From contig JAQWOT010000018.1 of NCBI GenBank assembly GCA_029245725.1, forward strand, positions 1 through 49,261: a stretch of 49,261 bases of DNA. The letters run 5' to 3'. Position numbers and translations under genes: made by a program. This DNA is from SAR324 cluster bacterium. GTDB lineage: Bacteria; SAR324; NAC60-12. Below are positions 1 through 49,261 of the stretch, in pieces. Numbering within the stretch: position 1 is the first letter of the stretch; each line of letters begins with the position of its first letter. A model generated the notes under the pieces. The model did not search any database, was not told the origin of the DNA, and worked only from the letters and a program-made list of their open reading frames with translations.

Positions 1-1
1 C

Positions 2-559
2 TACCAAGGTTTGAAGGCCGAACCGTCGCAGATCAGTTTTGAGGAGCAGCTCCAAAACAATCCAGATCTTTTGCGCAAGAGGGATTTTCGGGTATCGATC
101 CGGAGCAATAAGGGACACCAAGATTTGATGTTTGAAGAGGGTGAGCTCATTGAGATCTATGTGAAAGTCAACAAGCCCGGTTACTTCTACATCGTTGGGC
201 ATACCTTTACTGGAGAAGAGCCTTTTTCGTATCTGCTGGAATTGCAGGAAGAAGCGGATCCACCACGGAGCTTTGTTCAATTTGTCAATGCGGATGACGT
301 CAATCGATGGATGAGCTTGGGAGAGTTTGAAATTTACCCACCGCTGGGGTTGGAGCATCTTCAGGTGATTGCTTCAAAAGAAGACTTGGTTCAGCGGTTA
401 CCAGAATATCGTTTTGATGAGAGCTCTGAGTTTTACCTAGTAGGCAAAGGACCAGCAGATGGATTGGCCAAAACCCGAGCGGCTAAGCGTCCGAAAAAGA
501 AAAAACCTGAAAACTATAGTGCTGAAGCAGTGCTGACCTATACTTCCATGTCAAAGTAA
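2..559 (+). CDS. DUF4384-like domain protein, 5' end outside window
   Basis: The reading frame is open from the window edge (first complete codon at position 2) to the TAA at 557-559, so the true start lies upstream; the TTG at 11 is only an internal possibility. The visible part has the pattern of a DUF4384 domain: a stretch on raw charged residues, then 'GELIEIYVKVNKPGYFYIVG', which matches the family theme of strands around a G-Y-hydrophobic-Y turn. A basic tail (KRPKKKKP) precedes the last 17 residues. DUF4384 domains are usually found in secreted or envelope proteins, often attached to kinases or caspase-like domains; nothing here shows which partner was present. The assignment rests on pattern recognition only. 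Confidence 0.55.
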   Translation, partial: YQGLKAEPSQISFEEQLQNNPDLLRKRDFRVSIRSNKGHQDLMFEEGELIEIYVKVNKPGYFYIVGHTFTGEEPFSYLLELQEEADPPRSFVQFVNADDVNRWMSLGEFEIYPPLGLEHLQVIASKEDLVQRLPEYRFDESSEFYLVGKGPADGLAKTRAAKRPKKKKPENYSAEAVLTYTSMSK

Positions 560-657
560 TTGGTGGAGCCCTACCAGATCCGAGCTTCCCTAAAGTGATG
601 TGCCTCAAGCAATGATATTAGCTGAACAAAGGAAACATCTGAGGGAATTGCCTAATT

Positions 658-831
658 TTACTCCAAAGGAGTCGCACAAAAACTACCGGAGGCTTGGGTG
701 CCTGAGCCAAAGGCCAGTGGAGGAGGTGCTCGGAAGGGGTCAATCGGGGCACTGAAGAGCAGGTCGAGGAACAGCAGACCAAACAGTCCAAGCAACAGCA
801 CACCGATGGTGTGGGAACGTTTGAGCGTCAT
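658..831 (-). CDS. Small membrane protein coupled to the YeeE-type transporter
   Basis: A 57-residue protein starting MTLKRSHTIG. Residues about 9-28 form one hydrophobic helix rich in Leu, Gly and Phe, followed by a Pro/Gly/Ser-rich tail with a single Cys near the C-terminus. It is not a known family to me. Its ATG (829-831) overlaps the TGA of the upstream transporter in an ATGA arrangement, which indicates translational coupling and makes it the last gene of the sulfur cassette. A longer frame reaching position 909 exists, but the overlap start is preferred because it gives the coupling and a clean membrane segment. The function may be an accessory subunit of the transporter; this is inference. 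Confidence 0.55.
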   Translation of the reverse strand: MTLKRSHTIGVLLLGLFGLLFLDLLFSAPIDPFRAPPPLAFGSGTQASGSFCATPLE

Positions 832-1970
832 CGACTTCCTCCGATCAGGTGGTTGCGCAGTCGTACTCCGATTATTGAGCCGGCAAAGGCCGCAGCAAAC
901 CAGACCCAACCATGCAGACTGCCGGTCGAGATGCCACTAAAGAAGGCTCCAACGTTACAGCCATAAGCCAGACGGGAGGCATAGCCCATCAGCAGGGCGG
1001 CTATTGCTCCAGCGATCCAAAGTCGAGTAGGCAGAGAAACCTGAGCGGCTAACGGCCCCTTCCAACGGGCAGCAATTCCAGCTCCCAACAATAAACCGAA
1101 GTCTGTCACCGAAGTGATGTCCAGCAGCAAGCTCTGAGTCAAGCGCTCAGCGTTGCTGGCAACGCTCCAGAAGGCAAAATTTGCCAACTCTATTCCTGAC
1201 CAATGTGCCAGCTTGGCACCCCATAGTCCTAGACCATAGGCCACCCCCCAGGGCTGCCCAGCCACCAACAAATTGAGTACAGCCAGCCCCGCGAGGAAGC
1301 CAGCAGCCAATAAGAATTTACGTGGCAGAATACGATCGTTCGAAGGCATCCATTGACGGAACCACCAGGCGAGTCCTGCAAGCAATCCCAGGGTCAGGAG
1401 GATCGCGCCGAGTGTTCCTAGCCAATCACTCAGTGCTATCGGCTCCAGTTGTCCCAAGGCATGCCACTCCGGCAGATGCAAAGTACCAAGAAAACTCCCA
1501 GCGATGAAAAAAGGTAAGGCCCAGAGACCCATCAAGTTGCCGCTACCAGCGTTGACCAGGGTGCCAGAACCACAGCCCAGCACGACCTGCATTGCAGCTC
1601 CAAAGACAAAGGCCCCGAAGATCATCGCGACCCCCACCGGAGCTGTGGCTCCTGTCAATTCACCCGCTGCGATGTCCAAGAGCAGCAGGCTTGGTAGAGT
1701 TGCCAGCCCAAGGGCTAGTAGTTGTGCCTGAATGCCTTGGGTGTTGCGCTCCAAGATCGCTCTTCGCCAAGGACCAGCAAAACCAAAACCCAGGCCTTCC
1801 AAGGTAATGCCAAAGCCTAGCCCGATAGCCAGCAGAATTCCTTGTCGTATTCCAGCATAGATGGCCAGCAGCAGAATCAGCAGGACCATCCCGAAACTCA
1901 GCAAGATACGAAGTCGCCTTTGTCCTGCAGGGTTCGCAGACCCATCAGTGGTTGCCGTTGTGGAACTCAT
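828..1970 (-). CDS. YeeE/YedE-family sulfur (thiosulfate-type) membrane transporter
   Basis: A 380-residue polytopic inner-membrane protein with about nine or ten hydrophobic segments after a short polar N-terminus. Two signature loops of the YeeE/YedE (Sulf_transp) family are visible: 'VLGCGSGTLVNAGSGN' in the first half and 'LAYGCNVGAFFSGISTGS' in the second. In the characterised member YeeE/TsuA, cysteines in such loops carry thiosulfate across the membrane. The gene lies 13 bp downstream of a periplasmic rhodanese on the same strand and overlaps the next small gene by 4 bp. That context fits import of thiosulfate or another sulfur compound. The length is close to the usual 350-400 residues. 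The exact substrate is inferred. Confidence 0.85.
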   Translation of the reverse strand: MSSTTATTDGSANPAGQRRLRILLSFGMVLLILLLAIYAGIRQGILLAIGLGFGITLEGLGFGFAGPWRRAILERNTQGIQAQLLALGLATLPSLLLLDIAAGELTGATAPVGVAMIFGAFVFGAAMQVVLGCGSGTLVNAGSGNLMGLWALPFFIAGSFLGTLHLPEWHALGQLEPIALSDWLGTLGAILLTLGLLAGLAWWFRQWMPSNDRILPRKFLLAAGFLAGLAVLNLLVAGQPWGVAYGLGLWGAKLAHWSGIELANFAFWSVASNAERLTQSLLLDITSVTDFGLLLGAGIAARWKGPLAAQVSLPTRLWIAGAIAALLMGYASRLAYGCNVGAFFSGISTGSLHGWVWFAAAFAGSIIGVRLRNHLIGGSR

Positions 1971-1983
1971 CAGAATCGTCAGC

Positions 1984-2961
1984 TCAGAAAGTGTTCGTAA
2001 ACCACTGCTTGGTATTGAGCCAAGCCCACTTCAAGCGCCCTGGTACGTTATCCATTGGCAGACCAGCAGCAGACCACTCAACCATTGACTCTGGGTAGAG
2101 CTTGACGCCTTCCTGCCCAACCACTTCACTCAGCACGAACCAGTTGGTTGCTGCCCAGTGCCCGGTATTGCAAAAGGAAACAGTCACTTGCGCTTGATTC
2201 AAGCCATGTTGCTGCACCAGTGTCTGCAGTTGTTCTGGAGCTTCCAACAGCGGTCCTCCGGAGCGAAACCATTGCTTGTTGTCAAAGTCATCGGCTCCAG
2301 AAATTGTTCCTGGCTTTGCTGCGGCACCGTGCCACTTTTCTCCAAGAAAGAACGCTTCTGGGCGAGCGTCGAGTAACTTGGTGTTCGAGCGATTGAGTTG
2401 CTGTTCCACATCATTGGTTGAAGCTAGCCAGTCAGCTTGAATCATAGCTGGATAACTGCTGGGACTCACTTTCGTTACCTCTTTGGAGATAGTTAATCCT
2501 GCCTGTTTCCACGCAGTGAATCCACCATCCACCACTGCCAATTGCTGAAGGCCGGCTGTCTTCAGGGTCCAGTAAACCCGAGCTGCTGCGCCGAAGTCAC
2601 TATAGGAATCGCCTTTGTGTAGGACTACCGTCGGGGTGTCTGCTGTCAGACCGAGGCCTTGAACGAGGGTAGTTAATTGGCTTTGAGAAAGGAATTTACC
2701 AGGATTCTCAGCAGGCCCCCGCCAATTTCCATAGGGTGAAGAGAGTGCACCAGGGATATGACCAGCATTGTAGGAACTATCTGGATCAGGTGCATTTGGC
2801 GGACGGATGTCAATGATGGTGACAGTTTCTGAGTAAGCTTGGAGTATTTGATTTAACTCATTGGCTGAGAGCAACGGCTTCCAGCCGGAGACCGAATTAG
2901 CAAAAGTGAAGCTACTAGCTAGAACCAGCAGTAGAGTAGAGAAAAGAGAGCGTATGTTCAT
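1984..2961 (-). CDS. Periplasmic two-domain rhodanese (sulfurtransferase), copy 1
   Basis: A 325-residue protein with an N-terminal signal peptide (MNIRSLFSTLLLVLASSFTFA). It has two rhodanese folds, an inactive-type N-terminal one (pattern 'DIRPPNAPDP...YNAGHIPGA') and a catalytic C-terminal one with the active-site loop C-N-T-G-H-W around Cys264. Rhodaneses move a sulfane sulfur from thiosulfate or a persulfide to a thiophilic acceptor through a Cys persulfide. The ATG at 2959-2961 was chosen over the upstream TTG at 2985 because it starts exactly at the signal peptide and gives the same 325-residue length as the paralogue at 3801-4778. It is followed after 13 bp by the YeeE-type transporter, so sulfur handed over in the periplasm may be imported. 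Confidence 0.88.
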   Translation of the reverse strand: MNIRSLFSTLLLVLASSFTFANSVSGWKPLLSANELNQILQAYSETVTIIDIRPPNAPDPDSSYNAGHIPGALSSPYGNWRGPAENPGKFLSQSQLTTLVQGLGLTADTPTVVLHKGDSYSDFGAAARVYWTLKTAGLQQLAVVDGGFTAWKQAGLTISKEVTKVSPSSYPAMIQADWLASTNDVEQQLNRSNTKLLDARPEAFFLGEKWHGAAAKPGTISGADDFDNKQWFRSGGPLLEAPEQLQTLVQQHGLNQAQVTVSFCNTGHWAATNWFVLSEVVGQEGVKLYPESMVEWSAAGLPMDNVPGRLKWAWLNTKQWFTNTF

Positions 2962-3039
2962 GTTGGTTCTCAGTGAAAAAATCAAAAATAGACCAATTGA
3001 TTATAGAAAAATTATGCATGGTTTGTAGGTAGATAGCCA

Positions 3040-3651
3040 TCAGCCTCCAAGACCTCTTTGAGAAGCCTGCTGAGACTGAATTTCCCTGACGCATTGATAG
3101 AGATTTTCTAACTTGGAGTCATGAATTTGAGCTTTGTGAAGGTACTGAATCGTTTGCTTTAGGTACTCAACACATGGACCCCGTTTTCCTTTGGCTTCCA
3201 GAATTCGTTTTCCTTTGGCTTCCACCTGCATTGTGGGGCAGACGTATTTGGGATGATCCAGTCTGACGACGAAGGCAATCGCTTCCAAGCTCCCTATCGC
3301 TGATTCAACACGAACCCATTGTGGTTCATAGGCCTCCGTGATCATCTCCCTTTCCCAAATTTGGACCAGTTGGGTGTCCTTCAACTCCGGAGGAATCTGC
3401 AATGCCCGACCAATACAGGACCTACCTGGTTCAAGTCCGAGGACTAATCCTGGAAATTCCTTGGTTCCTCGATGCTCCGTGCTCCAAAGACAAAAACTCC
3501 GATGGAATCCTTGAATTGTAGCCAGAATTGATTGATCAAAGAAAATTTCTGGATTCCACATCAAGGACCCATAGGCAAAAATCCAGATTTCCTGGTCAGG
3601 AGGTCGTTGATTCAGAATGCTTTGGAGGGAGAAATTCACTGGAGTCACCAC
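3040..3651 (-). CDS. chaC: ChaC-like gamma-glutamylcyclotransferase
   Basis: A 203-residue ChaC-family protein. The family cleaves the gamma-glutamyl bond of glutathione, releasing 5-oxoproline and Cys-Gly in the cytoplasm. The substrate-binding motif YGSLMWNP is at about residues 27-34, and the catalytic-glutamate region 'WEREM' is present, as in E. coli ChaC. Near the C-terminus the family's 'GPCxEYL' motif is preceded by an in-frame duplication (EAKGKRIL/EAKGKRG) caused by a 24-bp repeat. The start is GTG at 3649-3651; no upstream ATG is in frame. Lying between two rhodanese genes on the same strand, it points to recovery of cysteine sulfur from glutathione as part of the cassette. Confidence 0.85.
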   Translation of the reverse strand: MVTPVNFSLQSILNQRPPDQEIWIFAYGSLMWNPEIFFDQSILATIQGFHRSFCLWSTEHRGTKEFPGLVLGLEPGRSCIGRALQIPPELKDTQLVQIWEREMITEAYEPQWVRVESAIGSLEAIAFVVRLDHPKYVCPTMQVEAKGKRILEAKGKRGPCVEYLKQTIQYLHKAQIHDSKLENLYQCVREIQSQQASQRGLGG

Positions 3652-3800
3652 AAAAATTTATGAATAAGATAGGTTTTTCAGCATTGTCGATTAGGTGTCG
3701 TTTGAGCAAAATTTTTACTTTTGAAGGATATCTTAACTCCTGCTGAGTTGTCACTTTCATTGGCTGAAAAAAACTTTGCAGGAGTCTCCTTTTCGAGTGT

Positions 3801-4778
3801 TCAGTTGAACTTGGATACGAGCCATTGCTTGGTAGACAACCAGGCCCACTCCAGGCGATTGGGAACATTATCCATTGGCAGATTGGCGGTGGACCATTCA
3901 ACTAATGATTCGGGATATAGTTTAACATTCTGCTTACCAGCGATTTCACTGAGCACAAACCAGTTGGTAGCAGCCCAGTGTCCTGTATTGCAGAAGGAAA
4001 CAGTGATTTCAGCCTGGCCGAGCTTATTCTCCTGCACCAGATTCTGCAGTCGTTCCGGGGATTCGAGCAAGAGACCACCGGAGTGAAACCAGCGCTCGTT
4101 ATCAAAAGCCACTGCTCCAGCGATGGTTCCAGGTTTGCTGGCGGCTGGATGCCAACTCAGGCCTTCGAAAAAGGAGTCGGGTCGGGCATCCAGTACTTGG
4201 ACTCCAGGCTTGTTGAGGTAGGCTTCGACTTCAGCTGTCTGTGCCAGCCAGTGAGGTTGGATTTGGGCAGGAAAGTCACTTGGCAGTGAAGTTTCCAACT
4301 CCATCGAGATCGGTAGGCCCGCCTGTTTCCAGGCCTGGAAACCACCATTGAGGATTGCCAGGTTGGCCAATCCAGCGGTCTTGAGAGACCAGTAGACACG
4401 AGCTGCTGCGCCAAAGTCACTGTAGGAATCCCCACGGTGTACTACGACGACAGGGGTATCAACATCCGCCCCAAGTGCCTGGACGAGCCAGGTCAGCTTA
4501 TCCTGGGTGATGAACTTGCCAGGATTGTCGGGTTGCCCGCGCCAAGTCGCATAGGGAGAAGAGGTCGCACCGGGGATGTGCCCAGCATTGTAGGAGGCGT
4601 CCGGTTCCTTGGCATCTAAGGCCCGGATGTCAACGACAGTTGCAGCAAAGGGATCTTCTTCGAGAAGTTCATGCAACTCGTCTACGGAGAGGAGAGGCTT
4701 CCAGTGGGAAAGTTCACTGGCAAAAGTCACATTGGCAATCAAGGTGAGCAGTCCGATGAGTAAAAGATGCAGTTTCAT
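3801..4778 (-). CDS. Periplasmic two-domain rhodanese (sulfurtransferase), copy 2
   Basis: A 325-residue paralogue of the protein at 1984-2961, with the same architecture: signal peptide (MKLHLLLIGLLTLIANVTFA), N-terminal rhodanese domain with 'YNAGHIPGA', and C-terminal catalytic domain with C-N-T-G-H-W around Cys263. Long blocks are identical between the copies (for example FCNTGHWAATNWFVLSE), so this is a tandem duplication with chaC between the copies. The ATG (4776-4778) has a strong Shine-Dalgarno sequence (AGGAGA), which lies in the 3' arm of a small hairpin. This is the first gene of the sulfur cassette, and its long leader carries the poly-cysteine reading frames described at 4779-5343. 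Confidence 0.88.
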   Translation of the reverse strand: MKLHLLLIGLLTLIANVTFASELSHWKPLLSVDELHELLEEDPFAATVVDIRALDAKEPDASYNAGHIPGATSSPYATWRGQPDNPGKFITQDKLTWLVQALGADVDTPVVVVHRGDSYSDFGAAARVYWSLKTAGLANLAILNGGFQAWKQAGLPISMELETSLPSDFPAQIQPHWLAQTAEVEAYLNKPGVQVLDARPDSFFEGLSWHPAASKPGTIAGAVAFDNERWFHSGGLLLESPERLQNLVQENKLGQAEITVSFCNTGHWAATNWFVLSEIAGKQNVKLYPESLVEWSTANLPMDNVPNRLEWAWLSTKQWLVSKFN

Positions 4779-4834
4779 CAGTTTTCTCCTGGAGAGAAGT
4801 TGGCAAAGCAGGGCAAAAAGATGGCCCAGAACAT
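4778..4834 (-). CDS. Candidate third short leader frame, overlapping the rhodanese start
   Basis: An 18-codon frame starting MFWAIFLP with one Cys and ending ...SPGEN. Its TGA (4778-4780) overlaps the ATG of the rhodanese gene as TGATG, a typical coupling arrangement. It has no strong ribosome-binding site and only one Cys, so it may be chance. It is listed because poly-Cys leader frames in actinobacteria are translationally coupled to the gene they control, and this frame could provide such coupling. Confidence 0.22.
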   Translation of the reverse strand: MFWAIFLPCFANFSPGEN

Positions 4835-5007
4835 TAGCAAATGTGGGGAAGCTTTCCCCAGTGGGGAACGTTCTCGGTCAACGGAAACAACAGGCGAGGA
4901 GCGTTTTGGAGAGGAACCTGCGGGAGGCTCTAGAGCAAACGCACTCGCGAAAAATTCAGTGAGTGATCAGAATCGGGAAACGAATCAGGAATGCGTGAAC
5001 AGGGTGT

Positions 5008-5124
5008 TCAGCAACAGCAGGTAGGGCAGCAACAGCAGGGAGTGACAGAGGCAACAACGGCAGCAGTCTGGGAAAGTCTCGAACGCCTGGAGTGGGAAAG
5101 CGGTATATGGAGTAGAGAGTTCAT
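5008..5124 (-). CDS. Short leader frame ending in a seven-cysteine tail (uORF2)
   Basis: A 38-residue frame from ATG 5122-5124 to TGA 5008-5010. The last nine residues are CCCC-P-T-CCC, directly followed by the stop. Cys codons mix TGC and TGT. The first 29 residues are Ser/Arg/Leu-rich with no recognisable fold. The stop codon is the first three bases of the perfect hairpin TGAACA-ccc-TGTTCA. The ribosome-binding site is weak (AGAAAG directly before ATG). Poly-Cys C-termini on tiny frames upstream of sulfur genes are known from actinobacterial cysteine attenuation; this would be the same principle in an unrelated sequence. The alternative is a low-complexity CAR/YTG repeat that gives poly-Cys by chance. 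Confidence 0.45.
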   Translation of the reverse strand: MNSLLHIPLSHSRRSRLSQTAAVVASVTPCCCCPTCCC

Positions 5125-5208
5125 CTTTCTATCTGATTTGAAAAAGTTTTTGGAGAAATTGGCGCTGGGGCCAAGGATGCGGCTAGGCCGCTGTGAAGAG
5201 GACCTGTA

Positions 5209-5280
5209 TCAACAACAGGTCAAACGACAACAACAATCGGCCGGGGTACCGAATCGAATGTCTTTGCATGAGAAAGGCAT
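5209..5280 (-). CDS. Short leader frame ending in clustered cysteines (uORF1)
   Basis: A 23-residue frame from ATG 5278-5280 to TGA 5209-5211, ending D-CCC-RLT-CC directly before the stop, with one more Cys at residue 5. A longer version starting at GTG 5343 in the same frame would have 44 residues. The Cys-codon stretch (5226-5237 on the plus strand) is complementary over 12 bases, with one G-U pair, to the bases that include its own ATG, so translation and folding should compete. The stop lies in the loop of the GACCTG/CAGGTC hairpin. Its tail echoes that of uORF2 (CCCC-P-T-CCC), which suggests either duplication or parallel selection for cysteine codons. Confidence 0.42.
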   Translation of the reverse strand: MPFSCKDIRFGTPADCCCRLTCC

Positions 5281-5349
5281 TGCTGTTGTCCAAGAAGAAG
5301 GAATTTTAGAAAAAGAAATGTGATCATCTCGGAGGCCGAGCACAAAGGC

Positions 5350-5378
5350 AAGTATTTTTTGCAGGTGCTAGAATACTT
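5350..5378. promoter_or_regulatory. Inverted repeat AAGTATT-n15-AATACTT between divergent genes
   Basis: Perfect 7-bp arms at 5350-5356 and 5372-5378 lie upstream of the sulfur leader and of the divergent aldo/keto reductase. A second small palindrome, CTCGG-agg-CCGAG, is at 5328-5340. The position suits an operator for a dimeric regulator, but arms this short can arise by chance and no regulator gene is adjacent. No convincing -35/-10 pair was found on either strand of this spacer. Confidence 0.25.
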
Positions 5379-5518
5379 AGGGCAATGTGTCCTCGGTTAT
5401 CGGCTTTTTTCACCAATCTTTCTCAGGTGTTGAGAATGGTTTGATCTTCTACTGACTATTGTCGAAGATTAGAAGAAATCTGATCTTTCTTCTCAACCAC
5501 ACATGCTTTGAAGGACAC

Positions 5519-6511
5519 ATGCCTTACGATGCCGCTGATAAGCGTTACGAATCTGCTCACTATCGTCGCTGTGGGAAATCTGGACTACACTTGCCCGAGG
5601 TGTCCTTAGGACTCTGGTACAACTTTGGTGGAGTCGATCCTCTGGAAAATATGCGAGAGATGCTCCGACGTTCTTTTGACCTCGGAATTACGCACTTTGA
5701 TCTTGCCAACAACTATGGTCCCCCTCCTGGTTCAGCTGAAACCAATTTTGGACGAATCTTTGCCGAGGACTTCAAGCCCTATCGTGATGAATTAGTGATC
5801 TCCAGTAAAGCTGGCTACTACATGTGGTCTGGGCCCTATGGAGAATGGGGCTCTCGCAAGTACCTGGTGGCAAGCTGCGACCAGAGCCTCAAACGGATGG
5901 GACTCGACTATGTAGACATTTTCTACAGCCATCGGCCTGACCCGAATACCCCCTTGGAAGAGACGATGGGAGCGCTGGACTACATCGTTCGTAGCGGACG
6001 AGCGCTCTATGCTGGCATCTCAACCTATTCCCCGGAGCAGACACGCGAAGCTTCACGCCTCCTGAGAGAATTGGGAACTCCCTGTTTAATTCATCAGCCA
6101 CGCTACAACATGTTTGATCGTTGGATTGAAGATGGCCTGCTTGATGTACTCAAGGACGAAGGGATTGGCTGCATTGCGTTCTCACCTCTTTGTCAGGGAA
6201 TTCTCACCAACAAGTATCTATCTGAAGACTGGAGTGGAACTCGCGCTGACAAACTGAAGAGCGCTTTCCACTGGGGTGATGAAGTGACCCAGAAGCGCCT
6301 TGCGCGTGTACGTGAGCTACAGACGATGGCCGATGAACGTGGACAGACGATGGCCCAACTCGCGATCGCCTGGGTATTGCGTCAGCCACAGATGACCTCG
6401 GCACTGATTGGTACCAGCAAGGTCTCACAAATCGAAGACGCTGTGGGTGCACTCAGCAACACGCGACTCAGCGAAGAAGAACTATCCAGGATAGAAACTA
6501 TTCTCAGCTAG
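5519..6511 (+). CDS. gpr: YghZ-type aldo/keto reductase (L-glyceraldehyde 3-phosphate reductase family)
   Basis: A 330-residue AKR-fold protein very close to E. coli YghZ, which reduces L-glyceraldehyde 3-phosphate and methylglyoxal with NADPH in the cytoplasm. The hallmark blocks are present: 'RYCGKSGL'-like N-terminus (here YRRCGKSGLHLP), 'FDLANNYGPPPGSAE' with the catalytic Asp and Tyr, 'SSKAGYYMW' with the Lys, 'DIFYSHRPD' with the His, and 'LIGTSKVSQIEDAV' for cofactor binding. The ATG at 5519 is preferred over the TTG at 5459 because it follows AAGGA and matches the family's N-terminus. It is followed on the same strand by the methylmalonyl-CoA mutase gene, with no metabolic link that I can see. 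Confidence 0.88.
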   Translation: MPYDAADKRYESAHYRRCGKSGLHLPEVSLGLWYNFGGVDPLENMREMLRRSFDLGITHFDLANNYGPPPGSAETNFGRIFAEDFKPYRDELVISSKAGYYMWSGPYGEWGSRKYLVASCDQSLKRMGLDYVDIFYSHRPDPNTPLEETMGALDYIVRSGRALYAGISTYSPEQTREASRLLRELGTPCLIHQPRYNMFDRWIEDGLLDVLKDEGIGCIAFSPLCQGILTNKYLSEDWSGTRADKLKSAFHWGDEVTQKRLARVRELQTMADERGQTMAQLAIAWVLRQPQMTSALIGTSKVSQIEDAVGALSNTRLSEEELSRIETILS

Positions 6512-6530
6512 TCTGTTGAACGGAGGTACT

Positions 6531-6587
6531 ATGAGGTACCTCATCTGTCTCAATGAAGTTGGCAGCAAGGACTGTCAACGCTTCTGA
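6531..6587 (+). CDS. Candidate short leader frame before the mutase gene
   Basis: An 18-codon frame ([18 protein letters not shown]) with the strongest Shine-Dalgarno in this spacer (CGGAGG, six bases before ATG). Its TGA overlaps the ribosome-binding site GAGGGA of the mutase gene, so translation of one could open or couple to the other. The palindrome GAGGTACCTC (6533-6542) is inside it. There is no residue bias that suggests a sensed amino acid. It may equally be the remains of an earlier gene start. Confidence 0.28.
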
Positions 6588-6597
6588 GGGAGCAGCC

Positions 6598-8748
<2,151 letters not shown>

Positions 8749-8821
8749 GAATCTCTGACTGATACAGACGATGTTTCGCCAAAGTAAACAAAACTGAACC
8801 TGATATGTTTGAGATTCAATA

Positions 8822-9043
8822 ATGGGAACAATCATATTAGAGGCTCAAGTAGAACCAACTCGGTGGATGGAAGTTCACTTGCCTGAAACTATGCCTATAG
8901 GAAAAAGAGTCCGTGTGACTATTGAGCCCTTGCATCCCCTCGATTGGGAACTAACGGAAGAAGAGCAACAAGTTTGGGAGGATTTTCCTCAATTTTGTAA
9001 AGATCATCCCCTCCGATTGTATCCCGATGAGAACTCGAAGTGA
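8822..9043 (+). CDS. VapB-like antitoxin candidate
   Basis: A 73-residue acidic protein: a short beta-type N-terminus (TIILEAQVEPTRWMEVHLPE), a middle 'GKRVRVTIEPL', and an acidic helical tail with 'LTEEEQQVWEDFPQF'. That is the layout of small antitoxins, with a DNA-binding strand region followed by a toxin-binding tail. I do not recognise a specific family. Its TGA overlaps the GTG of the following PIN-domain reading frame (GTGA), the typical coupling of antitoxin and toxin. No strong ribosome-binding site is visible. The antitoxin is intact although its toxin partner is broken. Confidence 0.6.
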   Translation: MGTIILEAQVEPTRWMEVHLPETMPIGKRVRVTIEPLHPLDWELTEEEQQVWEDFPQFCKDHPLRLYPDENSK

Positions 9044-9429
9044 ACTTTCTTCTTGATACCAACATTATCAATTATCTTCTATGAGGGGACGGAACCGTTC
9101 GAGATCACTTTGATACCGCAGCTGGTAGATTTTTATTGAGCCCTGTTGTCGATTTCGAGATTCGACGCTATCTGCTGCTCAAACAGGCCACTCGCAACCT
9201 CTGACAATATGAGGCTTTGGTCGAATCATGGGTCAAGTTAGAGTTGAATCATTCTGACTGGGAACAAGCTGTGGTTTGGTGGGCTGAACTACACAAAAAA
9301 GGACATTCGATTGCTGACGCTGACTTACTAATTGCCGTTCATGCCTTTGCAAATCAGGCGACACTGGTTACCAAGAACCTAAGACACTTTGAATACTTGG
9401 ATCTGATTCTGATCGATTGGACCGTCTAA
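9040..9429 (+). pseudogene. VapC-like PIN-domain toxin interrupted by two in-frame TGA codons
   Basis: Read from GTG 9040, the frame gives a normal-looking PIN domain of about 129 codons broken by TGA at 9082-9084 and 9202-9204. The conserved acidic residues survive: LLDTN near the N-terminus, 'VVDFEIRR', and 'IADADLLIA'; the end 'LVTKNLRHFEYLDL' fits VapC. Both stops sit where Arg is plausible and could come from CGA to TGA transitions. TGA is used as a true stop by the mutase and transporter genes in this window, so recoding is unlikely. An intact 70-codon frame from ATG 9217 would lack the first catalytic Asp and Glu. The element separates the mutase gene from meaB, as if inserted into an older mutase-meaB pair. 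Confidence 0.75.
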
Positions 9430-9486
9430 CTACTGCTCACCTGACTCAACGCTCCAAATCTATTTCTTCGAACAAATCCTGAGTTC

Positions 9487-10473
9487 ATGAAGATTCCCTC
9501 CCTTTCTGCAATTCGTAATGGTGATCGTCGTGCAATGGCCAAGGCGATCACCCTACTGGAGAGTACACACCCAGAAAAACTTGATCAGGGCCAGGCACTG
9601 CTGGAGGAGTTGTTGCCGGGGACCGGCAAGTCCTTGCGAATTGGCATTACTGGGGTTCCAGGTGTGGGTAAGAGCACCTTCATTGAAGCCTTTGGAATGC
9701 GACTGATCGAAGCGGGATATCGGGTCGCTGTACTGGCTGTGGATCCAAGTAGCCCAATCACCGGTGGAAGCATCCTGGGAGATAAGACGCGGATGCAACA
9801 ATTGTCCTCACACCCACAGGCATTTGTACGTCCTTCACCCTCATCCGGAATACTGGGTGGGGTCGCTCGTAAAACTCGGGAGACGATGTTGCTCTGTGAA
9901 GCAGCGGGCTATGACGTGATTATTGTTGAGACGGTAGGAGTTGGGCAGTCGGAGACCATGGTTGCTTCAATGGCTGATCTCTTCCTGGTGCTGATGCTAC
10001 CCAATGCTGGAGATGAGTTGCAGGGAATCAAGAAGGGAATTCTGGAGTTGGCGGACCTGATCGTGATCAACAAGGCTGATGGTGATCAGAAGACCTTGGC
10101 TCAACGAGCTGTTCGAGAGTATCGAAACGCTCTCCATTTGCTCAAGCCGACCCAGGCTTCGCGGCAGGCAAAGGTGCTTCAGTGTAGTGCCCTGGAACAA
10201 ACAGGGCTGGTTGAGCTATGGGAGACAATGCAAGACTTCCAAGAGATACTGAAGACCTCGGGAGAGTGGGAAGAGCACCGGAGTCATCAGGCTGTTCGCT
10301 GGATGTGGAGTCTGATTGATGAAGAGTTGCACCAAAGTTTTCGAAAGCATTCCCAGATCCAAGCTGATATTCCCAGAGTTGAGAAGGCCATTCGTCAAGG
10401 GAAGCAACTACCAACTCGAGCCGCCCGATCTTTATTGGAAGTTTGGCTCTCTGGTAATACCCAAGATAAATAG
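9487..10473 (+). CDS. meaB: MeaB/ArgK-type G3E-related GTPase, methylmalonyl-CoA mutase chaperone
   Basis: A 328-residue GTPase. MeaB loads and protects adenosylcobalamin in methylmalonyl-CoA mutase using GTP hydrolysis. Visible motifs are the P-loop 'GVPGVGKST', 'AVDPSSP' and 'ILGDKTRM' of the family switch region, 'VETVGVGQSE', and the base-recognition motif 'NKAD'. The usual family length is 310-340. The start ATG 9487 has no strong ribosome-binding site, but the N-terminus is family-like. It is transcribed with the mutase gene upstream, with the VapBC remnant in between. It faces mutL, which ends at 10588. Confidence 0.95.
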   Translation: MKIPSLSAIRNGDRRAMAKAITLLESTHPEKLDQGQALLEELLPGTGKSLRIGITGVPGVGKSTFIEAFGMRLIEAGYRVAVLAVDPSSPITGGSILGDKTRMQQLSSHPQAFVRPSPSSGILGGVARKTRETMLLCEAAGYDVIIVETVGVGQSETMVASMADLFLVLMLPNAGDELQGIKKGILELADLIVINKADGDQKTLAQRAVREYRNALHLLKPTQASRQAKVLQCSALEQTGLVELWETMQDFQEILKTSGEWEEHRSHQAVRWMWSLIDEELHQSFRKHSQIQADIPRVEKAIRQGKQLPTRAARSLLEVWLSGNTQDK

Positions 10474-10587
10474 TCTAGAGGTCATCAAACCTACTGCTGG
10501 GATCGCTGATCAAGAATCGCTTGGTGGCTTCTTCTGCTATAAGCGAGGTACTACTTGTGAGAGAGAGCAGAAATTTTGGTGTGTTGC

Positions 10588-12510
10588 TCAAAAGCGCTGT
10601 CGAAATTTACGTTCCAGTTCAGCAGTGGGTAAGGAAAACCAGAGGGGAGACCCGTCAAGGGAGCGGTTGTCGAGATCTAACTGTTCAAATTGGTCTAGTA
10701 ACAACTGCTGATCGCTTGCGGTAAGCAGTTGCATTTCTGGGAGAGCGGCTTGTGTGGCCAAGACAGTCCAGAGATCCTGCTGAAGTGCGTCTGGGCGACT
10801 ACGTTTCCCTAAGAGAGCACTGCGGTTGAGCATCTCTCGCAAAAAAGCTTCTGCCCGAGACAAAGCCAGTAGTCTTGGTTGCTGTTGCAGGGCAAAGGTC
10901 CTTCCTCCAAAAGGTTCCCAGACAAACCCACCTTGACACATCAAAGCTTCCAATCCTGCCAATAATGTTACCTCCTGAGGTGCCAGGTGCAGCAGCAACG
11001 GGGTACTCCGCTCAGAAACTTCAATATTTTCAGCCAGGAAGTCGCTCCGGTAGCGTTCATAGAGTAACCGCTCGTGAACACGCTGGCTGTGAAAGAGTAC
11101 TAATCCGTCTACATCTGTAGCCAGTAGATAACAACCCAATACTTGCCCATGTGGTTGCCATCGAGTTGGAGTTTCTGGAATAGGCCACAGCTGAAGGTTT
11201 TCTATGATAACCGGATCACTCGTGGTTTCAGCTTTAGTAAGAGCTTCTTCTTGCTTTGGTGATGGGGGGGCGGTCGTGGCAACAGGAGAAGCTTCTGGTT
11301 TGGAGTCAGTATTTTTGGTAGGTGGGGGAAGGGTTGGATTGTGCTTGGCTCGGGCGAGTCGCTCCTTAGCAACTCGTTGCACAGAGGATTGTTCCTGAAC
11401 CTGTTGTTGCAGTGGTAGCTCATCTACTAGTGGCAATTCTGTCTGAGGATCCCGTATTGGTCGAGATGTCGTCTTTCCTTCCCGACCAAACAGGCGCAGC
11501 TCGGTTTGTTGCTTAAGGCTTCTGCTCAGCTGATCCTGGAGGATTGTATGCACAACCTGGCTGTTGCGTAGTCGAATCTCTGTTTTTGCAGGATGGACAT
11601 TGACGTCCAACTCACCTGGATCAAGATGCAGCGAAAGGAAGAATGCTGGATGTTGTGATTTGCTTAGGAAGTTGCCATAGCCTTGGTAGATTGCCCGCTG
11701 TACTGCTGGACATCGTACAGAGCGGTCATTGACAAACAGGTATTGCCAACGCTTGCTGGTTCGTACTTTCTCTGGGATGGAGAGCCAACCTTGGTAATTT
11801 AGGTAATTTTCTCGATGTGAGACTTCCTGAAGGCTATCTCGAAACTCTTCACCAAAGAGTTGAAAGATTCGCTCTTCCAAGCTGTTGGCTGGTCCCAGGT
11901 TGAGCAATAGTTGCTGGTTATGAACGAGTTTGAACTGACGTTGGGGGTAGGCCAGTGCCTGATTGGTCAATCCTTGCTGAATGTGCTGTAACTCCGTAGT
12001 GGTTGTCTTCAGAAACTTAAGCCGAGCCGGTGTGTTGAAGAACAGCCGCTCGATCTTGATGCGTGTTCCTTGTGGAAATCCTACCTTGCCGATTTCATCC
12101 AGCTGTCCCCCCTGCATCAGCAAACGTGTCCCACTCTCCTGATCATCAGGACAGGTCAGCAACTCGAAGTGTGAGACTGCAGCAATTGAAGCCAAAGCTT
12201 CTCCACGAAAGCCAAGCGTGCCAATGCGGAACAAGTCTTCATCCGAATAAATCTTACTAGTGGCGTGACGTTCCACGGCAAAGCGAGCATCGGTCTCATT
12301 CATTCCGCAGCCGTTGTCGAGCACCTGAATCAGGTCTTTTCCTCCATTCTTGACGGTCACCTGAATCTGGGTAGCTCCAGCGTCCAACGCGTTTTCTACC
12401 AACTCCTTGACCACAGAAGCTGGTCGCTCAACCACTTCCCCTGCTGCAATCTTGTTGATCAGCGATTCAGGGAGAATGCGGACTTTCTGATTGAGAAAAG
12501 AGGAGGTCAT
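10588..12510 (-). CDS. mutL: DNA mismatch repair protein MutL
   Basis: A 640-residue MutL. The GHKL ATPase at the N-terminus is complete: 'GEVVERPASVVKELVENALDAGA', 'DNGCGM' and 'TLGFRGEALASI'. A Pro/Thr/Glu-rich linker (about residues 340-430) leads to the dimerisation domain. The endonuclease motif DQHAxxE(x)4E is not conserved: the aligned site reads 'LVLFHSQRVHERLLYE', and the C-terminal CPHGRP-type motif is replaced by 'DGSPLWFSL'. This MutL is therefore probably not an endonuclease, as in E. coli, where MutH makes the nick. It is the last gene of the minus-strand block and converges on meaB. No mutS or mutH is in the window. Confidence 0.95.
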   Translation of the reverse strand: MTSSFLNQKVRILPESLINKIAAGEVVERPASVVKELVENALDAGATQIQVTVKNGGKDLIQVLDNGCGMNETDARFAVERHATSKIYSDEDLFRIGTLGFRGEALASIAAVSHFELLTCPDDQESGTRLLMQGGQLDEIGKVGFPQGTRIKIERLFFNTPARLKFLKTTTTELQHIQQGLTNQALAYPQRQFKLVHNQQLLLNLGPANSLEERIFQLFGEEFRDSLQEVSHRENYLNYQGWLSIPEKVRTSKRWQYLFVNDRSVRCPAVQRAIYQGYGNFLSKSQHPAFFLSLHLDPGELDVNVHPAKTEIRLRNSQVVHTILQDQLSRSLKQQTELRLFGREGKTTSRPIRDPQTELPLVDELPLQQQVQEQSSVQRVAKERLARAKHNPTLPPPTKNTDSKPEASPVATTAPPSPKQEEALTKAETTSDPVIIENLQLWPIPETPTRWQPHGQVLGCYLLATDVDGLVLFHSQRVHERLLYERYRSDFLAENIEVSERSTPLLLHLAPQEVTLLAGLEALMCQGGFVWEPFGGRTFALQQQPRLLALSRAEAFLREMLNRSALLGKRSRPDALQQDLWTVLATQAALPEMQLLTASDQQLLLDQFEQLDLDNRSLDGSPLWFSLPTAELERKFRQRF

Positions 12511-12573
12511 AGCAAACAGTAAGTCAAAAAGAGAGGAAGAAAAACTGCGAGTGGGACAAAGTAGGGAGAGATT

Positions 12574-12596
12574 TGGGCGAGAGGGAGTCCCGCCCA
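12574..12596 (-). terminator. Hairpin after the LPP20-like gene, possible weak terminator
   Basis: Arms TGGGCG (12574-12579) and CGCCCA (12591-12596) form a 6-bp GC-rich stem 10 bp downstream of the LPP20-like stop codon on the minus strand. There is no U-run after it, so it may only slow or partly end transcription before mutL, or protect the 3' end. Confidence 0.3.
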
Positions 12597-12605
12597 GGAA
12601 TAGGG

Positions 12606-13454
12606 TCAGTCTACCAACACGACGACGCGGGCTTCTCTCAGGAAGTTGAGATTTGCCGCCAGTTGGCGAATGCGAGCTGCGTCCTGATCAGAGAGGACAA
12701 TGTCCGTCTTGTTTTTGCCAGCGACCCCGACAGCTTTGACTTTCAGGGGATTACCTGCTACTCGGTCGTTAGTTTCAGCTTGTTCCAGATCCTTGACGTA
12801 ACCGGCCATTCCATGCTTGAGGACAAATTCCTGCTCCACATAGGCCGAACCATAGAGTTCATTCCCGGCTTCATCAAAAACCCGTGGTGACATTGCTGGT
12901 TGAGCTTCTGTTCCTCGCGCATCGATGATCAAGCCAGTGTAAACTCGCCCCATATCGATTGGAGCGCTTGATCGGGAATTGGAAGAGAGTTCTACTGGTG
13001 GAGCAATTTCCACTGGGATCTGGAAGAGAGCTTGTTGCGGAACCACCTGTTGGAGTCGGGCTTCCATGCGGACACGAACGCTGCCGTCAGAGAAGTAGCG
13101 TGGTGCACCAACAGGGCGTAAGCCGTAGATCATACCCTGAACATTGGAGCGGATTTGATCATCGGTCAACATCGCGTCTTGTAGCGTGGTATTTGAACTG
13201 ACGTTGATTCCTTTGATCATCTCCAGAATATTACGGGCTGCATCCATCCGGGCTGCTCGTTGGGCGCTAGCGTTTTGTTGGGCAGAGGTTCCCGCTTTCT
13301 TTGCGGGTACGCCTAGGCCATCGGCAATGACGAGTCCTTGGTTCCAATCGACACAGGCCGAGTTCCCATCTTGCAGACAACGGTCATCTATCGAAACGCC
13401 CCAAGCTGTGCTGGCCAGCAACAGTCCAAGGCACGCGCTGATCCATGTCTTCAT
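12606..13454 (-). CDS. LPP20-like secreted protein
   Basis: A 282-residue exported protein with signal peptide MKTWISACLGLLLASTAWG; no lipobox Cys follows, so it is likely periplasmic. The part 'AQRAARMDAARNILEMIKGINV' and 'DGSVRVRMEARLQQV' is the pattern of LPP20/FlgO-type domains, which often occur in envelope proteins. The C-terminal half has 'GLIIDARG' and 'VYVEQEF'-like strands found in related proteins. AGGAGA lies five bases before ATG. It sits between pnp and mutL on the same strand, but a link to RNA or DNA metabolism is not evident. The molecular role is unknown. Confidence 0.65.
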   Translation of the reverse strand: MKTWISACLGLLLASTAWGVSIDDRCLQDGNSACVDWNQGLVIADGLGVPAKKAGTSAQQNASAQRAARMDAARNILEMIKGINVSSNTTLQDAMLTDDQIRSNVQGMIYGLRPVGAPRYFSDGSVRVRMEARLQQVVPQQALFQIPVEIAPPVELSSNSRSSAPIDMGRVYTGLIIDARGTEAQPAMSPRVFDEAGNELYGSAYVEQEFVLKHGMAGYVKDLEQAETNDRVAGNPLKVKAVGVAGKNKTDIVLSDQDAARIRQLAANLNFLREARVVVLVD

Positions 13455-13542
13455 CTTGTCTCCTGGCTGAAATCGGTAGGTAGCAGCGGCCCAATCCGGC
13501 CACTAGGAAAGAGTGGGCGAATGCAGCTTTTGTGCGAATCGC

Positions 13543-15621
13543 CTATACGTCCTTGATGCTTAGCTGCAGCTTACCCCGTTTGTCAAGACCCATGGCTTTT
13601 ACTTTGACAGTATCACCTTCACGAACGACGTCCGTGACTGCACGGACACGGCCTTCCGCCAAGTTGGAGATGTGTACCAACCCTTCCGTTCCAGGGAAGA
13701 CTTCTACAAAAGCTCCGAAGTCAACCACTCGCTTGACAAGCCCATCGTAAACAGTGCCAATTTCCACGGTGCGTGTCAGATCTCGAACAATTTCCAAGGC
13801 AGCATCTACGGCCTTGTGATCTCCAGATGCAATGGAGACCAAACCATCGTCAGAGATGTTGATCTTCACCCCAGTTCGCTCGACGATGCTCTTGATCATC
13901 TTGCCACCAGGGCCAATGACGATGGAGATCTTGTCGGGTGGAATCTTGTGAGTGATGAAGCGCGGCGCATAGCTGGACAATCCGGCACGAGACTGCTCCA
14001 AGGTGTCTCCCATGATCTTGAGAATGTGCAGTCGACCTTCACAAGCTTGTTCCAGTGATGCCTTGACAATCTCACGGGTGAGTCCCTTGATCTTGATGTC
14101 CATCTGCAATGCGGTGATGCCTGTGGTAGTACCAACAACCTTGAAGTCCATATCACCCAGGTGGTCTTCATCACCCAGAATATCTGAGAGAATGCTGGTC
14201 TGTCCGTCGTCATAGATCAGCCCCATGGCGATACCAGCCGCCGCCGCCTTGAGAGGAATACCTGCATCCATCATTGCAAGAGAGCCGGAACAAACCGTTG
14301 CCATTGAGGAAGAACCATTGGACTCGAGTACTTCAGAGACTAGACGAATGGTGTAGGGGAACTCTTCTCTACTTGGAAGTAGATGACTGAGGCCACGCTC
14401 AGCAAGGTGCCCATGGCCGATTTCACGGCGCCCAGGCCCTCTAGGAGGTCGGGCTTCGCCAACACAAAAACTTGGGAAATTGTAGTGTAACATGAAATTT
14501 CTATAGCTCACCCCATGCAGCGAATCGATGAGTTGCTCATCTTCTTTAGTACCTAGAGTTACTACACCCAGTGCTTGGGTTTCTCCACGTGTGAAGAGCG
14601 CAGAGCCGTGGGCTCTTGGTAGAATTCGTACCTCACAATCAATCTGGCGGATATCTTTTGGGCCTCGTCCATCAATGCGAATCTGATCCTTCAGAATACG
14701 CTCTCGCATGACCTTTTTCTTGACCGAACTAATCGAACTCTTGGCCTGTCCAATGTTATCATTGCTAGGCTCACTGCCTTCAGGAAAGACCTCAGCAAGT
14801 ACTTCATCAACAACGGCGTCCAGTCGCTGATAACGCTCCTGCTTCTCTGTGATCTGCAGGGCCTCTACCAATTTGGGCTGGCTGGCTGCAGTTACCTTGG
14901 TGTGCAACTCCTCATCAATTTCTGGTACAGCGACTTCACGTTTGGGTTTGCCACAGCGCTGCATCAACTCTTCCTGAATTCGAATGATTGGCTGGACCTG
15001 CTCCTGGCCAAACCAGAGGGCGTCAAGCATCACCTCCTCACTCACCTCTTTTGCTTCCCCTTCTACCATCAGGATAGCGTCTTTCGAAGCAGCCATGATG
15101 ATATTTAACTCACTCTCTTCCAGCTCAGCGGGCGTTGGGTTGACGACAAATTCACCATTGATGCGTCCGACTCGGATGCCTCCAATTGGTTGATAGAAGG
15201 GAATGTCTGAAACACAGAGTGCTGCCGAAGCACCAATCATAGCTGCGATATCGGGGGCATTGTCCTGATCGGAGCTGAGCACAGTGGCCATGATCATGGT
15301 TTCTGCCAGATAGTTTTCATCGAAGGATGGACGTAGGGGACGATCAATGAGCCGAGAGGTTAGGGTCTCTGACTCGGAGAGGCGGCCTTCACGCTTGAAG
15401 AAACCACCGGGAATACGTCCAGCAGCGTAAGCTTTCTCGACGTAGTGAACCGATAGAGGAAAAAAGTCAGCACCAACGCCGCTACCTTTGTTAGCAGTGG
15501 CGGCAACTAACACAACAGTGTCACCATAGCGAACCAAGATAGAGCCGTTGGCTTGTTTAGCGAGTTTTCCTGTCTCGAGTGTAAGAGTGGCCTTACCGAA
15601 GGCCGTAGATACGGTTTCCAT
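13543..15621 (-). CDS. pnp: Polyribonucleotide nucleotidyltransferase (PNPase)
   Basis: A 692-residue 3'-5' phosphorolytic exoribonuclease, a trimer and part of the RNA degradosome in many bacteria. The order is RNase PH domain 1 (about 10-145), helical domain, RNase PH domain 2 (about 320-455, with 'FTRGETQALGVVTLG' and the metal-site acidic residues in 'ILGDEDHLGDMDFKVVGT'), KH domain ('VIGPGGKMIKSIVERTG') and S1 domain at the end ('YDGLVKRVVDFGAFVEV'). The C-terminus stops soon after S1, with no long tail. AGGAGA precedes the ATG. It lies after rpsO, as in E. coli, separated by 230 bp that include a stable hairpin. Confidence 0.97.
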   Translation of the reverse strand: METVSTAFGKATLTLETGKLAKQANGSILVRYGDTVVLVAATANKGSGVGADFFPLSVHYVEKAYAAGRIPGGFFKREGRLSESETLTSRLIDRPLRPSFDENYLAETMIMATVLSSDQDNAPDIAAMIGASAALCVSDIPFYQPIGGIRVGRINGEFVVNPTPAELEESELNIIMAASKDAILMVEGEAKEVSEEVMLDALWFGQEQVQPIIRIQEELMQRCGKPKREVAVPEIDEELHTKVTAASQPKLVEALQITEKQERYQRLDAVVDEVLAEVFPEGSEPSNDNIGQAKSSISSVKKKVMRERILKDQIRIDGRGPKDIRQIDCEVRILPRAHGSALFTRGETQALGVVTLGTKEDEQLIDSLHGVSYRNFMLHYNFPSFCVGEARPPRGPGRREIGHGHLAERGLSHLLPSREEFPYTIRLVSEVLESNGSSSMATVCSGSLAMMDAGIPLKAAAAGIAMGLIYDDGQTSILSDILGDEDHLGDMDFKVVGTTTGITALQMDIKIKGLTREIVKASLEQACEGRLHILKIMGDTLEQSRAGLSSYAPRFITHKIPPDKISIVIGPGGKMIKSIVERTGVKINISDDGLVSIASGDHKAVDAALEIVRDLTRTVEIGTVYDGLVKRVVDFGAFVEVFPGTEGLVHISNLAEGRVRAVTDVVREGDTVKVKAMGLDKRGKLQLSIKDV

Positions 15622-15811
15622 AGATTCTCCTGATTTTTCAATATATTAGGGATCGAAAGAGAGACCAATCGCAGTGCATCATGGGGAAGCAGCCTTGGGA
15701 CGAACAACCAGACAAAGGTTGGAGAGGGTGTTGCGTTGGAATGATGGCTATTAAGCAGGCAGCGAATGGAATCAAGAATTGCAGGTTGTTTCCTGAGAGG
15801 AGATTGGCGGA

Positions 15812-15838
15812 AGAACGAACCCTTTGTGGGCTCGTTCT
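15812..15838 (-). terminator. Strong 11-bp hairpin between rpsO and pnp
   Basis: The arms AGAACGAACCC (15812-15822) and GGGCTCGTTCT (15828-15838) pair fully in minus-strand RNA, with one G-U pair and a five-base loop. It starts 14 bases after the rpsO stop. There is no U-tract, so it may be a partial terminator or an RNA processing site. In E. coli the rpsO-pnp spacer carries both a terminator and an RNase III site that lets PNPase control its own mRNA; the same role here is inference from position. The rest of 15622-15811 shows no gene. Confidence 0.5.
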
Positions 15839-15851
15839 AGCAGGTGGCTAT

Positions 15852-16118
15852 TTATCTGCGGATGCCTAGCTTTTGGATAATTTCCTGGTAGCGATCCACA
15901 TTTTCCGCCTTGAGGTAGTTAAGAAAGTTGCGCCGTCGACCAACTAGGCGCAACAGCCCACGGCGAGAGTGAAAGTCCTTTGGTTGCTGCTTGAAATGCT
16001 CAGTCAGATAGACGATTCGGGCTGTCAGCAGGGCAATCTGGACTTCTGTTGAGCCACTGTCGTGCTCATTCTTGCCATAGGTGTGAATCAGTTCATTTTT
16101 CTGTTCCTTGGTCAACAT
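15852..16118 (-). CDS. rpsO: 30S ribosomal protein S15
   Basis: An 88-residue primary 16S rRNA-binding protein. It shows the family sequence: '[15 protein letters not shown]', '[16 protein letters not shown]', '[22 protein letters not shown]' and the C-terminal '[12 protein letters not shown]'. The standard length is 88-89. GAGGAG lies nine bases before ATG. The gene is 13 bp after truB and before pnp, the conserved order. Confidence 0.97.
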
Positions 16119-16131
16119 GCAGAGATACTCC

Positions 16132-17025
16132 TCAGATCAATACTTTATTCGGTTGAAAACAGGGGCCTCGCTCTCCCAGATGCAGAGAACCAAGTGCCCA
16201 GAGTTCTTGTTCATCACCAGCCTGATACCAGGCTTCAGTGGTATGGTCATTAGGAACGGCTGATCCTGAAGTTAGGCTCAGCGGGACGGTTTGTCCTTGT
16301 CGAATACGTTCCCGATCTTCCAGAGGCAAACGCAGCGCAGGGAAGTCACTCAGCACTCTGGAAGAATCCATCCATGGGTTGACTTCCTGAGCCAGTTGCT
16401 CAGGAGTTTTGGCTTCCTCGATCACGAATCGAGAGCCACATCGCAGACGGCTCAAGGCAGATAAATGGGCGCCAACACGTAGATCCTGGCCCAATTGCTC
16501 AGCTAGTGAGCGAATGTAAGTGCCCTTTGAACAATGCACGGTGATCTCTACTTCTGGTGACGCAAAGCGCTCTAGCCTCAGTTGCTCCAGAAAGACTCGC
16601 CGCATCGGTAACTCTGGTGCTTCTCCACGACGGGCCAGTCGATAGGCCGGTGTGCCTTGAAGCTTGACCGCTGAGTGGACTGGGGTCTGTTGATCTTGCC
16701 ACCCCAAGTGCCTCTGCAGCCACTCGTTCACCATCGTTTCATTCACGGAACTTGGATCCCGTTCAGCCAGTATCTGGCCTTCTGCGTCAAAAGTATCAGT
16801 GCGAATGCCAAAACGAACTGTCGCACGATACACCTTGTCCTGTTCGTTGAACAGGGAAATCAATTTGGTCGCCTTGCCCAAGAAAACTGGGAGTACTCCA
16901 GTCGCCAATGGGTCCAAAGTGCCCAAGTGCCCAGCTTTTTTTTCCTGAAACTGACGACGGACCCAGCGAATTACATCAAAAGAAGTCCAGCCACGGGGCT
17001 TGTCAATGTTCAGAATCCTCAGCAC
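16132..17025 (-). CDS. truB: tRNA pseudouridine-55 synthase
   Basis: A 297-residue enzyme that makes pseudouridine 55 in the T-loop of tRNAs. Motif '[14 protein letters not shown]' contains the catalytic Asp38. '[10 protein letters not shown]' is the N-terminal signature, and '[15 protein letters not shown]' is the third conserved block. The GTG start (17023-17025) lies inside the 3' end of rbfA, an overlap of 23 bp that implies coupling. Confidence 0.96.
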
Positions 17026-17371
17026 GGTCTGTCTTCTTTACCTTCTGCAGTGCCTGATCGATCTCCATGCTATAGTCAAATCCAGCATCATAGAGAAAGC
17101 GTAACTTGGGAGTCAGTCGAGTTTGCAGCACTTTGCCCAGGCAACGGCTGAAGAATCCAGTAGCGTGGTTGAGCGAGGTGACGACTTCTTCTACTTGCTC
17201 ACTTGGGAAAAAGCTGACGTATACAGTAGCAAAGGAATTGTCTCGGGCGGCTTCAACTCGGCTGATGGTCACCAACCGAAAGCGTGGATCTTTGCTCTCC
17301 TGTAACAGGATCTCTGCCAGCTTTCGTTGCAGTAACACATTGTTTGGCTCTGCTGATTTGTTACCACGCAT
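17003..17371 (-). CDS. rbfA: Ribosome-binding factor A
   Basis: A 122-residue KH-fold protein that binds 30S precursors and helps 16S rRNA 5' end maturation and cold adaptation. It shows 'LLQRKLAEILLQESKDPRF', 'VTISRVEAARDNSFATVYVSF' and 'LTPKLRFLYDAGFDYSMEID'. It begins directly beside the infB stop (start 17371, infB TAG at 17372-17374) and overlaps truB. Confidence 0.95.
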   Translation of the reverse strand: MRGNKSAEPNNVLLQRKLAEILLQESKDPRFRLVTISRVEAARDNSFATVYVSFFPSEQVEEVVTSLNHATGFFSRCLGKVLQTRLTPKLRFLYDAGFDYSMEIDQALQKVKKTDRAEDSEH

Positions 17372-19987
17372 CTAGAGAGTTGCCGCTTCTTCGACTTCGA
17401 TGAAGGCCTCGATGACATCACCTTGCTGGACATCCTGAAAGTCCAGAACGATTCCACATTCGTAATTCTGAGCGACTTCACGAACATCATCCTTGAAGCG
17501 TTTCAAGGAAACAACGTGTCCCTTGTGAATTTCTGTTTCATCGCGCAGGACACGGGCCTTGCAGTTTCGTATAACCTTACCTTCTGTGACTAAACATCCA
17601 AAGATATTACCGATACGATTGGCGTTGAAGATCTGATCCACGCGACAACGACCGATCACTTCTTCACGAATCTCTGGAGCAAGCATGCCTTGTAAGGCAG
17701 CACGGACATCATCGATAGCGTTGTAAATTACATCATAGAGGCGTAGGTCGACGCCCTCACGAGACAGTGTTTCACGGGCCTTTGCGGCTGCCTGAACATT
17801 GAAGGCGATGATGATCGCATCCGAGGCAGATGCCAGCACAACGTCTGTTTCTGTGACGTTGCCAAGACCTGTGTGCAGAAAGCGCACAGAGATCTTTTCA
17901 TTGCCCAGTTGAGAGAGAGAGTTGCGCAGAGCTTCGACAGAACCTTGAACGTCTGCCTTCAGTAGCAGGTTGAGTTCCAGACTGCCAGCCTCTTCCAGTT
18001 GACTGAAAATATTTTCCAGATTCGTCTTCTGCTGCTGAGAAACATTGGCTTCCCGTTGATTTTCCAAACGTTGCTGCACCAGTTGTCGGGCAGTACGTTC
18101 ATCGTCCATTACGATGAACGTTTCTCCAGTGGTCGGCACGTCGTCAAACCCGGTAATCTCTACAGGAACAGCAGGAGTCGCTTCTTGAATCGGCTGACCG
18201 TGATCATTAAACATCGCTCGGACCCGTCCGCAGGTTGTTCCAACCAGGAAGAAATCTCCGATACGCAGTGTTCCTCGCTGGATGAGTACAGTTCCCACCG
18301 CTCCCTTGCCACGACTGATCTTGGACTCGACAATGGCTCCACGGGCTGGCCCATCGTAGAAGGCCTTCAACTCCAACACTTCTGCTTGCAAAAGGACCAT
18401 CTCCAACAAGTTATCGATGCCATCCCCGGTTTTGGCAGAGACTGGAACCATGATCGTGTCTCCACCCAATCCTTCGGCGACGAGATTATGCTCTAGCAAC
18501 TCTTGCTCAATACGCTGTGGACTGGCATCTGGCTTATCCACTTTGTTGACGGCAACAATTAGAGGAACTTCAGCCGCTCGTGCGTGATTAATCGCTTCAA
18601 TGGTTTGTGGTTGCACCCGGTCATCAGCAGCGACCACAAGAATCACGATATCCGTAACGTTTGCTCCTCTGGCACGCATGGCCGTGAAGGCTTCGTGACC
18701 CGGAGTATCAAGGAAAGTGATGTTGTGATTATTATGGTGAACGTGATAGGCACCAATGTGCTGGGTAATGCCGCCAGCTTCCCCTTCGGTAACTTTCGCT
18801 GAACGAATCTTGTCTAGCAGAGAGGTCTTACCATGATCGACATGGCCCATGATGGTAACGATCGGAGCTCGCTCCCGTTCATCAGTGCCATCGGCCACTT
18901 CGAAGACCTGCTCTTCAAGATTGGTGGTCTCCTGTTCTACTTCTACATCAAATTCAGCAGCAATCAGCGCGGCAGTTTCTCCTGGAATGCTTTGATTGAT
19001 GGAAGCCATGACTCCGTTTTCCATCAGGCGCCTTAGGATATCTGTTGCTTTGATTCCGATTAGACTAGCGAGGTCTACAACGGTTATGGCATTGCCAATC
19101 TTGATGCTCTTTTTGCGAGGATTAAAGACGTGTTTGGCAATTTCTGTCTGCTCACGAACCCGTTGGCCTCTTCGACGCTCACTCTTACGTTGTTTTCGTC
19201 GAGGTTGGTCGTCATCCTCGTTATGGTTGACAACTACAGGCTCGTTGTTTTCTCGTCGCTGTTTTCGTCGAAGGGCTTCACTCTCGGATTCTTCACGGCG
19301 ATGATGGCGAGCTTTGCTTCCTTTTTTCTCAGACTTTCGCTCTCGCTGCTTCCGTTCTTCTTCCTCTTGTTTTTCTTTATGAGAGGCGGTGGATATACTG
19401 TTAGGATCTGCTGAGGGTGGAGAAGGAGGTGGTAGTGGAGCCGCTGCTACAACAGTTCCAGCTTCCAAAGGTGCCGATTCAATCTCAGACACTCCTACCT
19501 GTTTTGCAGTCCCTTTTTCTACAGAAGCGTCTGCTGGCTGAGCTTCTACTGTAGTTTCTACAGGAGCTTCTTCAGGTTCACTCGCTTCTTGCTGGGCCTC
19601 AACAACGGGTTCGGGTGGAGGTGCCTCTTGCCGGTCACCACCGACTCGAATGATATTTTCTTCTTGTACCTCTTCGGATCGTCGTCGTCGGATACGCCTT
19701 GGGCGTTTGCCTCCGATCAGTGTGTCACTGTCAAGTTCGAGAGTCCCCTCTGGATTTGTATCTTCGCGGCGTGTGGAAATGATTTGTGCCGGACTTTCTT
19801 TAGCAGGGCGATTCGGTGGTGGACTGGCAGGGCTACCAATCTTCTTACGAATGATCGCAATCTGCTCGTCGGAGAGCGCATTAAAGTTACTGGAAACAGG
19901 GATTCCAAGTTTACGGATTCGCTGTAGCAGTTGCTTGGCTGGCAGATTCATCTCTTTGGCCAGCTCAAACACACGCATGTTGGACAT
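17372..19987 (-). CDS. infB: Translation initiation factor IF-2
   Basis: An 871-residue GTPase that brings initiator fMet-tRNA to the 30S subunit. The N-terminal IF2_N domain ('RVFELAKEMNLPAKQLLQRIRKLGI') is followed by a long charged, low-complexity linker (about 55-290; Glu/Pro/Arg-rich). A second IF2_N-like part precedes the G domain with 'GHVDHGKTSLLD', 'DTPGHEAF' and 'NKVDKPD'. Domains II-IV follow, ending 'IEVEEAATL'. It sits between nusA and rbfA as usual. The linker is variable in all bacteria and carries no sign of a fusion. Confidence 0.97.
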   Translation of the reverse strand: MSNMRVFELAKEMNLPAKQLLQRIRKLGIPVSSNFNALSDEQIAIIRKKIGSPASPPPNRPAKESPAQIISTRREDTNPEGTLELDSDTLIGGKRPRRIRRRRSEEVQEENIIRVGGDRQEAPPPEPVVEAQQEASEPEEAPVETTVEAQPADASVEKGTAKQVGVSEIESAPLEAGTVVAAAPLPPPSPPSADPNSISTASHKEKQEEEERKQRERKSEKKGSKARHHRREESESEALRRKQRRENNEPVVVNHNEDDDQPRRKQRKSERRRGQRVREQTEIAKHVFNPRKKSIKIGNAITVVDLASLIGIKATDILRRLMENGVMASINQSIPGETAALIAAEFDVEVEQETTNLEEQVFEVADGTDERERAPIVTIMGHVDHGKTSLLDKIRSAKVTEGEAGGITQHIGAYHVHHNNHNITFLDTPGHEAFTAMRARGANVTDIVILVVAADDRVQPQTIEAINHARAAEVPLIVAVNKVDKPDASPQRIEQELLEHNLVAEGLGGDTIMVPVSAKTGDGIDNLLEMVLLQAEVLELKAFYDGPARGAIVESKISRGKGAVGTVLIQRGTLRIGDFFLVGTTCGRVRAMFNDHGQPIQEATPAVPVEITGFDDVPTTGETFIVMDDERTARQLVQQRLENQREANVSQQQKTNLENIFSQLEEAGSLELNLLLKADVQGSVEALRNSLSQLGNEKISVRFLHTGLGNVTETDVVLASASDAIIIAFNVQAAAKARETLSREGVDLRLYDVIYNAIDDVRAALQGMLAPEIREEVIGRCRVDQIFNANRIGNIFGCLVTEGKVIRNCKARVLRDETEIHKGHVVSLKRFKDDVREVAQNYECGIVLDFQDVQQGDVIEAFIEVEEAATL

Positions 19988-20010
19988 AGGATTCTGGACT
20001 TCTTGGGGTT

Positions 20011-21384
20011 TCAGGAGGGTTTCTCCTCAGTAGTTTCCGACGGATCTGCTGTTTGTGCAGATGTGTCCGGTTCTGTGTCAGTTTCGGTTGGTTCAGTAAC
20101 CGTTGTTGCTACTTCGGGATCTTCTATCGCAGGATCAGCCGATGCAGCTTCTGTTTCAATCTCCTCCCCTAGTGAGTCTTCTGATTTAGTTGCTGCTACA
20201 TCTTCATTCCTGCGAGCTGCTGCTTCAGCAGCAGGAGTTCCTGCAGCATGCAGGCCGCTGGTAATACCGGTGTAGAGCAGTTCTCGCTCTTCCTTGCCTC
20301 GTTCCAATTCACGAGTTAGTTGTTCTTCAATGCTGGGTGCCTCTTCCTCATCGACAGAGATGTTGATCTTGTAGCCAACAAGTCGGGAGGCCAGACGAAC
20401 ATTTTGTCCTTTGCTGCCGATGGCCAGGGAGAGTTGATCCTGCTTGACAATCACGTCAATCTCTCCGGCTTCCTCATCAATTACCAATTCATCAATCACT
20501 GCGGGTGCTAGTGCGTTAGTCGTGTAGACAGCCACGTCTTGATTCCAGCGGACGATGTCGATTTTCTCTCCGTAGAGTTCGTCGACGATGTTCTGCACAC
20601 GGCTACCGCGAATTCCTACGCAGGAGCCAACGGGATCAACGTCTGGATCTGTGCTGTAGACAGAAATCTTGGCACGCTTACCAGGCTCTCGGGCCGCACT
20701 GACGATTTTGACAATACCATCATAAATTTCTGGCACTTCCATTTCGAAGAGCTTGATCAGTAGTCCAGGATGAGTCCTAGAAATCGAAAGCTGGGATGGT
20801 TTCTGAGGATTATTGTTTACATCCATCAGATAGACCCGAAGGTGGTCTCCGTAGCTGAAGTTCTCTCCGGGAATTTGCTCTCGGCGGAACAGATAGGCGT
20901 CAGTCTTGTCCAAAAAGCGCAGCGCAATCCGGCCGTTACTCTCAGAACGCAGTACAGTGCCAGTCAACACTTCGCCAACTCGCTTCTCGAAGGTGCTGAC
21001 GATCATTTCTCGCTCTGCTTCACGGATGCTACCGAAGATGATACTGCGTGCTGATCGGGCAATCCGATTGAACTCTCGTTCGTCAATCAGGTACTCTACC
21101 TCATCACCGATCTGTGCCTCTGGATCGATTTCCTGAACCTCATCTAGTGAGACCTCGTTGTCAGCATCATCGACAATATCTACTACTTCCTTGTACTGGA
21201 AGAGTTCGATCTGGCCCGTACGCTTGTTGAAGCTGCCCTCAATGGATTCGTAGGGAAGCTTCCGTTTGGCAGCTTGAACAATGGATTCAACCACCAAGCG
21301 GATCATGATGTCACGGTCCAAGGCCTTTTCCTTGGAGACTTCAGTGATGACTTCGAGCAAGTTGTCTCGCAACAGCGACCTCAC
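20011..21384 (-). CDS. nusA: Transcription termination/antitermination factor NusA
   Basis: A 457-residue RNA polymerase-binding factor: N-terminal domain (about 1-125), S1 ('GEVLTGTVLRSESNGRIALRF'-type region), KH1 with 'DPVGSCVGIRGSRVQNIVDELYGEKIDIV', and KH2 ending near residue 345 ('AIGSKGQNVRLASRLVGYKINI'). The last roughly 110 residues are an acidic Ser/Thr/Glu/Ala tail without the two 50-residue repeats of E. coli NusA. The annotated start is GTG 21384, which has no ribosome-binding site; TTG four codons later is preceded by TGAGG at proper spacing and may be the real start. It follows rimP after 36 bp. Confidence 0.95.
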   Translation of the reverse strand: MRSLLRDNLLEVITEVSKEKALDRDIMIRLVVESIVQAAKRKLPYESIEGSFNKRTGQIELFQYKEVVDIVDDADNEVSLDEVQEIDPEAQIGDEVEYLIDEREFNRIARSARSIIFGSIREAEREMIVSTFEKRVGEVLTGTVLRSESNGRIALRFLDKTDAYLFRREQIPGENFSYGDHLRVYLMDVNNNPQKPSQLSISRTHPGLLIKLFEMEVPEIYDGIVKIVSAAREPGKRAKISVYSTDPDVDPVGSCVGIRGSRVQNIVDELYGEKIDIVRWNQDVAVYTTNALAPAVIDELVIDEEAGEIDVIVKQDQLSLAIGSKGQNVRLASRLVGYKINISVDEEEAPSIEEQLTRELERGKEERELLYTGITSGLHAAGTPAAEAAARRNEDVAATKSEDSLGEEIETEAASADPAIEDPEVATTVTEPTETDTEPDTSAQTADPSETTEEKPS

Positions 21385-21420
21385 ACAGTGAGAAGTAAAG
21401 GAAGTCGGCGCCTGAGGAGG

Positions 21421-21885
21421 TCAACCGAACAGTACAGGGTCAAGGTGTGCCTGACGAATTTCTTGAAGCGGAATCTCAAGTAGCGGTCCTTGTTCCACCT
21501 GCAGCACGATGCCCTGATCATTGATAGTCTGCAGAGTTCCAGTCCAGCGCTTGTGTCCCTGCTGGCTATTGTGCAGCAAGAGCGTGATGCGCTCTCCTAA
21601 AAAACGCTGATAGTGCGCCAAGGTACGCAAGGGACGATCCACACCGGGCGTGGAGACTTCTAGTCGATAGGCGCCCCGAATAGGATCCTCATCCTCTAGG
21701 ATCGGCTCGATGGCTCTATTGACCAGCACGCAGTCATCCAGATTGACTCCCTCCGGGCGATCAATCCAAAGGCAGAGGACTTGTTCCTTGCCTTCTCGTC
21801 TCCAGTCTAGTTGCAGGATTTCGTAGCCGAGTTGCTCAAGTGGAGGGGTCAACAGTTGCAGCAGCCGATCGGGCAGACGAGCCAT
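21421..21885 (-). CDS. rimP: Ribosome maturation factor RimP
   Basis: A 154-residue 30S assembly factor. It shows the family's N-terminal domain ('LEQLGYEILQLDWRREG', 'LCLWIDRPEGVNLDDCVLVNRAIEPILE') with the key 'YRLEVSTPGVDRPL' motif and a small C-terminal SH3-like domain. It is the conserved partner upstream of nusA. The spacer to the helicase gene is 82 bp. Confidence 0.95.
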   Translation of the reverse strand: MARLPDRLLQLLTPPLEQLGYEILQLDWRREGKEQVLCLWIDRPEGVNLDDCVLVNRAIEPILEDEDPIRGAYRLEVSTPGVDRPLRTLAHYQRFLGERITLLLHNSQQGHKRWTGTLQTINDQGIVLQVEQGPLLEIPLQEIRQAHLDPVLFG

Positions 21886-21967
21886 GCGCAGGTATCAGAA
21901 CAGAACGCTAAATTGATAAACTGAAATAAATACCACAGCTAATCAGAATTGTCGATGGTTTTTCCGT

Positions 21968-23989
21968 CTAGAACTCAAAGGAGGGTCGAGAGAATCCCCA
22001 GTTAGCGTGGTCAGGCTCATGGGTGACCTGCTCATAAAGCTCATCCGGCAGCTCTTCAAGAAAGCGAGAACGTCCGCTGTGACTGGGGCCGTAGTAGTTG
22101 GCGCTAATAGCCGGAGCGGTCAGGATTAAGTGTCGCTGGGCACGGGTGAGAGCAACGTAGAACAACCTCCGTTCTTCCTCCAATTGTTCGTTGCTATTCA
22201 TGCTGCGTTGGTGAGGGAAGAGTCCTTCTGTCAATCCGATCAGAAATACGACTTCCCACTCAAGTCCCTTGGCCTGATGAATCGTGGTCAGGGTTAAGTG
22301 TTCCTGATCCTCCCATTCCATCGATTCTCGGTCGCTGACCAGGCTGTTGCCAACAAGCGAGAGTTCATTGAGGAAGGAATCCAGATTTGGATAGTTCCCA
22401 GCGAATTCCAGCAGGGATTGCAGGTCAGCCTCACGCTGTGGAGCGTTCTCATAGGTATTGCGTAGAACTTCACAGTAGAAGTTAAGGTAGACGATCTCGA
22501 GCATGCGAGACACAGAGGTTTCCGGAACCAGCATTTGTCGAAAACACTCCTGCAGTTGATTCCAGTCTTCTCTTGCCTTGGCTGGAATCAACTTCTGCAG
22601 AGCTTCGTTATTCTGACTCAAGCGGACGGCTTGCTGTTCCTGAAAAATGTTATAGATCTTGTGGGCTGTGACGTTCCCAATACTACGTACCTGCTTTAGC
22701 ACCCGCATCCAGGAGATCTCATCCAGAGGATTGAAGAGTACCTTGACGAAAGACAGTAGATCCTTGACGTGAGCCTGTTCGAAGAACTTGATTCCTGAAT
22801 GAATCTGGAAGGGGATGCCAGCTCTGGTCAGAGCAACTTGCAGGATGGCCGCTTGGGCATGAGTCCGGTAGAGCACAGCCATCTGATCCAGCGGAATCTC
22901 CTGGTCGTGGATCTGCAGGATCAGCTTGAGCAGAACATCGGCTTCTGCCTGTGGATCCCAGACTTGGTGGATCTGAGGGAGTGTCCCATCTGTCAGTTCA
23001 GTGAAGAGATTCTTTTCGAACTGCTCTTCGTTGTAATTGATGCTTTCATTCGCCACCTGCAGGATCTGCGGGGTACTGCGGTAGTTCTGTTCCAACCGAT
23101 AGACCTTCGCTTGGTAATATTCTGGGAAATCAAGAATGTTCCGGAAGTTGGCACCACGCCAGCTGTAGATGGACTGTGCATCATCACCCACTACCATCAG
23201 GTTCCGATGAGGACGAGACAGGTAGTCAAGGATCTGAGCCTGAACCCGATTGGTATCTTGGTATTCATCAACCAGCAGATGCTGAATTTGCTGACAGAGT
23301 GGCAATTTGTCGTGATGTTGACGCAGCAGGTCCAGCCAGTTTTCCAATAGATCATCAAAATCCATCACCTGATTGCGTCGCTTCTTGGTGCGGTAGCACT
23401 TGAGAATTTGGAGCATCGACTCGAGGTGCTGTTCCAGGTAAGTATAGGGACTTCGCAGCAGATAGGCTTCCAGCCCAAAATCTCGTTCAGTATAAGGTCG
23501 TTGCTCCAGTAGCACAGCCTCACAGGTCGTATTGAAGGCATTGGAAAAGACATTGCCGAGTACGGAAGCGTTGGGGAAGTGCTTGGAGGGTTTACCCATC
23601 ACTTCGGCCAAGGCTGCTTTAAGCAGATCCTGTGAATCGCCACTGTCAAGAATGCTGAAGTTGTGTTCATACTGCACTTGGGTGGCGTAGCGGCGTAGGA
23701 ATCGGCTGGCAACACTGTGGAAAGTGCCGTGTAGTAGTCGAGGTCCACGATCCTGCTCGGGCATGAAGTGTGAGGCCCGATGTGCCATCTCGTTGGCAGC
23801 TTTATTGGTGAAAGTCAGCAGTAGGATTGAATTGGCGGGTACTCCATTTCGCAGGAGTTGTCCTACCCGATGAGTAATCACCCGAGTTTTACCACTACCA
23901 GCCCCGGCAATCACAAGGGCTGGTCCTTGCTCGTGGAGGACGATCTGGCGCTGAGCTTCATTGAGAGAATCGAGCAGTGGATTGTTCAT
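21968..23989 (-). CDS. UvrD/Rep/PcrA-family superfamily 1A DNA helicase
   Basis: A 673-residue 3'-5' DNA helicase. All SF1 motifs are visible: Q-motif 'LNEAQRQIV', Walker A 'AGAGSGKTRVITHRV', 'LTFTNKAANEM', 'LVDEYQDTN', 'VVGDDAQSIYSWRGA', 'LEQNYRST', 'TIHQAKGLEWEVVFL' and 'RRLFYVALTRAQ'. The length fits Rep or PcrA; a C-terminal RNA-polymerase-binding Tudor tail of PcrA/UvrD is absent or very short ('ANWGFSRPSFEF'). Which of the three it replaces functionally cannot be told. It is the first gene of the minus-strand block, with a candidate promoter about 70 bp upstream. Confidence 0.92.
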   Translation of the reverse strand: MNNPLLDSLNEAQRQIVLHEQGPALVIAGAGSGKTRVITHRVGQLLRNGVPANSILLLTFTNKAANEMAHRASHFMPEQDRGPRLLHGTFHSVASRFLRRYATQVQYEHNFSILDSGDSQDLLKAALAEVMGKPSKHFPNASVLGNVFSNAFNTTCEAVLLEQRPYTERDFGLEAYLLRSPYTYLEQHLESMLQILKCYRTKKRRNQVMDFDDLLENWLDLLRQHHDKLPLCQQIQHLLVDEYQDTNRVQAQILDYLSRPHRNLMVVGDDAQSIYSWRGANFRNILDFPEYYQAKVYRLEQNYRSTPQILQVANESINYNEEQFEKNLFTELTDGTLPQIHQVWDPQAEADVLLKLILQIHDQEIPLDQMAVLYRTHAQAAILQVALTRAGIPFQIHSGIKFFEQAHVKDLLSFVKVLFNPLDEISWMRVLKQVRSIGNVTAHKIYNIFQEQQAVRLSQNNEALQKLIPAKAREDWNQLQECFRQMLVPETSVSRMLEIVYLNFYCEVLRNTYENAPQREADLQSLLEFAGNYPNLDSFLNELSLVGNSLVSDRESMEWEDQEHLTLTTIHQAKGLEWEVVFLIGLTEGLFPHQRSMNSNEQLEEERRLFYVALTRAQRHLILTAPAISANYYGPSHSGRSRFLEELPDELYEQVTHEPDHANWGFSRPSFEF

Positions 23990-24068
23990 GCGGACAGTTG
24001 TTTATGGATTCAGAGGCGGAGTGTCTTTAGCCTGGTGCCCAAGTTCCTGCAAAAATACGTAGATTGAA

Positions 24069-24096
24069 AATATACTGGTTCCAGCTAGTGAATCAA
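24069..24096 (-). promoter_or_regulatory. Candidate sigma-70 promoter of the helicase-rimP-nusA block
   Basis: On the minus strand TTGATT (24091-24096) and TATATT (24069-24074) are separated by 16 bases, giving four and five matches to the -35 and -10 consensus. The expected start is near 24062, leaving a leader of about 70 bases before the helicase ATG. The remainder of the spacer 23990-24305 shows no gene and no tRNA. Confidence 0.45.
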
Positions 24097-24305
24097 CTGG
24101 GGGATGGCATCGCCTACAGCAACTGCGCTTTAGGATTGCACATTAAAATACATCAGTCTCTCACAACTACAGCCGTTGTGGCAATCTATCACAAAAAATT
24201 TAGCAGTGCCCATCACGATGATCTGTGAGGAGATGGTCTCTACCTAGTTGAAATGGGTAGGATTACTTGTGTGCTACAAGCAAAGCTTAGGTTGGGTGAA
24301 ATCTG

Positions 24306-25046
24306 TTAAGTTCGGATCCAGTAGTACAGGCGGCCGATGTACTCTCGAATTCCAGATGAGGTCCAGAAGAAGGCTTCTGCATTTGGCAGAAAAGAGAGCC
24401 AGTCATAAGGGCGATAGAGAAATTTAAAATCGGTTGGATAGGCCTCATTGACCACCCCTGCCTGGTTAAAAAGTAATTGGGCCCTTGTTAGATGGAAACT
24501 GGAGGTTACGAGGATCGCGCTGGAAATTCCGTGGGTCTTGGTCAGCTCAAGAACGGCTGCTGCCTCATCTGCGGTGTTCTCGACGATCTCTGTTAAGAGA
24601 ATCCGATTGGGATCAACTCCCATTTGGATTGCCAGTGCTTGGAGTCTTTCTCCTTCCGGTGGCAGATCCATCCAGGGAATTTTTCCACGAGTAAAGATGA
24701 TCGATTCCGCCTTGCCCGCCTCTAGTACCTGAAGTCCTGCAAAGAAGCGATCAGCATCATTCCACTGGGTTACCCACTCTTCTTCTGCTTTGAATCCATC
24801 GAGCATCCCACTCAAAACAACCACGGCTTGGTGGTTTTTCAGAGCTTCAACAGACTTGTAGGGATGCTCCGCTTCTAAGCCTTTCCAAATCAGAAAAGAG
24901 GTAAGAGGCAAAGAGAAGATCAATAGAAAGACGAGCGCCAATGCGATCCATTTGATTTGACGCCACCACAAGCCGATCAGGAGTAGTAGGCAGACTAATC
25001 CGAGTGGAGAAACAATGAGCGGTAGAAACTTGTGGAGATAAATCAA
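24306..25046 (-). CDS. DUF218 (YdcF/ElyC/SanA-type) membrane protein
   Basis: A 246-residue protein with two N-terminal membrane helices (about 5-27 and 30-52) and a DUF218 domain: 'AVVVLSGM', 'AESIIFTRGKIPW', 'VENTADEAAAVLEL' and 'SAILVTSSFHLTRAQLLFNQAG'. Related ElyC and SanA act on envelope integrity and lipid-carrier or peptidoglycan metabolism in E. coli; the chemistry is unsettled. The start is TTG 25046, directly preceded by an in-frame stop, and no ATG is nearby. It follows an orphan histidine kinase on the same strand. Confidence 0.8.
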   Translation of the reverse strand: MIYLHKFLPLIVSPLGLVCLLLLIGLWWRQIKWIALALVFLLIFSLPLTSFLIWKGLEAEHPYKSVEALKNHQAVVVLSGMLDGFKAEEEWVTQWNDADRFFAGLQVLEAGKAESIIFTRGKIPWMDLPPEGERLQALAIQMGVDPNRILLTEIVENTADEAAAVLELTKTHGISSAILVTSSFHLTRAQLLFNQAGVVNEAYPTDFKFLYRPYDWLSFLPNAEAFFWTSSGIREYIGRLYYWIRT

Positions 25047-25140
25047 CGATGTTTACGTGAAGAAGTGACCAATGGATGCAATGCCTTCGAGGAAGACTGA
25101 TTGGTAACCATCCTCTCTACGTTTATAGATGGAAGATGGT

Positions 25141-26343
25141 TCAGGCTGCTGGGTCTTTATCTGACACTTTGTCAACTAAATCAACCAGTTGTGGCAGGTA
25201 GAGTTTGAAGCAGGCTCCTCCTGATGTGTTTTCTGCTTCCAGATTTCCTTGCAAGTGAAGAATTGCTAACATTCTGCTCATGTAGAGCCCAAGGCCAGTA
25301 CCATTACGGTCCATCTTGGTGGTGTAGTAGGGCTCAAAGATTTTTGTGAGACCGCCTTCATTGATTCCTCCCGCGTTGTCTTCCACTTTGATCAAGTAGC
25401 CACCACTACCTCGCTCAGAAATCCTGATATTGAGCACTCGGAGAAGCTTGTCCTGGCGATCTTCCAAGGCTTCGATGGCATTTTGGATCAACTCCTTGCA
25501 GATGGAACGGATAAAATTCCCATGTTGAGTCGTTATTGTAGTCAACCCTTCGTTGGCAACGACACAGCGGATCGAGGAGGTTTCCAAGCGTTTCTGCACG
25601 TCAGCGATTAGGGCCTGGATGATATTCACCAGATCCATTGATTTCCGAGGTCGTCTGACATCAGAAAATACTTGGCGTACCTCGTTGATAGTATTGGAGA
25701 GATGCTGAGAAAGTCGCTGAATTTCTTCCAAGTTTTCATTCAGATAGCTATCTCCCTGATTGTTCAATTGATTATGAACTTCCAATTTGGACGCTACAAC
25801 AGAAATCGTACTCAGTGGTTGTCTCCAGTGGTGCGCCAACAGATTGAGCATTTCTCCCATGGAGGCTAGGCGGTCTTGAATTTTCTGATACTCTTGGCGT
25901 TGCCGATCCGTAATGTCCTGAGTGGTTCCAAAGAGGGCAATCACCTCATTCTGGGCATTGAGAAGAGGTGCCACGTGCGCGGAGAACCACTTTGTCTCTC
26001 CAGTAGTCTGGTCGATGGCTCGATAATCAAATTGTACTTCAACCTTCTGAGTAATCACCTTGATGCGTGCATTTTCGGAAATATTCTGATCCTCTGGAAT
26101 ACACATCTTTTCAAGGAACTCTTCATAATAGACGGTTGCACCAATAGGAACTCCATGCAGGTGATACATCTCTTCACTGACCAAAATCTGCATGGTGGCC
26201 AGGTCAATAGTCCAGATCCCAGCTTTGGTTAATCGCTGAAGTTGAGCAAAGAGCTCCTGGGGATGTTGAATCCCTTCTACGTTCGGTTTTGCCGACTGGA
26301 TTTTCTGTAGTATCTGAACAGGATTGTTGGTGGTTTGTGTCAT
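25141..26343 (-). CDS. PAS-domain sensor histidine kinase, orphan
   Basis: A 400-residue soluble kinase with no membrane helix. One PAS domain (about 35-150; 'GIWTIDLATMQILVSEEMYHLHG' to 'FGTTQDITDRQRQEYQK') is followed by a coiled linker, an H-box 'LAHHWRQPLSTI' with the phospho-accepting His, and a HATPase with N-box 'ELIQNAIEAL', 'VEDNAGGI' and 'GTGLGLYMSR'. The HWRQPL type H-box is common in deltaproteobacterial and epsilonproteobacterial kinases. No response regulator is adjacent. AGGGAG lies just before the ATG. The signal is unknown; a cytoplasmic ligand or redox cue is likely. Confidence 0.88.
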   Translation of the reverse strand: MTQTTNNPVQILQKIQSAKPNVEGIQHPQELFAQLQRLTKAGIWTIDLATMQILVSEEMYHLHGVPIGATVYYEEFLEKMCIPEDQNISENARIKVITQKVEVQFDYRAIDQTTGETKWFSAHVAPLLNAQNEVIALFGTTQDITDRQRQEYQKIQDRLASMGEMLNLLAHHWRQPLSTISVVASKLEVHNQLNNQGDSYLNENLEEIQRLSQHLSNTINEVRQVFSDVRRPRKSMDLVNIIQALIADVQKRLETSSIRCVVANEGLTTITTQHGNFIRSICKELIQNAIEALEDRQDKLLRVLNIRISERGSGGYLIKVEDNAGGINEGGLTKIFEPYYTTKMDRNGTGLGLYMSRMLAILHLQGNLEAENTSGGACFKLYLPQLVDLVDKVSDKDPAA

Positions 26344-27001
26344 TTCTCCCTAAATGGTCTCTGAATTTCAGCGAGTAAAATCAATTGACTTATTGATCAG
26401 TATTTTTGGCAAGCAATAAAAGTTCAAAAATTAAGATTTTTTTTTCAGATGAAATACAGAATATCTAGTTTAGATTGGCTTAACTTAAAGTTTTTTGTGA
26501 AAATCAAGTAATAAAATTTGTTATCTTAAGACATACACTTTATTTGGATTAGTTTTTGACATGTAAGGTTTGACTTTCCTGTCATAATTGTTTCATAAAA
26601 AACATGTAATCCAATAATTATTGGATTTCTTGGTGAGGCTTTTTATCGAAAAAATTGGGCTTTCCTTCTAAAAATAAAATACGCGAATCAAAAACTATTT
26701 GAAAATAGTGAGTACTTGGTAGAACTGCCAGAAAGAAAGCTTAACCTTCAGATATCAGTTGCCCTTAAGGAAAAGCAAATGGTTTGTGGAGATTGTTAAA
26801 AATAATCTGATCGTTTGCAAACAAGAAATTCAGTAATTTTGCTAGAGAACAACAAAACTATTTGTAGCATTTTGTGTCAATTGAAAAGAATACTAGCTGT
26901 AAGTTCGTGTATTTGTACGACTAAATATGTTATTGTTTGACGACTGCTGAGGTAACCAATAATTCTCTGAAAACAATCTGAATCGGCGAAGGAGGTTTGC
27001 T
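26344..27001. promoter_or_regulatory. AT-rich divergent spacer with a perfect 20-bp palindrome
   Basis: No gene is visible in these 658 bases between the PAS kinase (minus) and the CYTH gene (plus). The sequence is clearly more AT-rich than its surroundings. A perfect palindrome, AATCCAATAATTATTGGATT, is at 26608-26627. Two ACATGT hexamers flank it on the left (about 26559 and 26603). It probably holds the promoters of both flanking genes; no -35/-10 pair was convincing. Confidence 0.45.
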
Positions 27002-27466
27002 GTGGGAATGGAAATCGAGCGAAAGTTTCTCTTGCTCAATGAAGACTGGAAGGTGGGTGCTACGGGTACTTTTTTACACCAAGGGTATCTGAATCGCCAC
27101 CCACAGCGCAGCGTTCGAGTACGCGTGAAGGGGCAGCAGGCCTTTATGACGATCAAGGGAATGGTTTCCGAAATCTCACGATTCGAGTACGAGTACCCAA
27201 TTCCACTGGATGATGCTGAGCACATGCTCAAGGAATTGTGTGAGCCACCAACCCTGGAAAAGACTCGTTATCTAGTGAAGTATGAAGGAATGTGCTGGGA
27301 AATTGATGAATTTCACGGAGAAAACGCGGGCTTGGTGGTCGCAGAAATCGAATTGGAAAATGAGGAACAACCCTTTGCAAAGCCACCTTGGCTTGGCGAA
27401 GAAGTGAGTCAGGATTCTCGCTACCTGAATATCAACCTCTCTCGACACTCTTATTGCCAATGGTAG
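27002..27466 (+). CDS. CYTH-domain protein (triphosphate tunnel metalloenzyme family)
   Basis: A 154-residue CYTH protein. The signature EIERKFLL (ExExK) lies at the N-terminus, followed by 'QGYLNRHPQRSVRVRVKGQQAFMTIKG' and alternating Glu, Arg and Lys on strands of the tunnel, ending with 'VVAEIELENEEQPF'. Such proteins hydrolyse inorganic triphosphate or bind other triphosphates; adenylate cyclase class IV members also belong here. The GTG at 27002 is used because GGAGG lies six bases upstream; an ATG two codons later would be 12 bases away. It converges on the rlmN block. Confidence 0.88.
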   Translation: MGMEIERKFLLLNEDWKVGATGTFLHQGYLNRHPQRSVRVRVKGQQAFMTIKGMVSEISRFEYEYPIPLDDAEHMLKELCEPPTLEKTRYLVKYEGMCWEIDEFHGENAGLVVAEIELENEEQPFAKPPWLGEEVSQDSRYLNINLSRHSYCQW

Positions 27467-27477
27467 CAACTGGCTAC
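27463..27477. terminator. Small hairpin between convergent stop codons
   Basis: GTAGC-aactg-GCTAC fills the 11 bp between the TAG of the CYTH gene and the TAA of the opposing 73-residue gene. The stem is only 5 bp with no U-run, so a terminator role is weakly supported. Confidence 0.25.
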
Positions 27478-27699
27478 TTATTGATTCCTACCCCGTACAT
27501 GCAGGTCGATCTGCATCTGGGTCTGATCGAGAACAGTCTTCTGTAGGTGCTGGACCATCTCTTTCTTGGCCTGCCGTTGCTCCTGATTACCACGGTAGCG
27601 GATTTGTTCCTTGAGCAGCTTGTCGAGATCCAGATCGGACTGAGCCGTATCCTGCTCTTCGTCAAGCCTCCACAGTACACCAAACAAACGAATTTTCAT
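27478..27699 (-). CDS. Small charged protein coupled to rlmN
   Basis: A 73-residue protein of unknown family. After MKIRLFGVLWRL it is strongly charged and helical (DLDKLLKEQIRYRGNQEQRQ, then AKKEMVQHLQKTVLDQ), which suggests a coiled-coil or an RNA/ribosome-associated helix. The ATG (27697-27699) overlaps the rlmN TGA as ATGA, and AGGAAG lies upstream, so it is probably translated together with rlmN. It is the last gene of this minus-strand block. Confidence 0.55.
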   Translation of the reverse strand: MKIRLFGVLWRLDEEQDTAQSDLDLDKLLKEQIRYRGNQEQRQAKKEMVQHLQKTVLDQTQMQIDLHVRGRNQ

Positions 27700-28748
27700 C
27701 CGACTTCCTCTTCTACGGCTAGGCCTTGTTCACTGCGTAGTTGGCCACATGCCCCTTGGATATCCTGCCCCTTGGAGATACGTAGGGTTGCAACCACACC
27801 TCGATCCAGCAAGTAACGTTGAAAGCGCTGAATCTGCTCCCAATCAGAGCGTTGGTACTCACTGTCTGGTGCAGCATTGAAGGGAATCAGGTTGATCTTG
27901 AACTTCACTCCATGCAGTAGGCGGATCAAGGCTTTGGCGTCATCAATTGAATCTGTGATGCCCTTGAGCAGAATGTACTCAAAAGTGATGCGCTTACGGG
28001 CCTCAAGTGGGAATTCTTGGCAGACCTGAACCAACTGGGCCAGGTTGTAACGCTTGTTGACAGGCATCAAACGCCCACGAACCGTATCGGAGGAACCATT
28101 CAGTGAAATCGCCAGGTTCGCCTTGACTCGTTCCTGACCAAAACGGCGAATCTGAGGCACCAGTCCAGAGGTTGAGACTGTGACACGGCGCTGTGAGAAG
28201 TTGAAGCCGTACTCATCAGTGAGAATCTCCAAGGCCGTCATGACCTGATCATAGTTGTGGAAGGGTTCTCCCATTCCCATAAAGACAATGTTGCGGAGTG
28301 GTAATCCAGTAGCGTCTCTTCGAGCTTCAACCACTTGCTCCACGATCTCACCAGCGCTCAGATTCCTGATCAGTCCCATTTTGCCTGTCACGCAGAAAGA
28401 ACAACCCATCGCACAGCCCACCTGAGAGGAAACACACACCGTATGATGATCGTGGTGTGGCATCAGCACAGTCTCGATAGTCTTACCATCTTGCAGGCCA
28501 AGGAGGTACTTGCGTGAGTCATCCTGCGAAACTCGTTCTGCAACTCGGGTCAGGCGGGGAAGGTGGAAGTTGTCGATCAGCAATTGACGGGTGGACTTGG
28601 CCAGGTTGCTCATTCCGTCCCAGTCACTGACATCTTTTTGGTAGAGCCAGGTGAAGACTTGGTCTGCTCGGAAAGGGCGTTCGTTGTGCTCGGAGAACCA
28701 GTCGCGCAGGCGAGCCCGTGTCCAGTCTTTAAGATTGTGAGGGGTCAT
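27696..28748 (-). CDS. rlmN: Dual-specificity 23S rRNA A2503 / tRNA A37 methyltransferase
   Basis: A 350-residue radical SAM enzyme that adds a methyl group to C2 of A2503 in 23S rRNA and A37 in some tRNAs. The cluster motif 'GCAMGCSFC' gives Cys112, Cys116 and Cys119 for the [4Fe-4S] site. The methyl-carrying Cys near the C-terminus is in 'DIQGACGQL', as in E. coli. 'GMGEPFHNYDQV' and 'VTVSTSGLVP' are further family blocks. It follows gcvH after 76 bp and overlaps the small gene downstream. Confidence 0.96.
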   Translation of the reverse strand: MTPHNLKDWTRARLRDWFSEHNERPFRADQVFTWLYQKDVSDWDGMSNLAKSTRQLLIDNFHLPRLTRVAERVSQDDSRKYLLGLQDGKTIETVLMPHHDHHTVCVSSQVGCAMGCSFCVTGKMGLIRNLSAGEIVEQVVEARRDATGLPLRNIVFMGMGEPFHNYDQVMTALEILTDEYGFNFSQRRVTVSTSGLVPQIRRFGQERVKANLAISLNGSSDTVRGRLMPVNKRYNLAQLVQVCQEFPLEARKRITFEYILLKGITDSIDDAKALIRLLHGVKFKINLIPFNAAPDSEYQRSDWEQIQRFQRYLLDRGVVATLRISKGQDIQGACGQLRSEQGLAVEEEVG

Positions 28749-28824
28749 TGTGAATCAAATACAGACGACTGGAACGGGCGGGAAAGTCCGAAACAGAGGT
28801 GGGTAAGATGAAAGTAGTCGGCAA

Positions 28825-29217
28825 TCAACCGGCTTCTTCGAGCACAAACTGATCGTACTCTTCATCGTCCAGCAAGTTGTCTTGCTCGTCCGGTTCGCTG
28901 AGTGCTACACGGATCAACCAGCCTTCATCGTAACAATCTTCGTTGATCGTCTCTGGTCGATCAGCAAGCTCTGAATTGATATCAGTTACCTTGCCGGACA
29001 TAGGCGAGAACAATGAAGAGACAGCTTTGACAGATTCGATAGTGCCAAATTCTTCGCCAGCTTCCAACTCATCACCAACCGAGGGAAGCTCAACATAGAC
29101 AATGTCTCCCAGCGACTTTTGCGCATGGAAGGTAATACCAATTTCGGCCTGGTTGCCATCTAGCCGAATCCATTCGTGCTCACGCGTATATTTAAGATCT
29201 GACGGGGTCTGAGACAT
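28825..29217 (-). CDS. gcvH: Glycine cleavage system H protein
   Basis: A 130-residue lipoyl carrier protein. 'HEWIRLDGNQAEIGIT' begins the fold, and the lipoyl-accepting Lys64 lies in 'GTIESVKAVSSLFSPMSG'. It shuttles the aminomethyl group from the P protein to the T protein (gcvT, 104 bp upstream). No gcvP is in this window, so P must be encoded elsewhere. Confidence 0.96.
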   Translation of the reverse strand: MSQTPSDLKYTREHEWIRLDGNQAEIGITFHAQKSLGDIVYVELPSVGDELEAGEEFGTIESVKAVSSLFSPMSGKVTDINSELADRPETINEDCYDEGWLIRVALSEPDEQDNLLDDEEYDQFVLEEAG

Positions 29218-29321
29218 TTTCCCTCTTGGGCATCAATTCCACCTTGGAAGCCAGCAGTTACCTGCCATAAACAAATTAGTAACAGATCCTAAACAGAGAA
29301 ACCGATTTGTCCAGAAAAAAA

Positions 29322-30431
29322 TCAAGTAGAGCGGGAAATCTGATAAAAAGGCAACCTCACAACTTCTGCAGCTAGCCGTCGCTTACGCACCTGTACAAGG
29401 AAGGTGCTGCCGATCTCGGACAACTCCGTGGGAACATAAGCCATCCCAATAGGAGCGTTGAGTGTTGGCGAAAGAAGGCCGCTCGTCACGCTGCCAACAG
29501 TCTGCTCTTCTTGATTCAGGATCGGGAATCCATGACGGGGAATACCAAATTCCTGCATCTGAAAACCTACCAGCTTGCGCTGTGGATTCTCTTTGGAACG
29601 TAGTAGGGCTTCTTTACCAATGAAGTCACCCTTCTCAGGTTTGATGATCCAACCCAGTCCCGCTTCGTATAGGGAAATATCCTGACCTAGTTCGTGCCCA
29701 TAGAGATGTAGTCCACCTTCCAGGCGCAGACTATCTCGTGCGCTCAGACCACAGGGTTCGATGCCAAAAGAGGCACCGCCTTCCAACAGTTTTGTCCAGA
29801 TGGCTTCTGCGTGCTGTGGTGACAGATATAACTCAAATCCATCGCTGGCAGTGTAGCCAGTACGGCTCAACAGCACAGGGCAGCCGAGTAATTCTCCTTC
29901 CAGAAAGCGATAGTAGCGCAAGTCTCGAACAGGCAAATCACTGATTGATTCAAGCACATCCACAGCGAGAGGGCCCTGCAGCGCGAGTAAAGCGTAGTCA
30001 CTGCCCACATTGCGTAGGTTGGCACCAAACCGAGAGTTTTGTTCTTGCAACCAATTGAAATCCTGATCCTGGTTGGCTGCATTGACGACCAGCAGGTAGT
30101 GTTCTTCGGCCAGATGATAGACGAGCAGATCATCCCAGGCTCCTCCTGTTGGAGTAGTCAGTGCGTTGTAGCGTGCGGCACCAACTGGGATTTTTGAAAT
30201 GTCGTTGCAGGTCGTGTATTGCAGCAAGTCCGCTGCGCTCGCCCCTTCCACCAGCAGTTCTCCCATGTGGCTGACGTCAAAAAGTCCCACAGCTTCTCGA
30301 ACCGCTTGATGCTCCTGCTTATCACTCTGATAGCGCACTGGCAAATGCCAGCCACCAAAGTCGGTCATGAAGGCACCGGATTGCAGATGCCAGTCATGTA
30401 GTGGGGTCTTATTTAAGGTAGTCGAACTCAT
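29322..30431 (-). CDS. gcvT: Glycine cleavage system aminomethyltransferase (T protein)
   Basis: A 369-residue tetrahydrofolate-dependent enzyme that releases ammonia and forms methylene-THF from the H-protein-bound aminomethyl group. It shows 'PLHDWHLQSGAFMTDFGGWHLPVRY', 'GLFDVSHMGE', 'YLLVVNAANQDQDFNWL', 'RTGYTASDGFELY' and 'CGLSARDSLRLEGGLHLYGHEL'. The frame is open further upstream to 30545, but the ATG 30429-30431 has AGAGAG eight bases before it and gives the family N-terminus. It starts 43 bp after the carboxyltransferase gene. Confidence 0.96.
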   Translation of the reverse strand: MSSTTLNKTPLHDWHLQSGAFMTDFGGWHLPVRYQSDKQEHQAVREAVGLFDVSHMGELLVEGASAADLLQYTTCNDISKIPVGAARYNALTTPTGGAWDDLLVYHLAEEHYLLVVNAANQDQDFNWLQEQNSRFGANLRNVGSDYALLALQGPLAVDVLESISDLPVRDLRYYRFLEGELLGCPVLLSRTGYTASDGFELYLSPQHAEAIWTKLLEGGASFGIEPCGLSARDSLRLEGGLHLYGHELGQDISLYEAGLGWIIKPEKGDFIGKEALLRSKENPQRKLVGFQMQEFGIPRHGFPILNQEEQTVGSVTSGLLSPTLNAPIGMAYVPTELSEIGSTFLVQVRKRRLAAEVVRLPFYQISRST

Positions 30432-30474
30432 GGTTTGATCTCTCTTGAAGTGGAAACGAAGTAGCAGAAAGAGT

Positions 30475-32121
30475 CTATTCTCGGTGAGCACCAGCCATTG
30501 GTTTCGGTTCGTAGTGGCGCATTGTGTAGGCCAGCGTTTGCCCAAGGGCTTTACGGCTGAAACCTGGAGGCACCAGCTGTGAAACGGAGCCGAGCCGTAG
30601 CGCCTCTTCTGGGTTGAGCAGCTGCTCTTCGTAGCGTGTGGTTAGTCCGGCAAGAGCTTGATCACGAATGGCTGCTGCTTCCAAGTTAGACATTCCAGCT
30701 GCCACGTTCTGCTCATATTGCTGATGGATATTTCGGAAATCATCCTTATAAATATACTGCCGTCCAGCCGGTCCCATTACGGCGATACGCGCAGTTGGTA
30801 GAGAGAAGACAAAGTCTGCACCAATGTGGTAGCTGTTCCAGGCACAATAGGCACCACCAAAGGCGTTGCGTACAATCAGCGTCAGCCGTGGAACCCGCAG
30901 GTCAATGATGGCGTCCATCATCTCACGACCAGCTTGCACAATTCCCAAAGTTTCCTGCTCAGATCCTGGTGCAAATCCCGTAACATCCATCAGGAAGACA
31001 GTGGGGATGTTGTAGAGATTACAGAAGCGCACGAACTTGGCGACCTTGCGCGAAGCATGAACATCAATATTGCCGGAGTTGAAAGCGCTATTGTTGCAGA
31101 TAAATCCAGCAACATGTCCACCCAGACGAGCAAAGGCTGTGATCACTTGTCGGGCTCGGGAAGGTTGAATTTCGAAATAGTCCCCGTGGTCTACAATTTG
31201 TTGCAGAAAAAGTCGCATATCCAGTTGGGTGTTAAAGCCCGTTACTGGGTTGGAAAAAGTTTTTTCGAGCAGAACTTCTTCCTCTTCCACCTTCTCATCG
31301 AGTGAACCGAAAGAGTTGCTAAATTGGGAAAGTGAGTGATTGTTATCGGGCAGATAACTGAGCAATCGCAAAGACAGTCGCAAGGTGTCCAACTCATCTG
31401 GGGCTTCCAGGTCAACGACTCCGCTCTGAGTATGTACCTTAGGGCCACCTAGATCATCTGGCGCGATGTCTTCTCCGAGTGCTTCACGCACAACGTTGGG
31501 GCCCGTGAGGCCAAAAAATGTCTGCTGAGGCTGAATCAGGAAAGAACCTTGTCGAGGTAAGTAGGCGCCACCACCGGCATTGTAGCCAAACATCAGCATG
31601 ATGGAGGGAACAATTCCGCTGATTCGACGCATGGCCGCGAAGGCTTCTGAATACCCATCCAGCCCACCCACACCAGCTGGCACAAAGGCTCCTGCCGAGT
31701 CGTTCATGCCAATCAACGGCATTCCATGCTCGGCAGCCATCAGAATTTGACGGGCAATCTTGGCACCGTTAGTGGCGTCCATCGAACCTGCACGAACAGT
31801 GAAATCATGACCATAGAAGGCGACATCACGTCCCTGGATGTTAAGAATTCCTGTGACGATTGAAGCTCCATCGAGTTGAGGGCCCCAATTCTGAAAAGTA
31901 ATGTGGGGTTCCTGTTCAGTCAGGACCCGGATACGCTCCCAGACCGTCATCCGATCCTTGCTATGCTGTGTCCGAATCCGGTCTGGTCCACCTCCTCGAC
32001 GAGGTAATTCGATCAACTCCTGACCACGTTGTACCATCCGAGCATAGGTCGAGACGGAAGCATCTGACTCGGTTTGTTTTGTCGCAAAGGGGTTGTCCAG
32101 ACGGTAGCGTTCCAAGATCAT
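30475..32121 (-). CDS. Biotin-dependent acyl-CoA carboxylase, carboxyltransferase subunit
   Basis: A 548-residue protein with two crotonase-like carboxyltransferase halves. The N half has '[12 protein letters not shown]', '[25 protein letters not shown]' and '[16 protein letters not shown]'; the C half has '[16 protein letters not shown]', '[15 protein letters not shown]' and '[35 protein letters not shown]' features. Substrate candidates are propionyl-CoA, methylcrotonyl-CoA or glutaconyl-CoA; sequence by eye does not settle this. Propionyl-CoA would supply methylmalonyl-CoA to the mutase at 6598-8748. The biotin carboxylase and biotin carrier are not in the window. GGAG is just before the ATG. 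Confidence 0.88.
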
Positions 32122-32209
32122 TCTCCGGGCAGGAAAGCAAATGAAGGGCAGTTGTCAACCTGTGATTTCTACTGAGCCTTGTGCCTTAGGGCAAGCCAAA
32201 AGCCAGGCA

Positions 32210-33265
32210 CTAGCTCCGGCTCCATCGGGCAAGTGCCAGGATCAGAACTAGGAATAGTAGGCAGTTGCCCCACGCTGCCAGAAAAGGTGGTAAGGCCCCT
32301 GCGTGACCGACTGCCAGAAAGATTTGGTTGAGAATCCAGGAGATGATGCCAAGAAACACAGCGATTGCTAGGGACTCAGCTGCCTTGCTCTGGCGATGAT
32401 GAGTTGCTGCCAACAGGGCGCCCAAGGCAACCATCAGGAAAAGTTGGGCTGGGTAGGCTAGTTTCTGAAACAATTCAACCCAGTGGCTCGTAGTGTCCAA
32501 GCCTTCCTGTTGTCGTTGTTCAATATCTTGCCAGAGTTCTAGCACTGGAAGATAGTGTGGATCTCTGCGCGGCTGAAAGGAGAGCAGTGGTAGGTCACTG
32601 GTGGATAGTTGTCGTGATTCCTGTTCTTCCAATCGCATTCCTGATTCATCGAATTGCCGTTCAGCAACAGCTTGTAGTTCCCAGCCTTCCGGTTTTCGTT
32701 GCGCTTTGTTGGCCTGTAAGGATTCCTGAAGTAGATGCCGGGGCTCTCGTAGCCAAGAGAAGCGAGCCAATTGCTCAACCTCACCGTCAGGTTGACGTGG
32801 ACCAAAATATACAATAGCTTGATCACCGTCTAGCTTCCACTGTGCCGGCAAACCGGTAGCCACTCCTGCATTACCCCAGTGTTTCTGCATCCAGGGCTGA
32901 GCATAATTCTGCAATAAATAACCAGCGATCGCTATACCACAGGCAGTAATCAGGAAGGGCCGAATTAACTGCCAGGAGCCAGCCCCGACCGCTCGCATAG
33001 CAATCACTTCTGAGGTTCGACTGAGTGTGCTGAACGCTGTAATGGTTGCGAGTAGCACCGTTACAGGAGTGGTCAATTCCAGCAACAAGGGCAGCAACAG
33101 AGCTGTCTGACGTAGGAATGCTAAAAAGCTGGACCAGCTGTCAAAGGCTTGATTGAGATCGTTGACTAGGTTGCCCAGTGAGGTGATGGCTACGAAAGCC
33201 AACAGGAAGAGAGCGAAAAAACGCAGGAACTCAAGGGCAAGGTATCGTGAAAGAATGGAAAACAT
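32210..33265 (-). CDS. LptF/LptG-type LPS export permease (YjgP/YjgQ)
   Basis: A 351-residue inner-membrane protein with three N-terminal helices, a periplasmic beta-jellyroll-like middle (about 125-265) and three C-terminal helices. 'MFSILSRYLALEFLRFFALFLLAF' and 'FSTLSRTSEVIAMRAVGAGSWQL' are characteristic. With its partner and the LptB ATPase it extracts LPS from the inner membrane. Only one copy is in the window; LptF versus LptG is not resolved. It marks a Gram-negative outer membrane. Confidence 0.88.
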   Translation of the reverse strand: MFSILSRYLALEFLRFFALFLLAFVAITSLGNLVNDLNQAFDSWSSFLAFLRQTALLLPLLLELTTPVTVLLATITAFSTLSRTSEVIAMRAVGAGSWQLIRPFLITACGIAIAGYLLQNYAQPWMQKHWGNAGVATGLPAQWKLDGDQAIVYFGPRQPDGEVEQLARFSWLREPRHLLQESLQANKAQRKPEGWELQAVAERQFDESGMRLEEQESRQLSTSDLPLLSFQPRRDPHYLPVLELWQDIEQRQQEGLDTTSHWVELFQKLAYPAQLFLMVALGALLAATHHRQSKAAESLAIAVFLGIISWILNQIFLAVGHAGALPPFLAAWGNCLLFLVLILALARWSRS

Positions 33266-33389
33266 GAAAGTGCAGCAGTTTTTGCCTACTCTGAGAGATT
33301 AATCATTGCAGATTGTCCGCAGCCAGCAGATCATCCTTGGTTGTTGGAACTGATCCTGAGAAGATAGACCTGCCTTCGTTAGAAATCCA

Positions 33390-33437
33390 CGGTTTTTGGG
33401 AGTGCTCTTGTCAGAAGGCATAGTACTGGAAAAACCG
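33390..33437. repeat. Inverted repeat CGGTTTTT ... AAAAACCG in divergent spacer
   Basis: Perfect 8-bp arms (33390-33397 and 33430-33437) with a 32-base spacer, between the lptF/G gene (minus) and the acidic receiver-like protein (plus). It could be an operator or a loose hairpin. The rest of the 261-bp spacer shows nothing else. Confidence 0.3.
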
Positions 33438-33526
33438 AGGAAGATCAGCTAGTCTTCGTCTCTTCCAAGCTGATTCATAGGCAATTGGAAGGCCATTTGT
33501 ACCTGGAAACGCCCTAAGGAAACGAG

Positions 33527-36418
33527 ATGTCAAATTCAGTCCTGGTCTTTGAAGAAAATAAGGCAATACAAGGACTGATTGCCTCGACGATCAGTGATCA
33601 GGTCGAGCTTTGGCAGGAGAGTCGCCCTGATGCCTTCCTGCAGTTGGCAGATCGTTATTCTCCCAGCCTGATCTTCATCAGCAACGCTGACCAGCAGCAA
33701 GACTACGCCCTTTGTCGGCAACTGCAGCAGCACCCGTCTCTGAGTCAGGTGCCCAAGGTGTTGCTAGTTAACGCCAGAGATGATGTCAACGAGTCTCTGC
33801 TGGAGCAATTTGGGCTTCAAGGGATGATTCGCAAGCCTTTCGAGGCAGCAACGTTGCAGGAACACATCCAGCGCTATCTGCCCAGTGTGGAACTGCAGAG
33901 TGAACCGTTGGATTCTGCAGAAGAAGTCAATGTCTTTGATGATGAGATGCTTGGTCTGATTCAGGACAATGGCGAGTCAGTGGATGAGACGATGTTCGAT
34001 GAAGATACTGGTTGGAGCGGCTCTGCAACAGGTGAACTGCCAGAAGAAGATGAACTCGATGAAGAGTCCCCAGTGAGCTTGCCCAATGTGTCTGATCAAG
34101 CTGCTGCTCCCAAGCAAATCCACCCTCCTGTGGTGGAAGAGGATTCTGTTCCGGATGTAGATTTTGCAGAGGACATTGCAGAGGAAGAAGATTTGAATGC
34201 AGACGAAATAGAGATCGTTCCGTCTGTAGCAGTAGCAGAAGATCTTGGTGCGGAAGAAACAGAAATAGCGTTATCCGCAGAGACTGATTCATCCGATGAA
34301 GATGAAGAGATTCAGTCATTGGATGAATTACTCGGTGCAGAGGCTGCGATGGAAGAGCAGCCCGGTCTGGTTCAACACGATGATATGGTCCTGAATGCAA
34401 ATGAAGGACTGAGTTTGGTCGATCTTGAAGGTGAGATCATGGATTCCGAACAAAATGAGATTGAGGAAACTCTAACAGACGAAGCTGAAACAGATACTGC
34501 TGCTGGAGAGGATCTGGATTTAGAAGAATCGGAGGGACCCTTCGCTGATCTGGATTTAGATCTTGATGAGGACGAAGAACTTCTCGACTCTTCAGCAGAG
34601 GAGTCTACGGAAGGATTGGGAGATCCTGAAGAAGAGCCTGTCTTCACAGACTCGGATAGTGCTTTTGATATTCCTCCTGCGGCAGAATGGTCTGAAGAGG
34701 AAGAACTGGATACAGATGCTTCAGAAGAACTTGAGTCCACAACAAACGATAGCGGATTTGAGATTCCACCGTTGGAGTTGGACGAAGAACAGGATCTAAC
34801 AATGTTGGCAGAGGAATGGGAGGAACCACTTTCTTCCGTGGAGGGAGATGATGATATGGAGATTCCACCACTGGAAATGAATGAAGAAGAGGAAGAACTG
34901 CTGGTTGGTGACTGGCAAGAACCTGCTGAAGTTTCTTCTCAAGAACTTGCTGAAACAAAAGATGTGGCACTTGCTCTGGACGAACTGGAGGAGGACGAAG
35001 CTGATTTTGCTCTCTTCGAAGAAATCGATGAAGATGATTGGAAGGAAGCCGCTGTAGCCGCCAAAGCAGCGGTAGAGGCTACTCCAACGGTTGTGCCTGC
35101 GGTGTCACCTCCAGTCAAAGATGCTTATCGTGGACCGATTATCACCTCAGCACAGGGGCTGATAATGGAAAACGTTGATATTCATCAAAACGATTTCGAT
35201 GTTGATTTGGATATCTGGAGCCGAACTCCTGATGTGGATCAGGTTCTGCGCGACGATGTCACTCCCCTTTCGCTGAATGAGAATGATTTTGATCCGGTAC
35301 TGCCTGCTTTGTCAACGATAGAGGTCATCCAGGGACCCTTGCGTACTCGCTACACTCCGAATGTGCGCGAAATGGACTATTATCTGGCTGCTACCACTCT
35401 AGAAGATGAGGAACTAGCAGAAACACTGACGAACAATGATAGTGTGTTGCTCACAGAATCAGGAGAAGCAACGGGTGACGGAGGACTAGCCGCAGTAATA
35501 GAAGACTTTGAGGCAACAGCAGCACTGGCTATCGGTGCTGATGATGAAGAATTGGAAGAATTCCGCCTCACTCTGGATGAAGACGATGAGTTGGTGCTAG
35601 AGCCCGAAGAGGAAGAGTTTACCCTAGTTGAAGAAGAGCTTCCGGACTCCTCAGCAATAGATCTATCAGTTGAAGAAGAGGAAGATAACTTGTCAGCAGA
35701 TGAGGTAGAACATCCGGATCTGTTTGCCGAAGCAGACTTGCTTCTGCTGGATGCTGCTGAGGAAACAGATGTGACAGAACCCGAGCCAGCACAGGAAGAA
35801 GTCATTAAAGAAGAGACTCCGGTTGTTGAGAAGAAAAAGTGGCGACGCCAGGTCTTTGAGCAAGATCTTGAAGAGTTACAGCCCCCTGCTCCAGTTGTCG
35901 AAGAGATTGCTCCTGAAGAAGAAATTGAACTGCCGATTGTTGAGGACGAATTCTTAGCTGCTGCGGAGGTGGATTCTTCAGAAGAAGTTGATGAGGAGGA
36001 TGAACTGGCAGCAGAGTCAATGCTCAGCGAGCTGGAAGATCTTGATCAGGAGATGGCAGATTTGGAACAGCAAGAGGTTGAATTGATAGAAATACCAGAA
36101 GATGGAGCACTGGTTACCTTGGATGACGAGATGTCTGGTGACCTAATGGCTGAAGGTGAGCCAGAGGTTTTGGAAGAAGAGACGTTTGAGGACTGGGGTG
36201 ATGCAGTAGAGGCTCTGGAAGATGAATCCGATAGTCCACCACCAGTAGAAACTCCTGCCGTTGCTACTTCGACAGCGACCGAAGTTCCAGCAGGCATGGG
36301 ATCATTAGATACAGTGATTGAGGGTATGATTACACGATCTGTACAGAAAGCTGTCGCAGATGCAATGCCTCAGATCGTTGAGCGGATTGTTCAGGAACTT
36401 CGACAGCCCCGTCCATGA
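33527..36418 (+). CDS. Giant acidic protein with degenerate receiver domain
   Basis: A 963-residue protein. Residues 1-122 look like a response-regulator receiver: 'VLVFEENKAIQGLI' start, 'PKVLLVNARDD' and the conserved Lys in 'GMIRKPFE'. The phospho-accepting Asp site reads 'LIFISNAD' and the Thr/Ser switch is Asn, so it is probably a pseudo-receiver. Residues about 125-920 are extremely rich in Glu and Asp and likely disordered, with a degenerate repeat 'IPPLELDEEQ...EEW.EP' at about 380, 411 and 445. The end (about 925-963) is an amphipathic helix with 'MITRSVQKAVADAMPQIVER', similar in style to C-terminal helices of deltaproteobacterial receiver proteins. The architecture recalls FrzS/AglZ-like scaffolds; the function is unknown. 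Confidence 0.75.
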   Translation: MSNSVLVFEENKAIQGLIASTISDQVELWQESRPDAFLQLADRYSPSLIFISNADQQQDYALCRQLQQHPSLSQVPKVLLVNARDDVNESLLEQFGLQGMIRKPFEAATLQEHIQRYLPSVELQSEPLDSAEEVNVFDDEMLGLIQDNGESVDETMFDEDTGWSGSATGELPEEDELDEESPVSLPNVSDQAAAPKQIHPPVVEEDSVPDVDFAEDIAEEEDLNADEIEIVPSVAVAEDLGAEETEIALSAETDSSDEDEEIQSLDELLGAEAAMEEQPGLVQHDDMVLNANEGLSLVDLEGEIMDSEQNEIEETLTDEAETDTAAGEDLDLEESEGPFADLDLDLDEDEELLDSSAEESTEGLGDPEEEPVFTDSDSAFDIPPAAEWSEEEELDTDASEELESTTNDSGFEIPPLELDEEQDLTMLAEEWEEPLSSVEGDDDMEIPPLEMNEEEEELLVGDWQEPAEVSSQELAETKDVALALDELEEDEADFALFEEIDEDDWKEAAVAAKAAVEATPTVVPAVSPPVKDAYRGPIITSAQGLIMENVDIHQNDFDVDLDIWSRTPDVDQVLRDDVTPLSLNENDFDPVLPALSTIEVIQGPLRTRYTPNVREMDYYLAATTLEDEELAETLTNNDSVLLTESGEATGDGGLAAVIEDFEATAALAIGADDEELEEFRLTLDEDDELVLEPEEEEFTLVEEELPDSSAIDLSVEEEEDNLSADEVEHPDLFAEADLLLLDAAEETDVTEPEPAQEEVIKEETPVVEKKKWRRQVFEQDLEELQPPAPVVEEIAPEEEIELPIVEDEFLAAAEVDSSEEVDEEDELAAESMLSELEDLDQEMADLEQQEVELIEIPEDGALVTLDDEMSGDLMAEGEPEVLEEETFEDWGDAVEALEDESDSPPPVETPAVATSTATEVPAGMGSLDTVIEGMITRSVQKAVADAMPQIVERIVQELRQPRP

Positions 36419-36419
36419 A

Positions 36420-36623
36420 ATGGCCCGTCCCATTGTTCAGGATTATGAAGCGATCCAACTGAGCCAAGCTATCACCGATCGTAAGCAATTACGATTGGTG
36501 TTCTTGGATGGAGATACCCTTGTCGAGACAGTCCGCTGGCACACTCCAGCCTGGATTGGTCTGCGTGACGGCAAGGTCATCAACAAGCAGGCCCTCAAGT
36601 TCTGGGAGCCGCTTGATCCCTAA
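36420..36623 (+). CDS. Small Hfq/Sm-like RNA-binding protein candidate
   Basis: A 67-residue protein that reads like one Sm fold: a short helix with 'IQLSQAITDRKQLRLVFLDGDTLVETVRW', then 'TPAWIGLRDGKVINKQALKFWEP'. The pattern of helix, hydrophobic strands with G-D-x-L, W at the strand end and a final 'QA..F.EP' matches divergent Hfq of the cyanobacterial type rather than E. coli Hfq, whose 'YKHAIS' motif is not exact here. The ATG lies one base after the TGA of the acidic protein (TGAAATG), so the two are coupled. A frame extending to 36360 exists but overlaps the upstream gene. Confidence 0.5.
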   Translation: MARPIVQDYEAIQLSQAITDRKQLRLVFLDGDTLVETVRWHTPAWIGLRDGKVINKQALKFWEPLDP

Positions 36624-36654
36624 AGATCCACCTGTTCGTCACATCCCGCACTGA

Positions 36655-39491
<2,837 letters not shown>

Positions 39492-39496
39492 CAGAT

Positions 39497-41110
39497 TTAG
39501 TGCCGGACAGAATCGAAAGAAGAAGATTGTGCAGAAGCGACTGCACGTGCATAGGATTTGGGCATGTCAGACTGTAGCAAACTAGCTGGCTCCAGATATT
39601 CGTAGATTTCCCCGTAGTGCTTGATTTCTGTCGAACTGACCCGTCGCATCAGATGCCAAGGTCGCAGATTGTCTGTATCTTTCAGACCCATTGCTCCAAT
39701 GATCTCGCAGACACTCTTCTCCAAATTCTTGTGCAGGTTATAGACACGCACTTTCTTGTCTGATGGGTCTAAACCATACATCAGTGTCCGATCTGTCGTC
39801 GCAACTCCCACTGGGCAGCGATTCGTGTTGCACTTGAGTGCTTGAATACAACCAAGCGCCATCATCATTGCCCGAGCTGAGTTACAGAGGTCAGCCCCAA
39901 GCGCCAGACGCTTGACGATGCCGAAGCCTGACATCACCTTGCCGCTGCTGATGACTCGAATATCCTTACGGAGGTCAAATCCAGTGAGTGCGTTGTGTAC
40001 AAAGATCAAACCTTCACTCAGAGGGCTACCAATATTGTTAGTAAATTCCAGTGGGGCTGCACCGGTTCCGCCCTCTCCACCATCGACAGTAATGAAATCA
40101 GGCTTGATCCCAGTTTCATGCATCGCCTTACAGATGGCCAGAAATTCACGTCGTTTACCCACACAGAGCTTAAAGCCGACCGGCTTGCCCCCTGATTTCT
40201 CTCGCAGTAACTGAACAAATTCCATCAATTCCAAGGGAGTTGAGAAAGCTGAATGCCCCGGGGGTGAATTGACGTCCTGCCCCATCGGAACACCACGAAT
40301 TTCTGCAATTTCCTTGGTTAGTTTAGCTGCAGGTAGAATTCCACCGTGTCCAGGCTTGGCTCCCTGAGAGAGCTTTATCTCAATCATCTTTACCTGGTCC
40401 TGAGATGCTTTCTCTGCAAATTTTTCAGCGCTGAAGCTCCCATCATTGTTGCGGCAGGCGAAGTAACCTGTACCAATCTGCCAGATCAGATCACCACCTC
40501 CCTGATGATGAAATTTCGAAATCCCCCCTTCTCCGGTGTTATGAGCAAAGTTGCCCATTTTGGCGCCACTGTTGAGAGCCAGTACGGCATTAGCACTCAG
40601 AGAACCATAACTCATTGCAGAGACGTTCAGCAGACTGGCCGAGTAGGGCTGTTTACAATCCGGTCCACCCACTGCGACACGCAGATCGGTTTGGTCCAAG
40701 TGAGCAGGCTTTAGCGAGTGGTTGACCCACTCATAGCCCACTTCGTAAACATCTTGTTGAGTTCCGAAAGGCACCGTGTCTCGGGCATTTTTGGCACGCT
40801 GATAGACTAGGCTTCGTTCCAAACGGTTGAAGGGGCGGCCTCCTGTGTCAGATTCAACAAAGTACTGATAAAGCTCGGGGCGGATTTCTTCCAGCAGGTA
40901 GCGCAGGTGGCCAATGATTGGGAAGTTTCGAGGAACAGTTTGTGATTTCTGAAAGACATCACGGAGACCGAGTAGAATGAGTGGTGCACCAATGACTAGA
41001 GTCCATAGAATTTCCAGGTAGATCGGAGTAACTGCGGCCAGCATACCGAGATAGAGAATCGTGAGAACATAAAATACCTTCCGTACACTGATAGGTGAAT
41101 CAGCAATCAT
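39497..41110 (-). CDS. FMN-binding glutamate-synthase-like protein, membrane anchored
   Basis: A 537-residue protein with two N-terminal membrane helices (about 10-50), then a GltB-type FMN barrel: 'NVSAMSYGSLSANAVLALN', 'HNTGEGGISKFH', 'IEIKLSQGAKPGHGG', 'DFITVDGGEGGTGAAP' and 'VISSGKVMSGFGIVKRLALGAD'. The Cys pattern 'CIQALKCNTNRCPVG' fits the [3Fe-4S] cluster of glutamate synthase. The glutaminase domain is missing, so it cannot make glutamate from glutamine alone; the real substrate is unknown in this family. AAGGAG precedes the ATG, inside the palindrome TCCTTAAGGA (41117-41126). It follows the LOV kinase by 30 bp. Confidence 0.88.
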   Translation of the reverse strand: MIADSPISVRKVFYVLTILYLGMLAAVTPIYLEILWTLVIGAPLILLGLRDVFQKSQTVPRNFPIIGHLRYLLEEIRPELYQYFVESDTGGRPFNRLERSLVYQRAKNARDTVPFGTQQDVYEVGYEWVNHSLKPAHLDQTDLRVAVGGPDCKQPYSASLLNVSAMSYGSLSANAVLALNSGAKMGNFAHNTGEGGISKFHHQGGGDLIWQIGTGYFACRNNDGSFSAEKFAEKASQDQVKMIEIKLSQGAKPGHGGILPAAKLTKEIAEIRGVPMGQDVNSPPGHSAFSTPLELMEFVQLLREKSGGKPVGFKLCVGKRREFLAICKAMHETGIKPDFITVDGGEGGTGAAPLEFTNNIGSPLSEGLIFVHNALTGFDLRKDIRVISSGKVMSGFGIVKRLALGADLCNSARAMMMALGCIQALKCNTNRCPVGVATTDRTLMYGLDPSDKKVRVYNLHKNLEKSVCEIIGAMGLKDTDNLRPWHLMRRVSSTEIKHYGEIYEYLEPASLLQSDMPKSYARAVASAQSSSFDSVRH

Positions 41111-41140
41111 GAAAACTCCTTAAGGATGAAAGTTAGTTGC

Positions 41141-42742
41141 TCAGTTTTGTTTGGTGTGGGAATCTTCATCGAGAACTGCCAGTGCCCGAATCGAGGACGG
41201 GAGCGAGAAATAGAAACGAGAGCCTTCGCCCAAGGTGCTCTCAGCCGAGATCTGTCCACCATTCTCACGAACAAGCTCGTCACAAAGAATCAACCCCAGT
41301 CCAGTGCCTTTTTCATTGGCGGTGCCAACTGTGGAAAATGAGGTCTCGATCTGAAACAGGTCACTCAGGCGCTGGGAAGCAATCCCAACACCACTGTCTG
41401 CGACACAAATGATGATCATCCCATCCTGCTGACTCGCATAGACCTGAATCTTTCCCTGTGCCTGAGTGAACTTGATTGCATTAGAGATCAAGTTCTGCAT
41501 CACCAAAGAAAGATGGGTACGGTCAGCGTAGACCAGCATCTCAGGATCTAGTGAACAGTCAAAATGGATCTTCTTAGCCAACAGGTTGCCCTGCAGGAGG
41601 CTTAGCACCATTTCAACTCGCTCACGCAGCAAAAGTGGCTCTGGTTGATAGCCCATACGACCCGACTGCAACCGGGTCCATTGCATCAGGTTTTCAAGTA
41701 GGTTGAGCAAGTTCTGCGCACCTACATGAATGTGGTTTCCGTAAGACCGAATTTCTTCTAGCGTGAAGTCAGAAAGATCACTAGAAAGAATTTCAGCAAA
41801 GCCTAAAATCGAATGAAAGGGACTCTTCAGATCGTGGGAGATGATTGAGAAGAATTTATCCTTATTGGCGTTTTGTCTCATCAGCGCCTGCTCAGAATCT
41901 ACGAGCCGAGCATTGAGTTCCTCCAATTCTTCTGTCCGCTGACGGAGGGTCGCCTCCATCTGCTTTTTTTCGGTGATGTCTGACTGAATTCCAACGTAGT
42001 GTGTAGTTTGTCCTCCCTCATCTTTGATAGGGGTAATGGAAAGTTTGTTCCAGAAGGGGCGTCCATCAACGGCATAATTCAGCAACTCGACCGTGCACGA
42101 GGTCTTGGTACGAAGCGCCTGGCGGATTGTTTCAATAGTGTTCTGGTTTGTTTCTGGGCCCTGAAGGAAACGGCAGTTGTGACCCAGCACTTGGTCTAGT
42201 TCATAGCCAGTAATTTTTAAAAATCCGCTGTTGGCATAGATGATTGGATTTCCATTCTGAGTTGCATCTGTGATTGTAATCCCCTCGTCAGCAGCTGCCA
42301 TAGCTCGGTTTCGAAGTTGTAGTCCCTGCTCTGTCAGGGCACTTTGTGAAATGTCTTCATGGGTAGCCACCATCCAGGTACGCTCATCGAAACTGAAGTG
42401 TGTGAGGGATAGTGAAAACCAGCGTTGTTCCGTATCGCTGTGGCAGGGATACTCTACTTGAAAAGAGTTCCTCTCCCCAGACAGCAATTGCTGGATCGCT
42501 TCAGCTACATTTCTCGCATCTTCTGTCTGGGGCCCAATAGCTTCTTGACAGATTCCCAGGTAGTTACATCCTATCCCCCAATTGGGATCTTTGTATTGAT
42601 TGGCTATGCCGAAGCGCCGCCAAGCATCGTTGACCGCAACAATCACTCCCTGCTCATTGAGGATAGCAAGATGGATAGGAAGGGAATCCAAGGTCTCCTG
42701 AAAAAATTTTGTGGAACTACGAAACGGGAGAGCTTTTTCCAT
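41141..42742 (-). CDS. PAS-LOV sensor histidine kinase (blue-light receptor)
   Basis: A 533-residue soluble kinase. The order is a PAS domain (about 15-130); a LOV domain (about 140-262) with the photo-adduct motif 'GHNCRFLQG' at Cys190 and the flavin-contacting 'NYAVDGRPFWNKLSITPIKDEGG'; a coiled linker (about 265-290); HisKA with 'SHDLKSPFHSILGF' (His303); and a HATPase with 'QNLISNAIKF', 'VADSGVGI' and 'GTGLGLILCDEL'. In LOV domains blue light joins FMN to the Cys, which switches kinase activity. It is transcribed after a single-domain response regulator (62 bp gap). A 6-bp hairpin, GTAGCG/CGCTAC (42753-42771), lies between the two genes. Confidence 0.93.
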   Translation of the reverse strand: MEKALPFRSSTKFFQETLDSLPIHLAILNEQGVIVAVNDAWRRFGIANQYKDPNWGIGCNYLGICQEAIGPQTEDARNVAEAIQQLLSGERNSFQVEYPCHSDTEQRWFSLSLTHFSFDERTWMVATHEDISQSALTEQGLQLRNRAMAAADEGITITDATQNGNPIIYANSGFLKITGYELDQVLGHNCRFLQGPETNQNTIETIRQALRTKTSCTVELLNYAVDGRPFWNKLSITPIKDEGGQTTHYVGIQSDITEKKQMEATLRQRTEELEELNARLVDSEQALMRQNANKDKFFSIISHDLKSPFHSILGFAEILSSDLSDFTLEEIRSYGNHIHVGAQNLLNLLENLMQWTRLQSGRMGYQPEPLLLRERVEMVLSLLQGNLLAKKIHFDCSLDPEMLVYADRTHLSLVMQNLISNAIKFTQAQGKIQVYASQQDGMIIICVADSGVGIASQRLSDLFQIETSFSTVGTANEKGTGLGLILCDELVRENGGQISAESTLGEGSRFYFSLPSSIRALAVLDEDSHTKQN

Positions 42743-42804
42743 GAGGAATTTTGTAGCGTCAGAAGCGCTACCGACGAGCGGATGGCGGAGAGAAGAAGGA
42801 TTCC

Positions 42805-43179
42805 TTAGGCGAGATGTTTCTCGACTTGCTGCCGTAATTGACAGGGTGCAATCGGCTTCCGCAAGTATCCTTGTGCTCCGGCCTGCAAAGCGGCCTGCTC
42901 ACGGCCACTTTCCTGCTCAGCAGAGAGGAACAGTACCGGAGTTTCATGATCGTAGCGACGCAACTCTTCACAGAGTTCTATGCCGGTTCGCCGAGCCAGA
43001 TTCTGGTCCATCAGAATCAGGTCGGGTTGCGTCTCTGCAACCATGTTGTGAAATTGATCTTCCTGTTGCAAACAGATCAATTTCCAAGTTGGCCTACGAA
43101 AGACAGCCTGAACTAAATCCAGACTAGGGCGCTCGTCGTCCAGCGCTAAGATGATTTTAGGTTTAATGAAATTATTCAC
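42805..43179 (-). CDS. Single-domain response regulator, partner of the LOV kinase
   Basis: A 124-residue receiver domain only, with 'LALDDE' acidic pocket, phospho-accepting Asp58 in 'LILMDQN', Ser of 'VLFLSAE' and Lys in 'GYLRKPI'. With no output domain it may act by protein contact, like CheY or a phosphorelay shuttle. The start is GTG 43177-43179. There is no ribosome-binding site, but TATATT (43188-43193, minus strand) lies eight bases upstream with TTGCTC 18 bases further, so the mRNA may be leaderless. It is the first gene of the LOV operon. Confidence 0.88.
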   Translation of the reverse strand: MNNFIKPKIILALDDERPSLDLVQAVFRRPTWKLICLQQEDQFHNMVAETQPDLILMDQNLARRTGIELCEELRRYDHETPVLFLSAEQESGREQAALQAGAQGYLRKPIAPCQLRQQVEKHLA

Positions 43180-43548
43180 ATTTTGCCAATATAGAAATGT
43201 TGGTTAGCGAAGAGCAAACTAATTTTTAGATAAACTTATTGTTTTTTTACTAGGCATATCTAGAAACAGATCAAATTTTCTCTTATTTTTATGAAATTTG
43301 GTTTCTACCATGCAGTAGAACCTCCTTCAGCGTTAGAACTCCGACCAATCGCTACATACCCTGTGCCAATTCAGAGTTGGAAGGTGAAGAAGTTCAGATG
43401 CTTAATTTATGGGGTTTGGCTCGGTTGAAAAACTGATGTTGGCTAGGGAATGCTAGCTCAAAAAGAACAATAAACTTCTTTACCTAATTTTTTATCATTT
43501 TTTAATAAAATAAATTTTCCAAAATAAAATTATCTTGAAAATAAAATT
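43180..43548. promoter_or_regulatory. AT-rich divergent spacer between LOV operon and sigma-54 regulator
   Basis: There is no gene in these 369 bases. A 13-base direct repeat, AAAATAAAATTAT, with period 17 (43521-43533 and 43538-43550) runs into the start codon of the sigma-54 regulator, which has no Shine-Dalgarno sequence. A candidate promoter for the regulator/LOV operon is at 43188-43217 on the minus strand. No -24/-12 (GG...GC) sigma-54 promoter was recognised. Confidence 0.4.
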
Positions 43549-45567
43549 ATGAAAATTTTGATAATTGATGATGAACCTTACGTAGAGGCACTGATCAAAG
43601 GATGGTTTCGCTCTTCAGGCCATGAATTGAACTTTTTGCAGAGTGGGGCTGCGCTGATGCGTGAGGGAGCCACCTTTGTCAAAAAATATGACGTAGTGAT
43701 CATTGACAAGCAGTTACCAGAGGTTGACGGGCTCCAAATTGGTAAGCACCTCAAAGAAAACTACCCCGAATTGGTGACGATCATGGTCACAGGCTTTGAA
43801 AGTACAGACACACTGGTATCAGCCTTTCGGGACAGTCATTTCGATGACTACATTTCAAAGCCTTTTGATTCGCACAAGCTACAGGACTCGCTTTTACGAG
43901 CACAGCGACTGGTCGAAGAGCGTCATGCTCTCACCAGTGAGTACAAACTGAACGAGTCACTACGACTACAGACTATTGAAACTCCAAAACAACTGGTGGG
44001 GCAATCGCCCCGTTTTCTGGAGATGATGGCACTGATCAAAAAATTCGCCCCATTAGATGGTCCAATCTTAATTCGTGGGGAGACGGGGACAGGAAAGGAA
44101 TTGGTAGCTCGTGAGATCTACAAGCGTAGTCGTCGCCAGCACGGCTCCTTCGTGCCCGTGAACTGTGGTGCCATTCCCGCTGAACTCTTCGAGAGTGAGT
44201 TGTTTGGTCATGAGAAAGGAGCGTTTACTGGGGCGATTGGCAAAAAGGAAGGCTTGGTCAAATTGGCGGATGGTGGGACCCTTTTTTTAGATGAAATTGG
44301 TGATACGCCCAGGGCCTTACAGGTCAAACTTCTACGCATGTTGCAGGAGGGAGAGATCCTCTCGGTTGGCAGTAATCGTCAGCAAAAAGTGAATGTCCGT
44401 GTAATCAGTGCGACCAATCAGAAGTTGGAGGATCAGATCAAGGTCAAAGACTTCCGGGAAGATCTACTCTATCGATTAAATGTGTTTACGATTTACCTAC
44501 CACCACTGAGAGAGCGCCAAGAAGATCTGCCCATGTTGATCCAGCACTTCATTCAGAAGAACAGTACGTTAAATCCGCGTGTGGTTGGGGTGGACCCAAA
44601 TGCGTTGGAGATGCTGAGTCACTGGCCTTGGGAAGGTAATATCCGTGAATTAGAGAACGTGATCCAGCGTACCTGTGCCTTGGCGGAGTCCGAGCATTTA
44701 CGCCCAGAAGATTTCAAGGAAATTTACCATGAGTTGGTCAAGGGACACCCAAAGTTTGTGGTTCCCAAAGACAATGGTAACGAAGAAAGTGGTGAAGTCA
44801 GCGGTAGCACGGGTAGTCCCTTTACACTGATCAATAGCAATCGAAGCTTCGCCAAGCACAGTGAACAACTCTGGCATGTTTTTCGAGAAAACAATTGGAA
44901 GCTTTGGCAACTGGACAATCGTGACGAAGTCCGACAGATTCTGACAGAATGGTTGGAAACAGCGACTTATGTAAAAGTTGGACACTTTGGCAGAATCCAG
45001 ACTGCTCGTGATCAGGTTCTGCCGGTACGGATCAGCTATCTCAATCCTGAAACTTGCCGAATCGAACAGATTGCCATTAATTTCGGTTTCTACTGCGAAG
45101 ATTCGCTGGCTGAAGCGCCAGTTTCTGCCAGCTTCGAATTTGCCAGAGAGAATGGTCAGTGCCATCAGATATACCAACCCGTCAAGAAAGGTTTGCCTGA
45201 CACCTATTTCTTCAACCTATTATATCGCAATCGTCATCGTAACCAGACGATCAGCATTTCACCTCAACACATCATCCGAGCGCTGGTTCTACGGTACGCA
45301 CAGATGGATACGCCAGTGCGTCCGCTGAAGAAAGTATTTAATAATGTAATGGAATTTCTGATTGATGAAGAGGTTGTTGAGCAATTCCCCTACTTGCCAC
45401 ATGACGGCTTAGAGGCAATGCGAGGTTGCCTTTGTAGCAAGGCCCACGTGTTCTCAGGCTTTTCAAGTCGGCTCAAGGCCAATCCAGATCTCGTAGCCCA
45501 GGAAGTGCGCAAGGTCTTCCCAGACTATTCCCTGCCCTTCACGATGCAGCAATCGCTGGCCCAGTGA
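43549..45567 (+). CDS. Sigma-54-type AAA+ response regulator with unrecognised C-terminal domain
   Basis: A 672-residue NtrC-like protein. Receiver (1-120) with Asp53 in 'VVIIDKQLPEVDG'. AAA+ domain (about 145-375) with Walker A 'GETGTGKE' at 177-184, 'GAFTGA' at 224-229 for sigma-54 contact, Walker B 'GGTLFLDEIGD' and 'FREDLLYRLNVF'. The last roughly 285 residues are not a Fis helix-turn-helix; they are a long mixed region starting after a Gly/Ser linker ('SGEVSGSTGSP') with 'TATYVKVGHFGRIQTARDQ' and a helical end ('VMEFLIDEEVVEQF'). I do not recognise it. The protein may act without specific DNA binding or bind through a new domain. It is divergent from the LOV operon. Confidence 0.9.
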   Translation: MKILIIDDEPYVEALIKGWFRSSGHELNFLQSGAALMREGATFVKKYDVVIIDKQLPEVDGLQIGKHLKENYPELVTIMVTGFESTDTLVSAFRDSHFDDYISKPFDSHKLQDSLLRAQRLVEERHALTSEYKLNESLRLQTIETPKQLVGQSPRFLEMMALIKKFAPLDGPILIRGETGTGKELVAREIYKRSRRQHGSFVPVNCGAIPAELFESELFGHEKGAFTGAIGKKEGLVKLADGGTLFLDEIGDTPRALQVKLLRMLQEGEILSVGSNRQQKVNVRVISATNQKLEDQIKVKDFREDLLYRLNVFTIYLPPLRERQEDLPMLIQHFIQKNSTLNPRVVGVDPNALEMLSHWPWEGNIRELENVIQRTCALAESEHLRPEDFKEIYHELVKGHPKFVVPKDNGNEESGEVSGSTGSPFTLINSNRSFAKHSEQLWHVFRENNWKLWQLDNRDEVRQILTEWLETATYVKVGHFGRIQTARDQVLPVRISYLNPETCRIEQIAINFGFYCEDSLAEAPVSASFEFARENGQCHQIYQPVKKGLPDTYFFNLLYRNRHRNQTISISPQHIIRALVLRYAQMDTPVRPLKKVFNNVMEFLIDEEVVEQFPYLPHDGLEAMRGCLCSKAHVFSGFSSRLKANPDLVAQEVRKVFPDYSLPFTMQQSLAQ

Positions 45568-45607
45568 GCTTGCAAAAACACAGCTGATCAACTGCCACGC
45601 CACTATT

Positions 45608-45643
45608 CCAGTCACTGGGAATTCTGACTTTCCGGGTGACTGG
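45608..45643 (+). terminator. Long hairpin between the sigma-54 regulator and photolyase genes
   Basis: CCAGTCAC (45608-45615) and GTGACTGG (45636-45643) form a perfect 8-bp stem; inside it GGAA and TTCC can extend it after a 2x2 internal loop. It starts 40 bases after the regulator stop and ends 38 bases before the photolyase ATG. No U-run follows, so its role may be termination, protection of an mRNA end, or a protein-binding site. Confidence 0.4.
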
Positions 45644-45681
45644 CTCTTCACCGACTTTCTCACCCCGTCTTTGGAGTTTTC

Positions 45682-47073
45682 ATGTACACCGCCTCAATCT
45701 TCCTGTTCCGGCGAGACCTGCGTCTATTTGATAATTCTGCATTACGTCAGGCCTTGCAGCGTTCCAGCACCATCTGGCCGATCTTCTGTTTTGATCCTCA
45801 ACAGGTAGAAGAGCATTCTTATCGAAGTCTGCCTGCTCTGCGTTTCATGTTGGAATCTCTTGCAGATCTGCAGCTTCAATTGGTCGAAACTGGTGGAAGG
45901 CTCCTGTTATTCAGAGGGAAGCCTCAGGATTTATTACCAGAGTTGCTTCAACAAAGTGGAGCACAGGCTGTGTTCGTAAATCGAGATTTCACTCCATTTA
46001 GTCAGCAACGAGATGCAGATTTGGAGAAAATTGCAAAAAAACAGGGGGTCACTTGGCACAGTGTGGATGATTTGCTGCTGCATCCACCTGAAAACACTCG
46101 GAAAGCTGATGGCAATTCCTACACGGTCTTTACTCCGTTTTATCGAAATGCTGCTCACTTGACTGTACCGCTTCCAGAACCGCTCCCAAAGGCACAGTGG
46201 GGAACTTCTGTTTTGCCACTTGAGTCTGACAGGGGACAGGACTTGATGTCGTTTCAGATGGAAGCCCATCACCCAGAAACCCCAACAGGTGGTCGCAGTG
46301 TGGCGCTGGCAATTCTGGCAAAGGCTTCTCGATTTACAGACTATGGTGAAAAACGAGATTTTCCTGCGATAGCGCAGGGTACAACTCGACTTTCTGCTCA
46401 TCACAAGTTCGGCACAGTTTCGGTGCGAGAAGTCTTTCACCACCTACTACCCACGTTGGGTAGCTCAGATCATCCTTTGTTACGCCAACTCTACTGGCGG
46501 GACTTTTTCACTCAGATTGCTTTTCATTTTCCAAAAGTATTCGGAAACGCTTTTCAATCCAGCTACAACGATCTCCCCTGGTCTACTAACGAGCAACGTT
46601 TTGCAGCTTGGTGTGAGGGTCGGACGGGCTTCCCCATTGTCGATGCCGGTATGCGTGAACTGAACAACACTGGCTATATGCACAATCGGGCTCGAATGAT
46701 CGTAGCGTCTTTTCTGACCAAGGATCTGCACATCGATTGGCGTTGGGGGGAACGTTACTTTGCTCAGCGCCTGGTAGATTATGACCCATGTGTCAACAAT
46801 GGTAGCTGGCAGTGGGCTGCCTCTACTGGATGCGATGCTCAACCTTACTTCCGGATCTTCAATCCCTGGCTGCAGCAGAAGAGATTTGATGTCCAGTGTG
46901 AATACATTCATCGCTGGATTCCTGAGCTGCGAGGCATTTCTCCAACCCGACTCCATCGTTGGGATAAAGAAGCTGATACCTTGGGAATTCAAGATTATCC
47001 TGCTCCGATGGTGGAGCATAGCCAGGTCAGCCAGCAGGCCAAGGAACTTTTTGCGCAACATGCCCGGAGATAG
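45682..47073 (+). CDS. phrB: Class I deoxyribodipyrimidine photolyase/cryptochrome
   Basis: A 463-residue flavoprotein. N-terminal antenna domain ('ASIFLFRRDLRLFDNSAL') and C-terminal FAD domain with 'LRQLYWRDFF', 'GRTGFPIVDAGMRELNNTGYMHNRARMI' features, 'DLHIDWRWGERYFAQRLVDYDPCVNNGSWQW' features and 'FRIFNPWLQ'. It uses near-UV/blue light to split cyclobutane pyrimidine dimers; a cryptochrome role is not excluded. It stands next to the LOV kinase operon, which supports a light-related neighbourhood. Its TAG overlaps the GTG of the next gene. Confidence 0.94.
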   Translation: MYTASIFLFRRDLRLFDNSALRQALQRSSTIWPIFCFDPQQVEEHSYRSLPALRFMLESLADLQLQLVETGGRLLLFRGKPQDLLPELLQQSGAQAVFVNRDFTPFSQQRDADLEKIAKKQGVTWHSVDDLLLHPPENTRKADGNSYTVFTPFYRNAAHLTVPLPEPLPKAQWGTSVLPLESDRGQDLMSFQMEAHHPETPTGGRSVALAILAKASRFTDYGEKRDFPAIAQGTTRLSAHHKFGTVSVREVFHHLLPTLGSSDHPLLRQLYWRDFFTQIAFHFPKVFGNAFQSSYNDLPWSTNEQRFAAWCEGRTGFPIVDAGMRELNNTGYMHNRARMIVASFLTKDLHIDWRWGERYFAQRLVDYDPCVNNGSWQWAASTGCDAQPYFRIFNPWLQQKRFDVQCEYIHRWIPELRGISPTRLHRWDKEADTLGIQDYPAPMVEHSQVSQQAKELFAQHARR

Positions 47074-48455
47074 TGTTGCCCACAGCAACAATTCCAACCA
47101 CTACTCGAATCGGCTATTCTATTGCAGAGACAGGCATCAATGCTGTTGAGACACTACTACGCCTCTACTTGCTGATCTTCTATACAGATGCGGTTGGGCT
47201 AGCGCCGGGTTTGGCTGGGTTGGCGGTTGCGCTGGGCCTTTGTTGGGATGCGGTGACTGATCCTCTAATGGGCTACCTCTCTGACCGCTGGTACAGTCAT
47301 TTGGGAGGCAGGCGTCCTTTTTTACTGCTGGGTGGCTTGCTTCTCGCCATCAGTGTCTATCTTCTCTTTTCCCCACCATCGCTAGAAACTACGACAGCAA
47401 AGTTCGCTTATCTGCTAGCAGGGTTTCTCTTTCTCAACACGGCGATGACGATTCTGTCTGTGCCTCACATGGCAATGGCGACAGAGATGACTGTGGAACC
47501 AGATGAACGTTCCACCCTGTTTGCAATTCGTTTTGCTTGTGGAAACATTGGGGCAATCCTTGGTGCTGGATTACCAGGATTTTTTGCAAGTGGTGAGAGT
47601 TTAGAGCCAACTGATCAACAGCTTGCCATGAATGAAATGAGCATTTGGCTTGCCGTGATTGTGTGCGGTACTGCAGGTTGTGCCTGGGTAGCTACAGCCA
47701 AGCAACCGATGCATCGTGTAGCCACTCACGTTGAATTGAAGCAGAGTCTGATTCAGTTATGGCGTAACCCAACTTTCCGACCGTTATTGTTGGCCTATAT
47801 CGTGGCTACCTTTGGGGTGGCCATCAATGGTGCCCTGGCACTTTACTATTACCGCTATCGGTTGTTGTTGGAAGAGCATGAAGTTCAGCTCATTCTAGTA
47901 GTCTTCATGCTGGTACTGACCCTCTCTTTAGTAGGTTGGGTGCTACTTTCCAGAAAGCTGGGAAAACTACGACCCCTCCTGCTAGGAGTCTCACTGCTGG
48001 GCTTTTTCAGCTGTGTGACCTATCCTTTCTTTCCACCAGGTAATCTCTGGGTACCTTTGTTGGTGGGAGGTGTGCTGTTGGGTAGCTGTGTGGGATCAGT
48101 GGTATTGCTAGACTCCTTGCTGACAGATGTGATTGACTATGACCAGGTCCGTACCGGTGTACTCCGATCAGGAGTCTACTTTGGAGTGTGGCGACTAGGC
48201 GCCAAAACTGCACGTGCCCTCGCTGTCGCAGGCGCTGGTTTGTTGTTGGAAGTAATTGGGTTTGTGCCCAACACCGTACAGTCGGCAGAAGTGTCGGAAG
48301 CACTGGCTTGGCTATTTGGTCCGGGAGTTGGGGTGTTTCTCGTATTGGCAGCCTTGCTGCTGTGGCCATATCGTTTTGATGACGCTAAACAACGTCAGGT
48401 TCGGCGGATTTTGCAACGCAAAGAGCTACTTGCAGCAAAAGTGTCGCAGGTGTAG
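47073..48455 (+). CDS. GPH-family (MelB-like) sugar:cation symporter
   Basis: A 460-residue inner-membrane transporter with about 12 helices. The motif 'DAVTDPLMGYLSDR' after the second helix and 'GGRRPFLLLGG' are hallmarks of the glycoside-pentoside-hexuronide group of the major facilitator superfamily. The mid-loop 'DVIDYDQVRTGVLRSGVYFG' is the second family motif. The substrate is unknown. GTG 47073 overlaps the photolyase stop (TAGTG); TTG three bases later is also possible with GGAGA five bases upstream. Coupling with photolyase is likely. Confidence 0.88.
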   Translation: MLPTATIPTTTRIGYSIAETGINAVETLLRLYLLIFYTDAVGLAPGLAGLAVALGLCWDAVTDPLMGYLSDRWYSHLGGRRPFLLLGGLLLAISVYLLFSPPSLETTTAKFAYLLAGFLFLNTAMTILSVPHMAMATEMTVEPDERSTLFAIRFACGNIGAILGAGLPGFFASGESLEPTDQQLAMNEMSIWLAVIVCGTAGCAWVATAKQPMHRVATHVELKQSLIQLWRNPTFRPLLLAYIVATFGVAINGALALYYYRYRLLLEEHEVQLILVVFMLVLTLSLVGWVLLSRKLGKLRPLLLGVSLLGFFSCVTYPFFPPGNLWVPLLVGGVLLGSCVGSVVLLDSLLTDVIDYDQVRTGVLRSGVYFGVWRLGAKTARALAVAGAGLLLEVIGFVPNTVQSAEVSEALAWLFGPGVGVFLVLAALLLWPYRFDDAKQRQVRRILQRKELLAAKVSQV

Positions 48456-48545
48456 ATTGTTCCAAATTGATCAAATTCTGCTAACTCACTACCATCTCTG
48501 ATTGCAACAAATCAGTTCCTTTCTCAACGCATTGAGCAAACTCAC

Positions 48546-49261
48546 ATGTCTTGGAAACGTTGGTTTCTAACTGGATGTCTTGGACTTCTTGCAGGGTTTA
48601 CAAACGCACAGACGGATCGCCCCAGCGCCCTGTTGACCCTGCACAGCAATCACCCCGTCCCTAGTTTGCAGGAACAGACTTGGCTGTTAGAACTACAGCG
48701 CCTGCTGCAGAGCCGCTATTATCTCTGGGTCGCGGCAGAGACTCCTGTTTTGACAAGTGCTCCGATGAAGACAGCAGCCAGCTTTGGTTTCCACATGCAG
48801 CCACAGGCTGAGGAGATGCGGTTAGAAATATCCCGTAATCTTGCTGATGTGTTAGTCCAGTATGTAGTATTTTGTCCGGAACCCTGCGCTGGTGCTGGTC
48901 GAACAGAAGCTCTGAGGACTCTACTCGCCTTTGTAGAACCAAATGCGAGTGAACTGTGGGCTGCGTTACTACCACCTATCCCCGAATGGAAAGGAATTAC
49001 TCCACAGCGAAACACCGTAATTTCTTCAGTTGCTCGTTCCAATCCTGAGAGAAAGCCAGCAGTCCAACGCCAGAAGAGTTCCACACAAAAGCAGTCCATT
49101 GAGGTGGCACCTGCAGATCAATCAGCAACTTTGGAGGAGAAACTAGTAGCTCGTGCGGATGACCGTCTGCCAGCCAACTCAGCAAAAAAAAAGGCTACAA
49201 CTCCAACTGCCAAGGCCAAGCCACCTGCCAAGAAAAAGATGTCCCGTAAGGCTGCTAAGCA
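48546..49261 (+). CDS. Secreted Lys/Ala/Pro-rich protein, 3' end outside window
   Basis: The frame from ATG 48546 is open for 238 codons to the window edge. A signal peptide (MSWKRWFLTGCLGLLAGFTNA) is followed by a folded-looking part (about 30-150) with 'QEQTWLLELQRLLQSRYYLW' and a pair of Cys in 'FCPEPCAG'. Then comes a basic low-complexity segment rich in Lys, Ala, Pro and Ser ('KKKATTPTAKAKPPAKKK'). I do not recognise the family. A run of nine A bases (49192-49200) lies in the coding part. It follows the symporter gene by 90 bp on the same strand. Confidence 0.7.
   Translation, partial: MSWKRWFLTGCLGLLAGFTNAQTDRPSALLTLHSNHPVPSLQEQTWLLELQRLLQSRYYLWVAAETPVLTSAPMKTAASFGFHMQPQAEEMRLEISRNLADVLVQYVVFCPEPCAGAGRTEALRTLLAFVEPNASELWAALLPPIPEWKGITPQRNTVISSVARSNPERKPAVQRQKSSTQKQSIEVAPADQSATLEEKLVARADDRLPANSAKKKATTPTAKAKPPAKKKMSRKAAK

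Follow-up and report, generated by a model that had tools for sequence, protein, structure and literature searches.

Two short frames in tandem, each ending in a cluster of cysteine codons, lie ahead of a set of sulfur genes in the window (the whole stretch of DNA analysed, 49,261 nt). The pair is real and conserved, is probably functional and, judging from its sequence, most likely acts as a cysteine-sensing attenuator. The best reading, which we regard as reasonably probable, is that this attenuator works by ribosome stalling, through masking of a ribosome-binding site, through Rho, or through both. We infer the transcription of the leader, the translation of the frames, the stalling, the direction of the response and the controlled step (masking, Rho or both).

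The poly-cysteine frames and the downstream sulfur genes

sORF1 (5280-5209, minus strand) has 23 codons and encodes MPFSCKDIRFGTPADCCCRLTCC, with the tail DCCCRLTCC before a TGA stop. sORF2 (5124-5008, minus strand) has 38 codons and encodes MNSLLHIPLSHSRRSRLSQTAAVVASVTPCCCCPTCCC, with the tail CCCCPTCCC, also before TGA. Both match exactly the two frames described in the first-pass annotation, and they are placed within the 740-nt gap between a divergent aldo/keto reductase gene (start 5519, plus strand) and the gene for rhodanese 1 (start 4778, minus strand). Among the frames of 8-60 codons in the window, these are the only two with at least four Cys within the last 10 residues. The 4.4-Mb genome holds only four matches to the pattern TGYTGYTGY-N(3-18)-TGYTGYTGA, two of which are the sORF tails, about 200 nt apart. 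Both frames carry a feature of the class of cysteine attenuators, clustered Cys codons within the leader of sulfur/cysteine genes. Neither sORF1 nor sORF2 is preceded by a good Shine-Dalgarno site; nor is the site better than -3 kcal/mol in 15 of the 24 other window genes checked, for which starts were assigned mechanically. A GTG-started frame near the 3' end of the YeeE gene (618-803, minus strand) begins with MCCCLDCLVCCSSTCSS and has N-terminal Cys, and is probably a chance frame.

Rhodanese 1 (3801-4778, minus strand) is a two-domain PF00581 sulfurtransferase with an N-terminal signal-like stretch. It is followed by a ChaC protein of the gamma-glutamylcyclotransferase family (3040-3651, minus strand, PF04752), by rhodanese 2 (1984-2985, minus strand, PF00581), which is 63% identical to rhodanese 1, and by a YeeE-type sulfur transporter (828-1970, minus strand, PF04143). 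The Pfam matches and the shared strand bear out the earlier description of a rhodanese/chaC/YeeE cassette downstream of the frames. The strand, spacing and content of the four genes suggest that they form one operon. Their role is in sulfur and cysteine economy, and TsuA/YeeE is known to import thiosulfate (PMC11582611).

The same genome has a second YeeE copy (G000:C33:2218-3135, locus L088), 93% identical to the one in the window, with no rhodanese or ChaC gene within the fetched flanks. In one copy from a related genome bin (locus L018, G002:C343) YeeE directly follows rhodanese 1, with ChaC and rhodanese 2 missing, and this bin has a second leader and rhodanese start on another contig (locus L021). 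This may reflect mixed strains within the bin or a true rearrangement. Between the aldo/keto reductase gene and sORF1 lies a near-palindrome, TTCTCA-ACACC-TGAGAA (5420-5436, minus strand), that is kept in the relatives covering it, with one base changed in L019 and in genome G003. From its sequence it could be a regulator site for the aldo/keto reductase or for the gene on the sORF1 side.

Retention of the frames and their cysteine codons in the genus

The leader is present in all six genomes of the genus in seven copies, with two in one genome. The other copies are the loci L017-L021 and L099; L018 starts within sORF1, so that sORF1 is covered by six leaders and sORF2 by all seven. The relatives are few and close, with a mean column identity of about 88%. 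Every copy that covers a sORF keeps its ATG and its stop, with an uninterrupted frame between them that has five or more Cys codons. The sORF1 peptides end in DCCCRLTCC, DCYCCCRLTCC, DCCCCCRLTCC (two copies), DCHCCCRLTCC and DCCCCCLTCC, and those of sORF2 in CCCCPTCCC (three), CCCCPAYCC (two), CCCFPACCR and YCCHPACCC. Individual Cys codons are replaceable, since L020 ends in CCR, L019 and L021 have a Tyr, and the run of G003 has both Tyr and His. All four indels within the sORFs (6, 3, 9 and 3 nt) are multiples of three. In G003 the spacer that separates the sORFs carries a 1-nt indel, and the stretch from sORF2 to the rhodanese gene is without indels. The stop of sORF1 is TAA in G003 and TGA in every other leader.

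The sORF2 peptide outside the Cys tail varies among the relatives. The first-pass annotation had proposed an alignment of homologous leaders as a check, with Cys codons and the adjacent stop kept while the flanks drift. This pattern holds for both frames, their ATG and stop, most of the Cys tails and the drift of sORF2 in all six genomes, but not for every single Cys codon. Retention of the frames and Cys tails while the rest of sORF2 drifts supports a cysteine-codon sensor, and by analogy this drift resembles that of attenuator leader peptides. A peptide that is not conserved as a whole is predicted by a leader peptide and is also compatible with an untranslated RNA. Variable sites are evenly distributed over the codon positions, and the sORF alignment of the genus leaders has no synonymous-site excess, so that coding is backed only by the retention of the frames and of Cys.

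sORF2 is the sole listed leader frame on either strand with its start and stop kept in all seven copies, the list holding, for each stop codon, the longest ATG, GTG or TTG frame of at least 15 codons. sORF1 does not appear in this list, because longer GTG/TTG extensions end at its stop. A simple neutral simulation was given the observed number of substitutions; in it, sORF2 is intact in all seven copies with p=0.012 and has a Cys count as high as observed with p=0.014. The values for sORF1 (0.15 for an intact frame and 0.28 for the Cys count) are not significant because there are few substitutions. It was also cautioned earlier that the repeat allows several reading frames. The relatives answer this concern: the opposite-strand poly-Gln frame (4991-5323, plus strand) is retained in no relative covering its span. 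A plus-strand gene over the same DNA was rejected, as this frame is broken in relatives and lacks a Pfam match.

These data also bear on two other explanations. The leader may have no regulatory role and be a conserved non-coding region of close relatives, in which the short frames persist by descent. The closeness of the relatives and the loss of some Cys codons would suit this, but two rare Cys-tail frames in tandem precede a sulfur operon, the indels in the frames are all in-frame, sORF2 is uniquely kept among the longest leader frames, and some parts of the leader are less variable than the rhodanese coding start, making this explanation quite improbable.

Cys-rich peptides bind metals and sulfane sulfur. 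It could be that the nascent peptides respond to a metal, to sulfane sulfur or to thiol stress, rather than to the charging of Cys-tRNA, and control the same operon through stalling or its relief. Rhodaneses and YeeE handle reactive sulfur, and a copper-responsive uORF has been published (PMC9426467). The Cys run, however, is at the extreme C-terminus and would still be in the ribosome tunnel at termination; neither is the spacing of the Cys residues fixed nor a CXXC-type motif kept. We consider such a sensor quite improbable.

Outside the genus, the 46 other genomes of the phylum (52 in the collection) yielded no convincing copy of the leader. An RNA model of the sORF1 region, run against the 52 phylum genomes, gave strong matches in the six genus members only, and we rejected those in G008 (E 0.007) and G012 (E 0.08). 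The scan of the genome collection returned the same genus and distant rhodaneses. No further sORF with a poly-Cys tail ahead of sulfur genes was accepted among the relatives: the pattern is rare, and the inspected loci, all of them returned by the searches, resemble frames that overlap unrelated coding genes or lie antisense to them. No clustered terminal Cys run was found around the YeeE relatives.

Predicted structure of the leader and the step under control

A weak candidate promoter (5323-5351, minus strand), read by eye from the alignment, consists of TTGCCT (5351-5346), a 17-nt spacer and GATGAT (5328-5323), and lies about 45 nt upstream of sORF1. It has 8 of 12 consensus matches, which is under the threshold of the promoter scan, and the scan returned none. 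The block ACTTGCYTTTRTRCTC at this site is kept in six leaders.

The strand GACAACAGCA (5281-5290, minus strand), directly before the ATG of sORF1, is predicted to pair with Cys codons of sORF1 (5235-5226). By inspection this pairing survives the changes in G003 through G-U pairs; a strand of this type is pairable with any UGYUGY run. Six candidate hairpins follow on the minus strand. The first, GACCUGU/ACAGGUC (5201-5221), is predicted over the Cys tail and stop codon of sORF1, and two lie in the spacer between the sORFs: GCGGC/GCCGC (5179-5191), kept in all seven leaders with one G-U variant, and UUGGC/GCCAA (5159-5174), in which the inner four pairs are invariant, the outer pair is not kept and the loop is variable. 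The 5' arm of the hairpin UGAACA/UGUUCA (4996-5010) includes the sORF2 stop codon; the stem of this hairpin is kept in seven of seven, with one G-U variant and a variable loop. A longer stem, GCGAG.GCGUUU/AAACGC..CUCGC (4894-4948), lies between sORF2 and the rhodanese gene with 97% of cells paired and some one-sided changes. The last, UUCUCU/GGAGAA (4784-4798), contains the rhodanese Shine-Dalgarno site, and its six pairs are invariant in the seven leaders.

Over the candidate hairpins, 97% of cells pair, compared with 37-50% in slid controls, which suggests conserved leader hairpins; no candidate hairpin has a compensatory two-sided change across the seven leaders. The whole leader and the sORF1 part are predicted to fold more stably than shuffled sequences (z -2.2 to -3.0), and the 3' parts of the leader are not (z -1.3 and -0.8). 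No Rfam match at gathering score was found in the window. A long-range helix from RNAalifold (UUUCUCC/GGAGAAA), in which the spacer would pair with the rhodanese Shine-Dalgarno site, was dropped, being mismatched in G003 by inspection. In all seven leaders an upstream RGGGAA can pair with the UUCUCU arm of the Shine-Dalgarno hairpin (alignment columns 465-470, 526-531 and 535-540). It is possible that RGGGAA is an anti-sequestor, but 28 helices of at least 6 bp pass the same filter and this pairing may be due to chance.

The most conserved part of the leader is the sORF1 tail with the hairpins following it, where 5-12% of the columns are variable in 60-nt windows. Elsewhere in the leader 15-50% of the columns are variable, and 32-45% in the first rhodanese codons. 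This conservation peak is at the nucleotide level and could point to an untranslated structured regulatory RNA, in which UGYUGY repeats pair with ACAACAGCA and CAGCGGC strands and the Cys runs are a by-product of these repeats. The UGYUGY runs do pair with conserved strands in seven of seven leaders, the Shine-Dalgarno sites of the sORFs are weak, and there is no synonymous-site signal. An RNA of this kind is nevertheless unlikely, since the four frame indels preserve the frame, ATG and stop are kept, with TGA replaced by TAA, and sORF2 is much changed yet free of stops.

For the attenuator reading, the controlled step is narrowed by what the leader contains. The terminator scan found no intrinsic terminator between sORF2 and the rhodanese gene; the sole terminator-like site (5252-5237) is within sORF1 and is no more than chance expectation. 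The leader is C-rich and G-poor, with abundant YC dimers and a C/G ratio of 1.65, which is the 99th percentile when 500-nt windows of both strands are compared, and this make-up is that of Rho-loading sites (PMC12121999). The 229-nt C-rich stretch from sORF2 to the rhodanese gene (4779-5007, minus strand), which has the same length in all seven copies, is a candidate Rho-loading region; its C/G ratio is 1.68 in the window and 1.40-1.68 across the seven copies. Rho is encoded in the genome, and the strong rhodanese Shine-Dalgarno site lies within an invariant predicted hairpin. The lack of a terminator, the C-rich leader, the presence of Rho and the Shine-Dalgarno hairpin together favour masking of the ribosome site and/or Rho as the controlled step. 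Given the 229 nt between sORF2 and the rhodanese gene, a stall must act via an intermediate structure or Rho. This distance leaves the coupling of stalling to output unexplained, which counts against an attenuator.

Proposed mechanism and relation to known attenuators

In the proposed mechanism, a leader of about 500 nt would carry two short translated frames in tandem, with Cys codons clustered at each stop. When charged Cys-tRNA is plentiful, ribosomes would pass through the tails and leave; in the fold that the leader then takes, the rhodanese ribosome-binding site would be held in its hairpin and the C-rich leader would be open to Rho, keeping the operon off. When charged Cys-tRNA is scarce, ribosomes stalled in the tails would shield the RNA and open the hairpins that span the tails and stop codons, allowing the two rhodaneses, ChaC and YeeE to be synthesized. 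These products would then bring reduced sulfur into the cell and regain cysteine from glutathione. A more elaborate possibility, which we regard as rather improbable, is a two-stage sensor in which two poly-Cys peptides in series, with the start region of the first masked by its own Cys codons, together control how Rho and ribosomes reach the leader and the ribosome-binding site of a sulfur-import operon, and which evolved independently of the actinobacterial and rhodobacterial attenuators.

For actinobacterial cys and cbs operons, leader peptides with Cys runs near the stop have been predicted; these leaders, too, lack terminators, and Rho has been proposed (PMC1262725). The mycobacterial polycysteine leaderless sORFs (Canestrari et al. 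2020) are cited as cysteine-responsive attenuators (PMC13236596, PMC9031893). The mycobacterial and actinobacterial leaders share with this one the short frames, the Cys runs near the stop, the position in a sulfur/cysteine gene leader and the lack of an evident terminator. They differ in that this leader belongs to another phylum, has a tandem pair, precedes a rhodanese/ChaC/YeeE operon and is known from sequence alone. The mycobacterial sORFs are leaderless, whereas here there is no sign of leaderless frames: by inspection, no -10-like box lies at leaderless distance before the ATG of sORF1 or sORF2, and the candidate promoter is well upstream.

A Gram-negative precedent is uORFC-8-2, a motif from Rhodobacterales in which a Cys-codon uORF precedes cysS (PMC8632094). 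Its uORF has tandem Cys codons inside a stem, and ribosome-mediated attenuation is predicted. In that motif there are two Cys codons (about codons 14 and 15), a U-run terminator and cysS downstream (PMC8632094), where this leader has a pair of frames with long Cys tails, lacks a terminator and has rhodanese as its first gene. The first-pass annotation had suggested an independent or unrecorded attenuator in a Gram-negative, doubled in tandem. The tandem pair stands, and the Rhodobacterales motif is an earlier Gram-negative case (PMC8632094); what is new here is that the poly-Cys frames come as a tandem pair, that they precede a sulfur-import operon and that they occur in this lineage. The toiL uORF of the E. 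coli topAI operon is similar in being a leader uORF with a masked first-gene ribosome-binding site and Rho-loading features (PMC12121999). It senses ribosome-stalling antibiotics and not an amino acid, and its mechanism has been shown experimentally (PMC12121999), while the one described here is predicted from sequence.

Cys-codon attenuators have been documented mainly in Actinobacteria, and once before cysS in Rhodobacterales. If the attenuator reading is true, it would suggest several origins of cysteine sensing through ribosome stalling, and in this lineage sulfur import and glutathione breakdown would be tied to the cysteine supply.
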